Shown here in pieces: positions 1-64,000 of a DNA stretch of 64,000 nt. Numbering within the stretch: position 1 is the stretch's first letter; each line of letters starts with the position of its first letter. The position numbers and the translations under genes are program-made. The notes below the pieces were generated by a model. It had not been told where the DNA came from and made no database searches. It saw only the letters and a list, made by a program, of their open reading frames with translations. The stretch is from the NCBI RefSeq assembly GCF_003217235.1, contig NZ_QJTF01000010.1, positions 1 to 64,000 of the forward strand, in the 5' to 3' direction. Source of the stretch: Paramesorhizobium leguminum (GTDB lineage: Bacteria > Pseudomonadota > Alphaproteobacteria > Rhizobiales > Rhizobiaceae).

Positions 1-2457
1 GGGTCGTTGACCGTCACATCAGACAGCGTCACCTTGCCGGCGTTCTTGACCGTGAAGCTGTAGGTCACCGTCTCGCCGAGGCTGTAGAGCGCATCAGCGC
101 CATCCACCGCCGCCGACTTCTGGAGCGTCAGCGCTGCCGTCACGTCGGCATTGATCGTCGCCGCCGAAGGCTCGCTCACCGCATCGCTATTATCGGGCGT
201 CTTGGCCGAGGCGGTGGCGACGTTGTCGATCCGCCCGGCGTCGATGTCGGCCTGGTCGGGCTGGTAGGTCGCGGTGAAGCTGACCGTCTCGCCCGGCAGC
301 ACGCTCGGATACGAGGCCGGGGTCAGCACCATGCCCTTGGCGGCGATCATCGGGTCGTTGACCGTCACATCAGACAGCGTCACCTTGCCCGCGTTCTTGA
401 CCGTGAAGCTATAGGTCACCGTCTCGCCGAGGCTGTAGAGCGCATCATCTCCGCTCACCGCCGCCGACTTCTGGAGCGTCAGCGAGGCCGTCACGTCCGC
501 CTCGACGCTCGCCGCCGAAGGCTCGCTGACCGCATCGCCGTTATCGGGCGTCTTGGCCGAGGCGGTGGCGACGTTGTCGATCCGCCCGGCGTCGATGTCG
601 GCCTGATCGGGCTGGTAGGTCGCGGTGAAGCTGACCGTCTCGCCCGGCAGCACCGCCGGATACGAGGCCGGGGTCAGCACCATGCCCTTGGCGGCGATCA
701 TCGGGTCGTTGACCGTCACATCAGACAGCGTCACCTTGCCCGCGTTCCTGACCGTGAAGCTATAGGTCACCGTCTCGCCGAGGCTGTAGAGCGCATCGTC
801 TCCGCTCACCGCCGCCGACTTCTGGAGCGTCAGCGCTGCCGTCACATCGGCATTGACGCTCGCCGCCGAAGGCTCGCTCACCGCATCGCTATTATCGGGC
901 GTCTTGGCCGAGGCGGTGGCGACGTTGTCGATCCGCCCGGCGTCGATATCGGCCTGCACGGGCTGATAGGTCGCGGTGAAGCTGACCGTCTCGCCCGGCA
1001 GCACGCTCGGGTAGTTGGCCGGGGTCAGCACCATGCCCTTGGCGGCGATCATCGGGTCGTTGACCGTCACATCAGACAGCGTCACCTTGCCGGCGTTCTT
1101 CACCGTGAAGCTATAGGTCACCGTCTCGCCGAGGCTGTAGAGCGCATCATCTCCGCTCACCGCCGCCGACTTCTGGAGCGTCAGCGCCGCCGTCACATCG
1201 GCATTGATCGTCGCCGCCGAAGGCTCGCTCACCGCATCGCTATTATCGGGCGTCTTGGCCGAGGCGGTGGCGACGTTGTCGATCCGCCCGGCGTCGATGT
1301 CGGCCTGGTCGGGCTGATAGGTCGCGGTGAAGCTGACCGTCTCGCCCGGCAGTACCGCCGGGTAGTTGGCCGGGGTCAGCACCATGCCCTTGGCGGCGAT
1401 CATCGGGTCGTTGACCGTCACATCAGACAGCGTCACCTTGCCTTCGTTCTTCACCGTGAAGCTGTAGGTCACCGTCTCGCCGAGGCTGTAGAGCGCATCG
1501 TCGCCATCCACCGCCGCCGACTTCACCAGCGTCAGCGAGGCCGTCACGTCGGCATTGATCGTCGCCGCCGAAGGCTCGCTCACCGCATCGCTATTATCGG
1601 GCGTCTTGGCGCTCGCCGTGGCGACGTTGTCGATCCGCCCGGCGTCGATGTCGGCCTGGTCGGGCTGATAGGTCGCGGTGAAGCTGACCGTCTCGCCCGG
1701 CAGCACGCTCGGATACGAGGCCGGGGTCAGCACCATGCCCTTGGCGGCGATCATCGGGTCGTTGACCGTCACATCAGACAGCGTCACCTTGCCGGCGTTC
1801 TTCACCGTGAAGCTATAGGTCACCGTCTCGCCGAGGCTGTAGAGCGCATCATCTCCGCTCACCGCCGCCGACTTCACCAGCGTCAGCGCTGCCGTCACAT
1901 CGGCATTGATCGTCGCCGCCGAAGGCTCGCTCACCGCATCGCTATTATCGGGCGTCTTGGCGCTCGCCGTGGCGACGTTGTCGATCCGCCCGGCGTCGAT
2001 ATCGGCCTGCACGGGCTGATAGGTCGCGGTGAAGCTGACCGTCTCGCCCGGCAGCACGCTCGGATACGAGGCCGGGGCCAGCACCATGCCCTTGGCGGCG
2101 ATCATCGGGTCGTTGACCGTCACATCAGACAGCGTCACCTTGCCGGCGTTCTTGACCGTGAAGCTGTAGGTCACCGTCTCGCCGAGGCTGTAGAGCGCAT
2201 CGTCTCCGCTCACCGCCGCCGACTTCACCAGCGTCAGCGCCGCCGTCACATCGGCATTGACCGTTGCCTCAGAGGGATCGCTGACAACCGGGTCGCCCGT
2301 GGGCGGCGTGCCGGTGGCGGTGGCAGTGTTCTTGACGAAGCCTGCGTCTATATCCGCCTGATCAGGGGTATAAATCGCCGAGGTGAAGGTGAATTTGCCG
2401 CCGGGGGCGAGGGTCTGCGGTTCCGGGGAAATCGCGACATTGGCTGCGGCCAGCATC
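1..2457 (-). repeat. Near-identical 351-bp tandem repeats, at least seven units
   Basis: The landmark GGGTCGTTGACCGTCACATC recurs at 1, 352, 703, 1054, 1405, 1756 and 2107, exactly 351 bp apart, and a diverged form falls at 2458. Each unit encodes 117 residues. Units differ at only a few positions, for example the VDGAD versus VSGDD variants near the unit start and ERR-like synonymous changes elsewhere. The array probably continues beyond position 1. The low divergence compared with the neighbouring 360-bp units suggests recent expansion or gene conversion. Confidence 0.95.
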
Positions 2458-5400
2458 GGGTCGTTCACGGTCACGCCCGAGAGCGTCACCTTGCCGGTGT
2501 TGGTGACGAGGAATGAATAGGTGACCGTCTCGTTCAAATCGAGCAGGCCGTCACCGTCGGCATCGTTCAGCTGAGGCGTCTTCACGATGGTCAGGCCGGG
2601 CATGAGGTCCGGCGGCACGGTCTCGTCATCAGGCTCGCTGACGAAATCAACCCCGCCCGGCGTCACGCCGGAGGCCGTGGCGACGTTCTTCACCTGGCCG
2701 GCGTCGATGTCTGCCTGGGTGGGCACATAATCCGGGGTCGCGGTGAAGGTGATTTCAGCGTTGGGCGCAAGCGTCTGCGGTTCCGGCGTCATGGTCATGC
2801 CGCGCGCCGCCAGCATCGGATCGTCGACGGTGACGTTCGCCAGCGTCACATTGCCGGTGTTCCTGACCAGGAACGTATAGGTGATGGTCTCGTCCGAATC
2901 GAGCTTGCCGTCGGCGTCCTTGTCGTTCAGCTTTCCCGTCTTCTCGATCTCGAGGCCGGGCGTCAGGTCCGGGGGAACCATCTCGGGGTCCTCCGGGCTC
3001 ACCACATCCGCACCCTTGGGCGTCTTGCCGGTGGCCGTCGCCACATTCTCCACCTGGCCGGCATCGAGCTCGGCCTGTGATGGTTCATACTCCGCGGTCG
3101 CGGTGAAGGTGATCTTGTCGCCAGGCGCAAGCTTCTGCGGTCCCGGCGTCACCCCGATGCCCTTCGCAGCCAGCTTCGAATCGTCGACCGTCACGCCATC
3201 CAGCGTCACCTCGCCGTCGTTCTCCACCTCGAACGAATAGGTGATCGTCTCACCCGGATCGAGCAACTTATCGCCGTCGGTATCGTTCAGCTTGCCCGTC
3301 TTCACGATCTTCAGGCTGGGCCGGACATCGGGCGGGATGATCTCGGTCGAGTGGTCGCTTTCGATCGGGTCGCCCGCAGGCGGCGTGCCGGTGGCGGTCG
3401 CGGTGTTTTCCACCTGGCCGGCGTCGATATCGGCCTGGTCAGGCGTATAGGTGCCATGGAAGATGAAGATTCCGCCGGGCGCGAGCGTTTGCGGGGCCTC
3501 CGTGACCTTCACCAGGGGATCGTTGACCGTCACGCCGGTCAGCGTCACGTTGCCGGTGTTCTTCACCTCGAAGGTGTAGGCGATCGTCTCGCCCAGATCG
3601 AGCAGGCCGTCGCCGTCCTTGTCGTTCAGCGCGCCGGTCTTCTTGATCGTCAGCTTGGGGTCCTGGTCGTCATTGTAGATCGTGCAGATCGCGTTCTGGC
3701 CATTGACGAGCGCCAGCTCCGCCTTGTCCAGAATCTGCGCCGCGCCGCCATCGATGGAGCAGCTGTAAAGGCTCGGCACATAATCGGGCCGTGTGGTCTC
3801 GGCGAGCGTATAGGTGCCTTCGGGAACCGGGGCGTTGGTGATCGCGGGAGCGCCCATCGCCCCCTGGATGACAGTGGTGAGCGGAGCCTTGCCCGCGGCG
3901 CTGAGGGGGAAATCAACAGGGGTGGCGGTGCCGCCATTGTCGTTGATGACTTCCTTGCGCAGCGTCAGCTTCGGCTGGCAGATGGCGCCGGCGCTGATCT
4001 GGCCCATGAAAGCCTGGGCAGGCGCTCCCGACTTGACGTGAACGATGATCTCGTTCGCCCCGACCTTCCATGCGCCGTTCATAGAGCCGGCGGCAACGCC
4101 GGTTGCGTAAAAGCCGGCATAGAAATACGGGTCCGCCGTTCCAAAGTTCGAGCGGATGTTCTGCGCGGCGCCGTTCACCCAGACCTGGAAGACGGAATTA
4201 TCCGCGTAATAGCTCATTTTCAGATCGAGGCTCTTCGGATCGACCGCCGGATCGAGATTGAAGCGGAAGCGATAGAAGATGTCGTTACTGACGTTATTGG
4301 GAACATGCATGGTGGTGGCGCTATGCGAAATCCAGTTCGCATTGCCGAAAGGCGATTTGATGTAACCGGCCGGCGGGGTGGATGCGACCGTTGCCCTGCC
4401 CCACCTCAGGCCGGCGGGCGGCGCACCCGGCACATTCGTGGTTGTCGTCGCGACTTCCCAATAGTCGTCCGTGCCGCTTGGCTTAAAGCCGCCGCGGCCA
4501 TTATAGGCGGTGTTGAAATAGGCGCCTTCGGTCGAGCAGGAAATGGTGGGAGGTGAAACCGGCGTGTAGGGTGGTATCGGCGTCGTCACCGAACAATTGG
4601 TGCAATCCGCCGGCACATCGCCGCCGCTGATGAGATTGCGGATCTGCGAGACGCCGAGCGGAATGGGCGCGGCCACCGTCAGGTCGATTTCGACCTCGGC
4701 CACGCCGCCCGCCGGCACCTCCGGCACGGTCAGTTGCACGGTGGATGCGCCCGCCACCGGATCGGTGAAACCACCCGCGCCCTCGACGCGGGTCATGGTT
4801 GCGCCGTTGGGGATGTTTTCGATGAAATCGAATTCCCTGAAGGCCGCGCCGCTCACATGGGTGAGCGTCACCTTGTAGGTGAGCACTTCGCCGGGCTCGG
4901 CGATATTGTTGACGGTGATATTCTCGCCGATCAGTTCCTTCTTGACCTCGACGACGGGCCTTGCGTCCGGCGGCACGACTTCCGTGTCGGGCTCGCTGAC
5001 GACAGGATCGCCTACGGGCGGCGTGCCGGTGGCGGTGGCCGTGTTCGTGACCTGACCACCCTCGATATCGGCCTGCACAGCCGTGTATGTGGCGGTAAAG
5101 GTCGCCTTGCCGCCGGGTTGCAGCGTCTGGGGTCCCGGCGTCACCGAGATGCTCGCGCGGGCAAGGAGATCGTCGTTCACGGTCACGCCGGTCAGCGGCA
5201 CATTGCCGATATTCTCGACGAGGAACGAATAGCTGATCGTCTCGCCCTTATCGACATAACCGTCGAAATCCTTGTCGTTGAGCGTGCCGGTCTTTTCGAT
5301 TTTCAGCTTGGGGTCCTGGTCGTCATTGACGATGGTGCAGATCGCGTTCTGGCCGTTGACGAGCGCCAGCTCGGCCTTGTCGAGAATCTGCGCCGCGCGG

Positions 5401-8400
5401 CCATCGATGGAGCAGCTGTAGGCGCTTGCGATGTAGCCGGGCTGGTTGACCTCGGCGAGCGTATAGGTGCCCGGAGGAACCGGGGCGTTGGTGACCGCCG
5501 CATTCCCCATCGCCCCCTGGATGACGTTCGTGAGCGGAGCCTTGCCAGTGGCGCTCAGCATGAAGTCCGCAGGCGTCAAAGTGCCCTTCTGGTCGTTGAT
5601 GACTTCCTTGCGCAGCGTCAGCTTCGGCTGGCAGATGGCCGCCGAGGTAATTTGCGCCATGAAGCCGCCCGGGCCGCCGCCATTCTTGACGTCGATGGTG
5701 ATCACGTTGAGGCCGGTCTTCCAGCCCTTGTTGAGAATGCCCTTGGCTTCCTGGCCGATCTTGTAAGCCGGAGAGGCCGAAATGTTCTGCGCTACGCCAT
5801 TGACCCAAACCTGCGCCACAGTGTCATCGGCATAATAGCTCATTTGCAGGGCGAGAGACTTCGGATCTACCGCCGGGTCGAGGTTGAACTGGTATCTGTA
5901 GAAGAAGTCGGTTACGCCGGCGGGGTTGGCTGCGTTCGAGGCGACCGAAACCCAGGCCGCATTGTTATAGGGAGAAATGGCCCAGCCATTGGGGCCCGCG
6001 GGCGGATTGGTCACGATCGCCGCCGCGCCATAGTTGCCGGTCCGGCTTCCGACAGCCACCTGCCAGTAATTGTCATAGCCGGACCGCTTCACGCCGCCGG
6101 TGCCGTTGAAGCCGGTGTTGAAATAGGCGCCGGGCGTAGAGCAGGAAACCGTCTCGGGGAAATTGGGCGTATAGGGCGGGACGGGCGTCGTCACCTCGCA
6201 TTCCACGCAATTCGCCGGCACGTCACCACCACTGACGACATTCTTGATCTGCGAAATGCCGAGCGGAATGGGCGCTGCCACCGTCAGGTCGATTTCGACC
6301 TCGGCCACGCCGCCGACAGGCACTTCCGGCACGGTCAGCTGCACGGTGGATGCGCCCGCGACCGGCGCGGTGAAGCCATCCGCGCCGCTGACGCGGGTCA
6401 TGCTTGCGCCGTTGGGGATGTTCTCGATGAAATCGAATTCCCTGAAGGCCGGGCCGCTCGTATGGGTGATCGTGACCTTGTAGGTGAGCACCTCGCCCGG
6501 TTCGGCCACATTGTTGGCGGTGATGTTCTCGCCGATCAGCGCCTTCTTGACCGTCACCTTTGGGTCGCCAAGCTTGTCGGTGTCGGTGGCGCTGTTGTTG
6601 GAGGGGTCAAGGTCGGCCATATCAGCCGGCAAGGCGACGGCGGCCGTGTTGACGAGATCGCCGGTGAAATCGACCGGGATGCTCATCGTCACCGCATAGG
6701 TCACCGATGCGCCGACAGGCAGATCCGCCGTGGTATCCATCGCGCCCGATCCGCTGGCCGCGCTGCAAACGCCGCCGCCAGCGGCAGCCCCGCAGGTCCA
6801 GGCGGAAGCCGTTATGCCCGCCGGCAGCGGATCGGTGATGCGCGCGCCGGTAACGGCGGTGGGACCCTTGTTGGTGACGACCATAGTGTAGGTGACGTCC
6901 GTCCCGGGCGAGTATTCCGCCTGCCCGTCATCCTTGGTGATGGAAAGATCGGTCGCGGCCGAATTGGTGAAGACGCAGAGAATATCGGATTGCGGGCGCA
7001 CATTCGCCGCCGGAATGGTCAGCGTTGGCGAAGCGAGGCTGCCGATGACGGTCGGGTTTCCGGTTGCGCCCGCATTGCGGTCCGTACAGACGGCATTGGC
7101 GAGGCTCCAGCCCGCAGGGACAACTTCGCTCAAGGTCATGGCGGTGCCGGGACGGGCGTAATAGCCAGTCGAGGAAACGGCGGTGCCGGCGGTTGTCGTG
7201 GTGAGCGTGGTGCTCGGGGCGGCGGCGCCGCTCGCCTGCACGACATTGGCCATGTTGAAGTTGAAAGCGCCGGTGCCGCCCTGAGTGAGCTTCCGCATGG
7301 TCACGCAGGATGGACGAGCAGCAAGCGCGTGGGCGATATGATCGCCGGCCTCGATATTGGTGGCGGTTATCGTGATGGATTTGACCGTATCGGCCGAATT
7401 TCCCCGCAGCCCGCCAGCCGCCTTCCATTGATTGGCCGCACGAACATAACCAAAAGCGCCCGTGGAGGCGGCGTAGGTCAGGTCGTTCATACCGGCCTGG
7501 TAGCCGGCGATGAGAGAAAAGTCAGCCGTGGTCGCCGTGCCACCCGTGCCCAGCGAGACCCTGATCGAAGGCAGCGTGCTCGGATAGGAGGCACCGCCGC
7601 CGACATCATGGACGTCAAACTGAATCCAGTTTGCCGGGACCGCTTCAGAGAAGGTCCAGGTTATCGAATAATTTCCGCCCATCGTTGACCAGGGGGAGGC
7701 CGTATTCCAGGTCCCGGTTCGCGCTACCGAGACGGTGGCGCCAAGCGGACCGAACGCGCCGCCCGAATTGGGGATAGGCGAGCAGGCGCCGGAAACGGGC
7801 GGCGCTGCGCGCGTGTCGGTATCGCTGGCGGCGTTGTTGGCAGTGTTGGTGTCGGTCACGCCAGCGGGCGCGGCTACCCGCGCCGTATTGGTGAGCGAAC
7901 CGCTGAAGGTCGCGGAGATGCCCGTGCTCATCCGATAGGTGACGGAGCTGCCGGAAGGCAGGTTCGCCGTGGTGTTTATCGCGCCCGTGCCGCTCGGCGC
8001 GCCGCAAACAGCGCCTCCGGTGGCATTGCCGCAGGTCCAGTTGGCCGATGTGACGCCGGTGGGGAGCGGATCGCTGATCTCAGCGCCGGTTACGTCATTG
8101 GGGCCATTGTTGGAAACGACGATGGCGTAGGATGTGTCCATCCCCGGCGTGTAGGTGGTGACGCCATCGGTCTTGGTGATGGAAAGGTCTGCTTCGCAGT
8201 TCGCGTAAGCGTAGGTCGCGCGGAACTGGTCGGCAGTCCAGCCTTTTGGACCGGTGTGAAACGTCTCCAGCCAGAGGCCGGCGACCAATCTGCCGGCGGC
8301 GACATCGGCGGCAGGAACGGTACCCGTAACCGTCAGCCTCACCGACGTGCCTACCGGATGATCGAGGGTCGGGTCCGTTACAATCTCGGTGACGCCGTTG

Positions 8401-8849
8401 TCGCTGAAGAGGGAAAGCCTTCCGGAATAGCCGACCCCCGCCGCCGTCCCATTGTTTGTCACCCGCACGGAAACGGTGACGGTCGCCGTACCGTTGGTAC
8501 AAGCCGACGGCGGCGCCTGCACTTTTGCCGCGACGCCGCGATAGGTCTGCACACCGTCCCCGCCAGAACCGTTCGGCTCGGACGGGAAGGCGCGCGCGCC
8601 GCCGGTCCACAAGGCGGCACCACCGCCCGAAAGCTGCCGATGCGCCGGAGGGGGATACTTGCCGGTCGGGACAGCGACATTGGTGAGCGCCAGATTTCCC
8701 GTCACCTGCGCCTGAACATCGCCGCTCCACAGCCCCGCCGTCGCGGTCACTGCAATCGCAAGCGCGGCTGGAAGCCGGTCGCGCAATTTCGCGGCTCCGG
8801 AAAGATAGCCGGCGAATTGGCGCGCTGACAGGATGGCGGTATGAAGCAT
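1..8849 (-). CDS. Giant secreted repeat protein (DUF11-like Ig-fold array), C-terminus beyond window
   Basis: Starts at the ATG at 8849-8847 and stays open to the window edge, at least 2,949 residues; the frame was checked at several points. Residues 1-47 form a long signal peptide ending VQA, with cleavage before QVTG. Next come a non-repeated domain, a DUF11-like domain (about 218-350, 'DLSITKTDG'), a jelly-roll-like stretch (about 353-627) and a second DUF11-like domain (about 630-763). Two copies of a composite module follow: a Cys pair, a SCST..GAYFNT segment and a prealbumin-like domain starting PKLTLRKEV. Then there are several 120-residue units with Asp-rich DxDGDxxLD loops, and a near-identical 117-residue array (motif GETVTYSFTV). 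Such proteins usually act as surface or secreted adhesins. The C-terminal sorting signal is not visible, so the export route after Sec is unknown. The whole opposite strand carries long spurious open frames. Confidence 0.9.
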   Translation of the reverse strand, partial: MLHTAILSARQFAGYLSGAAKLRDRLPAALAIAVTATAGLWSGDVQAQVTGNLALTNVAVPTGKYPPPAHRQLSGGGAALWTGGARAFPSEPNGSGGDGVQTYRGVAAKVQAPPSACTNGTATVTVSVRVTNNGTAAGVGYSGRLSLFSDNGVTEIVTDPTLDHPVGTSVRLTVTGTVPAADVAAGRLVAGLWLETFHTGPKGWTADQFRATYAYANCEADLSITKTDGVTTYTPGMDTSYAIVVSNNGPNDVTGAEISDPLPTGVTSANWTCGNATGGAVCGAPSGTGAINTTANLPSGSSVTYRMSTGISATFSGSLTNTARVAAPAGVTDTNTANNAASDTDTRAAPPVSGACSPIPNSGGAFGPLGATVSVARTGTWNTASPWSTMGGNYSITWTFSEAVPANWIQFDVHDVGGGASYPSTLPSIRVSLGTGGTATTADFSLIAGYQAGMNDLTYAASTGAFGYVRAANQWKAAGGLRGNSADTVKSITITATNIEAGDHIAHALAARPSCVTMRKLTQGGTGAFNFNMANVVQASGAAAPSTTLTTTTAGTAVSSTGYYARPGTAMTLSEVVPAGWSLANAVCTDRNAGATGNPTVIGSLASPTLTIPAANVRPQSDILCVFTNSAATDLSITKDDGQAEYSPGTDVTYTMVVTNKGPTAVTGARITDPLPAGITASAWTCGAAAGGGVCSAASGSGAMDTTADLPVGASVTYAVTMSIPVDFTGDLVNTAAVALPADMADLDPSNNSATDTDKLGDPKVTVKKALIGENITANNVAEPGEVLTYKVTITHTSGPAFREFDFIENIPNGASMTRVSGADGFTAPVAGASTVQLTVPEVPVGGVAEVEIDLTVAAPIPLGISQIKNVVSGGDVPANCVECEVTTPVPPYTPNFPETVSCSTPGAYFNTGFNGTGGVKRSGYDNYWQVAVGSRTGNYGAAAIVTNPPAGPNGWAISPYNNAAWVSVASNAANPAGVTDFFYRYQFNLDPAVDPKSLALQMSYYADDTVAQVWVNGVAQNISASPAYKIGQEAKGILNKGWKTGLNVITIDVKNGGGPGGFMAQITSAAICQPKLTLRKEVINDQKGTLTPADFMLSATGKAPLTNVIQGAMGNAAVTNAPVPPGTYTLAEVNQPGYIASAYSCSIDGRAAQILDKAELALVNGQNAICTIVNDDQDPKLKIEKTGTLNDKDFDGYVDKGETISYSFLVENIGNVPLTGVTVNDDLLARASISVTPGPQTLQPGGKATFTATYTAVQADIEGGQVTNTATATGTPPVGDPVVSEPDTEVVPPDARPVVEVKKELIGENITVNNIAEPGEVLTYKVTLTHVSGAAFREFDFIENIPNGATMTRVEGAGGFTDPVAGASTVQLTVPEVPAGGVAEVEIDLTVAAPIPLGVSQIRNLISGGDVPADCTNCSVTTPIPPYTPVSPPTISCSTEGAYFNTAYNGRGGFKPSGTDDYWEVATTTTNVPGAPPAGLRWGRATVASTPPAGYIKSPFGNANWISHSATTMHVPNNVSNDIFYRFRFNLDPAVDPKSLDLKMSYYADNSVFQVWVNGAAQNIRSNFGTADPYFYAGFYATGVAAGSMNGAWKVGANEIIVHVKSGAPAQAFMGQISAGAICQPKLTLRKEVINDNGGTATPVDFPLSAAGKAPLTTVIQGAMGAPAITNAPVPEGTYTLAETTRPDYVPSLYSCSIDGGAAQILDKAELALVNGQNAICTIYNDDQDPKLTIKKTGALNDKDGDGLLDLGETIAYTFEVKNTGNVTLTGVTVNDPLVKVTEAPQTLAPGGIFIFHGTYTPDQADIDAGQVENTATATGTPPAGDPIESDHSTEIIPPDVRPSLKIVKTGKLNDTDGDKLLDPGETITYSFEVENDGEVTLDGVTVDDSKLAAKGIGVTPGPQKLAPGDKITFTATAEYEPSQAELDAGQVENVATATGKTPKGADVVSPEDPEMVPPDLTPGLEIEKTGKLNDKDADGKLDSDETITYTFLVRNTGNVTLANVTVDDPMLAARGMTMTPEPQTLAPNAEITFTATPDYVPTQADIDAGQVKNVATASGVTPGGVDFVSEPDDETVPPDLMPGLTIVKTPQLNDADGDGLLDLNETVTYSFLVTNTGKVTLSGVTVNDPMLAAANVAISPEPQTLAPGGKFTFTSAIYTPDQADIDAGFVKNTATATGTPPTGDPVVSDPSEATVNADVTAALTLVKSAAVSGDDALYSLGETVTYSFTVKNAGKVTLSDVTVNDPMIAAKGMVLAPASYPSVLPGETVSFTATYQPVQADIDAGRIDNVATASAKTPDNSDAVSEPSAATINADVTAALTLVKSAAVSGDDALYSLGETVTYSFTVKNAGKVTLSDVTVNDPMIAAKGMVLTPASYPSVLPGETVSFTATYQPDQADIDAGRIDNVATASAKTPDNSDAVSEPSAATINADVTASLTLVKSAAVDGDDALYSLGETVTYSFTVKNEGKVTLSDVTVNDPMIAAKGMVLTPANYPAVLPGETVSFTATYQPDQADIDAGRIDNVATASAKTPDNSDAVSEPSAATINADVTAALTLQKSAAVSGDDALYSLGETVTYSFTVKNAGKVTLSDVTVNDPMIAAKGMVLTPANYPSVLPGETVSFTATYQPVQADIDAGRIDNVATASAKTPDNSDAVSEPSAASVNADVTAALTLQKSAAVSGDDALYSLGETVTYSFTVRNAGKVTLSDVTVNDPMIAAKGMVLTPASYPAVLPGETVSFTATYQPDQADIDAGRIDNVATASAKTPDNGDAVSEPSAASVEADVTASLTLQKSAAVSGDDALYSLGETVTYSFTVKNAGKVTLSDVTVNDPMIAAKGMVLTPASYPSVLPGETVSFTATYQPDQADIDAGRIDNVATASAKTPDNSDAVSEPSAATINADVTAALTLQKSAAVDGADALYSLGETVTYSFTVKNAGKVTLSDVTVND
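2458..3656 (-). repeat. Diverged 120-residue repeat units of the giant protein
   Basis: The same landmark motif continues at about 2458, 2818, 3178 and 3517, now mostly 360 bp apart. The units share the Ig-like pattern (D-x-DGDxxLDxGETITYSF, then VTVND) but differ clearly in sequence. They carry Asp/Asn-rich loops that could bind calcium; the 117-residue units have largely lost these. They look like older relatives of the homogenised array. Confidence 0.85.
3657..6565 (-). repeat. Duplicated composite module inside the giant gene
   Basis: Two copies of a roughly 1.3-kb segment, about 3657-4960 and 5310-6565. The offset is 1605 bp at one end (the shared IPNGA..T segment) and 1653 bp at the other (QDPKL), so about 48 bp of indel separates them. 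Each copy encodes a VKK.LIGENIT start, a Cys-x-x-Cys pair (CTNC / CVEC), a lectin-like segment with SCST..GAYFNT, and a prealbumin-like domain with QGAMG and SCSIDG motifs. The copies are clearly diverged, so this duplication is older than the 351-bp array. Confidence 0.8.
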
Positions 8850-9108
8850 GGTCGGTCCCTCGGATGCGAAACCACCCGGTGACCGCCGCCTTTTTCATGT
8901 CGCCTTCGAAGCCGCCGCTTGTCATTCGCTGCCGCTTCAAATGCCGACCAGGGCATATGGATCACCGGATAATATCACCGGGAGGGAAGACAGAGTCGCG
9001 AAGATGTGTATTTCAACATCCTACGGTTTCCATAAGCGATAACTGAAAAAGAAGCTTGGAATGAGCGCGAGGGTTAGAAAAAGGTTAATAACGGCGATGG
9101 GCGCCAGC

Positions 9109-9353
9109 GCCCCCTCTCGCCGTCATTCTCGGGCTTGTCCCGAGAATCTACCGTGGATTAATCTGTCAGGACGGTAATCGCTTATCTTCTTCTTATGGCA
9201 GATTCTCGGGACAAGCCCGAGAATGACGGCAGGGGACTATGCGGCCTCCCTTCTCAGCGTTTCAGTTGAGGCCTGACAAATTAGGCTACGGTAGATTCTC
9301 CGGGACATCCTCAGGCTTAACCCGAGGACTGAGAATGACGGCGAGAGGGGCGC
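9109..9353. repeat. Nested inverted repeats upstream of the giant gene
   Basis: The palindromic element ATTCTCGGGCTTGTCCCGAG lies at about 9124-9147 and again inverted at about 9201-9224. A third, diverged inverted copy is at 9291-9353; its flank GAGAATGACGGCGAGAGGGG is the complement of the sequence before the first copy (9109-9132). This is a dispersed intergenic repeat of rhizobial style, able to form long stem-loops. It lies in the gap between the giant gene and the toxin-antitoxin pair, where I see no gene. Confidence 0.85.
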
Positions 9354-9390
9354 TGTTTCAAGCTAGAGTATTTTACACGGAAACAGCTGT

Positions 9391-9533
9391 GCGCCCTTCA
9401 CCCCCATGGTTCGAGGCTTCGCTTCGCTCCGCACCTCACCATGAGGGTGAAGGGACCGCAACGCCGCAGTAGCCCTCATGGTGAGGTGTGAATGGAGCGA
9501 AGCGGAATGAGCCTCGAACCACGAGGGCGCTCG
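9391..9533. repeat. Large inverted repeat of the 'CCTCACCATGAGGGTGAAGG' type
   Basis: The left arm (about 9391-9456) contains TTCACCCCCATGGTTCGAGG and CCTCACCATGAGGGTG. The right arm (about 9471-9533) contains the complement CCTCATGGTGAGG and GCCTCGAACCACGAGG. Each arm is partly self-complementary. It is directly followed by GATTCCATTAAAACAAGAAC (about 9536-9555), a motif seen again near 32.26 kb and, inverted, near 28.36 kb. Confidence 0.8.
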
Positions 9534-9591
9534 GCGATTCCATTAAAACAAGAACCGCTCTAGTTCTGAGGCTCTAAAAGCTCCCTCCAGC

Positions 9592-9636
9592 TTGACACGG
9601 CAACCCACGGGTCTCATATTCAACTAGCTTGGCTAG
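9592..9636 (+). promoter_or_regulatory. Promoter and operator of the toxin-antitoxin operon
   Basis: TTGACA at 9592-9597, a 17-nt spacer and CATATT at 9615-9620 make a good sigma-70 promoter. The perfect palindrome CTAGC-TTG-GCTAG (9624-9636) sits right at the expected transcription start. It is the natural place for antitoxin-mediated autorepression. The antitoxin ATG follows at 9657 with GGAGAAA as ribosome binding site. Confidence 0.75.
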
Positions 9637-9656
9637 CTATTTATGGAGAAACCCCA

Positions 9657-9911
9657 ATGGAATGGCACCTGCAGGACGCGAAGAATCATTTTTCCAAGGT
9701 TGTGCAGAAGGCGCGCAATGAAGGACCGCAGGTTGTTACCTTGAGGGGCGAGCGCGCGGCGGTGGTGTTGTCTGCGGCTGACTATGATGCCCTCATCGGC
9801 AATCGTCCTGATATCATCGAGGACTTGCTTGCCGGCCCGGCATGGGACGACGAGTTGGCGGCATCCATCGATGCGCGGGCGAAGCTTCCGAGCCGCGGGA
9901 ACATCTTCTGA
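9657..9911 (+). CDS. Antitoxin, Phd/YefM (prevent-host-death) family
   Basis: An 84-residue protein. The N-terminal half (residues 1-45) has the Phd/YefM pattern: 'LQDAKNHFSKVVQKA', then 'VTLRGERAAVVLS', then a 'DYDAL' helix. This half normally dimerises and binds the operator. The acidic C-terminal tail (DIIEDLLAG..WDDELAA) is the part that usually wraps the toxin. The stop codon overlaps the start of the PIN toxin (TGATG at 9909-9913), so the two are translationally coupled. It presumably represses its own promoter through the palindrome at 9624-9636 and neutralises the toxin. Confidence 0.9.
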   Translation: MEWHLQDAKNHFSKVVQKARNEGPQVVTLRGERAAVVLSAADYDALIGNRPDIIEDLLAGPAWDDELAASIDARAKLPSRGNIF

Positions 9912-10315
9912 TGTATCTGGTCGACACAAATGTCATCTCGGAAGCGAGACGCGGAACGCCCGAGGCTGTCAACTGGCTAAAAGCCGCAGATCCGCAAACC
10001 ATTCATCTCAGCACCCTCACCCTTGGCGAGATCATGCGGGGGATCGCCCTGAAGCAGAAATCCGATCCTGTTGCCGCTGGTCATCTTGCGGAATGGCTGC
10101 GCCGGCTCCGTCACCGGCATGCCGAACGCATTCTGCCTGTGACGGATCATATTTCGATCGAGTGGGGGCGTATAGCGGCCATGCGTCCGCGCGGCGACAC
10201 AGACGGCTTGATCGCGGCAACGGCGATCGTGCATGATCTCGTGATCGTCACGCGCAATGTTCGTGACTTTGCCGACACCGGAGCCGACATCGTCAATCCG
10301 TGGACCCAGGAGTAA
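9911..10315 (+). CDS. vapC: VapC/FitB-type PIN-domain ribonuclease toxin
   Basis: A 134-residue PIN domain. The conserved acidic residues of the metal site are visible: Asp5 (in LVDTNVISE), Glu40 (LGEIMRG), Asp98 (with Asp96 nearby, DTDGLIAATA) and Asp119 (VRDF); TRN at 114-116 is also typical. The family cleaves RNA, often tRNA or rRNA, in the absence of its antitoxin. The start at 9911 overlaps the antitoxin stop by one base and is preferred over longer in-frame starts because MYLVDTN is the family N-terminus. It is likely a stabilisation or stress module of this replicon. The target RNA cannot be told from sequence. Confidence 0.93.
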   Translation: MYLVDTNVISEARRGTPEAVNWLKAADPQTIHLSTLTLGEIMRGIALKQKSDPVAAGHLAEWLRRLRHRHAERILPVTDHISIEWGRIAAMRPRGDTDGLIAATAIVHDLVIVTRNVRDFADTGADIVNPWTQE

Positions 10316-10327
10316 AGAGCCGCCGGC

Positions 10328-10762
10328 CTATTTCCGGTTGCGGATCAGAGACGGCGTCGCGCCCCTCAGCTTTTTCATGGCCGACGTCAGATGGCTCTGG
10401 CTGGAAAAGCCGCTGCGATAGGCCACTTCGGCGATTGGCATGTCGCGCTGGGTGAGCAGCCTTTCGGCATGGGCGAGGCGCATGTTGAGGAGATAGCCGT
10501 ATGGCGCCTGTCCGAAGGTCTCGGTGAAGGCGCTGATGAAATGGCTGGGCGAAAGCTCGCAAATCTCGGCGAAATCAGCCACGGTCAGCTTTCGCGCAAG
10601 GTTCTCGCGCATGAAGGCCTGCACTTTCTTCGCATTATAGCGTGAAAGCCCGGTCTTGGGTTTCGCGGAAGATACATCCTCCGCGCAGTCGGGCGAGATC
10701 GGAAGATCGTCGCCCGGCGCCTCCTGGCGGTCGATATCCAGTATGTGATCTGCCGTCGTCAC
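10328..10762 (-). CDS. AraC-family transcriptional regulator (DNA-binding domain only)
   Basis: A 144-residue protein in which residues about 42-140 form the double helix-turn-helix of the AraC/XylS family. The first helix pair reads KLTVADFAEICELSPSHF and the second AEVAYRSGFSSQSHLTSA. No sensory domain precedes it, only about 40 low-complexity residues, so it may respond through abundance rather than a ligand, or be a trimmed relative. The start is the GTG at 10762; no strong Shine-Dalgarno sequence is visible. It converges on the toxin gene (12-bp gap). Upstream lie three GCAACATTT repeats that could be its binding sites. Confidence 0.88.
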   Translation of the reverse strand: MTTADHILDIDRQEAPGDDLPISPDCAEDVSSAKPKTGLSRYNAKKVQAFMRENLARKLTVADFAEICELSPSHFISAFTETFGQAPYGYLLNMRLAHAERLLTQRDMPIAEVAYRSGFSSQSHLTSAMKKLRGATPSLIRNRK

Positions 10763-10933
10763 TTAATAATGACCCGCCCCGTTATTTGCCCGCATGAAGC
10801 ACCAGAAAGCCGCCGGCAAACTGATTTGCCAGCTATATTGAACATTTGAGTACATTCGCATCAATTAAAAACAGGCAAAAAATTGGGCATTATGGGCCGA
10901 TTTTGTGGGCAGTGGTGCAGAAATGTATACAAT

Positions 10934-10966
10934 GCAACATTTGGGCAACATTTTAGCAACATTTGA
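10934..10966. promoter_or_regulatory. Three helically phased GCAACATTT direct repeats
   Basis: GCAACATTT begins at 10934, 10945 and 10956, exactly 11 bp apart, followed by TGAACAAGG. A related AACATTTGAG lies at 10841-10850. One-turn spacing places every copy on the same helix face, as in a multi-site activator or repressor region. The stretch 10763-11095 has no gene and separates the divergent AraC gene from the small gene at 11096. Confidence 0.55.
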
Positions 10967-11095
10967 ACAAGGGAATAAGCGGCTTTCAGGGGATGAGCCG
11001 TTTCCCAATCTTATCCGCGATGCCTATAATGGCGGGAGATTCGATTTGTTCGATCAAGCTCGAGGGGGGCTCTGGGATTGAGGAGGGATGTTCGC

Positions 11096-11410
11096 ATGGA
11101 TTACAGCAAGCGCTTGATTACCGACGTGCAGATTACCGGATTGCAGCAGCATGAGGGTTATGACGGCACGACGGTGAGCGGCTCGGTCCGGCTGCAGCTT
11201 TCCGCCCATGATGGCAATGAATTCGGCCCTACCGCCACGATCGAGCTTGCAACGGACCTGACCGGGAACGCGACATTTCAGGATGTCGAACGCCAGCTGC
11301 TTGTGGCGGCGCTCGGCGTCCTTGGCCGTCTTGCCGCGCTCAGCCCCAAGGATGCGCACGCGGAACTACAGAAAAGCCGGTTCCGGCAGTACCTGTCCAA
11401 GACGCCGTAG
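11096..11410 (+). CDS. Small conserved hypothetical protein
   Basis: A 104-residue soluble protein of unknown function. The ATG at 11096 follows AGGAGG (11081-11086) at good spacing; an in-frame TTG at 11078 lies over that site and is unlikely. The first half reads as beta strands (ITDVQITGLQQHEGYD, then SVRLQLSAHDG), the second half as helices (QDVERQLLVAALGVLGRLAAL). There is no signal peptide, membrane segment or cysteine. It is followed at once by a strong bidirectional terminator, so it is probably monocistronic, and it shares the AraC-side regulatory region. I do not recognise the family. Confidence 0.75.
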   Translation: MDYSKRLITDVQITGLQQHEGYDGTTVSGSVRLQLSAHDGNEFGPTATIELATDLTGNATFQDVERQLLVAALGVLGRLAALSPKDAHAELQKSRFRQYLSKTP

Positions 11411-11411
11411 A

Positions 11412-11449
11412 GGAAATTCCCACGCGCCAGGGAGCACGTGGGAATTTCC
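11412..11449. terminator. Bidirectional terminator between convergent genes
   Basis: Perfect 13-bp arms GGAAATTCCCACG (11412-11424) and CGTGGGAATTTCC (11437-11449) with a 12-nt loop, between the convergent gene ends at 11410 (+) and 11474 (-). The A/T-rich base of the stem gives short U runs on both strands. Confidence 0.7.
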
Positions 11450-11473
11450 TGTATTCCCGGTATCGGCGCGGCG

Positions 11474-12685
11474 TTATGCGAAGGCCGTTTCAGGCGCGGT
11501 CGTTCTCGCCGGGCGCTGGAGTGTTCGGTACCCCATCAGCGCGACCGTCAGGGCGACGCCGCTCGCCGCCACGGAAATCCAGAACCCATTCCGGGCGCCA
11601 TAGGCGTCGATGACATAGCCGGAAGCAAACGAGCCGATGGCCATGCCGATACCAATGCCGGTCATCGCCCAGGTGATTCCCTCCGTCAGCTGCGACGACG
11701 GCACCAGGCGTTCGATCAGGCCGAAAGCGGTGATGAAGGTGGGCGAAATCGACGCGCCGGCGAGAAACAGCAGCAGCGCCATGCTCCAGATGCTGCCGAT
11801 CGTCAGGAGCGGCAAGGCTGTCAGCATCGCAACGCCGATGGCGAACAGGAACTGGCGCGAGAGGGGTATGGATAGCTTGAGCGTGCCGAAGACCAGCCCG
11901 ACGAGCAGCGATCCGCCCGCATATCCGGCAAGGATGAAGCTCGCGGCGCCCTTGTGGCCCAACGCTTCGGAATAGGCGATGACGGTGACTTCCGCCGTGC
12001 CGAACATCGCGCCTATGGCGATGAGCGTGAGCGTCAGCACCTGCACGGCGCCGAGCCTTATGGCCGAGCGCCCGCCCCTTGTCTCTACGGGATGAACCGG
12101 CGGTTCCGTCGATTTCTGCGCCACGAAGAGCGCCGTACCGACAGCGAGGAATATCGTTGCCAGCAGCGGCCCCGCCTCCGGGAAGAGCGCGACGCTGAGG
12201 CCGATGGCAAACACCGAGCCCAACATATAGATCGCCTCGTCGAGGACGGATTCGAATGCAAAGGCCGTGTGGAGCTTCGGTGTATCCCGGTAGAGCGCGG
12301 ACCAGCGCGCCCGCACCATGGCGGGCATACTCGGCATCAGGCCTGCAATGAAGGCGAAGAGGAACAGCAGCTCGTTGCGCCAGCCATAATGCGTGGTGAG
12401 AATAAGCCCCGCGAACGCCGCTACGGAGATTGCCGTCACCGGCGCCAGCACGCGGCTCTGGCCATAGCGATCCACCAGCCTCGATATCTGCGGCGACACG
12501 ATGGCATTGGTCAGCGCGAAGGTGGCGGAAACGGCGCCGGCCAGCCAGTATTCACCATGGGTTTGCGACAGCATGGCCACCGTCCCCATGGTGACCATCG
12601 CAAGCGGCAGGCGGGCGAGGAACCCCGCCGAGGCGAAGGCCTTGGATCCGGGTGCTTTAAAAATTTCACTATAGGGATTGGACAT
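11474..12685 (-). CDS. MFS transporter, probable drug/metabolite efflux
   Basis: A 403-residue integral membrane protein with the hydrophobic rhythm of a 12-helix major facilitator. The loop between helices 2 and 3 reads 'SRLVDRYGQSRV', a form of the MFS A-motif. The gene is divergent from a TetR repressor, and three identical operator palindromes lie between them. This arrangement usually means the transporter exports the ligand sensed by the repressor. A weak sequence around 12670 precedes the ATG at 12685. The substrate cannot be predicted; efflux is inferred from context. Confidence 0.88.
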   Translation of the reverse strand: MSNPYSEIFKAPGSKAFASAGFLARLPLAMVTMGTVAMLSQTHGEYWLAGAVSATFALTNAIVSPQISRLVDRYGQSRVLAPVTAISVAAFAGLILTTHYGWRNELLFLFAFIAGLMPSMPAMVRARWSALYRDTPKLHTAFAFESVLDEAIYMLGSVFAIGLSVALFPEAGPLLATIFLAVGTALFVAQKSTEPPVHPVETRGGRSAIRLGAVQVLTLTLIAIGAMFGTAEVTVIAYSEALGHKGAASFILAGYAGGSLLVGLVFGTLKLSIPLSRQFLFAIGVAMLTALPLLTIGSIWSMALLLFLAGASISPTFITAFGLIERLVPSSQLTEGITWAMTGIGIGMAIGSFASGYVIDAYGARNGFWISVAASGVALTVALMGYRTLQRPARTTAPETAFA

Positions 12686-12721
12686 TGCAGCAGTCCTTGA
12701 TTCCGGTTGGGCGCCTCTGAT

Positions 12722-12790
12722 ATACGAAGCGTATGTAAACTAGGTAATTGCATACGTGACGTATGTCAATCGAGAATATACGCTGCGTAT
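12722..12790. promoter_or_regulatory. Three identical TetR operators (ATACG-N3-CGTAT)
   Basis: The palindrome ATACG-N3-CGTAT occurs at 12722-12734 (spacer AAG), 12752-12764 (TGA) and 12778-12790 (CTG), all inside the divergent region between the MFS and TetR genes. Start-to-start spacings are 30 and 26 bp. Three perfect sites so close together strongly suggest cooperative binding by the neighbouring TetR protein, controlling both genes. Confidence 0.85.
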
Positions 12791-12804
12791 GGGAAAGGAT
12801 GGCG

Positions 12805-13410
12805 ATGGCACATAAACCTCGCAGCGAGATGATCGCGGAGACGCGGGCCAAGCTTGTTTCAGCGGCCCGCGCGGCCTTCGGCTCGAAAGGCTATGCGGAA
12901 GCATCGATGGATGATTTCACCGCTGCCGCCGGGCTGACGCGCGGCGCACTCTACCATCATTTCGGTGACAAAAAGGGCTTGCTGCAGGCGGTTATTGGCG
13001 AAATCGACGCGGAGATGAATGATCGGCTAAAGATCGTCTCGGCAAAAGCCGCCACCCCTTGGCAGGGCTTTGTCGATGAGTGCATCGCCTATATCGAGAT
13101 GGCGCTGGAGCCGGAAATCCAGCGCATCGTGCTGCGCGACGGGCCGGCGGTTCTAGGCGATCCCACGGCATGGCCGACCCAGAACGCCTGCATCCGCTCC
13201 ATGACCGGGAGCCTGCGAAATTTCGCCCAAGAAGGAACAATCGTGGCGGCCGACCCGGAAGCGATGGCGCAGCTGATCAATGGCGCGACGCTGAACGCCG
13301 CCCTGTGGATCGCCAATGCGCCGGATCCTGAAACGACATCGAAGAAGGCGGTCGAGGCCACCCGATTTTTGCTGGAGGGGTTGTTGGTGAAGAAAGGGAG
13401 TAGGGAGTAG
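12805..13410 (+). CDS. TetR-family transcriptional repressor
   Basis: A 201-residue protein (or 203 from the ATG at 12799) with the TetR N-terminal helix-turn-helix: SAARAAFGSKGYAEASMDDF, then GLTRGALYHHFGDKKGLL, about residues 14-60. The rest is the helical ligand-binding/dimerisation domain. The start at 12805 is preferred because AAAGGA lies 5 bp upstream; an upstream ATG at 12763 lies inside the second operator. The three ATACG-N3-CGTAT sites just upstream should mediate autoregulation and control of the MFS gene. The stop codon lies inside a GGGAGTA heptamer array, so the last residues (KGSRE) are encoded by the repeat. Confidence 0.92.
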   Translation: MAHKPRSEMIAETRAKLVSAARAAFGSKGYAEASMDDFTAAAGLTRGALYHHFGDKKGLLQAVIGEIDAEMNDRLKIVSAKAATPWQGFVDECIAYIEMALEPEIQRIVLRDGPAVLGDPTAWPTQNACIRSMTGSLRNFAQEGTIVAADPEAMAQLINGATLNAALWIANAPDPETTSKKAVEATRFLLEGLLVKKGSRE

Positions 13411-13477
13411 GGAGTAGGGAGTAGGGAGTAGGGAGCTTCTATTTCCCCATTCCCTATTCCCTATTCCCTATTCCCTA
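13396..13477. repeat. Opposed heptamer arrays GGGAGTA / ATTCCCT
   Basis: Five full copies of GGGAGTA plus GGGAG (13396-13435) face four copies of ATTCCCT (13449-13477). The second array is the reverse complement of the first apart from one G/A position per unit, so the RNA can fold into one long hairpin with regular G-U pairs. It lies between the convergent tetR and dehydrogenase genes and covers the tetR stop codon. It may act as terminator, and heptamer slippage would change the TetR C-terminus. Confidence 0.85.
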
Positions 13478-13482
13478 TCTCA

Positions 13483-14781
13483 CTATTTTCCCGTCACCCG
13501 CCAGATCACATCGCCCACATCGTCGGCGACAAGCAGCGAGCCATCCGGGCCGATGGCGACGCCGACCGGGCGGCCATGGGATTCCTTCTCGTCCTCGGAA
13601 AGGAAGCCGGTCAGGATATCCCGCGCGGGTCCGGCGGGGCGGCCATTCTCGAACGGCACGAACACCACCCGGTAGCCGCTCAGTTTGCTGCGGTTCCAGG
13701 AGCCATGCTGGCCGATGACCATGCCATCAGGGAAACCGGGCAGTGTGCCGGCCGGCATCCAGCAAAGGCCGAGCGAGGCGGTGTGTCCACCCAGCGCGAA
13801 ATCAGGCTTGATCGCCTTGGCGACCATGGCCGGGTCCTGCGGTACGCGGTCGTCCACGATCTGCCCCCAATAGCAATAGGGCCAGCCGTAAAAGCCGCCG
13901 TCTTGCACCGAGGTGAGATAATCGGGTGGCGTCTCGTCGCCCAGGCCGTCGCGTTCGTTGACCACTGTCCAGAGCGTGCCGGTCGTTGGCTCCCACGCGG
14001 TGCCGACGGGGTTGCGCAAGCCGGAGGCGAAGATGCGGGTTATGCCTGTCTCAACGTCCAGCTCGTGAATCGCCGCCCGGCCCTCCTCCGCTTCCATGCC
14101 TTCATCGCCAATATTGCTGAGCGAACCGACGCCGATGTAAAGCTTCTTGCCATCCGGGCTCGCCAGCAGGCTGCGTGTCCAGTGACCGCCGGGCTTCAAA
14201 TCGTTGAGCTTCTTGCCCGCCGCATCGATGCGGGTCTCACCCGTCTTGTATGGAAACGCCACCACGCCATCGGTATTGCCGACATAGAAAATATCGCCCA
14301 GCAGTGCCATGCCGAAAGGCTGGTTCTGGCCGCCGAGAAACACGTCGCGCGTTTCGGCCACGCCATCACCGTCTGCGTCACGCAACAGCGTGATACGGTT
14401 TGCGCTTTCGCCCACCGCGCCGGCGCGCTTCATGGTGGTATATTGCGCATAGTCGAAAACCGACTTGATGCCCCCCGGTGTGCTCAGCGCCTCCGCCGTC
14501 AATACATCGCCATTGGGTAGTACATGGATCCAGCGCGGATGCTTCAGGCCGCGCGCGAAGGCGTTCACCTTCAGCCCCGGGGCGGCGACCGGAGTCTCGT
14601 CTTCCGCCCAGCCTTTGGCGGTCGGCATTTTCAGCGTGGGGATGCCCTGCGGCTTGGCGGGCGGAATGGCCGGCGTATTGCCGAAAGCCTGAACCTTTGG
14701 TCCGTCCTTCCCATGCCGGAGGTAGATTGCCACCTCCCCGACAGCCGCCACGATGCGCGCGAAAATATCCGACAAGCCCAT
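13483..14781 (-). CDS. PQQ-dependent sugar dehydrogenase-like beta-propeller (sorbosone dehydrogenase family)
   Basis: A 432-residue protein of the soluble glucose/sorbosone dehydrogenase six-bladed propeller fold. Typical blades are visible: 'ARGLKHPRWIHVLPNGDVL', 'LRDADGDGVAETR', 'SGLRNPVGTAWEP', 'VNERDGLGDETPPDY' and 'GSWNRSKLSGY'. The family oxidises aldoses or sorbosone with PQQ as cofactor, usually in the periplasm. The N-terminus has a short hydrophobic stretch (IFARIVAAVGEVAIYL) that may be an anchor or an imperfect signal. The start ATG at 14781 follows AAGGGTGG; a GTG nine codons upstream is less likely. No PQQ synthesis gene is in the window. Substrate unknown. Confidence 0.85.
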   Translation of the reverse strand: MGLSDIFARIVAAVGEVAIYLRHGKDGPKVQAFGNTPAIPPAKPQGIPTLKMPTAKGWAEDETPVAAPGLKVNAFARGLKHPRWIHVLPNGDVLTAEALSTPGGIKSVFDYAQYTTMKRAGAVGESANRITLLRDADGDGVAETRDVFLGGQNQPFGMALLGDIFYVGNTDGVVAFPYKTGETRIDAAGKKLNDLKPGGHWTRSLLASPDGKKLYIGVGSLSNIGDEGMEAEEGRAAIHELDVETGITRIFASGLRNPVGTAWEPTTGTLWTVVNERDGLGDETPPDYLTSVQDGGFYGWPYCYWGQIVDDRVPQDPAMVAKAIKPDFALGGHTASLGLCWMPAGTLPGFPDGMVIGQHGSWNRSKLSGYRVVFVPFENGRPAGPARDILTGFLSEDEKESHGRPVGVAIGPDGSLLVADDVGDVIWRVTGK

Positions 14782-14902
14782 TGGTCCACCCTTTTTATCC
14801 GATGGCACACCTTAAGAGATGCACCGTCGGAAATCCAGCGGTTGGCTCGACAAGGCAAGCCGGCGGACGTAAAGAAAAGAAGTGAACCTCAAGGGAAACC
14901 CG

Positions 14903-15304
14903 ATGCCTGATAGCCTGCCCACGGAAATGTCGGAAACGCTTGTCGAAAGGCTGGTTCATAGCTTCTACGCCCGCGTCCGCAAGGATGCCCTCCTGGGGCC
15001 GATTTTCGATGCGCGGATCGGCGAGCGCTGGGACGCTCATCTCGCCAAGATGGTGGATTTCTGGTCATCGGTCGCGCTGACAACCGGCCGCTACAGCGGC
15101 AGGCCGCATGCGGTGCACCATGGTCTCGACCTCGAACACGCGCATTTCCAGCATTGGCTGGCGCTGTTCGAGACAACCGTGGCCGAGACTTGCGAAGGCC
15201 AGGCCGCCGCCTTCTTCATCGACCGCGCCCACCGCATCGCCGCCAGCCTGGAGATCGGCCTCAATATCGGGCCGAATGCGTTGCATCTGCCGCCTCGCGG
15301 CTAG
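14903..15304 (+). CDS. Group III truncated haemoglobin
   Basis: A 133-residue globin. Diagnostic features are the SFYARVR helix B with Phe21-Tyr22 (B9/B10), the 'MVDFWSS' segment with Trp54, and the haem-binding pattern PHAVHHGLDLEHAHFQHWLALF, where His72 or His73 would be the proximal ligand. Group III truncated haemoglobins bind O2/NO and are linked to nitrosative or oxidative stress tolerance or peroxidase-like reactions. The start ATG at 14903 follows AAGGGA; the GTG at 14882 precedes it in frame. The gene overlaps the convergent gene at 15301 by four bases. It is divergent from the PQQ-dehydrogenase-like gene with a short shared promoter region. Confidence 0.9.
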   Translation: MPDSLPTEMSETLVERLVHSFYARVRKDALLGPIFDARIGERWDAHLAKMVDFWSSVALTTGRYSGRPHAVHHGLDLEHAHFQHWLALFETTVAETCEGQAAAFFIDRAHRIAASLEIGLNIGPNALHLPPRG

Positions 15305-16251
15305 CTATTTCTTAGCCAGGGCGTCTCGGCACTCCAAAAAATAATATCTGCTCCCAGATAATCGGACGCGAAGCGGGCGAATTCCTGCCTGGTAAAAGGC
15401 TTGCCGGTCGCCGGGTTTTTGTAGGTCAGCGTCGCCTCCTGGACGGCCAAGGCCACCAGATCGAGCTTGCTTTTATAGCGGTGGAAGAACGGATAGGAAT
15501 TCTTCATTTGCGCCTTGTTGAACGGCACGATATCAGGGCCGCCGAGGCCAATCCTGTGCGAAGCCGCATATTTGAACAGCCGCCCCATATAGTCGTGATC
15601 GTTATCCCATTCGCATGGCCAGAAGTTCACATACTGGACGACATGCGATTTGCCGAAGGCCGCCCGCGCCACTTTCAGGTTCTGCATCTCGGCATCGAAG
15701 TAAGCGTCGCAGCTAAAACCGGACTTATCGTGCTTCTGGTCAACATCGGCGGCCGTTTCAGGCAGATTCACACCGAAAACCTTGCCATCGAACTTTTCAG
15801 CCAGAGCCTTGAGGAGCGCTTGATAACGCACGCGCACGGAAGGGTTCCACTGCATCGCCACCCAGCCGTGGCCAACCGGCTTGCTCTCACCGGGATTATC
15901 GACTTGTGCAACAAGGGCGCCGCCATATTGCGGGTCTGTCAGGAGATAATCCGGCACGTTTCTCGCTTCGGGCGAAAAGAACCGGTCCTGAATCTGGATG
16001 AAGAGTTTTTTGTGCGCGGCATCGGCGGCGGCAAGGTCCTGCTCGATGCTTGAGAAATCATACTGGCCCTTGGCCGGTTCCAGCGACTTCCAGCTATAGA
16101 CGACCTGCACGCCATCGATATCCGGGCGTTGCAGGAGCGCCGACGATTTTTCGAGGTCGCCTGATCCCATATAGAGAAAATTCGCCGGCGCGCCTGCAGC
16201 CGGCGCGCACAGGATCAGGAAAGCGATCGCACCTGACAGGACCGGTTTCAT
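15301..16251 (-). CDS. Secreted (beta/alpha)-barrel protein, glycoside-hydrolase-like
   Basis: A 316-residue protein with a signal peptide (MKPVLSGAIAFLILCAPAAGA, about 21 residues). The mature part begins 'NFLYMGSGD' and shows barrel-type blocks: 'DGVQVVYSWKSLEPAKGQYD', 'FIQIQDRFF', 'VFGVNLPETAAD', 'HVVQYVNFWPCEW'. Blocks of the form YxWxxLEPxxGxYD are typical of GH42/GH5-like catalytic barrels, with a possible acid Glu in NLPET. Two cysteines (SCD and WPCEW) could form a disulfide. I cannot assign a substrate. It is convergent with the truncated haemoglobin gene (4-bp overlap). The start is chosen because it gives a complete signal peptide. Confidence 0.75.
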   Translation of the reverse strand: MKPVLSGAIAFLILCAPAAGAPANFLYMGSGDLEKSSALLQRPDIDGVQVVYSWKSLEPAKGQYDFSSIEQDLAAADAAHKKLFIQIQDRFFSPEARNVPDYLLTDPQYGGALVAQVDNPGESKPVGHGWVAMQWNPSVRVRYQALLKALAEKFDGKVFGVNLPETAADVDQKHDKSGFSCDAYFDAEMQNLKVARAAFGKSHVVQYVNFWPCEWDNDHDYMGRLFKYAASHRIGLGGPDIVPFNKAQMKNSYPFFHRYKSKLDLVALAVQEATLTYKNPATGKPFTRQEFARFASDYLGADIIFWSAETPWLRNS

Positions 16252-16479
16252 GCTTCCAGAAAACAGCCCGCGAGAGGCAGAATTATGACCATCCGGGCCG
16301 GCCATCGGTGCTCAATCCGAAGCAGGCCGCCAAGACTATTCCAGCTCTCTCATCGAATAGTCTCGCGCAAGACCGGGCCAGCCATAAACCTTATGTCCGC
16401 ATGGACAGGGCATATCTTGCGTCGCGGGGCGCCCTGCCCGAACCGATCGATCCAGGGTCTTGCGCGTTCTGCCTCACTA

Positions 16480-17607
16480 TCAGCTGTTCCGATCTCTGAC
16501 GGGAAGCCGAACGACCTGATTGGCCGGAACGGTTTCCGACGCTTCGTCCTTCGGCTCCTTCAACTCCGGGCCAACTGCTTCTTCAGGCAAAATCTCGCCT
16601 TCATCCGGCTCCCACTCGAGATTGATCGTCCTCGATGCCTCGTCCGACATCAGCTTGCGGATCGATTCCTGGAGATGGCCGATATGCTCATACGCCTTGT
16701 CCGTCTTCGCCCGCTGGTTCACGAGAAGCCGCTGCACCAGCACGACCTTGCCGCGTAGCGCCATTTCGGCATTCTCGGCATTGGTCTTCTTGGCGCGCAG
16801 GGTCTGGATTTCCGTTTCGTACTGCTCGATAAGGCGGCGAAGTTCCTTCTCTTTGCCGCGGTTTTCGCGCTGCGCCTCTTCCAGCTCGTGCCGGCTGCGC
16901 GCCAGCAGTGCCTCGGCCTGGGCGCGGGCGGTTCGTTCGATCGTGCCATCCTCCAGCGCGCGCTCGAGTTCCAGTTCACGCGTGGCAAGATTGCCTTTCA
17001 CCACGCCATGATCGTTGAGTACCTTGGCGATCGCCCTCTTCGCCTGGAAATATTCGGCTTCGAGCTTGGCGAGACGTGAGCGCATCGTCTCCCTGTCGTG
17101 TTCGATCTCGCTCCGCTTGCGCTTTTCGTAGGTAAGATCGCCATCCCTTTCCTGAATATCGGCAAGCGCCTTCTCCAGGTCGATCTTCAAAGTCTTGATG
17201 GCATTCTTGTCGTTCGATTCGCGCTCGGATGCCGCGTCTACCTGCTCGCGCAGTTTCGTGCTGAGGGACCGGTAATGCTCGAGTTCCGCCAGAGCCTTGC
17301 TGACCTGTTCCTTGAGCCGCGCCTGTTCGGACTCCAGTATCCGGTTGCGCTTGTCATCGATCGAATGTTCGTCCTTGAGCCGGGAAACCATGGGATGCAA
17401 GGTCGCCACTTGAGTGGCCAACTGCGACACGTCCCGGCCCATCTTGGCAAGGCTGCGTTCATATTCTTCCTGGAGCGCAAGCGAGACCTGCTGCACCGAA
17501 TCAAGCAGCACGCCGAGGTCGTTTTCTTCCTCTATCGCTGCGGCCGATGGCTTCTTTCCACCCCAGCCGATTATCCGCATAACCCGGTTGCCGTTCGCCG
17601 TCTCCAT
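16480..17607 (-). CDS. Long coiled-coil protein, function unknown
   Basis: A 375-residue highly charged protein. Residues about 35-310 are almost continuous heptad-type coiled coil rich in Lys, Glu, Arg and Leu, with no membrane segment. The N-terminus 'MRIIGWGGKKPSAAAIEEENDLGVLLD' is conserved-looking, and the C-terminus (EWEPDEGEILPEEAVGPELKEP) is acidic and disordered. Similar proteins are seen beside surface-polysaccharide loci in rhizobia, but no such genes are adjacent here. It could be a scaffold or polar-organising protein; this is a guess from shape only. The ATG at 17607 follows a GGGGCGTTGAA sequence with weak SD. The region 17608-17905 upstream shows no gene. Confidence 0.75.
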   Translation of the reverse strand: METANGNRVMRIIGWGGKKPSAAAIEEENDLGVLLDSVQQVSLALQEEYERSLAKMGRDVSQLATQVATLHPMVSRLKDEHSIDDKRNRILESEQARLKEQVSKALAELEHYRSLSTKLREQVDAASERESNDKNAIKTLKIDLEKALADIQERDGDLTYEKRKRSEIEHDRETMRSRLAKLEAEYFQAKRAIAKVLNDHGVVKGNLATRELELERALEDGTIERTARAQAEALLARSRHELEEAQRENRGKEKELRRLIEQYETEIQTLRAKKTNAENAEMALRGKVVLVQRLLVNQRAKTDKAYEHIGHLQESIRKLMSDEASRTINLEWEPDEGEILPEEAVGPELKEPKDEASETVPANQVVRLPVRDRNS

Positions 17608-17905
17608 TTCAACGCCCCTTAAGATCGATCTTCGCCAGTTGCCGTAACGCGCTTAAATAAGAATTTGAGCAATAGCAGATCGACACTTCCGTCGAAAGAC
17701 CGGCGTTGCCACACCATGGTAGAAAAGCCTTTCCGGATGCCGAGTTGTTTCAATGAACTGTGGAAACATCGTCTACAGGCATTGATGCCCATCTTTCCCG
17801 CGAAGGAAAGGGCCACCGTGCTGCGACGAACGGTCGCTCGCCTATCCGAAAATCAACCGGACAGTGAACGGATTCTCGTGGCTGGAAGCGGTCGCCATGG
17901 TTCGG

Positions 17906-19123
17906 TCAATGGGTGGATGACCCAAGCCACGCATGGAGGCCCCTCGCCGCGGCCTTGCCCGTGGCGAGACAGGCGCTCAGGAGATAGCCACCGGTCGGTG
18001 CTTCCCAATCCAGCATCTCACCGGCGGCAAATACGCCGGGTAGCGCCTTGAGCATGTAACTCTCATCGATGCTTTCCAAGGAGATGCCTCCCGCCGAGGA
18101 GATGGCTTCCCCAATGGGGCGGGGCCTGAGAACGGCAAGCGGCAATGACTTTATGGCGCGCGCAAGCTGTTCGGGCCCGGCCGTGGCGGCCTGCGGCATG
18201 ATTTCCCGCACCAATGCGGCCTTGACGCCTTCCAGACCCGCGCCCTTGCGCAGGCGGGTGGAGAAGCTGGCCTTGGCATCCTGCCGGGCAAGATCGCGCG
18301 CCAGCCGTTCCACCGTCCGGCCCGGCGCAAGATCGAGTTCGAGCACGGCGCTGCCATCTTGATCGAGCCGGTCCCTTAAAGCTGCCGCGTGCATATAGAC
18401 GAGGCCACCCTCGACGCCATTGCGCGTGATGACGAACTCGCCCCGAAACGATCCCGCATCCGAGACGGCGGTAACGGATTTTACCGGAGCGCCGGCAAAG
18501 CGCTCCCCAAAATTTTCGCTCCAGCCGATATCGAAGCCGCAATTGGCGGGGCGAAGATCATTGATCTCGACGTCCCTTTCCTTCAGCCAAGGCGCCCAGG
18601 CGCCGTCCGATCCAAGTCTGGGCCAGCTCGCGCCGCCTAGGGCAAGCAGCACAGCGTCGCTCGTCACGGTCTTCACGCCATCAGGCGTTTTGAAAACCAG
18701 GCTACCCTCGTCAAAACCCTCGAAGCGGTGGCGCATGAGAACTTTGACGCCCTGCCCTTCAAGCCGCTTGAGCCACGCCCGCAGGAGCGGCGAGGCCTTC
18801 ATCATCTTCGGAAAAACCCGGCCCGACGACCCGGTGAAGGTTTCGATGCCGAGCCCCGCCGCCCAAGCCTGGATATCTTCAGGCGTGAAGCCATCCAAGG
18901 CGGCGCGCAAGCGATCCGAGGCCGCGCCGAAGCGCGTCAGAAAGCGGGCGTGATTCTCGGCATGGGTGATATTGAGGCCGGATTTCCCCGCCAGCAAAAA
19001 CTTGCGACCGACCGTCGGCATCGCGTCATACACCGTCACGCTGTGCCCGAGCGCGGACAATGTTTCCGCAGCCATCAGTCCGGCAGGCCCCCCGCCGATG
19101 ATGGCGATTTCTTTGCCGGTCAT
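17906..19123 (-). CDS. FAD-dependent oxidoreductase, HI0933/YhiN-like flavoprotein
   Basis: A 405-residue flavoprotein. The dinucleotide-binding motif GGGPAG is at residues 10-15 and is followed by the family signature 'GRKFLLAGKSGLNITHAE' (about residue 40). The C-terminal motif 'FAAGEMLDWEAPTGGYLLSAC' closes the FAD site. HI0933-like proteins are widespread aminoacetone-oxidase-like flavoproteins without a settled reaction. The start ATG at 19123 overlaps the stop of the upstream AraC gene (ATGA), so the two are co-translated; this links the enzyme to that regulator. A longer in-frame ORF reading into the AraC gene is not real. Confidence 0.88.
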   Translation of the reverse strand: MTGKEIAIIGGGPAGLMAAETLSALGHSVTVYDAMPTVGRKFLLAGKSGLNITHAENHARFLTRFGAASDRLRAALDGFTPEDIQAWAAGLGIETFTGSSGRVFPKMMKASPLLRAWLKRLEGQGVKVLMRHRFEGFDEGSLVFKTPDGVKTVTSDAVLLALGGASWPRLGSDGAWAPWLKERDVEINDLRPANCGFDIGWSENFGERFAGAPVKSVTAVSDAGSFRGEFVITRNGVEGGLVYMHAAALRDRLDQDGSAVLELDLAPGRTVERLARDLARQDAKASFSTRLRKGAGLEGVKAALVREIMPQAATAGPEQLARAIKSLPLAVLRPRPIGEAISSAGGISLESIDESYMLKALPGVFAAGEMLDWEAPTGGYLLSACLATGKAAARGLHAWLGSSTH

Positions 19124-20133
19124 GAATGCTGCTCCGCCGGATTCAATGCCGCGCGAACAGCGCCCGGCGCTTGCCCGATCACGCGCTTGAAGGCCCGGCT
19201 GAAAGCCGCCTGCGAGCCATATCCCAGACGATGCGCCACGCTTTCGATGGGCAGCTTTTCGCGTCCGATCCATTGCGCGGCAAGTCGCATTCGCAGCTCC
19301 GTCAGATAACGCACCGGCGACATGCCGGTCATTTCAAGAAAACGCTCGGCGAAGACCGAGCGGGAGCTTCCCATCTCGGCGGCCAGTTCAGCGACCGTCC
19401 AGTCGCGGCCTGGCTCGCGATGCAGCGCCGCGATGACCCGGCCAAGCTTGGGATCGCGCAACGCATTCACCCATCCGGTCGCGTCGCCGCAGCCGCATTC
19501 CACCCAGCCCCGGACGATGGATGCGGAAACCACATCGGCAAGCCGCGCCAATATGCCGGCATAGCCCGCCCGCTCCATGCGCGCCTCGCGCTCCATTGCC
19601 TCCAGCATCGGCAAAATTTCCGGCTCCCGGCCAAGCAAGGTGCCGACATGCATCATCTCAGGCATCACCGCCACCAGTGGCTGCATGGCCCCCAGATCGA
19701 AATCCATGCAGCCGCTGAAGATCAGCGCATCTTGCGAGCGACAGGTCGTCTCGCAGCAGGATTTGATCGCGCCGACCGTCTCGCAAAGCGGAACCGCCTC
19801 ATAGGTGACGATATCGCGGCTTGGCAGATCCGGCGCCGACAAAAGCTCGTGCCGCCCGCCGCGAGGCAGGAGCACGGCGTCATGCGTTTCGAGCCTCTGC
19901 TCGCTTCCATCGGCGGTACGCAGAATTACCGGGCCACGCGCCACGAAATGAAATTGCGCCCGCCCTTCGACGGTGCCGATCCCAATGCCGAAGGGCGGCG
20001 TCATCTGTATGCGCCGGTAGTTCAGCCCATTGAGCCGCATCCCCAAAAGCAGTTCGCTCACCAGATCGCTTGGTGGAGTTAGCTGCGATTGTACGCGCGA
20101 GACAGATCGATTTTCGGACGTATGATCAAGCAT
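19120..20133 (-). CDS. AraC-family regulator with N-terminal cupin-type ligand domain
   Basis: A 337-residue protein. Residues about 20-200 form a cupin-like sensing domain of the AraC cupin_6 type ('ILRTADGSEQRLETHDAVLLPRGGRHEL'). A cysteine-rich loop, 'KSCCETTCRSQ', may respond to metal or redox. Residues about 230-330 are the double helix-turn-helix (TVAELAAEMGSSRSVFAERF and SVAHRLGYGSQAAFSRAF). It is divergent from an MFS exporter and coupled to the flavoprotein downstream. Members with this layout often activate the adjacent divergent exporter. The start at 20133 (MLDHTSEN) is chosen by family length. Confidence 0.9.
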   Translation of the reverse strand: MLDHTSENRSVSRVQSQLTPPSDLVSELLLGMRLNGLNYRRIQMTPPFGIGIGTVEGRAQFHFVARGPVILRTADGSEQRLETHDAVLLPRGGRHELLSAPDLPSRDIVTYEAVPLCETVGAIKSCCETTCRSQDALIFSGCMDFDLGAMQPLVAVMPEMMHVGTLLGREPEILPMLEAMEREARMERAGYAGILARLADVVSASIVRGWVECGCGDATGWVNALRDPKLGRVIAALHREPGRDWTVAELAAEMGSSRSVFAERFLEMTGMSPVRYLTELRMRLAAQWIGREKLPIESVAHRLGYGSQAAFSRAFKRVIGQAPGAVRAALNPAEQHS

Positions 20134-20174
20134 TCCGGATTTATTGGCATAGATCGTCCGTCCTGTCCATCCTA

Positions 20175-20192
20175 TTGTGCTGCAACGCACAA
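20175..20192. promoter_or_regulatory. Palindrome TTGTGC-N6-GCACAA between AraC and MFS genes
   Basis: A perfect 6-bp inverted repeat with 6-bp spacer in the divergent region, 18 bp before the MFS start. It is flanked by two ATTCCGG copies (near 20132 and 20194). It is a candidate regulator-binding site for control of the MFS gene. Confidence 0.4.
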
Positions 20193-20210
20193 ATTCCGGA
20201 AGGACAACAA

Positions 20211-21425
20211 ATGGACGGCTCAGTAGTAACACCACGATCAGCACAGGAGGCGGCACGGGAAACACCCGCCTGGGGGGCGGTCATCTCGATGACGCTTGGC
20301 GTCTTCGGTTTGGTCACGGCGGAATTCCTGCCCGCGAGTCTCCTGACACCGATGGCCGCCGAACTCCGTATTACGGAAGGCGCCGCCGGGCAAGCCGTGA
20401 CGGCAACCGCAATCGTCGCGCTGATAACCAGCCTTCTGATTGCCGCCACCACCCGGCGAATCAACCGGCGTCACCTGCTCATGGGTTTTTCGGTCATGCT
20501 GATCGTATCCAACCTGCTGGTGGCCTACGCCCCTAGCCTGCCGTTTCTGATTGCCGGCCGCGTACTTCTCGGCATTGCGCTGGGCGGATTCTGGACCATG
20601 GCGGCGGCTATCACCATGCGGCTTGTTCCCGATGCGCTCATTCCGCGCGCGCTATCCATCCTTTTCAGCGGTGTTTCCGCCGCCACGGTGCTTGCCGCTC
20701 CGGTCGGCAGCTATCTCGGCGACATTCTGGGCTGGCGCGGTGTCTTTCTGATCGCGGCGGGTCTCGGACTTGTCACGCTCGTTGTCCAGTTCGCCGCGCT
20801 TCCCTCGCTTGCCCCCACCGGCATCGCGCGCCTTCGCACCCTTATCGATGTGTTGAAACGTCCGGGCGTCGGCCTTGGCATGATCGCCATCGCGCTGGTC
20901 TTTACCGGGCATTTTGCCTTGTTCACCTATATCCGCCCGTTCCTTGAGACGGTGACGGGAGTCGGCATCGCCTCCATCTCCGCCATCCTGCTGGGCTTCG
21001 GCATCGCCAATTTCCTCGGCACCTATCTGGGTGGCATAATGCTTGAGCGGAACCTGCGCCTCACGCTGCTGCTCATGCCCTTGACGATGGGCATTCTCGG
21101 GCTAGGCCTCGCTGTCTCGGGCAGCACTCCGCTCGCCCACGCGGCCATGGTCGCCCTCTGGGGTCTTGCCTTCGGCGCCGTGCCGGTCGCCTGGTCGACC
21201 TGGATCACCCGCACCATCCCCGACGAGGCTGAAACCGGCGGCGGTCTCTTCGTCGCCGCCATACAGCTCGCCATCGCGATGGGAGCCGCGCTCGGCGGCG
21301 CCCTGTTCGACGCGGGCGGAGCCACCGGCGTCTTCACGGCAGGCGGCGGCATCCTTCTCGCGGCGGCGCTGATGATCGGGGTTGGCGTACGCGCGCGGAG
21401 CACAGTAGCCACGGCATCGGCTTAA
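20211..21425 (+). CDS. MFS transporter, DHA1-type drug/sugar efflux
   Basis: A 404-residue 12-helix transporter. Helix 1 carries 'LGVFGLVTAEFLPASLLTPMA', a pattern typical of the YdhP/AraJ/SotB-like arabinose-efflux branch of DHA1. 'RVLLGIALGGFWTMAAAITMRLVP' and 'PVGSYLGDILGWRGVFLIA' are further family motifs. The ATG at 20211 follows GGAAGGA. It is divergent from the cupin-AraC regulator and ends at a strong terminator. Likely an exporter of a sugar or drug; the exact substrate is unknown. Confidence 0.9.
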   Translation: MDGSVVTPRSAQEAARETPAWGAVISMTLGVFGLVTAEFLPASLLTPMAAELRITEGAAGQAVTATAIVALITSLLIAATTRRINRRHLLMGFSVMLIVSNLLVAYAPSLPFLIAGRVLLGIALGGFWTMAAAITMRLVPDALIPRALSILFSGVSAATVLAAPVGSYLGDILGWRGVFLIAAGLGLVTLVVQFAALPSLAPTGIARLRTLIDVLKRPGVGLGMIAIALVFTGHFALFTYIRPFLETVTGVGIASISAILLGFGIANFLGTYLGGIMLERNLRLTLLLMPLTMGILGLGLAVSGSTPLAHAAMVALWGLAFGAVPVAWSTWITRTIPDEAETGGGLFVAAIQLAIAMGAALGGALFDAGGATGVFTAGGGILLAAALMIGVGVRARSTVATASA

Positions 21426-21435
21426 AAGGGAGCAA

Positions 21436-21465
21436 ACCGGCGAGCGGAACCGACCGCTCGCCGGT
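21436..21465. terminator. Bidirectional terminator after the MFS gene
   Basis: Perfect 12-bp arms ACCGGCGAGCGG (21436-21447) and CCGCTCGCCGGT (21454-21465), 6-nt loop, flanked by short A and T runs. It lies between the convergent gene ends at 21425 and 21469. Confidence 0.8.
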
Positions 21466-21468
21466 GTT

Positions 21469-22287
21469 TCAGGCAGACAATAATTCCGCCGACGGCTGCC
21501 AGATACCGTAGGTGCGCCGATAATAATCCACGCAGGCCTGGTTCGCCGCATGCCGGTCATGGTCTTCGTGAACCAGTGCCATCAACGCGGCGACACGCCG
21601 GTTGGGCCGGTCGAACCGGCGCGGGGCGTCGGCATTGAGCCAGATTGGAATTCCATTCGCCTCCAGATGGCCGGAGAGCCAGTAGTCGTCCACAGTCCAC
21701 AAGATGTTCGGTATTTCGAAGACGGACTCAGAAAAAAAGGCGGACTTGACCATCACTCCGCTGACACCGAGAAACACATCGCAATATCCGCTGCCGGAAT
21801 ATTTTGACGCCCGCCTTTGACGGTGCTTGAGCATCGATGAAAGCCGGAACCGCCAATTGTGCGTATCAGCTCCCATCCGCGGCAGGCGATCGCGCGGGCG
21901 GCTGGCAATATTTATGTCGGGCAGGTCTTTTCCCGCTTCCGCGATACAGACGTCAGGCATGGTTTTGCGAACCGTAGCGAATCTGTGCGACCACGAAGCA
22001 TCATAGACCACATCGTCATCGCAAAAGAGAATATCGACATCGCGCCCCGCGAATTCCCTGATCGCGGGGAGAATTTTCGTCGCCGGCCCAAGATCGTCGG
22101 GCGTTCGCCGGATCAAAACACCTAATGGCACAGATGGAAGTTCACCCGTCCATTCGGGAAAGCGCCGATAACGCTGGGGGATGTAAAGAATAATCTGATC
22201 TACGGCAAGTTTCTGATTCAGAATAGAAACAAGCGTTTTTCCCACGCTGCCGAAACGCGGTGGTATAGTCGATAATGTTATGATCAT
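21469..22287 (-). CDS. Glycosyltransferase-like protein (GT-A fold)
   Basis: A 272-residue protein. It begins MIITLSTIPPRF, has 'TKILPAI' and the metal-binding acid cluster FCDDDVVYD (Asp90-Asp92), then GVSGVMVKSAFF and the likely catalytic 'WTVDDYWLSGHLEANG'. This order is typical of small GT-A enzymes that handle surface glycans or glycoproteins. No signal peptide is visible, so it should act in the cytoplasm. The start at 22287 has no clear ribosome binding site; a GTG a little upstream is possible. No other polysaccharide genes are adjacent, so the acceptor is unknown. Confidence 0.75.
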   Translation of the reverse strand: MIITLSTIPPRFGSVGKTLVSILNQKLAVDQIILYIPQRYRRFPEWTGELPSVPLGVLIRRTPDDLGPATKILPAIREFAGRDVDILFCDDDVVYDASWSHRFATVRKTMPDVCIAEAGKDLPDINIASRPRDRLPRMGADTHNWRFRLSSMLKHRQRRASKYSGSGYCDVFLGVSGVMVKSAFFSESVFEIPNILWTVDDYWLSGHLEANGIPIWLNADAPRRFDRPNRRVAALMALVHEDHDRHAANQACVDYYRRTYGIWQPSAELLSA

Positions 22288-22350
22288 TTTATAGGCCACT
22301 TCGCTGGGCGCCGGCTGCACAATAGTGCTTATACTTCAACCGCGTTCGGG

Positions 22351-23559
22351 TCACAAGCCAATCAGGATACCGCCTATCGCGCCGACGAGCACGACAATCC
22401 ATGGCGGGCATTTCCAGACCATGAGCAGGACGAAGCATGTGAGCGCGAGCGCGAATTCATATGGTCCGGTGATCGCGCTGGTCCAGACGGGATCGTAAAG
22501 GGCGGCGCCGAGAATGCCGACGACCGCTGCATTGGCCCCGCGCATCAGCGCCTTTGCGCTCGCCCGCGAGCGCAACGCATCCCAGAACGGGATGACGCCG
22601 ATGAGCAGAAGAAAGCCCGGCAGGAAGATCGCGGTGAGCGCGATAGCCGCACCAAGCAGGCCGTTCGGCCCCGGATTCAGGATGGCGCCAAGATAGGCGG
22701 CGAAGGTGAAGAGCGGCCCCGGCACGGCTTGCGCCGCGCCATAGCCGGCGAGGAACCGGCTCTCCGACACCCAGCCGGAGCGCACGATTTCCGTTTCAAG
22801 CAGCGGCAGGACGACGTGGCCGCCGCCGAACACCAGCGATCCGGCGCGATAGAAAGCATCGAAAACGCCTAGCCCCTGCGAAAATGCAAGGAACGGCAAG
22901 CCGATAAGCAGGACGAAGAACGTAACAAGCGACAGCGCGCCTACGGCACGCGAGACGGGAAAGCGCAGATGTCCGGCAATTGCTTCATCGGGAACGCGGC
23001 ATAGCCACAGCCCCGCAAGCGCCCCCATGGCAATTGCCTCTACCTGCCCGAGCGATCCCGCAACGAGTACCGCAAGAAGCACGGCAGCAAGCGCGATACT
23101 GGCGCGGGTTTTATCCGGACAAAGAGTTTTCGCCATGCCGAAGACCGCTTGCGCCACGATGGCGACGGCAACGACCTTCAGCCCATGAATCGCACCCGCA
23201 CCGATCGGGCCGCCGAACAGATCCGCGCCGAGGGCGAAGAGGACCAGCAAAATCGCCGAAGGAAGGGTAAAACCGACAAAAGCCGCAAGGGCGCCAAGCG
23301 GACCGCCGCGCAGAAGGCCGAGCGCGAAGCCTGTCTGGCTCGATGCAGGGCCGGGCAGGAACTGGCACAACGCGACGAGATCGGCATAGCCCTTTTCGTC
23401 TATCCAGCGGCGGCGCACCACCAGTTCATCGCGAAAATAGCCCAGATGCGCGATCGGACCGCCGAAGGAGGTCAGCCCCAGTTTTAGAAAAGCGATAAAG
23501 ACTTCCGCCGCGCGCGCGCCTCGCCCAGGATTGCTTTCCGCCAGTGCCGCGTCGTCCAT
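22351..23559 (-). CDS. chrA: Chromate transporter, two-domain ChrA
   Basis: A 402-residue membrane protein with two homologous CHR halves. The N-terminal signature 'KLGLTSFGGPIAHLGYFRDELV' (about residue 27) is followed by 'ALCQFLPGPASSQTG'. The C-terminal half repeats a related pattern ('GSLVFGGGHVVLPLLETEIV', 'AAQAVPGPLFT'). The family expels chromate from the cytoplasm using the proton motive force. The ATG at 23559 follows GGTAGGACA. No chrB regulator is adjacent, so control is not evident from the sequence. Confidence 0.95.
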   Translation of the reverse strand: MDDAALAESNPGRGARAAEVFIAFLKLGLTSFGGPIAHLGYFRDELVVRRRWIDEKGYADLVALCQFLPGPASSQTGFALGLLRGGPLGALAAFVGFTLPSAILLVLFALGADLFGGPIGAGAIHGLKVVAVAIVAQAVFGMAKTLCPDKTRASIALAAVLLAVLVAGSLGQVEAIAMGALAGLWLCRVPDEAIAGHLRFPVSRAVGALSLVTFFVLLIGLPFLAFSQGLGVFDAFYRAGSLVFGGGHVVLPLLETEIVRSGWVSESRFLAGYGAAQAVPGPLFTFAAYLGAILNPGPNGLLGAAIALTAIFLPGFLLLIGVIPFWDALRSRASAKALMRGANAAVVGILGAALYDPVWTSAITGPYEFALALTCFVLLMVWKCPPWIVVLVGAIGGILIGL

Positions 23560-23641
23560 GTTGTCCTACCCATTGCTTCGAGGCAGAACTATCTTGGTTT
23601 TGTGACGATTGTCCAAGCCAATTGGGGATGCAGCAGCAGCG

Positions 23642-25360
23642 CTAGTCAGTAAAATTGCTGCGGACCAGATCCAGAACATCGTCGCCCCGTCCGGTGAGAA
23701 TGGCTTTCACCGAATAGAGGCCGGTATGCAGCACCTGGGCGAACTGGACGTCGGGCGGCATTACCAGTTCGAAGCGATTGACCTTGACGTCAAGCAGCGC
23801 CGGGCCCGGCTGCGCCAGCCAGTCCGTTACCGCATCCTGCAACTCATCCGTATGCTCGACGCGGCGGCCATAGAAGCCGATCGCTTCCGCCACCTTGCCG
23901 AAATCCGGATTTGTCAGGCCTGTGAACGCGTCGAGTAGCCCTTCGACCTTCTGTTCCAGTTCGACGAAGCCAAGCGACTCATTGTTGAAAACGGCGATCT
24001 TGACCGGCAACTTTTCCTGCACCAGCGTCAGCAAATCGCCCATCAGCATCGCCAGGCCGCCATCGCCGCAAAGCGCGATCACCTGCCGGTCAGGATACGC
24101 CTTCTGGATGCCGATCGCCTGCGGCATCGCATTTGCCATGGTGGCGTGCAGCAGGCTGGTCAGCGTACGCCGCCGCCCGTTGATGCTGAAATGACGCAGC
24201 ATCCAGACCAGGGGGCCGCCGGCGTCCGCCGTAACGGCGGCATCGTCGCCGGCAAGCTGGTCGATCGTTTTCACCAGATGCTGCGGATGGATAATGCCGC
24301 GACGGCCCGCGCGCTCCTGCTTCGCCAGATTCTGCAACGTTCGTTCCTGATACGCCCGGCAACGATCGAGGAATTTATTTTCCTCGCGCGCCGTCAGCAG
24401 AGACAGCAGCGCTTCGATAGTCTCGCGCACATCGCCCACCAGGCCAAGGTCTATCGGATGGCGGCGGCCCAGATGCGTCGCGTCGCAATCGAGCTGAATG
24501 ATCTTTGCGCGTCCGGGATAAAATTGCGGCCAGGCGAAGTCCGTGCCAAGCAGCAGCAGGGTGTCGCAGGCCAACAGCGCGTGGAAACCTGATTCCACGC
24601 CGAACACACCGGTCATCCCCATATTGTAGGGATTGTCCGGCTCGATGAAATCCTTCGCGCGGGACGTGTGTGCGACCGGCGCCTTGATCTTGTCCGCCAA
24701 GGCCACGACAAGCGGCCCCGCGCCCTCACAGCCCGCGCCCGCATAGATCGCGACTCCCTTGCCGGCATTGATGAGATCGGCGGCGGCCTGCAATTCGGCA
24801 TTGGAGGGACGGATGACCGGCTGCGGGTGGTGGGGCCGGAAATCGAGCCGATCCTCCACCTCCATGTTCGACATGTCGCCTGAAACGATAATCACAGCAA
24901 CGCCGCGTTTGTTGATCGCCGCCTGCGCCGCCAGCGCGGTGACCCGCCGCGCCTGCTCCGGCGAATGGATGTAACAGCAGAAATAGCTGCAGGTCTTGTA
25001 GATGGTTTGAAGATCGACCTCCTGGGGGAAATCCATGCCTATCTGCCCCGTGGCAATCTGCGTCGCGATGAGCACGACAGGCGCGCGATTGCGGTGGGCC
25101 TCGTAGATGCCGTTGATGAAATGCAGGCTGCCCGGACCGCAGGCGCCGGCACAGGCGGTGAGTTGCCCGGTCAACGACGCCTCAGCCCCCGCCGCAAATG
25201 CTCCCGCCTCCTCGTGCCGCACATGCACCCAATCTATATCGCTGCGCCTTATGGCGTCGGTGATGTAATTGAGCGTATCGCCCACGACGCCATAACAGCG
25301 CTTCACGCCAGCCTGAGCGAGCGTATCGACAATGATGTCGGCGACTTTCTTCCTGGACAT
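23642..25360 (-). CDS. poxB: Thiamine-diphosphate enzyme, pyruvate dehydrogenase (quinone) type
   Basis: A 572-residue enzyme of the acetolactate synthase/pyruvate oxidase superfamily. It has the three-domain order TPP-binding (PYR), central FAD-like and TPP-binding (PP). The N-terminal domain shows 'CYGVVGDTLNYI' and 'VRHEEAGAFAAGAEA' with the catalytic Glu. The PP domain shows GDGGLAMLMGDLLTL with the downstream NN of the GDG-x-NN motif. Members oxidise pyruvate to acetate and CO2 and pass electrons to ubiquinone at the membrane. The ATG at 25360 follows GGAGAG. It lies downstream of the sugar ABC importer, but 150 bp away, so it may have its own promoter. Confidence 0.85.
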   Translation of the reverse strand: MSRKKVADIIVDTLAQAGVKRCYGVVGDTLNYITDAIRRSDIDWVHVRHEEAGAFAAGAEASLTGQLTACAGACGPGSLHFINGIYEAHRNRAPVVLIATQIATGQIGMDFPQEVDLQTIYKTCSYFCCYIHSPEQARRVTALAAQAAINKRGVAVIIVSGDMSNMEVEDRLDFRPHHPQPVIRPSNAELQAAADLINAGKGVAIYAGAGCEGAGPLVVALADKIKAPVAHTSRAKDFIEPDNPYNMGMTGVFGVESGFHALLACDTLLLLGTDFAWPQFYPGRAKIIQLDCDATHLGRRHPIDLGLVGDVRETIEALLSLLTAREENKFLDRCRAYQERTLQNLAKQERAGRRGIIHPQHLVKTIDQLAGDDAAVTADAGGPLVWMLRHFSINGRRRTLTSLLHATMANAMPQAIGIQKAYPDRQVIALCGDGGLAMLMGDLLTLVQEKLPVKIAVFNNESLGFVELEQKVEGLLDAFTGLTNPDFGKVAEAIGFYGRRVEHTDELQDAVTDWLAQPGPALLDVKVNRFELVMPPDVQFAQVLHTGLYSVKAILTGRGDDVLDLVRSNFTD

Positions 25361-25511
25361 CGCGGTCTCTCCAATGGAGTTGAGCAAATCCAGAAGTTTT
25401 TCGCCTGAAAAAATTTAGCAACGCAAAGCAAAACTATGTGATGCAGGCGATATATTAATCGCTGATTTAACAAAAATCCTATATGTATTTTATGCACACT
25501 TTATCTGGATA

Positions 25512-26582
25512 TCAGGCCGAAACGGCAAGTTCCGTTTCGCGGTCGAATAGATGGACGTTCTTAAGCGAAATATGGAGACTGGCGGCGGCGCCTTTTTCCA
25601 CGCCGGGCCTTCCGCCATGCGCCACCACCAAATGCTGCGATCCAACGCTTGCGGTGACGAACGTCATGCTGCCCGTGGATTCGACGCTTTCGACGACCGC
25701 TTCCATGGTGAGACCATCGCTGACTGGTGCGAACGACAAATGCTCGGGCCGCAGCCCTGCCCACAAGCGCGTACCGGGAACGAGCTTGCGATCGAGCACC
25801 AATGCATCACTGCCGTCTATTGCAAGCGTATGCCCGTCAGGCCCGACCACGACGGGAATGAAATTCATGGCGGGCGATCCGATGAAGCCGGCGACGAATT
25901 TGTTGGCGGGCTTGTCGTAAAGATCGAGCGGGCTGCCCTGCTGCTCCACCACCCCTGCCCGCATGACCACGATATGGTCGGCCATGGTCATGGCCTCCAC
26001 CTGATCATGGGTGACGTAAACAGAGGTGGCCTGCAGCCGCTCGTGCAGCTTGCGAATCTCGCTGCGCATATGGACGCGCAGCGCCGCGTCGAGGTTGGAG
26101 AGCGGCTCGTCGAACAGGAACACCTTGGGGTTTCGCACGATGGCGCGTCCCATGGCGACGCGTTGTCGTTGCCCGCCGGACAGGGCTTTCGGCAGCCGGT
26201 CGAGGAGACCGCTTAAGCCCAGCGTCTCCGCCGCCGCCCGCGTGCGTTCTGCGATCTCCGGCTTGGGCCGGCGTTTCAGGCGCATCGAATAGTTCATGTT
26301 GTGCTCGACATCCATGTGCGGATAGAGCGCATAGGATTGGAACACCATGGCCACATCGCGCTCGCGCGGCGGCTTGCCGATGACGCTTTGCCCGGCGATG
26401 CGGATATCGCCCGAACTGGTCTTTTCCAATCCAGCCAAGGTCCGCAGCAAGGTCGACTTGCCGCAGCCGGACGGCCCGACAAGTGCCACGAACGAGCCTT
26501 GCCGGATGGCGATGTCGATATCCTTCAGCGCGTGGAACCCTGCATAATGCTTGTTCAGGCGGTCGATCTCGATCTGGAGCAT
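25512..26582 (-). CDS. Sugar ABC importer ATPase (MalK/UgpC type)
   Basis: A 356-residue ATPase. Walker A GPSGCGKST is at residues 36-44, LSGGQ at 134-138 and the Walker B FLFDEP at 155-160, followed by the D-loop SNLD and the switch histidine in YVTHD. A C-terminal TOBE-type domain (from about residue 240) is present, as in MalK/UgpC-like proteins that serve CUT1 carbohydrate importers. The gene is the last of the importer cluster and directly follows the inner permease (12-bp gap). It energises uptake through the two permeases and the binding protein. Confidence 0.94.
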   Translation of the reverse strand: MLQIEIDRLNKHYAGFHALKDIDIAIRQGSFVALVGPSGCGKSTLLRTLAGLEKTSSGDIRIAGQSVIGKPPRERDVAMVFQSYALYPHMDVEHNMNYSMRLKRRPKPEIAERTRAAAETLGLSGLLDRLPKALSGGQRQRVAMGRAIVRNPKVFLFDEPLSNLDAALRVHMRSEIRKLHERLQATSVYVTHDQVEAMTMADHIVVMRAGVVEQQGSPLDLYDKPANKFVAGFIGSPAMNFIPVVVGPDGHTLAIDGSDALVLDRKLVPGTRLWAGLRPEHLSFAPVSDGLTMEAVVESVESTGSMTFVTASVGSQHLVVAHGGRPGVEKGAAASLHISLKNVHLFDRETELAVSA

Positions 26583-26593
26583 GGGATTATCCC

Positions 26594-27406
26594 TCATTTC
26601 AGCGCGCCGGCGGTGAGGCCGCTGACGATGCGCCGTTGCAGCAGCATGAAAACCAAAAGGATGGGCGTCACATAGATCGCGGCGTAGATCATGATGCCGT
26701 TCCAGTCATTGGCGTTCGGCCCCATGAAGGTCTGCAGGCCGACCGTCGCCGTCTGTAACTCATTCTTTGAGATCAGCGAGCGCGCATAGACATATTCGCC
26801 GAAGGATTGCAGGAAGATCAGCACGGAGGTGACGAGAATGCCGTTCTTCGCCAGCGGCAGCATGATGTTGAAGAAAGCGCCGATGCGTGACGAGCCGTCA
26901 ACCAGCGCCGCATCCTCCAGCTCGCGCGGGACCTGCACGAAAGTGGCGCGGCAGAGCACGATATAGAGCGGCAGCATCTTCGCCGTTTGCGCCAGGATGA
27001 CCGCGAAGCGCGGGCTCGCCAGAAGGCCGATCTGGTTGAACGCCACGAAGATCGGCGTCACCATCAGCGAGGACGGCAGCACCTGCATCATCAGGATGGC
27101 GAACAGCGCCATGTCCATCCAGATATTGCGCACCCGCGCCAGCACATAGGCGCAGCCCGTGCCGAGCAGGGTCACGAGAAAGGTGACGCCGATGGCGATG
27201 ACGAGCGAGTTCCAGATATACCGGCCCATATCCCGCTCCTTCCACACAGCCAGGAAATTCCATTGCGGATTGGCGGGCCAGAAGCTTGGCGGATAGTGGA
27301 AGATCTCCGTGCCGTCCTTGAAGGCGGTCAGGTACATCCAGTAGAGCGGGAAGAGATAGACCGCCGTGATAACGAGGCCGATCATGAGAAGAATAGTGCG
27401 TTTCAC
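26594..27406 (-). CDS. Sugar ABC importer inner-membrane permease (MalG type)
   Basis: A 270-residue permease with about six hydrophobic helices. The first helix is ILLMIGLVITAVYLFPLYWMY. The EAA loop 'EDAALVDGSSRIGAFFNIMLPL' contacts the ATPase. It is the second permease of a CUT1 importer. The start is the GTG at 27406, seven bases after AGGAG; the longer frame from TTG 27421 would place that site inside the coding sequence. It begins 12 bp after the MalF-like gene, so the two are transcribed together. Confidence 0.92.
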   Translation of the reverse strand: MKRTILLMIGLVITAVYLFPLYWMYLTAFKDGTEIFHYPPSFWPANPQWNFLAVWKERDMGRYIWNSLVIAIGVTFLVTLLGTGCAYVLARVRNIWMDMALFAILMMQVLPSSLMVTPIFVAFNQIGLLASPRFAVILAQTAKMLPLYIVLCRATFVQVPRELEDAALVDGSSRIGAFFNIMLPLAKNGILVTSVLIFLQSFGEYVYARSLISKNELQTATVGLQTFMGPNANDWNGIMIYAAIYVTPILLVFMLLQRRIVSGLTAGALK

Positions 27407-27417
27407 CGGCTTTCTCC

Positions 27418-28320
27418 TCAATAGCTGTGTTCGTGGCGGGTGGGACGGACATAGACGGCGGCGACCACGATGACGAACAGGATCATCAACACCGAAACCG
27501 CGCTGCCGAGCGATATTTCATAGGTCTGGAAGGACAGCTGCCACGACCAGTATTGCGCGACGTTCGAACTATCCGCCGGGCCGCCTTGCGTCAGCGCCGC
27601 GATCAGGTCGAATTGCTGCAAGGTGAAGATGATGCCGAGCGAGATGACAGCGCCAAGCTGCGCCCGCATCAGCGGCAGCGTGATCGACCGGAACCGGGTA
27701 AACGGCCCCGCTCCATCCAGTTCCGCCGCCTCGTAGACATCGCGCGGGATACCGGCGAGGCCCACCGAGAGGAGGAGCATGTTGAATGGAATGCCCAGCC
27801 AGACATTGGCGATGATGACGGCATAGAGCGCGACATCGGGGTTCGAAAGCCAGAAGATGCGGTCATCGGTAATGCCTGATGACATCAATATATAATTGAA
27901 CACGCCGAAATCGCCGGCGAGCAGCCATTTCCAGATGGCGCCGACGACCAGCGCGGGCATGATCCATCCGGCGAGGAACAGGCCGCGCAAATATGTGGCG
28001 CCGGGAAAATCTTGATGAAAGAACAGCGCCAGCCCAAAGCCTATCGATAGCTGGAATACGATGGAGAGCACGACGAACTTCACCGTATTCCACAAGATGA
28101 GCGGCGCGACCGGCTGCGACAGGATATCGTAATAGTTCTTCAGGCCGACGAACGGGCGGTTGAACGAGGCGAGCGTGAACAGATCGACCGTCTGCAGCGA
28201 CATGATGATGTTGTAGATGATGGGGAAGGCGGAAAAGGCCACGAGGTAGACGAGGGCGAGCGCGAGAAGCAGGATATCGAACCCGCTGCCGTCCCGGACC
28301 GTTCGGATGATGCTTTGCAT
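27418..28320 (-). CDS. Sugar ABC importer inner-membrane permease (MalF type)
   Basis: A 300-residue permease of the CUT1 family with six hydrophobic segments and the EAA loop 'EAAELDGAGPFTRFRSITLPL' (about residues 195-216). The ATG at 28320 follows GGGAGGAGGGAC. It pairs with the MalG-type permease. A palindromic repeat (28383-28546) separates it from the binding-protein gene, so a partial terminator could lower expression relative to the binding protein, a common feature of importers. Confidence 0.93.
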   Translation of the reverse strand: MQSIIRTVRDGSGFDILLLALALVYLVAFSAFPIIYNIIMSLQTVDLFTLASFNRPFVGLKNYYDILSQPVAPLILWNTVKFVVLSIVFQLSIGFGLALFFHQDFPGATYLRGLFLAGWIMPALVVGAIWKWLLAGDFGVFNYILMSSGITDDRIFWLSNPDVALYAVIIANVWLGIPFNMLLLSVGLAGIPRDVYEAAELDGAGPFTRFRSITLPLMRAQLGAVISLGIIFTLQQFDLIAALTQGGPADSSNVAQYWSWQLSFQTYEISLGSAVSVLMILFVIVVAAVYVRPTRHEHSY

Positions 28321-28382
28321 GTGGGTCCCTCCTCCCTTGCGGTATTCAAGTGCGATTCCCGTTTGATGGAATCATTTGTGTT

Positions 28383-28546
28383 CTCACCCCCCTCTGCCTT
28401 GCCAGGCATCTCCCCCTCAAGGGGGGAGATCGGCTGACATTGCGCTCTCACCGTCATCTGCAACACCTGCGATTGGAGCCGCCCTCGATGAAGGCCTAAT
28501 CTCCCCCCTTGAGGGGGAGATGGCTGGCAAGCCAGAGGGGGGTGAG
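28383..28546. repeat. Inverted intergenic repeat within the importer operon
   Basis: Left arm 28383-28431 (…CATCTCCCCCTCAAGG…) and right arm 28499-28546 (…CTTGAGGGGGAGATG…), nearly complementary. It is a rhizobial-style dispersed repeat. Just before the left arm, GTTTGATGGAATCATTTGTG matches the motif near 32.26 kb in inverse orientation. Confidence 0.8.
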
Positions 28547-28575
28547 ATGCCCCGCAAGCGTTTTCCAATGGCTTG

Positions 28576-29787
28576 CTACCTCCCCAACACCCCATCGATC
28601 TGCTTCTGCGCCACGCCGAGCGCCGTCTTCGGATCGCTCTGGTGCGTCAGAGATGACTGGATCGCCGTGTAGATCGCCTTCGAAATCTTCGGCCATTCCG
28701 GATGCGGGCCGCGGTTGCGGGCGTATTTCATGCTCTCCTCGAAGACGGCGTAGATTTCCGGCCATTGCGGCTTGTCCACCTGCACCTTCGCGGCAGGCAG
28801 GAAGCCGAAGCGGTTCCAGACTTCAGGCATTTTCGAATGGAGCCATTCGAGCAGGATGAAGGCCTCCTTCGGGTGCTTCGAGTTGGCGAGGATCACATTG
28901 TCGCCCTCTCCAAGCGCCGATGCTCGCGGCGCGCCTTCCTGTGGAATAGGGAGCATGGCCGCGCGGTATTCAAACTTTGCTTCCTTGGCCATGCGCGGCA
29001 TTTCCCAGGGGCCGGAAATGGCCATGGCCGCGTTACCGGCATTGAAGGTGCCGGTGGATTCATATTGGCCCCGGACCAGAGAGTCGGACGAGGCCAGCTT
29101 CTCATCGATGAGCTTGCCCCAGAATTCCAGCACCTTGACGCCGCCCTCGGTATCGACCTTGTTATAGTCGCCGCCGGTCATCTGCAGCCAGGGCAGGAAC
29201 TGGAACGTGCCCTCCTCCGTGGCGACGGCGGAAAAGGCGAGGCCATAGACATTTTTGGCCGGATCGTTGAGCTTCTTTGCCGCCTCGTAGAGTTCATCCC
29301 ATGTGCGCGGCGGCTTGTCCGGGTCGAGTCCCCCAGCCTTGAACATATCGGCATTATAATAAAGAGCGATGGTGTTGGCGCCGCGCGGAAGACCGTAGAT
29401 CTTGCCATCCCAGGTGACCGAGGCGAGCGGACCGGGAAAGATATCCTCCTTCTTGACGATTTTCGATTCCGCGATCATCGGCGTCAGGTCGAGCAACAGC
29501 CCGCGCGAGGCGAAGAGCGCCACTTCCGGGTTGTCGATATAGGTGACGTCAGGCCCCTCCCCCGTCGCCGCCGCCCGCGCAAGGTCGTTGACCATGTCGC
29601 GGAACTGGATGGTCTTGAGGTTGAGCTTGATATCCGGGTGTGCCTTCTCGAACTCGTCCTTCAACAGGTAGATGTACTGGTCCGTTCGGTCGATGGTCCA
29701 GATTTCCAGCGTTACCGGCTCGGCTTTGGCGGTCACTGCGGATAATAATACCGCCGCGCCTGCCAGCCATTGTGCGATGCGTTTCAT
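28576..29787 (-). CDS. Periplasmic sugar-binding protein of ABC importer
   Basis: A 403-residue extracellular solute-binding protein family 1 member. It has a signal peptide of about 22 residues (MKRIAQWLAGAAVLLSAVTAKA). The mature part begins EPVTLEIWTI and contains 'VTYIDNPEVALFASRGLLLDLTPMI', 'GLPRGANTIALYYNADMFK' and 'AAMAISGPWEMPRMA', all family motifs. It captures a carbohydrate and delivers it to the two permeases. The ATG at 29787 follows GAGGAGGAGATAG. A LacI-type operator lies 164 bp upstream (29951-29960), which points to control by the LacI protein at 32.3 kb. The sugar cannot be told from sequence. Confidence 0.95.
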   Translation of the reverse strand: MKRIAQWLAGAAVLLSAVTAKAEPVTLEIWTIDRTDQYIYLLKDEFEKAHPDIKLNLKTIQFRDMVNDLARAAATGEGPDVTYIDNPEVALFASRGLLLDLTPMIAESKIVKKEDIFPGPLASVTWDGKIYGLPRGANTIALYYNADMFKAGGLDPDKPPRTWDELYEAAKKLNDPAKNVYGLAFSAVATEEGTFQFLPWLQMTGGDYNKVDTEGGVKVLEFWGKLIDEKLASSDSLVRGQYESTGTFNAGNAAMAISGPWEMPRMAKEAKFEYRAAMLPIPQEGAPRASALGEGDNVILANSKHPKEAFILLEWLHSKMPEVWNRFGFLPAAKVQVDKPQWPEIYAVFEESMKYARNRGPHPEWPKISKAIYTAIQSSLTHQSDPKTALGVAQKQIDGVLGR

Positions 29788-29853
29788 GCTATCTCCTCCT
29801 CCTGAAATTCAAGGCAAAGTGCTTGTTTCTCTCCCAATTTCCTCGCTGCACCG

Positions 29854-30007
29854 CCCCTCACCCTTACCCTCTCCCCGCGCGCGGGGAGAGGGAGACGTCA
29901 GCGTCATCACTTCTTCCTTCTCCCCCTGCACATGGCAGAAAGAGGAAGGCTAAACGTTTATGTCCCCCTCTCCCCGTTCTTCACGGGGAGAGGGTAAGGG
30001 TGAGGGG
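29854..30007. repeat. Inverted intergenic repeat flanking a LacI-type operator
   Basis: The left arm has CCCTCACCCTTACCCTCTCC and the right arm the complement GGGGAGAGGGTAAGGGTGAG, a common rhizobial element. The operator at 29951-29960 lies inside, before the right half. Confidence 0.8.
29951..29960. promoter_or_regulatory. LacI-type operator upstream of the binding-protein gene
   Basis: Palindrome TAAACGTTTA, the core of the larger operator GTAAACGTTTAC at 32051. Its position between the isomerase and the binding-protein gene suggests a second, co-regulated promoter for the importer half of the cluster. Confidence 0.6.
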
Positions 30008-30015
30008 CCATCCAT

Positions 30016-30912
30016 TCACGGATTGGCGACGAAATCTCCGCCACGGCATGTCTTCAGATAATTGAGCGCATGGACCTGCCCGGTCATCTCCAGATCGCCG
30101 CGATAGACCGGATCGTGCCAGCCCTCGATATCGATCGAGCCCGACCATCCCGCGAGGCGCAGTTCGGAGATCACATCCGTCCAGTTGGTATCGCCGAAGC
30201 CGGGCGAGCGCATGAAGACGAATTTCTCCTTGCCGAAGATTCCATGCTCGCGGATCACATCCCAGCGAATGGTCGCGTCCTTGCCGTGGACATGGAAAAT
30301 CTTGGCCGCCCATTTGCGGATTTGCGGCAGGGGGTCGATCAGATACACCATCTGGTGGCAAGGCTCCCACTCCAGACCCAGATTGTCGGCGGGAACCTCG
30401 TTGAACATCATCTCCCAGGCATCCGGGTTATGCGCGATGTTCCAGTCGCCGCTCGCCCAGTTGCCATCCATGGCGCAATTCTCGAAGGCGAGCCTGACAC
30501 CCTTGTCGGCGGCGCGCTTGGCAAGCTCGCTCCAGACCTTGCGGAATTGCGGCAGGCTCTCCTCGATCGGCTTGCCGCGAATGCGACCGGTAAACCCGGC
30601 AATCGTGGTTGCGCCGAAAAGATGCGCATGATCGATCAGCGCCTCCCAGCCTTGTCGTGTTTCCCGGTCGATCTCGGTATCCTCGAGCGGATTGCCGAAC
30701 ATGCCGAGCGTCGAGATGGTGACGCCAGTGTCACCAATCGCCTCTTTCAATTGCGATGCCAGCGCCGGCAGATCCTTGTTCATCACCTGCCAGAAAAACG
30801 GCTCGATGCTTTCGAAACCATGGGGCAGGATGCTTTTCACATAGGCGGCGGGATCGGGCGCGTTGGCCTTGATCATCGTGCCGATGCGTATGGACTTTGC
30901 CGGATCGCTCAA
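30016..30912 (-). CDS. Sugar phosphate isomerase/epimerase (xylose isomerase-like TIM barrel)
   Basis: A 298-residue barrel of the AP endonuclease 2/xylose isomerase-like family. Conserved acids and histidines that bind the metal are visible: 'LAFENCAMDG' (Glu), 'LGLEWEPCHQM' (Glu, His), 'IFHVHGKDA' (His) and 'SGSIDIEGWHDP' (Asp, Glu). Such enzymes isomerise or epimerise sugars or inositols. The start is the TTG at 30912, with AAGGAG at 30921-30926; the longer frame in the upstream gene is not coding. It lies directly downstream of the Gfo/Idh oxidoreductase (13-bp gap). Together they should process the imported sugar. Confidence 0.88.
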   Translation of the reverse strand: MSDPAKSIRIGTMIKANAPDPAAYVKSILPHGFESIEPFFWQVMNKDLPALASQLKEAIGDTGVTISTLGMFGNPLEDTEIDRETRQGWEALIDHAHLFGATTIAGFTGRIRGKPIEESLPQFRKVWSELAKRAADKGVRLAFENCAMDGNWASGDWNIAHNPDAWEMMFNEVPADNLGLEWEPCHQMVYLIDPLPQIRKWAAKIFHVHGKDATIRWDVIREHGIFGKEKFVFMRSPGFGDTNWTDVISELRLAGWSGSIDIEGWHDPVYRGDLEMTGQVHALNYLKTCRGGDFVANP

Positions 30913-30925
30913 TTTCTGGAACTCC

Positions 30926-31948
30926 TTAAATCGTAATTTCCACGCGCCGTCCGGCTTCCGCGCTGTCGATTGCGCCGAACACCATTGCGAGGCTTTTGAT
31001 ATTCTCCGCGCCCGCCGTTTCAGGCGCCGGGCCGCCGCGTGTCGCGGCGATGAAATCCTTGAAAACTCCGAGGTGACCGCCCACGCGGTCGGAAGCATCG
31101 AGGGGAGGGATCTCGACGGCGGCCACCTCGGAGAACAGGCCGTCTTTGCCGGAGGTGACGGCTTCGGCCTGTATTTGGTCATGCCCATCCCAGACGATCG
31201 ACCCCTTGCTACCGACGATGCGCCAGGCGCTTTCCCAGCTCGTCCGCAACCCGTCGGCGCACCAGCTGCCGCGATAGGTGAAGATCGCCCCGTTGGAAAA
31301 TTCGAAGATCGCCGCGGCGGACGAGCCTTGGGCATACCAGGAATTCACCGGCTCCCACTCCCGCGCATAGACGGCGCTTGCCGTATCCCCGGCAAACAGA
31401 CGCGCTGCGTCGAAGGTGTGGATCGCCATGTCGTGGAAAAGCACATGCCGCATCTCTTCGCGAAACCCACCGAAATGCGGGGCGAGGAAGAAATCGCAAT
31501 GCAGGCTGGTCACCTCGCCGATGGCGCCCGAACGGATGAGCCGCGCAATGCGCCGGATTTGCGGGACGTAACGCCGATTCTGGACTACCGCATGAATACG
31601 CCCCGCCCTCTGCGCCCGCTGGATCAGATCGCGCGCCTCATCCAGCGTTTCCGCCATCGGCTTTTCTGACAGCACATGGCAACCGGCATCGAGCCCGGCG
31701 GAAACGATGGCATGGCGGGCCTTGGGGATGGCGATATCGAAGAGAAGATCGGGCCCGGTTTTCGCCAGCACGGCGGCAAGATCGTCGGAAATCATCGCCC
31801 CATCGAGGCCGAATTCCCTGGCGCGCGCCTCCGCCCTGTCAGTGGCAAGATCGACGATGCCGACGATGTCGATATCGCCAATGGTCCGGGCTGCCTCGAA
31901 CCATGCTTTGCTCATGGCTCCGCAGCCGACTAAAACGGCGCGCTGCAT
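30926..31948 (-). CDS. Gfo/Idh/MocA family sugar oxidoreductase
   Basis: A 340-residue oxidoreductase. The N-terminal Rossmann fold has GCGAMS (residues 8-13) and the acid of the second strand (VGIVDL). The family signature LSEKPMAETL (about 92-101) supplies the catalytic Lys. The C-terminal domain has 'FHDMAIHTFDAARLF', with the conserved DxxxHxxD-type acids. These enzymes oxidise or reduce sugar or inositol hydroxyls with NAD(P). The ATG at 31948 follows GGGAGGAGAGG. It is first in the minus-strand operon, divergent from LacI, with the operator at 32051 about 100 bp upstream. Confidence 0.9.
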   Translation of the reverse strand: MQRAVLVGCGAMSKAWFEAARTIGDIDIVGIVDLATDRAEARAREFGLDGAMISDDLAAVLAKTGPDLLFDIAIPKARHAIVSAGLDAGCHVLSEKPMAETLDEARDLIQRAQRAGRIHAVVQNRRYVPQIRRIARLIRSGAIGEVTSLHCDFFLAPHFGGFREEMRHVLFHDMAIHTFDAARLFAGDTASAVYAREWEPVNSWYAQGSSAAAIFEFSNGAIFTYRGSWCADGLRTSWESAWRIVGSKGSIVWDGHDQIQAEAVTSGKDGLFSEVAAVEIPPLDASDRVGGHLGVFKDFIAATRGGPAPETAGAENIKSLAMVFGAIDSAEAGRRVEITI

Positions 31949-31983
31949 TTTCCTCTCCTCCCAGGAAAGCATCATTAGACGGA

Positions 31984-32026
31984 CATGACTCTTGTCCGAA
32001 AAGTCTCCAACTTTTCGGGATCATGC
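31984..32026. repeat. Dispersed palindromic repeat copy (CGAAAAGT..ACTTTTCG type)
   Basis: Contains TCCGAAAAGTCTCCAACTTT followed by TCGGGATCATGC; one of at least five related palindromes in the window (33333, 39980, 47612, 61040). Confidence 0.75.
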
Positions 32027-32050
32027 TCAAAACGATTGCAAATGCCTTCC

Positions 32051-32062
32051 GTAAACGTTTAC
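32051..32062. promoter_or_regulatory. LacI-family operator GTAAACGTTTAC
   Basis: A perfect 12-bp palindrome with the central CG typical of LacI/GalR operators, in the divergent region between the sugar operon (start 31948) and lacI (start 32299). The core matches the site at 29951. Confidence 0.8.
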
Positions 32063-32130
32063 GATTTCATTATAGCGATATGTTTTTGTCAATCCTTCTT
32101 TTTCAGATGGAAACGCTGATGTAACTGGAA

Positions 32131-32285
32131 CGCCCCTCATCCGCCTGCCGGCACCTTCTCCCCGTAAAAGAAACGGGGAGAAGGAAGAAGTGGCAACGTT
32201 GATGCCCCCTCTCCCCGTTCTTCACGGGGAGAGGGTAAGGGTGAGGGGCAACGCAAACGATTCCATCAAAACAAGAACGGCTCTA
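32131..32285. repeat. Composite intergenic repeat upstream of lacI
   Basis: Two arms related to the element at 29854 (CCTTCTCCCCGTAAAAG…GAAACGGGGAGAAGG, then CTCTCCCCG…CGGGGAGAGGGTAAGG), followed by GCAAACGATTCCATCAAAAC at 32253 and ending in AAGAACGGCTCT. Confidence 0.75.
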
Positions 32286-32298
32286 AGGGAAAAAAACC

Positions 32299-33339
32299 GT
32301 GAGCATCCGGGACCTTGCCCGCCATCTGGATATTTCCATCGGAACCGTCTCGCGCGCGCTGAACGGCAAGGCGGACGTCAATCCCGAGACGCGCGAACGC
32401 GTGCTGGAGGCCGCCAAGCAGCTTGGCTATGTGCCGAACCAGTCCGGCCGCAGCCTTCGCCAGGGAACGACGAACACGATCGGCTTCATGATCGAATCGA
32501 CCATCGAGACCGTCGATAACGGCGGCAGTTTCTTCATGCCTGTCTTCGAAGGCGTGCAGTCGGTTTTCCGGCGTCATCACCTCGATCTCGTCGCGCTCCT
32601 GTGCGGGACGGACGAAGATCCGGCGTCCTATCTCAACCGCGTAGTCGCGCGCCGCTTCGTCGATGGCCTGATCATTTCCGCAACGGCGCGCAGCGATCCA
32701 CGCATCGATTTTCTGCTCGAACGCAAAATCCCCTTCGTCGCGCTCGGACGCAGTGCCACCAAGGGAGATTATCCCTGGATCGACCTTGATTTCGAAGGGG
32801 TCGCGTCACAGGCGGTTCAGCGTCTCGCCGGGTTCGGACATCGGCGAATAGCCATCGGCACGCCGGCGAGCGATATCAATCTCGGTTATCTCTTTCTCGA
32901 CGGCTACAGGCGCGCGCTGGCGGACCACGGCATCGCTTTCGATCCGGAGCTTGTTCTCCCCGCCAATGGCAATGAAGAGGGCGGCTATCAGGTGGCGTGC
33001 GCGCTTCTGGCACAAAACCCGATGCCGACAGCAATCATCCTCGTCAATGAGAACATGGCGATCGGCCTTTACCGGCGTCTCCATGAGGCGGGGATTCAGC
33101 CGGGACGTGATATTGCTGTCATCGGCTTCAGGGAGAGCACCCAGAGCCGGTTCCTGTCGCCGACGCTGACCTGTTTCCGCATTTCGCTACGCGATCTCGG
33201 CATCAAACTGGCCGAAGCCCTGCTTGCAACTTTGCCGGCATTTGCCAGCCAGTATCCACGAGAAAAAGTGGCGCTGATCTGGCCGATGGAACTGGTGCCC
33301 GGTGAAAGTGACGGCCCCATGCCATCTTCAGCCGCATGA
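32299..33339 (+). CDS. LacI-family transcriptional repressor
   Basis: A 346-residue LacI/GalR protein. Residues 1-50 form the helix-turn-helix and hinge ('IRDLARHLDISIGTVSRALN', 'VLEAAKQLGYVPNQSGRSL'). The rest is a periplasmic-binding-protein-like sugar domain (IGFMIESTI, 'DGLIISATA', 'GYRRALADHGI'). The start is GTG with AAGGGA upstream. It is divergent from the oxidoreductase-isomerase-importer cluster. The palindromes at 32051 and 29951 are its likely operators, so the sugar or a derivative should be the inducer. The stop codon lies in a dispersed palindromic repeat. Confidence 0.94.
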   Translation: MSIRDLARHLDISIGTVSRALNGKADVNPETRERVLEAAKQLGYVPNQSGRSLRQGTTNTIGFMIESTIETVDNGGSFFMPVFEGVQSVFRRHHLDLVALLCGTDEDPASYLNRVVARRFVDGLIISATARSDPRIDFLLERKIPFVALGRSATKGDYPWIDLDFEGVASQAVQRLAGFGHRRIAIGTPASDINLGYLFLDGYRRALADHGIAFDPELVLPANGNEEGGYQVACALLAQNPMPTAIILVNENMAIGLYRRLHEAGIQPGRDIAVIGFRESTQSRFLSPTLTCFRISLRDLGIKLAEALLATLPAFASQYPREKVALIWPMELVPGESDGPMPSSAA

Positions 33340-33376
33340 TCTCACCCGAAAAGTCTGCAACTTTTCGGGATCATGC
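33333..33376. repeat. Dispersed palindromic repeat overlapping the lacI stop
   Basis: GCATGATCTCACCCGAAAAG…CTTTTCGGGATCATGCG, a nearly perfect palindrome. The TGA of lacI (33337-33339) lies in its left edge. It also serves as the likely terminator between lacI and the convergent gene at 33378. Confidence 0.8.
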
Positions 33377-33377
33377 G

Positions 33378-34022
33378 TTATTGCCCAAGCGAAACGGCAA
33401 CATTAACGGCGGCGGCGACGAGCACCATGTTGAAGAAATAGGAGACGATGCCGTGGATCAGATTGGTCCGCCGCATCTCGCTGGTTGTGATGGCCGTATC
33501 CGATGTTTCCGTCGCCATGCCGATCACATAGGCGAAATACATGAATTCGAGACCGCCCGGCTCCTTGTCGCCCTGAAAGGCGAGACCGCCGGCATGTTGA
33601 CGCCTTTTGCCGCCATTCCCCGTGCCGGCCTCGCGCCAATACACATGCCCGTAATGGACCGCCGCCATCATGTGCAGCGCCAGCCAGCCGAGCGGTACGG
33701 CGGCAAGCGTCAGGCCGAGTTCGAGCGGGTCGAAACGCCGGGGGGAATTGATGAGCACGAAAAGCGAGCCGACGGCGACGACGACCGCGCCGAAGGTGAT
33801 GGCGAAGATGAGCCAGACCGGCTCATCGAACCGCGCTATACGGCCCTTAAGCCGTTCGGGCGTCAATTTCAGCATTTTTGACAATGTTAACGCCAGGTAG
33901 ATGATGAAAAACACATCGACCGTGGCCGCATAGGCGATATGTGGCGCGAACATCACGCTGGCCACCAGCACGAGGAATCCGATGGCGGCGGCGAAGTAAA
34001 ATGAATTATGCCTGCCGGTCAA
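33378..34022 (-). CDS. DUF1345 family membrane protein
   Basis: A 214-residue membrane protein with about five hydrophobic segments. The family features are visible: 'FDEPVWLIFAITFGAVVVAVGSLF' and the C-terminal 'FMYFAYVIGMATETSDTAITTSEMRR', followed by 'HGIVSYFFNMVLVAAAVNV'. That Thr/Ser-rich segment is the hallmark of DUF1345 (PF07077). No function is established for the family. It is convergent with lacI; no partner gene is in the same operon. Confidence 0.85.
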   Translation of the reverse strand: MTGRHNSFYFAAAIGFLVLVASVMFAPHIAYAATVDVFFIIYLALTLSKMLKLTPERLKGRIARFDEPVWLIFAITFGAVVVAVGSLFVLINSPRRFDPLELGLTLAAVPLGWLALHMMAAVHYGHVYWREAGTGNGGKRRQHAGGLAFQGDKEPGGLEFMYFAYVIGMATETSDTAITTSEMRRTNLIHGIVSYFFNMVLVAAAVNVAVSLGQ

Positions 34023-34573
34023 CTCATGCTCCGCTTGGAATTTTCAAGGATCGAAACCAGAATTAAGCATTAGAGCCTTCAATAATAGTTTACGATACAT
34101 CCAAATTAGTTTCGCATCCAAAATATCGTTTTCCGGCCCGTCTGGTTAACCTTGACCGCCCTCCCAACGCCATTGCCGGAAGGCATGCGTGGCAGGAAGT
34201 TCCGTGCGCGCCTGACACCAGACGGCCCGAATTTTTCCATATCGGAGCGACAAAACCGCCCTTTTTCGGGAGCCTCTACCGTCACCGAAGCGCAGCGTTC
34301 GTGGAACCAATCATGGAACCATAAGTGCGCTTCGCACATTTTGCCCTTTGGCGGGGGTTATGGCCTGGCTTCGAATAGCTCCATTTCCCACCCAAGTCTT
34401 GGGAGAGCTGAAAATGAGAACAGTATACGTTTTCCATAAAATAGCCTCCTTCCAAGTAATTTCGCAATAATAACTGCAGCATGGAGGATTAACTATGCGG
34501 CCAGAACCATGATTTACATCAGTTTTTTTGTGAGAGAAAAGAACATTTACTAAATTCAAAACGGAGTTGTCAC
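34023..34573. other. Long regulatory region upstream of yfdX gene, no gene seen
   Basis: About 550 bp without a convincing gene. The small open frames have no ribosome binding site and lie on both strands. A direct repeat TGGAACCA-ATCA-TGGAACCA lies at about 34299-34318 (two GGAAC blocks, as in extracytoplasmic sigma -35 boxes, but no clear -10). The last 80 bp are A/T-rich and run into the ATG at 34574 with CGGAG. Confidence 0.5.
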
Positions 34574-35341
34574 ATGAAACTGAGAAAAATTTCTGTTTAT
34601 CTTCTGTCCGCGACATTCCTGTTTGCCGCTCCCGTGGCGCAGGGTTTTGCTCAAACGGAAAATCCGGCCCAGACGCAAAATAAGGATGCTGCAGCCAAGC
34701 CAGCCGATGCCGGCAAGCTCTCCCCCAAGCAGCTCGCCGCGATGAAGAAGCTGGATGCCGTCTCCGAGGAAGGCTATGCCGCCGTTCGCGGAATCGCTCT
34801 CGCGCGGCTGGCGATTTTCCAGGGCAAGCCCGACGAGGCGAAGACCATTCTGACGGCGGTCAGGCAAAACATCGAGAAGGCTCAAGGCAACACCGCCAGC
34901 CTGGCGGATAAGCTGACCCAGGCAAACAGCCCGAAAGACGAGATCGACGCCGTAAAATCGGGGCAGGTTCCGATCGATTTCGCTGTCGGCATCAATGATG
35001 ACTACACGATGACGCCCGAGAATGCGAAGCACCTCGAGAATGCCAACAAGCATTTGGGCAGTGGCAAGACGCAGGAAGCCGTTGAAGAATTGAAGCTTGC
35101 CAACGTCAATGTTTCGGTCACCGAGACTGATGCGAAGCTTCCCGTTCTTGCCAAGGTCGTCGCCACGGCGCTCAGCGACCTCGACAACAAGAACTATTAT
35201 GAAGCCAATCTGACCCTGATAAAGGCGGATGATGCGATCACCTCGCGTTCGATTACCGAGGATGAGCCGGCCTCGAAGACACCGGGCACCGGAACGACGC
35301 CCGCTCCGGCTCCTGCTCCGGCGGCAAAGCCCGCCCAGTAA
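34574..35341 (+). CDS. YfdX family periplasmic protein
   Basis: A 255-residue protein with a signal peptide (MKLRKISVYLLSATFLFAAP…VAQGFAQ, cleavage about residue 27). The YfdX domain (about 50-220) is all-helical: 'KKLDAVSEEGYAAVRGIALAR', 'PIDFAVGINDDYTMTPEN' and 'NKNYYEANLTLIKADDAI'. The C-terminal tail is Pro/Ala-rich (PAPAPAPAAKPAQ). YfdX in enteric bacteria is linked to acid/multidrug stress response, and some family members have chaperone-like activity. It has a long private leader; the downstream hairpin may be a terminator. Confidence 0.88.
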   Translation: MKLRKISVYLLSATFLFAAPVAQGFAQTENPAQTQNKDAAAKPADAGKLSPKQLAAMKKLDAVSEEGYAAVRGIALARLAIFQGKPDEAKTILTAVRQNIEKAQGNTASLADKLTQANSPKDEIDAVKSGQVPIDFAVGINDDYTMTPENAKHLENANKHLGSGKTQEAVEELKLANVNVSVTETDAKLPVLAKVVATALSDLDNKNYYEANLTLIKADDAITSRSITEDEPASKTPGTGTTPAPAPAPAAKPAQ

Positions 35342-35363
35342 TCAGGGCGAACGCAATCAGGAC

Positions 35364-35389
35364 AGGCGGCTGGCAATGGCTGGCCGCCT
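35364..35389 (+). terminator. Weak hairpin after yfdX gene
   Basis: AGGCGGC (35364-35370) and GCCGCCT (35383-35389) form a 7-bp stem 22 bases after the stop codon. No U run follows, so it is a weak candidate. Confidence 0.4.
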
Positions 35390-35431
35390 CCCTTCGTACG
35401 CGGGAGTTCGTGGCATATGTTGAACAGCCTA

Positions 35432-35534
35432 TAGAGCGGTTCATCCTATTGCGCCGGGACAAGAACCGCACTAAGTAAAAACGCACCCCGCCCTCTAGAG
35501 CGCCGCGTCCAATTGGACACGCAAACGACGCTCT
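35432..35534. repeat. Two dispersed palindromic elements between yfdX and DUF475 genes
   Basis: First GAGCGGTTC…GAACCGC (about 35432-35468), related to the AAGAACGGCTCT element near 32.27 kb. Then AGAGCG…GCGTCCAATTGGACACGC…CGCTCT (about 35497-35534), a palindrome within a palindrome. The rest of 35342-35774 shows no gene. Confidence 0.7.
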
Positions 35535-35774
35535 GGCACTTTGAAATGCTGCATGATTTTTCCTTAAATCGATCCCGGATTTAAGGAATTATGCAGAGGC
35601 ATCGGACCGCGGGATGAGTATTGGTGCCGGGCCCCTCTGGCGAGAGTTTACGGCGCTCTCGTGATGTCGGTACCGCCAGCAAAATCAGGCCGGCGGATTA
35701 GCAAATATGAAAACTTGTCTCATGCTCGATGCATGCGCCCTCTCACGCGCGATAACTTTTGGGGAGGGCCGTTC

Positions 35775-36812
35775 ATGATCCTTCATTATTTCAAATGGGC
35801 TTTCATCGTCACCGCCGTGGGCCTGGTGCTTGGCGCCTGGCTCGGATGGCAGTCGAGCGGAACGCTTGCAGGCGTGGGCGCGGCTTTCTTTATCTGCGCC
35901 GTACTCGCGGTGCTCGAAATCTCACTCTCCTTCGATAATGCCATCGTCAACGCCAACAAGCTCAAGGACATGACGCCGGTCTGGCAGCATCGCTTCCTGA
36001 CCTGGGGCATCGTCATCGCCGTCTTCGGCATGCGGATCGTCTTTCCGCTCCTGATCGTCGTCATCGCCGCAGGCATCGGGCCGATTGAGGCAATCAAGCT
36101 GGCCGCCACCAGGCCGGAGGAATATGCCCGCATCATGAACGAGGCGCATCTGCCGATCGCCGCCTTCGGTGGCACATTCCTGATGATGGTCGGCCTCACC
36201 TATTTCTTCGACCAGGAAAAGGACGTGCACTGGATCCAATGGCTCGAGAGCAAAATGGCCCGCTTTGCCACCATCAAGGGCATCGAGGTCGCCTTCGTGC
36301 TTGCGCTCATTCTCGGCTTCTCCAGGCTCCTTCCGGCGGAAGAGACCGACACCTTCGTCTACGCGAGCATTTATGGCCTGCTGACCTTCCTCTGTGTCGA
36401 GGTCGTCGGCGGCCTGCTCGATGCATCCGAAGAAACGATGAGCGCGGCGGCCAAGGGCGGGCTCGGCGCCTTCCTTTATCTGGAAGTTCTCGATGCCAGC
36501 TTCTCCTTCGACGGTGTCATCGGCGCCTTCGCGCTGACGCAGAACCTCTTCATCATCGCCATCGGCCTCGGCATCGGCGCGATGTATGTGCGCTCCATGA
36601 CGGTCATGCTGGTGGAAAAAGGGACGCTCGCCGAATACCGCTATCTGGAGCATGGCGCCTTCTACGCGATCCTGATCCTTTCGGTCGTCATGTATTTCCA
36701 GACGCTGATCCACATCCCGGAAGTCATCACCGGCCTTGGCGGCGCGGCGCTGATCGGCATCTCGCTCTGGTCGTCGATCCGCTACAACAAGCGGGAACAG
36801 GCTGCGGCGTAA
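35775..36812 (+). CDS. DUF475/TerC-like integral membrane protein
   Basis: A 345-residue membrane protein with about nine helices. Two TerC-type acidic motifs are visible: 'LEISLSFDNAIVNAN' in the first half and 'LEVLDASFSFDGVIGAFA' in the second. In TerC-like proteins such FDN/FDG acids are thought to handle metal ions, and Mn export is known for some relatives. The family is annotated as DUF475. The ATG at 35775 follows GGGGAGGG. It ends with a strong terminator, so it is monocistronic. Function in metal homeostasis is inferred from the superfamily. Confidence 0.88.
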   Translation: MILHYFKWAFIVTAVGLVLGAWLGWQSSGTLAGVGAAFFICAVLAVLEISLSFDNAIVNANKLKDMTPVWQHRFLTWGIVIAVFGMRIVFPLLIVVIAAGIGPIEAIKLAATRPEEYARIMNEAHLPIAAFGGTFLMMVGLTYFFDQEKDVHWIQWLESKMARFATIKGIEVAFVLALILGFSRLLPAEETDTFVYASIYGLLTFLCVEVVGGLLDASEETMSAAAKGGLGAFLYLEVLDASFSFDGVIGAFALTQNLFIIAIGLGIGAMYVRSMTVMLVEKGTLAEYRYLEHGAFYAILILSVVMYFQTLIHIPEVITGLGGAALIGISLWSSIRYNKREQAAA

Positions 36813-36841
36813 GCAACACCGGTTTCCATCTTGGCTTTCAG

Positions 36842-36874
36842 AGCGGTCCGGCAGGAATGCCGGGCCGCTTTTTC
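36842..36874 (+). terminator. Rho-independent terminator after DUF475 gene
   Basis: AGCGGTCCGGCA (36842-36853) pairs with TGCCGGGCCGCT (36858-36869), one G-U pair, GGAA-type tetraloop region, followed directly by TTTTT. Confidence 0.85.
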
Positions 36875-37027
36875 TATTTCCGCGCGTAATCTTTCCCGGA
36901 GCGCCTATTAACTTTCCCGCATCATGTTCTAGAAATCCCCAGGGAAAGCGGGCGAATCGAAGGGCGTGTCATTTATCTGTGACGCTATGTCGATTGCTGT
37001 TCGCAGGATTTAAATGGGGCCTGACAC

Positions 37028-37849
37028 ATGCATATCGATGACCTGAACGAGGATGAAGACGGCAAGAAGGGCCGTCGCCAAGCCTACCTCGTTCGTTACC
37101 TCGCGCAAAACCACTATATCTCGCTGGAAGAGATCGCCAGCCGCTTTTCGGTGACGACACAGACCGCGCGTCGCGATATCATGGCGCTGGAACGCCAGGG
37201 CAAGGTCCGCCGCCTGCATGGGGGCGCTGTCGCCTCGATACCGCTCGATCCGGTGGTTTACCGCCAGCGACGGATCGTCAATGCCGAGCGCAAGGAAGCA
37301 ATCGGTAAGCGTGTGGCCGAGCTCCTGCCCGACAATGCCTCCATTTTCATCGACACCGGAACAACCTGCGAGGCGGTAGCGCGTGCGCTCGTGGCGCGAA
37401 AGGGCCTGCGCGTCGTCACCTACAGTCTCCGCGTGGCGACCACCTTGAGCGAAGCCACGGATTTCACCATCGCCGTGCCGGGCGGCTTTGTCCGGCAGGT
37501 GGATGCCGGCGTATTCAGCCAGAACAGCCCGGAATTCATCAGCGCCTTCAAGTTCGATTACGTCATTATTTCGGTTAGCGGCATCGATGACGAGGGCGAT
37601 ATCGGCGATGATGATTATGCGGAAGTTGCAGCCGTTCGCGCGGCGATGCAGCAAGCAGGCCGCGTGATTCTCGCCATCGACTCCAGCAAGTTTGGCCGGC
37701 GGGCGCTGGTGCGTCTCGGTTCTGTTAGAGAGGCGGATATGATCGTCACCGATGCGAAACCCGCCGATAACCTCCTGCAGATATTGGAGCAGAGCCGCAC
37801 GGAATTGCACCTTGCGGAGGCGTTGACTGGGAATGTCGGGCAGGGATAG
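37028..37849 (+). CDS. DeoR/GlpR-family transcriptional regulator
   Basis: A 273-residue regulator. Residues about 18-72 form the DeoR helix-turn-helix (AYLVRYLAQNHYISLEEIAS, then TTQTARRDIMALERQGKVRR). The sugar-phosphate-binding DeoRC domain follows ('DTGTTCEAVARAL', 'PGGFVRQVDAGVFS', 'VSGIDDEGDIGDDDYAEV'). It is close to GlpR, the glycerol-3-phosphate repressor, but no glp genes are in the window, so its targets are elsewhere or unknown. The next gene converges with a 15-bp gap. Confidence 0.9.
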   Translation: MHIDDLNEDEDGKKGRRQAYLVRYLAQNHYISLEEIASRFSVTTQTARRDIMALERQGKVRRLHGGAVASIPLDPVVYRQRRIVNAERKEAIGKRVAELLPDNASIFIDTGTTCEAVARALVARKGLRVVTYSLRVATTLSEATDFTIAVPGGFVRQVDAGVFSQNSPEFISAFKFDYVIISVSGIDDEGDIGDDDYAEVAAVRAAMQQAGRVILAIDSSKFGRRALVRLGSVREADMIVTDAKPADNLLQILEQSRTELHLAEALTGNVGQG

Positions 37850-37864
37850 GCGTCAACCCCAGGA

Positions 37865-38608
37865 TTATCGTGACAATTGTGCGGCCAGGAAGCGAGCCGC
37901 GTTTTCATGCGCGGCGCGCGCCTGTGATGTCCCTGATTTCAAAAAGAAATCATGCGTACCGCCCTCGAAAATGGCAAGGCTCGCCGGTGAGCCGGTGCTT
38001 TGCGCCAAATCGCGCAATTTCTTTCCGGCGTTGAGAGGAAAAACGCGATCCGCGCTGCCCCAGATCAGATGGGTCGGCGGCAATGATTGTATCGGCTGGG
38101 AATAGCCGTTCGGGAGGCCTCCATCGACAAGCACCAATGCGCCTATGTCCGATTGACCTGATGACGCGACGATGGCTGTCTGCGCACCGAACGATATGCC
38201 GAGCAGACCCACACGGCCGGCATAGCGCGGCTGGCGGTTGAAATAGGAAATCACACCACGAACCGCCGCAATCCAGTCAGGCCGCCGCTTTGCGTAGTAA
38301 TCAATGCGGGTGGATGCGCTGCCCGCGCTCAGGATGGCGTCTTGATCGGTTGGGGAAAGTACGTGAACAAGATATGTGTCGAGGCCCGCCACATGGAAGG
38401 TTCGTGCAATTTCGTCATAGACGGATGCGTTAAAGCCCTTGCTGCCGCTCAAAATAAGCACAGCCGGGCGCTGCTTTGTATTACCGGCAAAACCTTCTAC
38501 CTGGACCTTCCCGCTGGACGTATCGAGGGCGATGTGTTGGCTGTTCCCCGCGTGGGCGCTTCCCAATATGATGATGGGCAGGAACAGAACCGTCACAAAA
38601 AAGCGCAT
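37865..38608 (-). CDS. Secreted alpha/beta hydrolase (dienelactone hydrolase-like)
   Basis: A 247-residue protein with a signal peptide (MRFFVTVLFLPIIILGSAHA). The alpha/beta-hydrolase core shows 'AVLILSGSKGFN', the nucleophile elbow GISFGAQ (G-x-S-x-G), 'HLIWGSADRVFPL' with the acid, and 'FEGGTHDFF' with the His. This order fits the dienelactone hydrolase/small serine esterase class. It should act in the periplasm. The ATG at 38608 follows AGGACC; the longer open frame reaching 38713 has no support and would overlap repC. Substrate unknown. Confidence 0.82.
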   Translation of the reverse strand: MRFFVTVLFLPIIILGSAHAGNSQHIALDTSSGKVQVEGFAGNTKQRPAVLILSGSKGFNASVYDEIARTFHVAGLDTYLVHVLSPTDQDAILSAGSASTRIDYYAKRRPDWIAAVRGVISYFNRQPRYAGRVGLLGISFGAQTAIVASSGQSDIGALVLVDGGLPNGYSQPIQSLPPTHLIWGSADRVFPLNAGKKLRDLAQSTGSPASLAIFEGGTHDFFLKSGTSQARAAHENAARFLAAQLSR

Positions 38609-38709
38609 GGAGGTCCTAAGATTGTTTAGACCTGCCGGCTTCCTAACGGCGCTTTTACACCATATTTCATAGACCAACCGCCGCGCCTGTCGGAGAAAAT
38701 TTTCCTCTT

Positions 38710-39912
38710 TCATTCAATCACCCGCGCCGCTGTTCCGTTTGCCTTCAAAGCGGCCCTGATCATCGGCCCGACGGTGAACTCCCCAGCCCTCCCCTTGCGG
38801 GCCAGAACACGCAGATATCCGCCGGGAGATTTGATGTGCGAGGCTCGCTGCAGAATGCATGCGATGGCGGCGGCAGTGTTTTCGGGACCGAGATTCAGCA
38901 TGGCTTCCTCATAGACCGGGGCTGAAATGCCGAGATAGTTTTTGACCTGCGCCGCCGTCGTCGCCAGGTCGCGCCAACTATCGATGCGGTGCGGTGCGTA
39001 ATCACCGATTTCCGGGCAAGCTCGCAGTATGAGCTCGATCGGATAGGATGATTTTGCAATCTGGCGATTTTCTACCGGATTTTCCTTCAAATCCTTTTCC
39101 ATGCCAGATTCAGATTCAATGTAGGTTTCTGTGTTTGAATTAGATTGCTGCCGCTCATTTTGGGATTCACTGCCGCTTATGTTTTGTTGATTCACGTGCG
39201 TTTGCAGCAGTTTGGTGATGGCGCACCGCAGTTCCTGAAGTTCAGCCGCGATCCGTTCCAGCTCTGCCCGTTCAGCGCGCCGGGGGATTGCCTCGACGAT
39301 GCCCCTGAAGCGCTTCCACAGCACGTCCCAATGGCCGGAAATGCCTTCCTGTGCGGCCGCCTCGATCAGTTTCTGGATGTCACGGCGGTGGAGCGTGATT
39401 TGCTGCCGTGCATGGCGTAGCGCCTGGGCTTCGGCATGAACCTGTTCCGCGATCCGTTCGAACTCGCCGGCCCGGGCAAGCAACGGCGCCAATGAGAAGC
39501 CGAAAGCCTCGCCAATCTCCCCTCCCCTCCCCCGGCGCGCATATCGCTTGCCGTTCGGGCTGTCGCGCCGGAGGATCAGGCCGCATTCGATCAGCGCAGC
39601 GATATGCCGGCGCAGCGTCGCGTCAGCCATGCCGTGGGCTCGCGAGGTAAGCTGTGCATTCGATGGAAAGACGACCAGGCTGTGCTCTTTCGAAAGGTTG
39701 GTCTCGGGATAAAAACTCACAAGCGCGTCCAGAACGGCCAGTGAGCGGTCGGAAATGCCGATGGCCGCCTTTCCCGCGCAAAGCCAGCGGCACACTTGCC
39801 ATTTATTGATCGCTTTGCCCTCAAGCGCTTCATGCGCATTGATCTGACTTGTCAACATGGCAAGCGTCATCGATCGCCGCCCGAAAGGCGTCGTTATGTT
39901 GTCTATCTCCAT
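38710..39912 (-). CDS. repC: Replication initiator RepC of repABC replicon
   Basis: A 400-residue RepC. The N-terminal half carries the winged-helix DNA-binding domain ('MLTSQINAHEALEGKAINKWQVCRWL' pattern near residue 18, 'RSLAVLDALVSFYPE', 'TLRRHIAALIECGLILRRDS'). A coiled linker (about 180-240) and a Gln/Ser-rich stretch (about 245-275) separate it from the C-terminal domain. RepC binds the origin, which in this family lies inside its own coding sequence, and starts replication in cis. It is third in repABC, transcribed leftward. Its leader is the target of the antisense RNA at 40070-40118. Confidence 0.95.
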   Translation of the reverse strand: MEIDNITTPFGRRSMTLAMLTSQINAHEALEGKAINKWQVCRWLCAGKAAIGISDRSLAVLDALVSFYPETNLSKEHSLVVFPSNAQLTSRAHGMADATLRRHIAALIECGLILRRDSPNGKRYARRGRGGEIGEAFGFSLAPLLARAGEFERIAEQVHAEAQALRHARQQITLHRRDIQKLIEAAAQEGISGHWDVLWKRFRGIVEAIPRRAERAELERIAAELQELRCAITKLLQTHVNQQNISGSESQNERQQSNSNTETYIESESGMEKDLKENPVENRQIAKSSYPIELILRACPEIGDYAPHRIDSWRDLATTAAQVKNYLGISAPVYEEAMLNLGPENTAAAIACILQRASHIKSPGGYLRVLARKGRAGEFTVGPMIRAALKANGTAARVIE

Positions 39913-39979
39913 TTTCCTTCACCTTCTTCAAGGCAAAAGAAATCCGCTCGCCAGATGACGCTATAACTTTGTTTTAGTC

Positions 39980-40024
39980 GCACGACCTTATCCGAAAAGT
40001 TATGCAACTTTCCGAGATCGCGCG
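39980..40024. repeat. Dispersed palindromic repeat inside the repC leader
   Basis: GCACGACCTTATCCGAAAAG…CAACTTTCCGAGATCGCGCG, a diverged copy of the 31984/33333 family. It lies between repC and the antisense RNA gene, in the leader that normally controls RepC synthesis. Confidence 0.6.
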
Positions 40025-40069
40025 TCTAAGACTCTTGACAGTGATTCGTGGAAATGAGATTCTCTGACT

Positions 40070-40118
40070 GCTTACATCTGAGAAGGGCTTCCACGACTGC
40101 GTCGCTGGGGGCCTTTTT
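40070..40118 (+). ncRNA. repABC counter-transcribed antisense RNA (ctRNA, incA)
   Basis: It lies in the repB-repC gap on the opposite strand. Promoter: TTGACA at 40035-40040, 17-nt spacer, GATTCT at 40058-40063, giving a start near 40070. It ends in a 12-bp stem (GGCTTCCACGAC, 40086-40097, with GTCG-C-TGGGGGCC, 40101-40113, one bulge) followed by TTTTT. Size about 50 nt and location match the known repABC ctRNA, which pairs with the repC leader and stops RepC expression. It sets copy number and incompatibility. Confidence 0.85.
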
Positions 40119-40128
40119 CTTTTGCGGG

Positions 40129-41130
40129 TTAGTCTCCTATTTTCTTATTCGTATCCGATTGCCGGAATTCTTCGTAAAAGCGATCGAGATTTGTCGCCAG
40201 ATATTCACCGAACCGGCTGGCATCCCGTGCTTTCAGCGCCAGATTGAACGCTTTACCGGTATTTCGGATGTCGCCGGTCACCCGATTGTCCGCAGCCGAC
40301 CATGCCCGTGCCGGGCGAGGCTGAATCGCCTTCCTGACAGGCTTTTTGCCCGCGCCGCTTAAACGGCCGAACAGCAGGTCGAACCGCTGTTCCTGTTCAG
40401 CTTCCGCGAACTCAGGGCTGGTGACGATGGCTAAAGCGGCCCCGGTATTCGCCGGGCGTTCGATGAGTTTGCGCAAATCGAGCCAGCGGTCACGTCCGAC
40501 GCCCTTTGCCGGACCGATTGCTTCGATGATTTCCGCTGGAATTGCCTTCGGAATGGTCAGCATCTTGCTCAGCGTCTGGTAATCCACCGATAGCGCGGAT
40601 TGAATGGTCTCGCGCCCGTAACCGAGCTGCTCGAGCCGCTCGGCGAATAGAACACGCTCGATGAATGTCAGATTGGCGCGAGCGGCGTTCTCCTGCCCCT
40701 GCGCGATGATGTGATCGATATCGGCAAGCGCCTTGATGATGGCGCGGACCGGGCGGCCAAGCTCCCTGGCGACGCGGAGGCGCCGGTGACCGAAGACGAT
40801 CATATAGCGGCCATTGTGCTCGGGATGCGGGCGAATCAGCACGGGTGTGTCCTGCCCCCTCTCCCTGATAGCGCTCAGGAGTTCCTGATAGGCCTCGTCG
40901 TCGGCCTTCATGCGGTCCGCAACGAATGAGCCGTCGATCAGATCCGGTTTGATTTCAACAATCGTCTCGCCTTCGGTCAGTCTCGAAGCTTGCCGGGCAA
41001 GCTCGTCGATCGAGGAAGAGATGGACTTCGCCGCGCCGAATTTCCGGACGGCGGACTCCTGCCCGGCATCCTGGACAGGCTCATCCGGCTCCGCGTGCAT
41101 CAGATTGTTGAAAATATTCTTCCTGGCCAT
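40129..41130 (-). CDS. repB: Partition protein RepB (ParB family)
   Basis: A 333-residue centromere-binding protein. The ParB/Spo0J domain (about 60-160) shows 'ETIVEIKPDLIDGSFVADR', 'RGQDTPVLIRPHPEHNGRYM' and the CTP-binding 'FGHRRLRVARELGRPVRAI'. A helix-turn-helix follows ('FAERLEQLGYGRETIQSAL'). It loads on parS and works with RepA to segregate the replicon; the palindromes at 41188 and 42594 are candidate sites. It starts 69 bp downstream of repA. Confidence 0.95.
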   Translation of the reverse strand: MARKNIFNNLMHAEPDEPVQDAGQESAVRKFGAAKSISSSIDELARQASRLTEGETIVEIKPDLIDGSFVADRMKADDEAYQELLSAIRERGQDTPVLIRPHPEHNGRYMIVFGHRRLRVARELGRPVRAIIKALADIDHIIAQGQENAARANLTFIERVLFAERLEQLGYGRETIQSALSVDYQTLSKMLTIPKAIPAEIIEAIGPAKGVGRDRWLDLRKLIERPANTGAALAIVTSPEFAEAEQEQRFDLLFGRLSGAGKKPVRKAIQPRPARAWSAADNRVTGDIRNTGKAFNLALKARDASRFGEYLATNLDRFYEEFRQSDTNKKIGD

Positions 41131-41187
41131 TTCGCTATCGTCTCTTTTTCTGCCTATCCATCTGTTTCTTCATCAAAAATCCCATGA

Positions 41188-41203
41188 TTAGACGGCGGTC
41201 TAT
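41188..41203. promoter_or_regulatory. Candidate parS palindrome (copy 1)
   Basis: TTAGACGGCGGTCTAT, arms TAGAC/GTCTA with a C-G-GC-G-G type core, spanning the repA stop codon. A 16-bp site of the same kind (TTAGACGGCAGTCTAA) lies at 42594. The core fits CNGCNG of the published repABC parS consensus GTTNNCNGCNGNNAAC, although the outer GTT/AAC are replaced by TTA/TAA. Confidence 0.6.
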
Positions 41204-42405
41204 CTGGTTCTGCCCCACGCCTGATGGATAAGTTCGCGAATTTCCGAATTGACGGCCTCCAGCGATTCCATCGCGCGCTCGTAGGTTGTTCGGGTCATTG
41301 CGGATTTATCGACCTCGTAGAGCGTCTGCTTGGTCAGGCCGGCATCGGAAACCGCGGTGGATTTAAGCATCGGGGTCTTCAGCATTTGCTTGGCGAGCAT
41401 GGACTGCATGAAACCGACCATCTGCGCCTGGGGAACATCCATCGGCTCATACCGTGTGATGAGATAGCGGAACCAGTCGAGATCGACGGCGGCCCCTGCC
41501 CTGCGGATGGTTTTCAGAATATCGCCGAGCATCAGCAGAAACTGCGACATTGACATGAGGTCGAGCATCTGTGGATGGACGGTGATCAGAACCGACGTTG
41601 CCGCGGCAAGTGCGGTCAGCGTCAGATAGCCAAGCTGTGGCGGGCAATCGACGACCACGATATCGTAGCGGTCATCGACCGATCGAAGCGCCGCCTCGAT
41701 GCGGTTCCAGAAGGTCTTTCCTTCGGTGGAGCTCCGATCCTGCATGGCCAGCGGTGTGTCGTATTCGTACTCCTGTAATTCCAGAGATGCCGGGATGATA
41801 TCGAGCCCGGGGAAATTGGTAGGGCGGATCACGTCGACGATGGGCTTGCGCTCTTCGTCATAGCGGATCGCCTCATAGAGCGACGGATATTTATCCAGTT
41901 CCGGCTGAATGCCGTGGAGAGCGGAGAGCGATGCCTGCGGATCGAGATCGATGGCGAGGACGCGATGACCGGTGAGGGCCAGATGCTGCGCCAGATGTGC
42001 GGCGGTCGTGGTCTTGCCGGAGCCGCCCTTGAAGTTGACGACTGCCACGACTTGCAGTTTCTCACCATTTCTGCGGTGCGGGACATATTTCTTTACATCC
42101 GCGCGGCCGTTGCGGTCGAGATAATGGCGAAGCTCCATGATCTGCTCCGCTGAATAGGTGCGCCGTCCGCCGGCATGGATGTGAGGTTCCACACCCTTCC
42201 CTTCCAGGTGCAGCTTTTTCAGGTTGCTGGTCGATACGCCCAGGAAGTACGCTGCCTCGGCAAGTGAAAACTGGCGCAGATTCTTCGAGGCATTGGGCGG
42301 AAATGTCTCCAGGCGCAGCTGATTGAGCCGCTTGGATATCTCCCGTCCCTGGGACAGAATGAGATCGTCAAACGGCGCTTTTTGCTGTGGAGCGGAAAAA
42401 TTCAT
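41200..42405 (-). CDS. repA: Partition ATPase RepA (ParA family)
   Basis: A 401-residue ParA-type ATPase. An N-terminal helix-turn-helix (about 45-95, 'SLAEAAYFLGVSTSNLKKLH') binds the operator. The deviant Walker A KGGSGKTT is at 126-133, followed by VLAIDLDPQASLSALHGI and VVDCPPQLG (Walker B region). It drives segregation with RepB and represses the operon together with RepB. The start at 42405 lies just after a 33-bp dyad (42425-42457). It is first in the leftward repABC operon. Confidence 0.95.
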   Translation of the reverse strand: MNFSAPQQKAPFDDLILSQGREISKRLNQLRLETFPPNASKNLRQFSLAEAAYFLGVSTSNLKKLHLEGKGVEPHIHAGGRRTYSAEQIMELRHYLDRNGRADVKKYVPHRRNGEKLQVVAVVNFKGGSGKTTTAAHLAQHLALTGHRVLAIDLDPQASLSALHGIQPELDKYPSLYEAIRYDEERKPIVDVIRPTNFPGLDIIPASLELQEYEYDTPLAMQDRSSTEGKTFWNRIEAALRSVDDRYDIVVVDCPPQLGYLTLTALAAATSVLITVHPQMLDLMSMSQFLLMLGDILKTIRRAGAAVDLDWFRYLITRYEPMDVPQAQMVGFMQSMLAKQMLKTPMLKSTAVSDAGLTKQTLYEVDKSAMTRTTYERAMESLEAVNSEIRELIHQAWGRTR

Positions 42406-42424
42406 GTATCGGAACCTTGAAGTA

Positions 42425-42457
42425 ACGGCATTCGAGCGATTTTCGCTCTAGTGCCGT
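42425..42457. promoter_or_regulatory. 33-bp dyad upstream of repA, candidate RepA operator
   Basis: ACGGCA-TTC-GAGCGA-TTT-TCGCTC-TAG-TGCCGT: both arm blocks are perfectly complementary. It lies 20 bp before the repA start. It is a likely operator overlapping or next to the repABC promoter. Confidence 0.6.
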
Positions 42458-42593
42458 CATTATGTCCGATTCTCGTGAGGCCGCAAGAAGTTTTAGGTTA
42501 ATAAAGGGTTAACACGAACGCGGCGGCCGCCGGAACCGCCAATCTTTTTCCGAAAATCATCCAAGCCATTGAAATTGCGTTGGTAATCAGGAA

Positions 42594-42609
42594 TTAGACG
42601 GCAGTCTAA
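42594..42609. promoter_or_regulatory. Candidate parS palindrome (copy 2)
   Basis: TTAGACGGCAGTCTAA, 16 bp, arms TTAGAC/GTCTAA perfect. It is nearly identical to the site at 41188 and lies upstream of repA, so the two flank repA. No further copies were found by eye in the window. Confidence 0.6.
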
Positions 42610-42646
42610 CCGCTGGATGATGACTTGAGGCGAGACAATAAAAAAA

Positions 42647-42665
42647 CCCGGGCAGCGAGCCCGGG
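42647..42665 (-). terminator. Rho-independent terminator of EF-hand gene
   Basis: On the minus strand, CCCGGGCTCGCTGCCCGGG followed by a run of seven T. Located 27 bp after the stop codon of the EF-hand gene. Confidence 0.85.
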
Positions 42666-42691
42666 CCAACAGCGTCCTTTGCTGCTTTTTG

Positions 42692-43159
42692 TCAGTGCAT
42701 TTCCTTCATGGGGCGCTTGCCGTGATGCTGGCCATGGTGGGGGCGTTTGCCTGCGCGCATCTCCTTGCGGCTAAGCTTGCCGTCGTCATTGCGATCGAGC
42801 GCCGCGAATTCCTTTGCCCGCTGCTTTTCCACCTCCTCGAGCGTGACCTTGCCATCGCCATTGCTATCAAGGCGGCGCTGCATCCGGTCGGCGGCGCGCG
42901 CCGCCATGCGCTTCATGGCGAGCGCTTCGAGTTCCTCATGGGAGAGGGTTCCATCACCGTTGCTGTCGGCGGATTTCAGTTCGCCCAGCCTGGAAAATTT
43001 CGCGAGATCGACAGGCTCGTTGTTGGTATGTTTGCGGGTCTGATCAGTCATTTCGACCTTCGCGTCGCCGGCGTCCGGCTCATTGTTATCCTGCGCGAGA
43101 GCCGGCGCTGCAAACACAACGGAGGTGGCAAGCACGATATATACTGAAAGCGCTTTCAT
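42692..43159 (-). CDS. Secreted EF-hand calcium-binding protein
   Basis: A 155-residue protein with a signal peptide (MKALSVYIVLATSVVFAAPALA, cleavage after about residue 22). Three EF-hand loops are seen: DSNGDGTLSHEE (about 65-76), DSNGDGKVTLEE (about 98-109) and DRNDDGKLSRKE (about 122-133). Each has the D-x-D/N-x-D-G pattern that coordinates calcium. The C-terminus is His/Lys-rich (HHGQHHGKRP), which could bind other metals. AAAGGAG precedes the ATG. It is divergent from the dehydrogenase operon and is closed by a strong terminator. A role as a periplasmic calcium sensor or buffer is inferred. Confidence 0.9.
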   Translation of the reverse strand: MKALSVYIVLATSVVFAAPALAQDNNEPDAGDAKVEMTDQTRKHTNNEPVDLAKFSRLGELKSADSNGDGTLSHEELEALAMKRMAARAADRMQRRLDSNGDGKVTLEEVEKQRAKEFAALDRNDDGKLSRKEMRAGKRPHHGQHHGKRPMKEMH

Positions 43160-43589
43160 CTATTGAACTCCTTTTACCTATTTCAGATGCGTGGCCTTTG
43201 GGGCCATGCTCAAACGCCATCCAACCGGCGCATGGGCAATATTTGGCTGAGCCAGGTGAACCCTGAATGAATGGCGTTATTAAAGATTTGTAATGAATTT
43301 TACGGGTTTGCGGACTGCGAGAGATGCTCCGGCGCCCGAGGATATGAACGTGACAATTCTACCCCTGCCGTTTTTCCGTCCCGAATTGGACTGACACTGA
43401 ACCAATAACAATTGCAATAAGCCTCTATAAATGGGCTGTGTCCTTTAATAATCTACGCCTAGTAATGAGTGTATCACCGCAATACTATAGTCATCAACGG
43501 AGAAATACACATAAATATTTATTTAATATATTGAGTTTTGCTTGATTCGTCTTGTAGTTTCCGTCAGCCACTCCAATCGGGGGAAGCCG
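43160..43589. other. A/T-rich divergent promoter region, no gene seen
   Basis: 430 bp between the EF-hand gene and the dehydrogenase operon. The right part (43440-43540) is markedly A/T-rich. I see no convincing operator palindrome and no gene; a long minus-strand frame entering from the dehydrogenase genes is a shadow. Confidence 0.4.
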
Positions 43590-44342
43590 ATGATGAAGAC
43601 TTTTGATTCCAGCCTGAGCCGGCGGCAATTCCTTGGGTCCACCGCCGTGACCGTTCTTTTCGCTTCGACGCCGGATGCTCTGGCACGCTCCATTTCCGGG
43701 CGTCTGCCATGGAGTCCTTTCGCGGCCAATCCGCCGACGGCGGTCCGTCCGGGGCCGTGGCTGTTCTTCACGCATGACGAGGCGGTAACGGTTGAAGCCA
43801 TCGTCGACCGGCTCATACCTGCCGACGACTTGAGCGTCGGCGGCAAGGATGCCGGTTGCGCCGTTTTCATCGATCGCCAGCTTGCCGGCTTTTTCGGCAG
43901 CGCGGAGCGGCTTTATATGAAGGGACCTTTCACCAAGGGAACGCCGCAGCAGGGGCTGCAATCGCCGGTTCTGCCGACGGAGCGCTACCGCGCCGGTCTT
44001 GCGCTTCTCAACGAATATTGCCGCAATACACATGCAGGGAAGAGCTTCGTGGAACTTGGCGCGCAAGAGCAGGACGAGGCTCTGCAAGGGCTGGAGCAGG
44101 GGAGCGTCAATCTGGGTGGCTCCGATGGCAAGGCTTTTTTCGAGCTTGTCCTGCAGAACGCGATGGAAGGGTTCTTCGCCGATCCGATTTATGGCGGCAA
44201 CAAGGATATGGCGAGCTGGAAGATGATCGGCTTTCCCGGCGCGCGCTATGATTATCGCGACTTCGTCACCCGGCACAATGAGCGCTATCCGCTTCCCCCC
44301 GTCAGCATCATGGGCCGTGCTGATTGGGGCGGGAAGGGGTGA
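43590..44342 (+). CDS. Gluconate 2-dehydrogenase-type small (gamma) subunit, Tat-exported
   Basis: A 250-residue protein with a twin-arginine signal: 'SRRQFLGSTAVTVLFAST' at residues about 10-27. The mature part has the family pattern FFTHDEAVTVEAIVDRLIPADD, then 'DAGCAVFIDRQLAG'. The gamma subunit helps fold the flavoprotein and carries it across the membrane through Tat. It is the first gene of a three-gene operon (six-base gap to the flavoprotein). The ATG at 43590 follows GGGGGAAG; a second ATG lies next to it. Confidence 0.9.
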   Translation: MMKTFDSSLSRRQFLGSTAVTVLFASTPDALARSISGRLPWSPFAANPPTAVRPGPWLFFTHDEAVTVEAIVDRLIPADDLSVGGKDAGCAVFIDRQLAGFFGSAERLYMKGPFTKGTPQQGLQSPVLPTERYRAGLALLNEYCRNTHAGKSFVELGAQEQDEALQGLEQGSVNLGGSDGKAFFELVLQNAMEGFFADPIYGGNKDMASWKMIGFPGARYDYRDFVTRHNERYPLPPVSIMGRADWGGKG

Positions 44343-44348
44343 GCGGGA

Positions 44349-46115
44349 ATGGCCACGAAACTTCCCCGCAAGGATGCCGTCATCATCGGGCTCGGCTGGA
44401 CCGGATCGATTCTCGCCAATGAGTTGACGGACGAGGGGCTGGATGTCGTCGCCATCGAGCGCGGCCCCTGGCGCAATACCGCGACCGATTTCAATGCCGG
44501 CTATATGCAGGATGAATTGCGCTATGCGATCAGAAAAGAGCTTTTTCTGAGACCCGCGCAGAGCACGCTGACATTTCGCAACAATGCCGGTCAGGAAGCG
44601 CTGCCGGTTCGCGAGTTCGGCTCCTTCCTGCCCGGCAATGGCGTCGGCGGCGCGGGGGTACACTGGAACGGGCAGAACTGGCGCTTCCTGCCCAGCGATT
44701 TTCGCTGCCGCAGCCATCTCACGGAACGCTATGGGGCAAAATTCATCCCTCAAGAACTGACGATCCAGGATTGGGGCGTCACCTATGAGGAGGTGGAGCC
44801 CTATTACGACAAATTCGAATATCTCACCGCCGCTTCCGGCAAGGCGGGCAACATCGCCGGCAAGATTCAGCAAGGCGGCAATCCTTTCGAGGGGCCGCGC
44901 TCTCGCGATTATCCGCTGCCCCCGCTCGATATGGCCTATGGGCCAACCTTGTTTGCCGAAGCCGCCCGCGAGGCCGGTTTTCATCCCTTCCCGCAACCGG
45001 CGTCCAATGCGTCGCGCAGCTATACAAATCCGCTCGGCGTGCAGATGGGTGCGTGCAGCTATTGCGGGTTTTGCGAACGCTTCGGCTGCGCCAATTACAG
45101 CAAGGCAAGCCCGCAGACGACCATTCTACCGGTGCTGATGCGCAAATCCAATTTCGAGTGCCGCACGGAATCCGAAGTGGTCAGGATCAATCTGGACAGG
45201 TCCGGCAAACGCGCCACGGGCGTCACCTATGTCGACGCGCAGGGGCAGGAATGGGAGCAGCCGGGCGACCTCGTGCTCGTTTGCGCCTTCATTCTCTTCA
45301 ATGTGCATCTGCTGCTCGTGTCCAAGATCGGCAAGCCCTACGACCCGAAAACGGCGAGCGGCACGGTCGGGCGCAATTACGCCTACCAGACCATGGGAGG
45401 AGTAGAATTGTTCTTTGATAACAAGAACTTCAACCCTTTCATCTCAACCGGCGCCATGGGGCAATGCATCGACAATTTCAACGGCGATAACTTCGATCAT
45501 TCCGGTCTCGGTTTCGCCGGCGGCGCCGTCGTCATGGCCAATGGGACCAATGCGCGCCCCATCCTGACGCGCCCGACCCCGCCCGGCACCCCGCGCTGGG
45601 GCGCGACATGGAAGAAGGCCACAACCGACAATTATCTGAGCAGTCTCTATATCAGCGCGCAGGGCGGAAGCTATGCCGTGCGCGGCAATTACCTGGACCT
45701 AGACCCGACCTACAAGGATCGCCTGGGCCGTCCGCTCCTGCGCATGACGTTCGATTTTCCCGATAACGACATCCGCATGATCCATTATGCGGTCGACAAA
45801 GCGGTAGAGATCGGAAAGATCATGAACCCGCGCCAGATCGTGCCGCATTATCCGGCAAAGCCGTACAGCATCGTTCCCTATCAGACCACGCACAATATCG
45901 GCGGCGCGATCATGGGTAGTGACCCCTCGACGAGCGTCGTCAACAAATATCTGCAGAGCTGGGATGTGCCGAATGTCTTCGTCGTCGGTGCGTCCGCCTT
46001 TCCGCAGAATTCCGGCTACAATCCGACCGGCACGGTCGGCGCGCTGGCATATAAAGCCGCGGATGCCATCCGCACCCTCTATTTGAAGAACGAAGGTCCG
46101 CTGGTGCCGGCATGA
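44349..46115 (+). CDS. GMC-type flavoprotein large subunit of membrane dehydrogenase
   Basis: A 588-residue GMC oxidoreductase. The FAD motif GLGWTGS begins at residue 14. A cysteine cluster C236-S-Y-C239-G-F-C242-E-R-F-G-C247 matches the Fe-S hinge described for FAD-glucose/sorbitol dehydrogenases, and it could pass electrons to the cytochrome. The C-terminal catalytic region has 'TTHNIGGAIMGSDPSTS' and 'SAFPQNSGYNPTGTVGALAY' with a His/Asn pair. It oxidises a polyol or aldonic acid such as gluconate or sorbitol in the periplasm. No Tat signal of its own, so it relies on the gamma subunit. The next gene overlaps by four bases. Confidence 0.92.
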   Translation: MATKLPRKDAVIIGLGWTGSILANELTDEGLDVVAIERGPWRNTATDFNAGYMQDELRYAIRKELFLRPAQSTLTFRNNAGQEALPVREFGSFLPGNGVGGAGVHWNGQNWRFLPSDFRCRSHLTERYGAKFIPQELTIQDWGVTYEEVEPYYDKFEYLTAASGKAGNIAGKIQQGGNPFEGPRSRDYPLPPLDMAYGPTLFAEAAREAGFHPFPQPASNASRSYTNPLGVQMGACSYCGFCERFGCANYSKASPQTTILPVLMRKSNFECRTESEVVRINLDRSGKRATGVTYVDAQGQEWEQPGDLVLVCAFILFNVHLLLVSKIGKPYDPKTASGTVGRNYAYQTMGGVELFFDNKNFNPFISTGAMGQCIDNFNGDNFDHSGLGFAGGAVVMANGTNARPILTRPTPPGTPRWGATWKKATTDNYLSSLYISAQGGSYAVRGNYLDLDPTYKDRLGRPLLRMTFDFPDNDIRMIHYAVDKAVEIGKIMNPRQIVPHYPAKPYSIVPYQTTHNIGGAIMGSDPSTSVVNKYLQSWDVPNVFVVGASAFPQNSGYNPTGTVGALAYKAADAIRTLYLKNEGPLVPA

Positions 46116-47356
46116 AACCAATATTCGCGCTTTTGCCGCTTGTGATGGCGGCCATTCTCGGTGCAAGCCTTAACGCGAGGGGGCAGGTGGCGACGGATAG
46201 CCAGTCCTTCGAGCAGATCGAGCGCGGGCGCTATCTCGCGACGATTGGCGATTGCGTCGCCTGCCATACGGCGCCGGGCGGCAAACCCTATGCCGGCGGC
46301 CTTCCGATCGATACCCCGTTCGGCAAGCTGGTCTCGCCGAACATCACGCCGGACCGGGCAACCGGCATCGGCGCCTGGACGGACGACCAGTTCGTGCAGG
46401 CCTTGCAGCAAGGAATTTCGCCGCGTGGTCATCTCTATCCGGCGATGCCTTATCCCGCCTACACAAAGGTGAGCCGCGACGATATCATCGCCATCCGCGC
46501 CTTTCTCAATACGCTACAGCCGGTGACCAACCATCTTGATCTGAACCAGCTTCGTTTCCCATACAATATTCGTGAGAATATGAGGGCGTGGAACGCGCTC
46601 CATTTCACGCCGGGCGAATTCAAGCCGGATCCAGATAAATCGGCCCAGTGGAACCGTGGCGCCTATCTGGTCGAGGGGCTTGGCCATTGCGGCACCTGCC
46701 ATACGCCGAAAACGCCGCTGGGCGGAGACAGGAACAATGATTTCCTGCAAGGGGCGACGCTTCAGAGCTGGTTCGCCCCTGATCTCACCAGCTCCATGCG
46801 CAAAGGGCTTGGCGGCTGGTCGCTGGCGGATATCGTTCAATATCTCAAGACCGGCGTGAACAGGCATACGGTGGCTTCGGGCCCGATGGCGGAAGCCATC
46901 ACCAATTCCACGTCAAAGCTTCAAGATCAGGATCTGATGGCGATTGCTACCTATTTGAAGGATTTGCCGTCTGATAGCGCCACGGCTCTTGTGCCCGTCG
47001 CGGCGGACGACAAGCGCATGGTGGCGGGCAAGGCGATCTACCAGGATACATGCAGCGCTTGCCATCAGGAAACGGGGGAGGGGGCGCAACATCTCTTCCC
47101 GGCGCTGGCAGGGAACGCCGTTGTTCAATCGGCGAACCCGACGACGCTCATTCGCGTCGTGCTCGCCGGATCGCAAGGAGTGGCCACGGCCGCCGCTCCG
47201 ACGGCGCCGGCCATGCCCTCCTTCGCATGGCGGCTCAGCGATGAAGAAATTGCCTCGCTCCTGACCTATGTGCGCAACAGCTGGGGCAATGCGGCAGCAC
47301 CGGTCGAGGCAGCCGAGGTGACGAAGCTTCGCCAAACCCTCACCACCGTTCCATAA
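46112..47356 (+). CDS. Triheme cytochrome c subunit of the dehydrogenase
   Basis: A 414-residue protein with a signal peptide (about 24 residues). Three haem-binding CxxCH motifs are found: C48-VA-CH, C193-GT-CH and C314-SA-CH. Family segments include 'RGRYLATIGDCVACHTAPGG' and 'IGAWTDDQFVQALQQGISP'. The third domain is a typical class I cytochrome. It takes electrons from the flavoprotein and passes them to ubiquinone or a terminal oxidase. The start overlaps the flavoprotein stop (ATGA). Ends with TAA at 47356. Confidence 0.95.
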   Translation: MKPIFALLPLVMAAILGASLNARGQVATDSQSFEQIERGRYLATIGDCVACHTAPGGKPYAGGLPIDTPFGKLVSPNITPDRATGIGAWTDDQFVQALQQGISPRGHLYPAMPYPAYTKVSRDDIIAIRAFLNTLQPVTNHLDLNQLRFPYNIRENMRAWNALHFTPGEFKPDPDKSAQWNRGAYLVEGLGHCGTCHTPKTPLGGDRNNDFLQGATLQSWFAPDLTSSMRKGLGGWSLADIVQYLKTGVNRHTVASGPMAEAITNSTSKLQDQDLMAIATYLKDLPSDSATALVPVAADDKRMVAGKAIYQDTCSACHQETGEGAQHLFPALAGNAVVQSANPTTLIRVVLAGSQGVATAAAPTAPAMPSFAWRLSDEEIASLLTYVRNSWGNAAAPVEAAEVTKLRQTLTTVP

Positions 47357-47611
47357 TTTTATACCGACAGGCGCGGCGGTTTGTGAGCATTTTCCTTTCC
47401 AGAAGCGCCGCGACCATTTTGCACTTTTTTACAAGGACGGCTCTCCACCGCGGAGCCCAAAATAGGCCATTTCCCGCACGTACCCTTGGCCAAGGATATT
47501 TTCTGCGCCCGCAAAGCAAAAATTAACCATATTTGCCCATCTTTTCTCATAACTTCGGTCAAGATGGAGGAGCCCGGATATCCCGCAACGGCGATTGTTC
47601 GCCGGTTTAGA

Positions 47612-47656
47612 GCATGGTCCCGCAGAGTTGCAGACTTTTCGGAATTGATCATGCGG
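47612..47656. repeat. Dispersed palindromic repeat copy
   Basis: GCATGGTCCCGCAGAGTTGC…GACTTTTCGG…GATCATGCGG, a diverged member of the 31984/33333 family. The remainder of 47357-47666 shows no gene. Confidence 0.65.
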
Positions 47657-47666
47657 CTAATCACCC

Positions 47667-48899
47667 TTGCGGGATGGATCGGGCTTGTGTGTGCGTTTGG
47701 TGCGTAAAGTCGTTCGTTGTCAGTCCCTGCCTCACTCCTTGGGCCGCGTGGTGCGCCCGCTCTTGATCGCTTCCGGCAGCGCCGCTTTTGCTGGCGCGAC
47801 GCTTTGGTCGGTCATTGGCATGATGGCGGTGAGCAACCCGATTACCGGTTCGAGCCATTATCTCCCCAAGCCACAGCTTTCTTCGGTGAAGAAAATGCGC
47901 ACACAGCCATTGGATCAGCAGGCACGGGGCAGTATGGCGAAAAAGCTGCTCGCCGAGGCTGAAACCGCCATTGCCATGATGAACCCGGTCGTCGATGACG
48001 AAAAGACCGGGCGCCCGATAAAGCAGGCCGATTCCATGCGGATGGCCGGCGCGCCGGCGTTGGACCGGTTCGGGTCGCGGTCCATGGCTCACCCGGATAA
48101 ACCTCAGATATTGCTCGCCTATGCCGGACGCCCTTCAAACAGCGCGGCGCGAGCGGCATTGTCGGCCTTGTTGGCGCCATCAGGGAAAGACAGTCCATCC
48201 GCGACGGAGGCCACTGATGATTTGGAGCAGGCGGAGGCGGAACTTCCGGACAATATTCCGCTACCGCAGCTTCGCCCGCTTGGCGAGATCCGCAAACCCG
48301 CTCTCGAAGGCGCCAAGGCGCTTGCCAGGGCCGCCGTACCGCCGGCATCCGGTGACGAGGATCGCGAAACCGCGAAGCCGCAGCTCATCGCCTATGCGCG
48401 CCCGAACGCTCCGCAGAAGGGGAGTGGTGGCCTTGGCCAGACGTTCCGTGATCTGTTCGGCAACCGGCCCAAGGCGGGAAACGGCATCGCGGTTTATGAT
48501 ATCAGCGCGGCCAAGGTCTATATGCCCGACGGCAGCGTACTCGAAGCGCATTCAGGCATTGGCAAGATGGCGGACAATCCGCGATACGCGCATGTCAAGA
48601 TGAACGGCCCGACCCCGCCGCATACCTATAATCTCAGGATGCGGGAAAGCCGCTTCCACGGCGTCGAGGCGATCCGCATGTTGCCCGTCGATGGGAAGAA
48701 CAAATATGGCCGTGATGGGTTTCTCACCCACAGCTATCTTTTGCGCGGCGGGCGTGAGGAATCGCATGGCTGCGTCGCTTTCGAGGATTATGACCGCTTC
48801 CTCAATGCATTCAAGCAAGGCAAAGTGAAGCAGATGATCGTAGTGCCGGGCCGGGGAGAGGCGACCATGCGCCTCGTTTCCAATGGCGGCAGGGTTTAA
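47667..48899 (+). CDS. DUF2778 protein, L,D-transpeptidase-like, membrane-anchored
   Basis: A 410-residue protein. A membrane segment lies near residues 30-55 (PLLIASGSAAFAGATLWSVIGMMAV), followed by a long low-complexity Ala/Pro/Glu linker. The C-terminal domain (about 270-405) is DUF2778: 'GIAVYDISAAKVYMPDGSVLEAHSG' and the catalytic SHGC (Ser366-Cys369) after 'YLLRGGREE', as in the YkuD-type fold. Members cut or cross-link peptidoglycan in the periplasm; a DUF2778 protein is a type VI effector (Tlde1) in Salmonella. No T6SS genes are nearby, so a housekeeping wall role is more likely. The TTG at 47667 is uncertain; a GTG at 47700 is possible. Confidence 0.82.
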   Translation: MRDGSGLCVRLVRKVVRCQSLPHSLGRVVRPLLIASGSAAFAGATLWSVIGMMAVSNPITGSSHYLPKPQLSSVKKMRTQPLDQQARGSMAKKLLAEAETAIAMMNPVVDDEKTGRPIKQADSMRMAGAPALDRFGSRSMAHPDKPQILLAYAGRPSNSAARAALSALLAPSGKDSPSATEATDDLEQAEAELPDNIPLPQLRPLGEIRKPALEGAKALARAAVPPASGDEDRETAKPQLIAYARPNAPQKGSGGLGQTFRDLFGNRPKAGNGIAVYDISAAKVYMPDGSVLEAHSGIGKMADNPRYAHVKMNGPTPPHTYNLRMRESRFHGVEAIRMLPVDGKNKYGRDGFLTHSYLLRGGREESHGCVAFEDYDRFLNAFKQGKVKQMIVVPGRGEATMRLVSNGGRV

Positions 48900-48976
48900 A
48901 TATCGCGATTATCGCTTCCTTTACGGCTGATGCCGCAATTTTATGTGGGCGTGTGGAAGAAAGAGGCCTAAGTGCA

Positions 48977-49357
48977 ATGATCCGAATGTCGCTTGCCGCC
49001 ATTCTCCTTGTTCTTTCCGCTCTGCCGGTGCCGGCGCAGGACGCAAGCATCGATTGCAGCAATGCGATAACGCAGGCTGCGATGGATAAATGCGCGTCCC
49101 GCCAATATTGGTTGGCCGATGCCCAGCTCAACACGGTCTACAAGCAGGTCAGGGCGACAATGCAGGCAAAGGACAGGCAAGCGCTCCTTCAGGCGCAACG
49201 CGCCTGGGTCCGCAGCCGTGACCGGGAATGCGCCGTCAGCGGGATGGCGGCGGATGGGGGGACCATGCAGCCCTTGCTGATAATTTCCTGCATGACGCAA
49301 AGGACGACCGACCGCACCGCGGAACTTGAAAAGCTCCTCCCGCCATCCGGGAAATAA
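48977..49357 (+). CDS. LprI/DUF1311-like secreted protein
   Basis: A 126-residue protein with a signal peptide (MIRMSLAAILLVLSALPVPAQ). The mature part shows the DUF1311 pattern: 'DCSNAITQAAMDKCASRQYWLADAQLN', 'VYKQV' and 'LLQAQRAWVRSRDRECAV', with four cysteines that can form two disulfides. LprI-type domains are found in lysozyme inhibitors and many small periplasmic proteins. It follows the DUF2778 gene by 77 bp and precedes the GT29-like gene by three bases, so it may be in one transcript with that gene. Confidence 0.85.
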   Translation: MIRMSLAAILLVLSALPVPAQDASIDCSNAITQAAMDKCASRQYWLADAQLNTVYKQVRATMQAKDRQALLQAQRAWVRSRDRECAVSGMAADGGTMQPLLIISCMTQRTTDRTAELEKLLPPSGK

Positions 49358-49360
49358 TTC

Positions 49361-49972
49361 ATGTCTCGCCGTACCATCATGATCGTCGGCAATGGCAGCG
49401 TGCCGGAAGGCGCCGCGGCGAAAATCGATGCGGCCGATACCGTGATCCGCTTTAACGATTGCCGTTCGGTTGGCCCAAGCGGCAGCAAGACCGATATCGT
49501 CGCCGTCTGCAATACAGGCCGTCCGGCGCGCTCGATGCTTGAAGGCGGCTGGAAGACCAACGCGGCGGTGTGCCGGGCCAAAGAGATATGGAGCGTGCGG
49601 TCAGCTGAAAAATTCAGCAAAATGCGCGCCGGGTTGATCGAAGCCTATCCTGATCTGGGTGACTTCTGCGACGATTATACGCGTGATTTCGCGGCTTATG
49701 CGGAAATGACTGGCCGGCTTCACCGCGTTCTTCCGGCGCATGTGCATGAGCAACTCGACCGCGATCTGGCTCGCTTTTCGCCGGCACCCTATGTTGTGCC
49801 GTCGAGCGGCATGGTGGTGATCGCCGCCGTTCTCTCAGGTTTCGCGAAACGGGAAGATGACGTGATGCTGACTGGCTTCGATCATGTTGGCTGGGAATTG
49901 CACCCTTTCACCGCCGAACGGCGGCTGGTCGAGACCTTGATTTCCCAAGGGCATCTGCGGCGCCTCGCCTGA
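49361..49972 (+). CDS. GT29 (sialyltransferase)-like protein
   Basis: A 203-residue protein. 'IMIVGNGSVPEGAAAKIDAADTVIRFND' reproduces the L-sialylmotif pattern of glycosyltransferase family 29 (VGNxx…G..ID..D.VIRxN). 'VPSSGMVVIAAVLSG' resembles the S-motif (P..G). No signal peptide or membrane segment is present. Similar rhizobial genes have been labelled 'urease operon accessory protein', but no urease genes are here. It starts three bases after the LprI-like stop, so it may be co-translated. The donor and acceptor are unknown. Confidence 0.7.
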   Translation: MSRRTIMIVGNGSVPEGAAAKIDAADTVIRFNDCRSVGPSGSKTDIVAVCNTGRPARSMLEGGWKTNAAVCRAKEIWSVRSAEKFSKMRAGLIEAYPDLGDFCDDYTRDFAAYAEMTGRLHRVLPAHVHEQLDRDLARFSPAPYVVPSSGMVVIAAVLSGFAKREDDVMLTGFDHVGWELHPFTAERRLVETLISQGHLRRLA

Positions 49973-50185
49973 TGTTTTCAGGAGGGGCGGGGCATCTCTG
50001 CAGTCCATGCCAGGTCATGTGATTTCGTTCGGAGATTATTTGCAAAGGCGGAAATGAGAAATCAAAATATAGTTTGGTTTTACTTTAAGTAATTTGCGAC
50101 TTTTATGTAACATAAACAGTCGAATAACCATAATGTACATAATCTCTTCGATGGTCGGCGTCATCTATGCTATACGCGAGTCGTT

Positions 50186-50294
50186 GGGTTCAAATTTGGC
50201 TCCTCCCTGAACTCAATACTGAGCATGGCGCCTCCTCCCTGCCGTGTTCAAAAATATGGCCCGCTGCATCCTCCTCCCGCAGCGGGCCTTTTTA
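50186..50294 (+). ncRNA. Anti-Shine-Dalgarno small RNA, 'cuckoo'/ar14-like, copy on plus strand
   Basis: Three hairpins in a row, each with a C/U-rich loop. SL1: GGGTTCA/TGAACTC (50186-50214) with CTCCTCCC in the loop. SL2: GAGCATGGCG/TGCCGTGTTC (50221-50249), loop CCTCCTCCC. SL3: GGCCCGCTGC/GCAGCGGGCC (50258-50288), loop ATCCTCCTCCC, followed by TTTTT, a textbook terminator. CCUCCUCCC loops are the hallmark of the alphaproteobacterial ar14/cuckoo RNAs, which are thought to bind Shine-Dalgarno sequences. The start is a guess; a TATGCT/CTATAC box lies about 15-20 bp upstream. Confidence 0.85.
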
Positions 50295-50347
50295 TTGGCC
50301 GAACAGCAGGGATTTTTGGTGCAGGTGAGGAATTTTTAGCGAGAGCT

Positions 50348-50460
50348 GAAAACAACAACACCCGCCGCGGGAGGAGGTGCGGCGGGTGTGTTAGGTTAAG
50401 GCCAGCTTGGGAGGAGGAGGCGCCAGCCTTAAATCGCTTGGGTTTGGGAGGAGGTAAACC
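50348..50460 (-). ncRNA. Anti-Shine-Dalgarno small RNA, 'cuckoo'/ar14-like, copy on minus strand
   Basis: Read on the minus strand: SL1 GGTTT-ACCTCCTCCC-AAACC (50441-50460), SL2 AAGGCTGGC…GCTGGCCTT with loop GCCTCCTCCTCCCAA (50398-50430), SL3 ACACCCGCCGC/GCGGCGGGTGT (50358-50389) with loop ACCTCCTCCC, followed by TTGTTGTTTT as terminator. It faces the plus-strand copy, terminator to terminator, about 60 bp apart. The stem sequences differ completely; only the loop motif is shared. Confidence 0.85.
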
Positions 50461-50601
50461 CTTGCGAAGCTCTATCGTTGAAAATCAAAATAAACCAATC
50501 GCCGGAAATGAGAATGCACAATAGTGCATGGCAGCAATGTATCTGGTGCATTGCAAAATCCCATCCCTCCGATCTTGTGCCGCCAATCTCATACCCCAAT
50601 C

Positions 50602-52197
50602 TCACACCAATGAGCTGTCGTCCGGTTCGAGATCTGGGATGACCGCCTTGAGATTGCGGATTTGCGCGACACATCGTTCCGCCGGCAGGCGGCAGGCAAT
50701 CGCCCATGCGAAGATGGCGAGCGAGAAAACGGTTATCACAACGATATCCCAGCCGAAGGGTAGAACGCCCGTTCCGCCGAATGTGCCGAAATAGGAGAAC
50801 AGCCCGATCCCCACCAGGTAAGGCATGAGCCAGCTCGCTTCGCGGAAGTCGAGCGGTCCGGGAGAGAGCCAGCGTCCATGGATGATGAAAAGGACAAGGC
50901 CCAGAAGCAGCACCACGCCCAGTTGCCAGATCGTATCCCATCCGCTCCAGTAGATGATCAGCGTCGATACCACGAACGCCACCGCGGCGAGCAGCTTCAC
51001 GGCCGGCAGGCGCAAGGGGCGCGGCTGATTGGGCAAAAGATCGCGCAACGCCACGACGGCTATCGGTCCTACGATGAAGGAAAGGACAATCGATGCGCCG
51101 TTGAGACGCACGATCTCATTGAATGAAAAGACCATGAGAACCAGGGCGCTGATGACGAAATTCAGGAGAAGCGCCGGCAGCGGAATATCGAGCTTGGACA
51201 GGCCGGCAAGGAATTTCGGGAAAAAGCCGTTTCTGGCCAGCGCATAGGCGAGGCGGCCATTGGAACCCGCCGCCACAAGGCCGCCTCCGAAGGGGCCGAT
51301 GACCGCGCCGACATTGAGCAGCGCGACAAGCCATAATATACCCACCGAGGTTGCGATGGCGTCGATCGGCCCGAGCCGGGCGTTGATCATGATGCCATTC
51401 CAGCCGGACGTCAGCATGGAGGACGGCATCGCGCCGATAAAGGCAAGCTGCAGGCCGGCATAGACGATGAAGCAGATGATGACCGACAGGACGAGCGCCA
51501 GAGGAACCATGCGTCCGGGATTGCGGACCTCGCCGGCCATGTCGATGGCATGGCGGAAGCCGATATAGGAAAAGATGATGCCGCCCGTCGATACGGCGGC
51601 GAAAATGCCGTGCAGCCCAAAGGGCGAGAAGCCTCCGGCTTGGGTGAAATTCGCTGGATCGAAGCGGGCCCATAGGAGCGTGCCGGTAATGATCAGCGGA
51701 ATGGCGATCTTGGCCCAAGTCATGGTTGAATTGATCTTGGCGAAGAACTGAACGCCGAGGGCATTGATAAGCGTGAAAAGGGCGAGAAGGGCGATTGCCA
51801 GGCTAAGCGTTCGCCAATCGTCGAGATTGCCGCTCATCCAGCTGATATGGGGCGCCAGATAGCGCAGCATCGCCGCCACTTCGACGGAAACCGTGGTGTT
51901 GTAGCCGATCCAGGCGCTCCACCCCATCGCCATCGCCACCACATTGCCATGGCTGAATTGCGGAAGCCGGGCAATTCCCCCTGGCACCGGCAGCATGGCG
52001 GAAATTTCGGCAAAAGTGAGCGCGATCAGGAGGATGGCCACGCCGCCGATGGCCCATGCAACGATGGAGGCAGGTCCCGCCTGTTGGCTTGCAAGAAGGG
52101 GGGCAAACAGCCAGCCCGACCCCAGGACGCCGCTCACCGCCACGAATGTCAGGCCGATCAGCCCGATTTCACGTTTCATATGCCGGGTTTTTTCCAT
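50602..52197 (-). CDS. APC-family amino acid/polyamine permease
   Basis: A 531-residue membrane protein with about 12-14 hydrophobic segments. The N-terminal motif 'IGLTFVAVSGVLGSGWLFAPLLA' is typical of APC transporters (G-S-G-W in helix 1). 'WSAWIGYNTTVSVEVAAMLRY' and 'FSYIGFRHAIDMAGEVRNPGRMVP' are further family blocks. It takes up or exchanges an amino acid or amine. The ATG at 52197 has only a weak ribosome binding site; the ATG at 52179 is an alternative. The leader region is A/T-rich. Confidence 0.9.
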   Translation of the reverse strand: MEKTRHMKREIGLIGLTFVAVSGVLGSGWLFAPLLASQQAGPASIVAWAIGGVAILLIALTFAEISAMLPVPGGIARLPQFSHGNVVAMAMGWSAWIGYNTTVSVEVAAMLRYLAPHISWMSGNLDDWRTLSLAIALLALFTLINALGVQFFAKINSTMTWAKIAIPLIITGTLLWARFDPANFTQAGGFSPFGLHGIFAAVSTGGIIFSYIGFRHAIDMAGEVRNPGRMVPLALVLSVIICFIVYAGLQLAFIGAMPSSMLTSGWNGIMINARLGPIDAIATSVGILWLVALLNVGAVIGPFGGGLVAAGSNGRLAYALARNGFFPKFLAGLSKLDIPLPALLLNFVISALVLMVFSFNEIVRLNGASIVLSFIVGPIAVVALRDLLPNQPRPLRLPAVKLLAAVAFVVSTLIIYWSGWDTIWQLGVVLLLGLVLFIIHGRWLSPGPLDFREASWLMPYLVGIGLFSYFGTFGGTGVLPFGWDIVVITVFSLAIFAWAIACRLPAERCVAQIRNLKAVIPDLEPDDSSLV

Positions 52198-52521
52198 GAG
52201 TGTTCCAAACAATTCAAGTTTTTGTTACTTTTGGTGAAGCTACCTCAAGTCGAGCCTTCTGACTTCGCAACCTAAATTGCCGACTTGGCGGTCGAGTGCA
52301 AGAAGTCTTCCTCAGAATCTCCTTTTTGTGATTAAAACTTTCGCCTTTGTGAGGTGGGTATTGTTCCACGGATTGGCTCAATTAAGAGTATTGTCTATTT
52401 TGCTATCGACTAATACATAGTATTCATTTTAGATATTTTGTACGCTTTAACTTAAACAACGTAATATGCATTGCCGCATCTTTGAAAATAGCGCCAAGAT
52501 GTCCACTTGAGAGCAATATTG
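52198..52521. other. A/T-rich divergent promoter region, no gene seen
   Basis: About 320 bp between the APC permease and the DUF218 gene. It is markedly A/T-rich from 52375 to 52480. No palindromic operator or gene was recognised. Confidence 0.4.
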
Positions 52522-53550
52522 ATGGACTGTAGTTTTTCTCGTCAACAATCGTGGAGTCTCATTTTGCTGCGTGGCATTCAGCGAATTTTATTGCTTGGTT
52601 CCTTGGCTGTTGCTGGCGGGGCCGCCGAAGTGGAGGAGGTGAGGCCGCCCACGGAGGCGCCTGCCATCGCGGCGGAACGCTTGAGCATGTCCGAGTGGCT
52701 GGATGCCTTGGCCAAGCGCGATTATGGCGTGGACGAGCTTCGGCGGCGAATATCCGACGGCACGCTGTCAACGCTCTACGTGCAATTGGCGGCGGAGCGG
52801 CGCTCCTTGCAGACTCTCCAGACGTTGGTCAGCGAAAAGCGTGCCGTAAAGGAGGCTCTGGATAATACAACCAAGAACCTCTCCGCCATCCGCGCATTCT
52901 ATGCGGACCATATCCGCAAGCCCTGGTTTGGCAATGAGAGCGCCTACCGGTCGCCCGATATTATCGTGATCCTGGGCGCCAATCAGCCGGCGCTTGACCA
53001 GAGGCTCGCCCATGCCTTGCCTATTATACAGCGGTTCAACAATGCCTCTGTCATCCTGTCGGGCGGGGGAAGGACCATTGTGCTGGAGGCGCAGACCATG
53101 CGCGATTATCTCGTTCAGCACGGCGTCGCCGAGGATCGGCTGATCATGGAACCGGATTCGCTCGACACGGTCGGCAATGCGGTTTTCAGCGGTCTTGCCA
53201 TGATGAAAAACAGGATGCATGACGGCAACGTCCTGATCGTCACGTCCGGCTTTCATGCGCCACGGACGCTCTTCCTGTTCCGTTCCATTCTCGGTCCTCG
53301 GTTTCGTATCGCTGTTTCCGCAACGCCGTCTTCGGGAGCCGATATTGCCGCGCGCATTGAACATGAGCTGCAGGAGGAAGCGATCGCCATCCGGGATCTG
53401 CTTCATTGGCCATCCATCGCTGGAGAGCCGCCGCGGCCGGTGAAAGAGGTGTGCGACGTCTTTTACCAGATCCTGCTGCGGCACAAGCTCTATGAATCCC
53501 GCTGGGATCTGGCGCGCCGCTACAGCGACCAGTGCAAGCTTCTACGATAA
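52522..53550 (+). CDS. DUF218/YdcF-like protein
   Basis: A 342-residue protein. An N-terminal hydrophobic segment (LLRGIQRILLLGSLAVAGGAA) is a signal or anchor. A helical region (about 45-130) precedes the DUF218 domain (about 140-300): 'DIIVILGANQPALDQRLAHAL', 'VILSGGG', 'AEDRLIMEPDSLDTVGNAVFS' and 'VLIVTSGFHAPRTLFLFRS'. These are the usual D, SGG, E..S..T and TS..H motifs of YdcF/ElyC/SanA-like proteins, which act in cell-envelope metabolism. The ATG at 52522 is preferred over the upstream TTG at 52507. It converges with a MarC gene. Confidence 0.85.
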   Translation: MDCSFSRQQSWSLILLRGIQRILLLGSLAVAGGAAEVEEVRPPTEAPAIAAERLSMSEWLDALAKRDYGVDELRRRISDGTLSTLYVQLAAERRSLQTLQTLVSEKRAVKEALDNTTKNLSAIRAFYADHIRKPWFGNESAYRSPDIIVILGANQPALDQRLAHALPIIQRFNNASVILSGGGRTIVLEAQTMRDYLVQHGVAEDRLIMEPDSLDTVGNAVFSGLAMMKNRMHDGNVLIVTSGFHAPRTLFLFRSILGPRFRIAVSATPSSGADIAARIEHELQEEAIAIRDLLHWPSIAGEPPRPVKEVCDVFYQILLRHKLYESRWDLARRYSDQCKLLR

Positions 53551-53559
53551 CTTCTCCAA

Positions 53560-54216
53560 TCAGCGGGTATTGAGCAGATCGGCGACGCCAATCCAGATCA
53601 TCTGGATTCCGATGCACAGGATGATGAAAGCCGCGAGACGCATCAGGACCTTGGTTCCGTTCTCCCCAAGCACACGTTTCAGAACCTCGGCGTAGCTATA
53701 CGCCAGATAGACTGTGCCGCATATGGCAAGCAGCCCGACGCATGTGGCAAGGTCCTGAATGGCGGCATGGTTGAAATCGTTCAAAATGTTTGGCCGCTCG
53801 GTACCCAGTGCAATCGCCACGGCGATTGAGCCGGGTCCGAATGTCATCGGCATGGTGATCGGATAGAACGCCTTGGCGAGCGCGCCCTGGTCGGTCTTGC
53901 TGCTCTCGATATCGCCTTCCAGCGAACTGTCGCCGCTGTCGAGAAGCCGCCAGCCCATGATGGAGATCACGATGCCGCCCGCAATGCGCACCGCCGGGAG
54001 GCTGAGGCCGAAGAAGCCCAGGATATGCGACCCGGCGAGAACCGACACACCAAGCAGCACGAAACCACTGACGGCAACGCGCCAGGCGATCTGGTGGCGC
54101 ACCTGGGACGAGCATTTGGCCGTCATGTCGAGAAAGACCAGTGCTGTGCCGAGTGGATTGACGATAGGGAAAAGCGCCGCATAGGTCAGGAAGAATGCGT
54201 GGATGGCGTCGTTCAA
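53560..54216 (-). CDS. MarC family integral membrane protein
   Basis: A 218-residue protein with six hydrophobic segments. Typical family features are 'LFPIVNPLGTALVFLDMTA' near the N-terminus, 'AVRIAGGIVISIMGWRLL' and 'YPITMPMTFGPGSIAVAIALG' (ITMPxxxGPGxI). The start is the TTG at 54216 after GGAGG. MarC proteins were once thought to act in multidrug resistance; their function is still unsettled. It converges with the DUF218 gene. Confidence 0.9.
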   Translation of the reverse strand: MNDAIHAFFLTYAALFPIVNPLGTALVFLDMTAKCSSQVRHQIAWRVAVSGFVLLGVSVLAGSHILGFFGLSLPAVRIAGGIVISIMGWRLLDSGDSSLEGDIESSKTDQGALAKAFYPITMPMTFGPGSIAVAIALGTERPNILNDFNHAAIQDLATCVGLLAICGTVYLAYSYAEVLKRVLGENGTKVLMRLAAFIILCIGIQMIWIGVADLLNTR

Positions 54217-54434
54217 GGAAATCCTCCATGCCGTCGCGGGACAGAGCGTTGCGGAAGAAGCAGGCGATCATTCAAATCATATTGTGGCAAATCTTATTGT
54301 GGAAATACAAATATTATAGCTCTGGTTTCTGCTATTTATATTTGGTCGCACCAAGTAACATCCTTGGGGAGCGCCTTATTTTCGCCGCATAACGGACGGT
54401 TGCATGGTTTTACATTTAATTATTCATCGGGAAC

Positions 54435-55403
54435 ATGCCCATGACCGAACCTCTTCCGAAGCCCGATCCCTTCATGGCGCCAATTCTGCACCGCATGAGG
54501 GCCAAGCCCGAAATCAGTCTGGAGGCCATTTCCCTTCGCGAGGCCCGCGCCGGCTTTGCTGCGATGAACGAACAATGGAACACGCCTGTCACCATCGCGG
54601 TCAGGACCGTTCGTGATCTTTCAGTGCCGGGAGCGGCTGGGCCTTTGCGCGCGCGGATTTATTGCGACGGCGACGGGACCCAGGCGATGCCGGTCATCAT
54701 CTATGTGCATGGCGGCGGCTGGGTTCTCGGCTCGATCGACACGCATGACGATCTCTTACGCCGGCTGGCTAAGGCGGCGAACGGTTGCGCGGTGCTGGGC
54801 ATCGATTACCGGCTTGCGCCGGAGCATCCGTTTCCCGCGCCGCTGGAAGATGTTCTCGCAGCCGTTCGCTTTGTCGCAGGAGGCGGGCTTGGTGCGGGGT
54901 TTGATGCCGGACGCATCGCGCTTGCCGGGGAATCGGCCGGCGCCAATCTGGTGCTCGGTGCGCTGCTCGATCAGCGCGATAAAGGCCAGCGCCCAGTTCG
55001 AACCGCAGCGCTGTTCTTCGGCTGTTATGGCCTGGATTTCGGGAGCTACAGTTACACCCATTTTGGCGACGGCTCCTTTGGCCTTTCCCTGCCATCCATG
55101 CGCTGGTTCTGGGCGCAATATCTTGATAAGGCCAGCGTCGGTCCGCTCGCGGCGCCGCTTCAGGCCGATCTCGATGGCCTGCCGCCGCTTTATCTCGGTG
55201 CCGGTGGTCTCGATCCGCTTCTCGACGATACGCTTACCCTGAGCCGCAGGCTTGCCGAAACCGGCGTCGCGCATAGGCTCGATTTCCATCCGGGCGTCAT
55301 TCATGGCTTCATCCAGATGGCCCGCGAACTGCCCGCCGCGACACAGGCCATCGACGCCTCCGTGCAGTTTATGATGCAGGGGCTGCAACTTGGGGATGCT
55401 TAA
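54435..55403 (+). CDS. Alpha/beta hydrolase of hormone-sensitive lipase family (esterase)
   Basis: A 322-residue esterase. The oxyanion motif HGGGW is at 92-96 and the nucleophile GESAG at 165-169 (Ser167). The acid is in 'GGLDPLLDD' and the His in HPGVIHGF (about 286-293). The family hydrolyses short acyl esters in the cytoplasm. No signal peptide. The promoter region (54217-54434) is A/T-rich. Start at the ATG at 54435; an internal ATG is two codons later. Substrate unknown. Confidence 0.92.
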   Translation: MPMTEPLPKPDPFMAPILHRMRAKPEISLEAISLREARAGFAAMNEQWNTPVTIAVRTVRDLSVPGAAGPLRARIYCDGDGTQAMPVIIYVHGGGWVLGSIDTHDDLLRRLAKAANGCAVLGIDYRLAPEHPFPAPLEDVLAAVRFVAGGGLGAGFDAGRIALAGESAGANLVLGALLDQRDKGQRPVRTAALFFGCYGLDFGSYSYTHFGDGSFGLSLPSMRWFWAQYLDKASVGPLAAPLQADLDGLPPLYLGAGGLDPLLDDTLTLSRRLAETGVAHRLDFHPGVIHGFIQMARELPAATQAIDASVQFMMQGLQLGDA

Positions 55404-55548
55404 GATTTACATCGGAATACGCTAAGGGTATTCATAAAGAATATACGACGAAGTACTATTGATTTTGTTAAGTATCGTTTTTAAGGCGAGATACAGATAC
55501 GAATTATACTATCGATACTGAAAATAATTCCAAGATTGAGGCGTTGCC

Positions 55549-55779
55549 GTGACTTTCCGTCTGTTTTTGCTTGGCTTCCTGTTGCCGCTGACGATAGCGG
55601 CTGCCCGGCCGCCATGGATGGACAAGCCAATGGTGCTGTCCGTGAAAAATCCGCTGGTCATGCTCTCCGCCCCGGTCCCGTCGCCCGCCCGCAGGCGCTG
55701 CACGGGCGCGGTCCGCATCGTCCAGGCCGAGGCGGAACACCCGGTGATTATTGTCAGCGATATCCGCTGCCGCCGCTGA
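55549..55779 (+). CDS. Small secreted protein, hypothetical
   Basis: A 76-residue open frame with a GTG start and a signal-like N-terminus (MTFRLFLLGFLLPLTIAAA). The mature part is basic and Pro-rich (VLSVKNPLVMLSAPVPSPARRRC) with two cysteines. The upstream region is A/T-rich and there is no clear ribosome binding site. It ends before a hairpin terminator (55817-55840). Expression is unproven; it may be spurious. I recognise no family. Confidence 0.4.
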   Translation: MTFRLFLLGFLLPLTIAAARPPWMDKPMVLSVKNPLVMLSAPVPSPARRRCTGAVRIVQAEAEHPVIIVSDIRCRR

Positions 55780-55816
55780 TCAACTCCGTGCGCTCACTCT
55801 CCATATAGGTGAAGAG

Positions 55817-55840
55817 GGGAAGGGCCAGCGAGCCCTTCCC
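55817..55840. terminator. Hairpin between convergent genes
   Basis: GGGAAGGGC (55817-55825) and GCCCTTCCC (55832-55840), 6-nt loop, perfect 9-bp stem; A/T-rich on the right side. Confidence 0.6.
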
Positions 55841-55846
55841 GGATTA

Positions 55847-57673
55847 TTATACGAAGCCCTTGGTCAGTTCCAGAGCCTGGCGTTCGAAGAGGCGGCGGTA
55901 GACACCGTTTTCGCGCCGGATAAGCGCGGCATGGTCGCCCTCTTCGATTACCCGGCCGCAGTCAAAAACGAGCAGCCGGTCGAGTGAGCGCACGGTGGAG
56001 AGCCTGTGCGCGATGACCAGCGTCGTGCGCCCGACCATCAGCCGCTCCATCGCCTGCTGGATCAGCACCTCCGATTCCGAGTCGAGGCTCGATGTTGCCT
56101 CGTCGAAGATGAGGATCGGCGCGTCGGCCAGGAAGGCGCGGGCAATGGCGATGCGCTGGCGCTCGCCGCCGGAAAGCTTCACGCCGCGCTCACCCACCAG
56201 CGTCGCATAGCCCTTGGGCAGGCTCATGATGAAATCATGCGCGCTGGCAAGCGTCGCGGCGCGTTCGATATCGCGCGTAGACGCGCCCGGCCTCGCATAG
56301 GCGATGTTCTCCGCCAGCGAACGATGGAACAGGATCGGCTCCTGCTGCACGATGGCGAGCTGCGCCCGTAGCGATGCCTGTGTGACTTTGCTGATATCCT
56401 GCCCGTCGATCAGGATACGGCCCTCCGTCAAATCATGCAGCCGTTGGATCAGCTTGACGAAGGTCGTCTTGCCCGATCCCGAATGCCCGACCAGGCCGAC
56501 GCGCTGGCCCGCCGGGATCGACAGCGAGAAATTCCGGTAGAGCGGAACTGAATGCCCACCGTAAAGGAAGGTGACGTTTTCGAACTCGATCCGCCCTTCC
56601 TCGATGGCGATAGGAAGCGCGTCCGGGCGGTCTTCGATGCCGAGGGGCTCGGCGTGGATATCCACCAGCTCCTCCATCTCGTTGACTGAACGCTGCAGAT
56701 TGCGCACATGCATCCCGACATCGCGCAGATAGCCCTGCAGCACGAAGAAGGCAGTCAGCACGAACGCGATATCGCCGGCGTTCGCCCGGCCGGCGGTCCA
56801 TAGGAGAATCGCGAAGCCGACGATTGCAGCGCGCAAGACGAGCAAGGTCACGCCCTGCGTCGTCCCGTTGAATGTGCCGCGGATCCAGGTGCGGCGGGTG
56901 CGGTTGCGCCATTTCTCCACGACCTTGGCAAGGCGTGTATCTTCACGCGCTTCCGCGCCGAAGGCTTTCACCACGGCATTGCACGAAATGGCATCGGCCA
57001 ATGCGCCGCCCAGCCGCGTATCCCAGGCATTGGCAAGGCTCGCCGCCGGAGCGACGAATTTGAGCGAGAGCGTGACCGTCAGCGCGATGTAGGCGACCGA
57101 GCCGATTCCGATGATAAGGCCCATCATCGGCCAGTACCAGCCAAGCAACAGCGTGGTGCCGATCAGCATGACGGCGGAGGGCAGGAGCGCCACCAGGACG
57201 GTATCGTTCAAAAGGTCGAGCGCCCATATGCCACGCGTTATCTTGCGCACGGTCGAGCCAGCGAAGCTGTTGGCGTGCCAATCGGTCGAGAAGCGTTGCA
57301 CGCGATGAAATGAGTCGGCGGCGATCTCCGACATCATCTTGAGCGTCAGGTCGATGATGCCGGTGAAGGTGACATGCCGCAGGATCGTAGCTCCGCCCGA
57401 AAGACCGAGCAGCACCAGAAACGCCGTGATTGCCGCGTTCCAGGCGACTTCGTCGGTCGCCGCGCCACGCGCCACGGCATTGACCAGATGGCCGGAGTAA
57501 AGCGGGGTCAGCACATCAGCCACGGTTGCCATGAGTATGGAGCCGATGATGAGGGCAAGCCTTGCGGGTTGACGCCGCCAGTGGGCGCCTAAAAATCTGA
57601 ACACGCGACGAAAAGCGTTGCCCGTGAGGGCATTGCGGAAAGAAGTCATGACATCAGCCGGATGCGGCTGCAT
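55847..57673 (-). CDS. ABC exporter, permease-ATPase fusion
   Basis: A 608-residue half-transporter. Six hydrophobic segments in residues 40-330 form the membrane domain ('LALIIGSILMATVADVLTPLY'). The ATPase domain follows with GHSGSGKTT (about residue 405), LSGGERQRIAIARA and ILIFDEATSSLD. This is the type IV exporter fold (MsbA/LmrA-like), working as a homodimer or with a partner. The substrate is not predictable. The start at 57673 (MQPHPADVM) or 57649 (MTSFRN) is undecided. It is convergent with the small gene at 55549. Confidence 0.92.
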   Translation of the reverse strand: MQPHPADVMTSFRNALTGNAFRRVFRFLGAHWRRQPARLALIIGSILMATVADVLTPLYSGHLVNAVARGAATDEVAWNAAITAFLVLLGLSGGATILRHVTFTGIIDLTLKMMSEIAADSFHRVQRFSTDWHANSFAGSTVRKITRGIWALDLLNDTVLVALLPSAVMLIGTTLLLGWYWPMMGLIIGIGSVAYIALTVTLSLKFVAPAASLANAWDTRLGGALADAISCNAVVKAFGAEAREDTRLAKVVEKWRNRTRRTWIRGTFNGTTQGVTLLVLRAAIVGFAILLWTAGRANAGDIAFVLTAFFVLQGYLRDVGMHVRNLQRSVNEMEELVDIHAEPLGIEDRPDALPIAIEEGRIEFENVTFLYGGHSVPLYRNFSLSIPAGQRVGLVGHSGSGKTTFVKLIQRLHDLTEGRILIDGQDISKVTQASLRAQLAIVQQEPILFHRSLAENIAYARPGASTRDIERAATLASAHDFIMSLPKGYATLVGERGVKLSGGERQRIAIARAFLADAPILIFDEATSSLDSESEVLIQQAMERLMVGRTTLVIAHRLSTVRSLDRLLVFDCGRVIEEGDHAALIRRENGVYRRLFERQALELTKGFV

Positions 57674-58073
57674 CCGGTCCCGAAAAATAAGGATTGTTGA
57701 AATAACGCCGCAACGGAGAAACCGTTCTCGACGGTATACGAGAAGCCTTGACGCGTCCCATAGGGAGGGGCCCGGGCGGCAGCCGTCTTGAACCGGCGCG
57801 AGTGGCCGGTAATGACCTAGCGGTGCGGGAACTTCAAGCCGCTGCCTTTGCTCGAGAAGAATAGAATGCTGGCATTCGTCGCCTCCCTTTCAAGGTCAGG
57901 AAAACAGGAAAGGTTTTGATAAGCAAACGGCAGGACTTTGCCAAGCCCTTGCGCCTTCTTTCATCGGGACCGTGGCGAGAACGCAACAAAATATGGATTA
58001 TCGGGTAATAAACGTAGCGGATGCGGCTGGAGCGAGGCCCCGCCGCATCCGAAATAATGATCTTGGGTGACGA
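57674..58073. other. Intergenic region upstream of ABC exporter, no gene seen
   Basis: About 400 bp. It holds several small inverted repeats (for example GGATGC-GGCT-GCATCC at 57660-57675, at the gene start) and structured-looking GC-rich sequence (57750-57850), but I could not match it to a known riboswitch. The right end is the hairpin at 58019-58051. Confidence 0.4.
58019..58051 (-). terminator. Hairpin downstream of the small periplasmic protein gene
   Basis: CGGATGCGGC (58019-58028) and GCCGCATCCG (58042-58051), perfect 10-bp stem with 13-nt loop, 22 bp after the stop codon of the minus-strand gene. The U run is interrupted. Confidence 0.55.
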
Positions 58074-58337
58074 TCAGCTTTGCTTTTTCAGGGCATGGTC
58101 GCCTGGGGTCCGGATGATTGTCTTCTCACCATTCTTCGAGACGATCGCCCGTTTCATCTTGATCGTCGTGTTGCCTTCGGTGATGACGACGTGCCCGGCT
58201 GCGTGCAACTTGTTGTTCTTGTCGGTCCTGATGGTATCGGCCTTCACCTGCACGCCGCCGAGACTATTGGTGGCGGCGAAAGCCGCGCCGTTCAGGGCGA
58301 ACAGTGAGACCATGGTTGCAATGAGAAGCTTATGCAT
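58074..58337 (-). CDS. Small periplasmic protein, OstA/LptA-like fragment
   Basis: An 87-residue protein with a signal peptide (MHKLLIATMVSLFALNGAAFA). The mature 65 residues (GGVQVKADTIRTDKNNKLHA, then AGHVVITEGNTTIKMKRAIV) look like two turns of the beta-jelly-roll repeat of LptA/OstA, which carries lipopolysaccharide across the periplasm. A full LptA is about 180 residues, so this is a short relative, not LptA itself. AAGGAGG lies before the ATG at ideal spacing. Family membership is a guess from pattern. Confidence 0.7.
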   Translation of the reverse strand: MHKLLIATMVSLFALNGAAFAATNSLGGVQVKADTIRTDKNNKLHAAGHVVITEGNTTIKMKRAIVSKNGEKTIIRTPGDHALKKQS

Positions 58338-58481
58338 GACGCACCTCCTTGTGGTTGCATAAGGGAGGCTACAACCCGTTTATGTCCAGATTGGGCAGGT
58401 AAAATAAACTTTCAGTGATCAGTGCGCGGGGGTTCCGTAGCCTCGATTCCAATGCGCTGCTTCAAAACCGAAGGCGGTTCT

Positions 58482-60662
58482 TCATAGACCCTCTTCAAGA
58501 TTTGGCGCTTCGGAGAGGCTCGAAGATTCGGTCAGGCCGGAGGATTCCGTTTGCGCGGCCAGCCGTCTCTGTTCGTCCAGGGTACACTGGAGCATTTCCT
58601 GATTGATGATCTTCTTCGCCACCAGATAGCTGCCTATCAGGCCATCTCTTTCAGGCGAGTATTTCATCATCGCCTTGTCGAATGCCTGCCTGGAGATAAA
58701 TCCCTGTTCGATGATGAGATCGCCTAGCAAGGGAATATGGGCGCCGAGGGGAGATTTCTGCGTGGAGACATCGATCTGGGTGAGAATGCGCAGGCCAGCC
58801 GTGATATCCCGGTCCCGGGCGATGTATAGAGGCGGCATATAGCCAAGCGCTTCACGAATTTGCGTTTCAGCCACTTGAGGCAAAGGCATCGCCGTGGCAA
58901 GGCGCACTTTGCCATCCTCGTCATCGGGCAGCGCCAGAACGCGCCAGCGAACGCTGAGCTCAACCGGGAAAAGGGCTTTTGCCGCCAGTACCTCGGCTTC
59001 GCTCACCGATGTAAGCTCGAGATCCGACTGGAAGGCGATCGCTTCTGCCAGCACCTCTTCCGCCAGCCAGCCTTCCTGCACCAGGATGCGGCCAAACGGG
59101 ATATGCCGGGCGCTTTGCTTTTCGAGCGCGGCCTTGACCTGCTCTTCATCCACGGCCCGCCACGACAGGAGGAGTTCGCCCAGCTTAACGCGCTCGGTCG
59201 ATAATTTGCCGGTAGAAGGAACATCGAAGCGCGTCCGGTCCCAGACGAGCCGGGTACCGAAAACGAGATGGGACAGGAAGAGCCTCCAGGCCCGCGCCGT
59301 CGCCGACACCTTTACGAAATGGCCGACGGTGGTGCGCGGTAGCGATAAAAGGCCGTGCTGCCAGCCGAATGTGCGCCCGGTAAAATAGGCGCGCTGGACG
59401 AGGCGTGAGGCAAACACGATCACATTCAGCCCAAGAAGAACTTCGATCCATTTTTTCGAGACGAACGCCGGCAATTCATTGTCGGTCACAAACGCGCCCG
59501 CACCGGCGAAATCGAACACGGCAAACTGGATGGCGATCAAATAGGCGAGGATGGCCAGAAAGATGGTCACGATGATCTTTCGATCACGCAGAAGAAAATA
59601 GCGCTCGGCGAGCGAGCCGTGCCAGCCATACGAGGCCCAGCCCTGGAGGCAGACGCCAAGAGACCATTGCGCCTTCTGCCGGTACGAGGCGCGGAAATTG
59701 TTCGGAAAATATCTCTGCACGCAAAGCGGCATGGTTGCGGACGTCTTCTTCTCTTCGCCATAGCCGAACCAGGAGACGCGCCTGATATTGTATTCGACAG
59801 GAAGTCTGGCAAGGACGGGACGCATGCCGCGGTCGGCAAGGCGCAGGCCGATGTCGTAATCCGCTGCGAGCGTCTCGGTATTGAACGGCCGGTGGTCCGT
59901 CTCGGTGGAAAGTGTGGTGAGCGCGCGACGGGAAAAGCAGGTGCCGGTTCCCGGCAGGGGTACCATCCTGGTCAGGTCTTCGCGCACGAGCAGTTCCTTG
60001 CCCTGCCATTCCGCGAACTCGTCCATATAGACGCCCGCCACCAGCTCATGCCAATCCCGTTCCAGCGAGGCCACCGGCAACTGAATCACATCCTTGCGCG
60101 GCAGGAGATAATTGAGAAACTGCAATTCCAGAGGATGCAGGATATCCTCGCAGCCGTGGAGGACGACGCCGGCAAAGTGGATGCCGTGCGTTGCCTCGTG
60201 AGCAAAAATCGCCCGTACGATCCAGTTCATGCAGTCGGCCTTGCAGGTCGGACCGTCATGCGGCACCTCGACCCGTTCGATCCGTTCGTAGCGTTCTCTC
60301 AGACGCTCGACCTCGGCGATTGTCGCCTTGTCGTTACGATAGGTGCCGATAAAAATCGTATAGGCCTGGTAATCGAGCGCCTTCACCATGTTTTCCAGCA
60401 TAGGCGCGATGACATCATCTTCGAGCCAGGTCGGAATCATGATGGCGATGGGCTGTTCCGGCCGGTCGCGCAATTGGCTGGGCTTGAGCGGCCTGTGGCG
60501 GCGCTTGGTGGCCAGCTTCTGCCTGATTTGCCGTGCCCAGTAACAGGCGTCGACGAATAGATCGTCGATACCGGACAGAAGGAGGATGCACGCCACGACG
60601 ATGGCGACACCTTCCAGCCAGCGGTGATATTCCGCGACAAGATGGAAAAAATCAGGCGACAT
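58482..60662 (-). CDS. NfrB-like inner-membrane glycosyltransferase with MshEN-type domain
   Basis: A 726-residue protein. An N-terminal membrane segment (VAIVVACILLLSGIDDLFVDACYW) leads to a GT2 domain (about 70-360): 'AIMIPTWLEDDVIAPMLE', HGCEDILHPLELQ (acid pair) and 'YRQKAQWSLGVCLQGW' (the Q-x-x-Q-W motif). Further membrane segments lie near 375-430. From about 505 a GspE N-terminal/MshEN-like domain is present: 'VKLGELLLSWRAVDEEQVKAAL', then 'PFGRILVQEGWLAEEVL', and a similar stretch near 650-710. NfrB in E. coli is a phage N4 receptor component and a c-di-GMP-regulated glycosyltransferase. This one likely makes an exopolysaccharide under second-messenger control. No NfrA partner is in the window. 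Confidence 0.88.
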   Translation of the reverse strand: MSPDFFHLVAEYHRWLEGVAIVVACILLLSGIDDLFVDACYWARQIRQKLATKRRHRPLKPSQLRDRPEQPIAIMIPTWLEDDVIAPMLENMVKALDYQAYTIFIGTYRNDKATIAEVERLRERYERIERVEVPHDGPTCKADCMNWIVRAIFAHEATHGIHFAGVVLHGCEDILHPLELQFLNYLLPRKDVIQLPVASLERDWHELVAGVYMDEFAEWQGKELLVREDLTRMVPLPGTGTCFSRRALTTLSTETDHRPFNTETLAADYDIGLRLADRGMRPVLARLPVEYNIRRVSWFGYGEEKKTSATMPLCVQRYFPNNFRASYRQKAQWSLGVCLQGWASYGWHGSLAERYFLLRDRKIIVTIFLAILAYLIAIQFAVFDFAGAGAFVTDNELPAFVSKKWIEVLLGLNVIVFASRLVQRAYFTGRTFGWQHGLLSLPRTTVGHFVKVSATARAWRLFLSHLVFGTRLVWDRTRFDVPSTGKLSTERVKLGELLLSWRAVDEEQVKAALEKQSARHIPFGRILVQEGWLAEEVLAEAIAFQSDLELTSVSEAEVLAAKALFPVELSVRWRVLALPDDEDGKVRLATAMPLPQVAETQIREALGYMPPLYIARDRDITAGLRILTQIDVSTQKSPLGAHIPLLGDLIIEQGFISRQAFDKAMMKYSPERDGLIGSYLVAKKIINQEMLQCTLDEQRRLAAQTESSGLTESSSLSEAPNLEEGL

Positions 60663-60994
60663 CAGATCGAGGACCTGCCCAGAACCGCCGTGCCAGCACT
60701 ATTCCTGATGATCCCCAGGGCTTGGATTCTTATCGTTATAAAATAAGGATCCGAGGCCCAAGGCCTTGTTTCGAGACGCGACAGAACTTGCAAAACACCC
60801 AACTCTCAGTCTGCTATCGACAGTTCAACTGGCGCATCGCGAGAGATGCGCGCGCAATACAGCCTTTAAGCCCACATAAATACAAATTAAATTTTGGAAA
60901 GAATTAGGCGCAAAACAGGATTTTATGGCCTTAATCTGTACCATAAAAGCACAGATGCGCGGAATTCACTCCATTGTGTTCGCGCTATTATCCG

Positions 60995-61021
60995 AAGTCA
61001 CGGGCAATTTGCCCGTGACTT
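60995..61021. repeat. Perfect 27-bp palindrome
   Basis: AAGTCACGGGCAA-T-TTGCCCGTGACTT: 13-bp arms with a single-base centre. It lies in the otherwise empty gap 60663-61095, downstream of the CorC-like gene, and may act as its terminator or as a protein-binding site. Confidence 0.8.
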
Positions 61022-61039
61022 GCTATAAATCTGCCAACC

Positions 61040-61085
61040 GCATGATCCCGAAAAATTGTAGACTTCCGGCTAAGATCATGCGGCT
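61040..61085. repeat. Dispersed palindromic repeat copy
   Basis: GCATGATCCCGAAAAATTGT…GACTTCCGGCTAAGATCATG, a diverged member of the 31984/33333 family, just after the CorC-like gene's stop. Confidence 0.65.
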
Positions 61086-61095
61086 AAAATAAACA

Positions 61096-62439
61096 CTACG
61101 CTCCGGTAGGCGACGGAGGGGAGACACGCGAGATCAGAAGCTTGTCGATCCGCCGGCCATCCATGTCGACGATCTCGAAGCGCCATCCTCCATATTCGAA
61201 ATACTCGCCTGCCTCGGGCAGGTGGCCAAGCTGGAAGAGCGCGAACCCAGCCACGGTATGGTAATCGCCATCTTCGGGGGGCAACATGCCAAGCCGCTGG
61301 AAAGCGTCATAGGCAGGCATCATGCCTTCGACCAGAAGCGAGCCATCCTCGCGTTCCACCACATCCGGCTCCTCGCCGTCCACATCCGGCAGATCGCCGG
61401 CAATGGCTTCGAGAAGGTCAGTCTGGGTAACGATGCCTTCGAGGCTGCCATATTCATCGATGACGATGGCGAGGCGAACCGGGGCGCGCTTGAACTGCTC
61501 GAGCACCCGGAACACCGGCATGGCTTCGTGCACGATCACCGGCTCGCGCATCACCGCCATCGGGTCCAGCGGCTTGCCATCCAGGACCAGGTCGAGCAGA
61601 TCCTTCTTCAAAATCATACCGAGCGGCTCGTTGATGTCGCCGCGGCCCACCAGAAGCTGCTCGTGGCGGCATTCACGGATGGCGCGCAGAATTTCTTCCT
61701 GGCTGTCGTCGGCGTCGATCCAGTCCACTTCCATGCGCGGGGTCATGATATCGCTGATCCGCCGGTCGCCGATATTGAAGACCCGTTCGACCACTTCCTT
61801 CTGCGCCTGGTGCAGAAGGCCCGCCTCCTGGCTGGCCGCGATCAAAAGCTTCAGCTCTTCGGGAGAATGAAGCGAGCCCTCGCTGGTCCCCGGCTGCAGG
61901 CCGCAAAGCTTGAGCACGAGATTGCCGAGGCCGTTGAGCGAGACGATGGCCGGACGTAGCAGGAAGAGGAACCATTGCAACGGACGCACCACCCAGAGGG
62001 CGGTTTCCTCGCTGCGCTGAAGCGCGAGACTCTTCGGAGCAAGCTCGCCGAGCACGATATGCAGCGCGGTGATGATGATGAACGAGATGGCGACAGCGAT
62101 GGCGTGCGAACTGGCAACCGCAAGCGTATCGGGCAAAAGCATATGCATCAGCGGCCCGACCAGATGGGCAAGCGCCGGTTCGCCGACCCAGCCGAGAGCC
62201 AGGGACGAGATGGTGATGCCGAGCTGGGTCGCGGCAAGGTTGGCGTCGAGGCTGTCAAGGGCGCGCTGAAGGGCGCCCGCATTCATCCGTTTGGCCGTGA
62301 CGAGTTCCGCGACACGGCTCCGGCGCACGGCGACAAGGGAAAATTCGGCTGCCACGAAAAACCCGTTCGCAGCCACAAGAACAAGAACTAACAGAATTCC
62401 AAGAATATCAGGCAGACTACTGCCATCGCCGCTAGGCAT
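61096..62439 (-). CDS. CorC/HlyC-type membrane protein (CNNM, CBS pair, C-terminal domain)
   Basis: A 447-residue protein. Residues about 1-190 form a CNNM/DUF21 membrane domain ('LVLVAANGFFVAAEFSLVAVRRSRV'). Two CBS domains follow ('RRISDIMTPRMEVDWIDADD', 'AVMREPVIVHEAMPVFRVLEQF' and 'EYGSLEGIVTQTDLLEAI'). The C-terminal CorC_HlyC domain has 'ETVAGFALFQLGHLPEAGE'-like FAD-type fold segments (reading 'HTVAGFALFQLGHLP'). Members are linked to magnesium/cobalt efflux, although the old name is hemolysin. The ATG at 62439 follows GAGGAAACC. Confidence 0.92.
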   Translation of the reverse strand: MPSGDGSSLPDILGILLVLVLVAANGFFVAAEFSLVAVRRSRVAELVTAKRMNAGALQRALDSLDANLAATQLGITISSLALGWVGEPALAHLVGPLMHMLLPDTLAVASSHAIAVAISFIIITALHIVLGELAPKSLALQRSEETALWVVRPLQWFLFLLRPAIVSLNGLGNLVLKLCGLQPGTSEGSLHSPEELKLLIAASQEAGLLHQAQKEVVERVFNIGDRRISDIMTPRMEVDWIDADDSQEEILRAIRECRHEQLLVGRGDINEPLGMILKKDLLDLVLDGKPLDPMAVMREPVIVHEAMPVFRVLEQFKRAPVRLAIVIDEYGSLEGIVTQTDLLEAIAGDLPDVDGEEPDVVEREDGSLLVEGMMPAYDAFQRLGMLPPEDGDYHTVAGFALFQLGHLPEAGEYFEYGGWRFEIVDMDGRRIDKLLISRVSPPSPTGA

Positions 62440-62752
62440 GGTTTCCTCACAATGTTCATAACGCAAGACATACGCGTCTTAACACATACATCTTACAAAT
62501 CGAAACGGCGGTATTTATGAATGCCGCCGTGGACATTCTGCCGTCGGGTGCTAACCCCCCGATGGCGAGAACCAAATTAGACGTTGTGCCGGCGCGCGTA
62601 TAGATGCACGCCTGTGGAAAGACGTTGAACTCCGCGGTAACCTTGGCGTGAAGCCGGGATGACGGTTCGTTTCGCTGCCCTATTTCAACCTGACATATCC
62701 CTGTAGCGGCTCCCTTTGCGGGCGACCGTCCCTTTAAGGAGGAAGTCAGGCC
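62440..62752. other. Divergent promoter region of CorC-like and MFS genes, no gene seen
   Basis: About 310 bp. A minus-strand open frame running from the MFS gene into this region is a shadow. The right end carries TTAAGGAGGAAG as ribosome binding site for the MFS gene. No palindromic operator was recognised. Confidence 0.4.
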
Positions 62753-63997
62753 ATGTCGGCAATATCCGACCTGAAATCGTTGACCCGGCGCCAACGCAAT
62801 GTCGTGATCGCCAGCTTCCTCGGCTGGACGCTCGATGCCTTCGATTTCTTCATTCTGATATTTGTCCTGAAATATGTCGCCCAGGAGTTCGGGACGGATA
62901 TCACAAGCGTTACCATCGCAATCACGCTGACGCTCGCCATGCGCCCGATCGGCGCCCTCATTTTCGGCTATGTGGCGGAAAGATTCGGCCGGCGTCCGAC
63001 CCTGATGGCCAATATCCTTGCCTACGCGGTGCTGGAATTTGCGTCTGGCTTCGCACCCACCCTGGCCGTGCTGATCGTTCTGCGCGCCCTTTTCGGTATC
63101 GCGATGGGCGGCGAATGGGGCGTGGGCGCCGCGCTCACCATGGAAAGCATCCCGCCGAAAATGCGAGGCCTCATCTCGGGCATCCTGCAGGCGGGTTACC
63201 CTGCAGGCTATCTCATCGCCTCGCTGGTTTTCTTCCTGCTTTTCCCGGTGATCGGCTGGCGCGGCATGTTCATGCTGGGCGCGCTGCCCGCGCTGCTTGT
63301 GTTGTATATCCGCTCCAATGTTGAGGAATCGCCCGTCTTCCTGGCGCGCCGGCAGCATAAGCTCGAATTGAGCCGCATATGGACGATCCTTAGGCAACAT
63401 GCATTGTTGTTCATCTATGCCGTGCTGTTGATGACGGCTTTCAATTTCTTCAGTCACGGCACGGAGGATCTCTACCCGACATTCCTCGAAGTGCAGAGGC
63501 GGCTCTCGACGGATACCGTCGGGATAATCGCCATCGTCTATAATATCGGCGCGATCCTGGGCGGCATTACCTTCGGCATCTTCTCCGAAAAGATTGGACG
63601 GCGGCGCGCCATCGTCATAGCCGCGCTGCTGGCGCTTCCTCTCATTCCGCTGTGGGTTTATTCGGCTACGCCCCTTCTGCTGGCGACCGGTGCCTTTCTG
63701 ATGCAGTTTGCCGTGCAGGGCGCCTGGGGCGCTATTCCCGCTCATCTGAACGAGCTCTCGCCGGAAGAGCTGCGCAGCACGTTTCCGGGCCTCGCCTATC
63801 AATTGGGCAATCTGATCGCCGCCGCCAACGCGACCATGCAGGCTGGCCTCGCGGAGCGCTACGATAATGATTATGCCTTCGCGCTCGCCATATTCGTGGC
63901 GGCGGTCGCAATTCTTGTCGCGCTTCTCGCCGGTTTCGGCGTTGAGGCGAAGGGCGTGGCGTTCGGCAATGCGCCTGAAAACAGGGCTTCTGAATAA
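62753..63997 (+). CDS. MFS carboxylate/sialic acid:H+ symporter (SHS family)
   Basis: A 414-residue 12-helix transporter. The start 'RRQRNVVIASFLGWTLDAFDFFIL' and the loop 'GYVAERFGRRPTLMANILAY' are SHS hallmarks, as is 'RALFGIAMGGEWGVGAALTMESIPPKMRG'. Relatives include lactate transporters (Jen1-like) and sialic acid transporters (NanT). It takes up a monocarboxylate or acidic sugar with protons. The ATG at 62753 follows AAGGAGG. Ends three bases before the window edge. Confidence 0.92.
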   Translation: MSAISDLKSLTRRQRNVVIASFLGWTLDAFDFFILIFVLKYVAQEFGTDITSVTIAITLTLAMRPIGALIFGYVAERFGRRPTLMANILAYAVLEFASGFAPTLAVLIVLRALFGIAMGGEWGVGAALTMESIPPKMRGLISGILQAGYPAGYLIASLVFFLLFPVIGWRGMFMLGALPALLVLYIRSNVEESPVFLARRQHKLELSRIWTILRQHALLFIYAVLLMTAFNFFSHGTEDLYPTFLEVQRRLSTDTVGIIAIVYNIGAILGGITFGIFSEKIGRRRAIVIAALLALPLIPLWVYSATPLLLATGAFLMQFAVQGAWGAIPAHLNELSPEELRSTFPGLAYQLGNLIAAANATMQAGLAERYDNDYAFALAIFVAAVAILVALLAGFGVEAKGVAFGNAPENRASE

Positions 63998-64000
63998 GAG

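Follow-up and report, generated by a model that had tools for sequence, protein, structure and literature searches.

Why does one locus carry two small RNAs with the same anti-Shine-Dalgarno loops, encoded on opposite strands and facing each other? The question arises in the first 64,000 nucleotides of contig NZ_QJTF01000010.1 of Paramesorhizobium leguminum (RefSeq assembly GCF_003217235.1); this whole stretch is referred to below as the window. An earlier note, made from the sequence alone, had described two convergent sets of hairpins here and had assigned them to the cuckoo/ar14 RNAs of alphaproteobacteria. Comparative and modelling evidence now makes it very probable that the locus encodes two trans-acting ar14 RNAs of the cuckoo/NfeR1 type, convergent and differently regulated, which would deliver the same anti-Shine-Dalgarno output and repress mainly ABC-transporter mRNAs.

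Loops, folds and ends of the two RNAs

The motif CTCCTCCC is present in all six hairpin loops of the interval 50179–50472, three on each strand, as the earlier note had described; motif search, predicted folds and shuffled sequences all confirm it. The window holds 10 copies of CTCCTCCC against 2.07 expected, and its densest 275 bp contains six; 500 dinucleotide-preserving shuffles of the window yielded two at most. Chance clustering was dropped on these grounds. The plus-strand RNA, termed B (50179–50294), folds into three predicted hairpins (approximately 50179–50220, 50221–50249 and 50258–50288; −48.5 kcal/mol, z −5.6), with anti-Shine-Dalgarno loop motifs at 50200–50207, 50232–50239 and 50271–50278. 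The minus-strand RNA, termed A (50353–50472), is likewise predicted to form three hairpins (approximately 50467–50434, 50432–50396 and 50393–50353; −52.2 kcal/mol, z −6.0), with motifs at 50446–50453, 50409–50416 and 50369–50376. In both RNAs the third hairpin is also the predicted terminator. The nine-letter form CCTCCTCCC is complete in five of the six loops. The exception is the first loop of B, GCTCCTCCC (also given as GCUCCUCCC), part of which is paired in the predicted fold: its last two C residues bind a GG just 5′ of the motif, a pairing which is possible in all six orthologues.

Each set of hairpins had been said to end in a terminator. This holds for B, whose 3′ end is a clear stem followed by TTTTT; in A the T-run is broken in the window's genome (TGTTGTTGTTTTC), where the five other A orthologues read TTGTTTTT. 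A terminator scanner detected neither terminator hairpin, since its loop limit is 8 and their loops are of 10–11 nt. Its sole terminator-like match, a short inverted repeat upstream of A at 50529–50514 (−), is not above chance (0.8 expected). The 3′ ends of A and B are separated by a spacer of 58 bp (50295–50352, from the sequence and the model coordinates), which differs in relatives. A 99-aa ORF at 50225–50524 merely overlaps both RNAs, and a protein role for it was dropped.

Family membership

The whole window was searched by cmscan against Rfam 15 at the gathering threshold, which for ar14 (RF02344) is 58.8 bits. A matches ar14 at 99.0 bits (E 5.1e-17) and B at 68.8 bits (E 2.5e-10), each over the full model length (1–123). 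Both pass the gathering score and are therefore ar14 members. The family call of the earlier note was thus right, and the covariance search on both strands that it had proposed bears it out; by the Rfam match both RNAs are slightly longer than it had drawn them. RNAs of this kind are already known, since ar14 and cuckoo RNAs with three or four CCUCCUCCC loops have been described in print (PMC3927594; PMC10746234). The window's genome has four ar14 matches: the convergent pair, and one on each of two other contigs.

At gathering the window has four Rfam matches, namely ar14 twice, a terC cis-regulatory RNA (RF03067, 63.4 bits, 35619–35679, +) and a ctRNA_p42d antisense RNA (RF00489, 58.2 bits, 40081–40125, +). 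The ctRNA_p42d RNA is typical of repABC replicons, so the contig may belong to a secondary replicon. Rfam also contains an AbcR-type family model, which had no match in the whole window at gathering.

Conservation in the genus

The pair was sought in six genomes of Paramesorhizobium and its relatives: the window's own (G000), Paramesorhizobium deserti A-3-E (G001), Brucella endophytica CGMCC 1.15082 (G002), Phyllobacterium phragmitis 1N-3 (G003), Phyllobacterium salinisoli LLAN61 (G004) and Mesorhizobium sp. RMAD-H1 (G005). G002 and G004 were taken as the renamed Paramesorhizobium endophyticum and P. salinisoli (names in NCBI). Both RNAs are present in all six genomes and are always convergent; B of G004 scores 52.5 bits, below gathering. 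The gap between A and B is 58 bp in the window's genome, 55 bp in G002, 171 bp in G003, 276 bp in G005, 1,934 bp in G004 and 1,959 bp in G001. In G001 the stretch between B and A (L014) contains an AraC-type regulator and a short-chain dehydrogenase, and in G004 (L017) it contains ORFs related to those of G001. With spacers of 55 to 1,959 bp, and genes inside two of them, the pair does not depend on tight convergence.

The loop motif is conserved in these relatives, though two single loops have decayed—the first loop of A in G003, and the third loop of B, which is degenerate in G004—suggesting that not every loop is under strict selection. The earlier note had also reported differing stems. 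This is correct between A and B, but within each set of orthologues the stems are nearly invariant. One stem pair per set has changed on both sides with pairing kept; with just one compensated pair in each, covariation adds little beyond the family model.

Among ORFs of at least 80 aa, those beside the pair encode an LprI-like protein, an amino-acid permease and a protein that matches nothing in Pfam. The permease lies next to A in the window; the nearest of its counterparts in the five relatives is that of G002, at 86%. It adjoins the pair in only four of the six genomes, being on the same contig but away from the pair in G003 and G004, and linkage to it was dropped as an essential feature. 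A plasmid source was dropped too: 421 bp of the locus had no match in the plasmid collection, in which the permease matched 540 records, all below 60% identity. Elsewhere in the window, an ORF at 47667–48899 (+) carries a Tlde1 domain (PF10908). The genus also has ordinary tandem ar14 pairs at another locus, in four of the six genomes.

Two subfamilies rather than a duplicate

A common alignment and tree were made from 23 copies, which include 11 of the 24 other ar14 matches in the genus, those with loci. Mean identity in this alignment is 89% among A copies and 90% among B copies. Between A and B it is 55%, about the same as between B and the other copies compared (52–55%). B forms its own group with a support of 100/100, while A is closest to other copies of the genus, whose terminator hairpin is nearly the same as its own. 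A model of B with its promoter, used to search 199 genomes of the family, scored 188–220 bits in the four genomes of the genus among them and no more than 79.6 bits in any other. Judged by these comparisons, A and B are two different ar14 subfamilies—A typical, B divergent—and not a recent inverted duplicate.

Orientation across the family

The convergent layout had been called unusual in the earlier note, which held that these RNAs are more often tandem copies. The orientation of ar14 copies was surveyed in 101 genomes, one for each of 101 other genera of the family (in batches of 34, 35 and 32); these are the genera with an ar14 match among 105 drawn, the remaining four having none. All 359 ar14 matches listed for the surveyed genomes entered the count. 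Of 63 neighbour pairs within 3 kb, 62 were tandem, in 42 genomes, one was divergent and none convergent, which upholds the earlier view within the limits that a single genome stands for each genus, that draft contigs may split pairs, that some first-look candidates went unscored and that copies above E 0.001 were missed. The nearest convergent pair in these genomes is 30 kb apart (G091). The lone divergent pair consists of copies at 84335–84448 (−) and 85039–85162 (+) of G020:C6.

The convergent layout is a lineage-specific arrangement of a known RNA family. No report of a convergent ar14 pair emerged among the top-ranked papers of a literature search or in the portions of PMC3927594, PMC7143759 and PMC10746234 that it took in, although an earlier mention may exist. 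The words 'convergent' and 'tandem' are absent from the main text of PMC3927594, on the cuckoo RNA families.

Upstream blocks and predicted promoters

Both RNAs have upstream blocks which are conserved in the genus, and the two blocks are unlike. The predicted promoter of B, CTTCGAT-N17-CTATAC, lies at 50146–50175 (+) and would place the start of transcription near 50181. A −35/−10-like pair with 17-nt spacing is readable upstream of B in all six genomes, with letter changes in G003 (−10) and G004 (−35). It closely resembles CTTAGAC-N17-CTATAT, which has been published as the signature of NfeR1 homologues (PMC10746234). A generic E. coli-type promoter scanner did not list this promoter, and the promoter-like site at 50107–50134 (+) that it did give is not above chance (0.7 expected). 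Immediately upstream of the promoter, the alignment reveals a genus-conserved block (ATAACCNT...ATA) at 50123–50145 (+).

A has no recognisable −35; a weak −10-like hexamer, TATTTT, may be read off the alignments at 50487–50492 (−). About 40–70 nt upstream of A, alignment and pattern search identify a genus-specific block at 50512–50540 (−) which contains ACATTGCTGCCAT and the inverted repeat ATGCA-N6-TGCAT. The pattern of this block, ACATTGCTGCYATGCANTATTGTGCATTC, allowing up to three mismatches, occurs in five of the 297 family genomes searched; all five belong to this genus, and each has a single copy, upstream of A. G003, which was outside the 297-genome draw, has the block in the alignment. 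ACATTGCTGCCAT agrees with seven of the eight letters of the VtlR/LsrB box, GCAT-N3-TG-N3-T (PMC8844928; PMC7486931), and in all six genomes ACATTGCTGCYAT in this block stands one mismatch from the box at −67 to −69 from the model start. The chance of a one-mismatch box is about 10% per 140 nt by our own arithmetic, though lower near a published distance, and the six orthologues do not count as independent cases; the VtlR/LsrB-like box of A is suggestive.

No match to the VtlR/LsrB box was found at a conserved position upstream of B in the six genomes. The upstream scan also covered 11 of the 24 other ar14 matches in the genus, two of which have a one-mismatch box at other places, and 14 of 16 fetched distant loci from other genera, seven of which have an exact box on either strand at −57 to −55. 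Four ar14 copies of other genera (L106, L113, L119 and L120) carry the exact box 57 nt upstream of the RNA and are possibly NfeR1-type orthologues. An exact NtrC site, TGC-N11-GCA, is absent from the 140-nt stretches upstream of A and B in all six genomes, some of which have one-mismatch matches at varying places; the site has been suggested to be restricted to plant symbionts (PMC10746234).

Candidate targets

In Sinorhizobium meliloti, NfeR1 is described as an Hfq-independent RNA of 123 nt, with three loops that act redundantly to silence mRNAs where translation starts; its tested targets are ABC-transporter genes and ntrB (PMC10746234). In the window's genome the loop complement, GGGAGGAG, stands 4–9 nt before an ATG at 27 places, against 2 for the reversed pattern. 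Of the 21 corresponding ORFs of at least 100 aa, 10 encode solute-binding proteins or permeases of ABC transporters. The control AAAGGAGA (25 places, 3 reversed) gave ABC components in 0 of 16 (Fisher p 0.0017 versus GGGAGGAG). The control GGAAGGAG gave 2 of 6 (p 0.66 versus 10 of 21); it is a weak control, with 15 places versus 9 reversed, and one of its two ABC matches starts inside a longer permease ORF. The pooled controls gave 2 of 22 (p 0.0068). Shorter ORFs, which account for 6 of 27 places for GGGAGGAG, 9 of 25 for AAAGGAGA and 9 of 15 for GGAAGGAG, fell outside these counts; three shorter AAAGGAGA ORFs, also scanned, included no ABC component. The excess therefore holds against an A-rich site and is not separated from a G-rich one, and the signal may come partly from G-rich ribosome-binding sites in transporter operons. 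As a prediction from sequence, the excess of ABC components agrees with the published target class of NfeR1 (PMC10746234).

The window itself contains an ABC-transporter gene cluster at 25512–29787 (−), with an ATPase, two permeases and a solute-binding protein. One permease ORF (27418–28320, −) is a candidate target, with GGGAGGAGG as the ribosome-binding site at its start at 28320. Duplexes of single loops with this start region were calculated at −19.5 to −27.5 kcal/mol, values which ignore accessibility and are illustrative only. A computation of A against B duplexes, which had no control, was set aside.

Comparison with known RNAs

NfeR1 (Smr14C2, SmelC397) of S. meliloti is the founding member of alpha-r14, Rfam RF02344. 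Like NfeR1 (about 115–123 nt), A and B each have three hairpins with CCUCCUCCC loops. NfeR1 is activated by LsrB and repressed by NtrC, and its LsrB box, at −72 to −60 relative to the transcription start, lies at a similar distance to the near match of A. Here the pieces of its promoter seem divided between the two RNAs: in B there is a sigma-70-like core of nearly the same signature but no conserved LsrB box, in A the box-like block but no clear −35. Again unlike what is described for NfeR1, A and B face each other. Since NfeR1 is described as Hfq-independent (PMC10746234), the Hfq co-immunoprecipitation proposed in the earlier note would be a poor test here.

Similar loops are found in the cuckoo families (PMC3927594, Reinkensmeier 2011), where SmelA075 has three and SmelA099 four CCUCCUCCC loops on variable stems; these RNAs occur in several copies per genome and were proposed to block ribosome-binding sites (PMC3927594). 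CcsR1–4, the CIN1 locus of Rhodobacter sphaeroides, is likewise a cluster of CcsR-like RNAs (PMC10253847, which cites the cuckoo RNA paper for the locus name). It is co-transcribed with a DUF1127 gene and processed by RNase E (PMC10253847), whereas the present locus has two opposed genes with separate predicted promoters. The siblings AbcR1 and AbcR2 offer a likeness in regulation: they are separately controlled, one depending on VtlR/LsrB and the other not, and have anti-Shine-Dalgarno motifs and ABC-transporter targets (PMC7486931; PMC8844928). They differ in being tandem in S. meliloti and A. tumefaciens (PMC8844928; PMC7486931) and in binding Hfq in S. meliloti (PMC8844928), and the window has no AbcR-type match at gathering.

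A probable locus of two inputs and one output

What has been shown of A and B is their sequence, predicted fold, family, orientation and conservation, together with the conserved upstream blocks; we infer transcription of both RNAs, an activator of A and repression of targets. B would be driven by an ordinary sigma-70 promoter, while that of A is probably dependent on a VtlR/LsrB-type activator, and each RNA would be ended by its own third hairpin. The three redundant anti-Shine-Dalgarno loops of each RNA could then base-pair with many mRNAs at their ribosome-binding sites and so block translation, chiefly of ABC-transporter genes for nutrient uptake. With A and B from different subfamilies and under different promoters, two inputs would lead to one output; in the most likely reading, the locus supplies a single anti-Shine-Dalgarno activity in two doses, each under its own regulation.

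It is conceivable, if unlikely, that just one arm works, the other having persisted by chance as a decaying copy. Of the six copies at the NfeR1 locus of S. meliloti, Northern blots reliably detected only one (PMC7143759), and one of the two arms here could likewise be silent; the low family scores of B (68.8 bits here, 52.5 in G004) and its degenerate third loop in G004 point the same way. B is nevertheless about 90% identical across the genus, with A equally well kept; its sigma-70-like promoter with 17-nt spacing is readable in all six copies, and its stems still pair, one pair having changed on both sides. Far less probable is that the two genes were simply produced by a recent inverted duplication of one RNA gene and have no functional meaning. 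The same family, adjacent positions and opposite strands would suit such an origin, but A and B are no closer (55%) than B is to other copies (52–55%), the upstream blocks are unlike, and the tree, with 11 of the 24 other copies included, contradicts it by grouping A with other copies and B apart. Nearby GC-rich inverted repeats might recall a bidirectional terminator or an element acting at the DNA level; six hairpins and two family-model matches, each containing the loop motif in sense orientation, make this scarcely credible.

Regulation could also lie in the convergent layout itself, with A and B made antagonistic by colliding polymerases or by read-through antisense RNA, which would carry GGGAGGAGG decoys complementary to the loops. 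Convergence in all six genomes, just 58 bp between the 3′ ends here and the broken T-run of A in this genome are in keeping with this. A role for convergence itself is disfavoured by the spacers near 2 kb in two of the genomes (against 55, 58, 171 and 276 bp in the others), with the AraC-type regulator and short-chain dehydrogenase inside that of G001 and related ORFs inside that of G004. Each RNA also has a terminator-like hairpin of its own, and the idea appears improbable. There is similarly only a slim chance that the locus is a two-input switch, with B on a housekeeping promoter and A dependent on an activator, which at short spacers is also antagonistic through opposed transcription; the antagonism would come from read-through antisense RNA bearing three GGGAGGAGG-type decoys for the loops of the other RNA.

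Read as two differently regulated RNAs with a shared output, the locus adds a well-conserved, lineage-specific member to the ar14 loci, in which the regulatory parts of NfeR1 appear to be split between two RNAs that share a seed. Such a locus invites the question of why alphaproteobacteria maintain several anti-Shine-Dalgarno RNAs whose loops are the same; the answer suggested here would lie in different promoters, not different targets.
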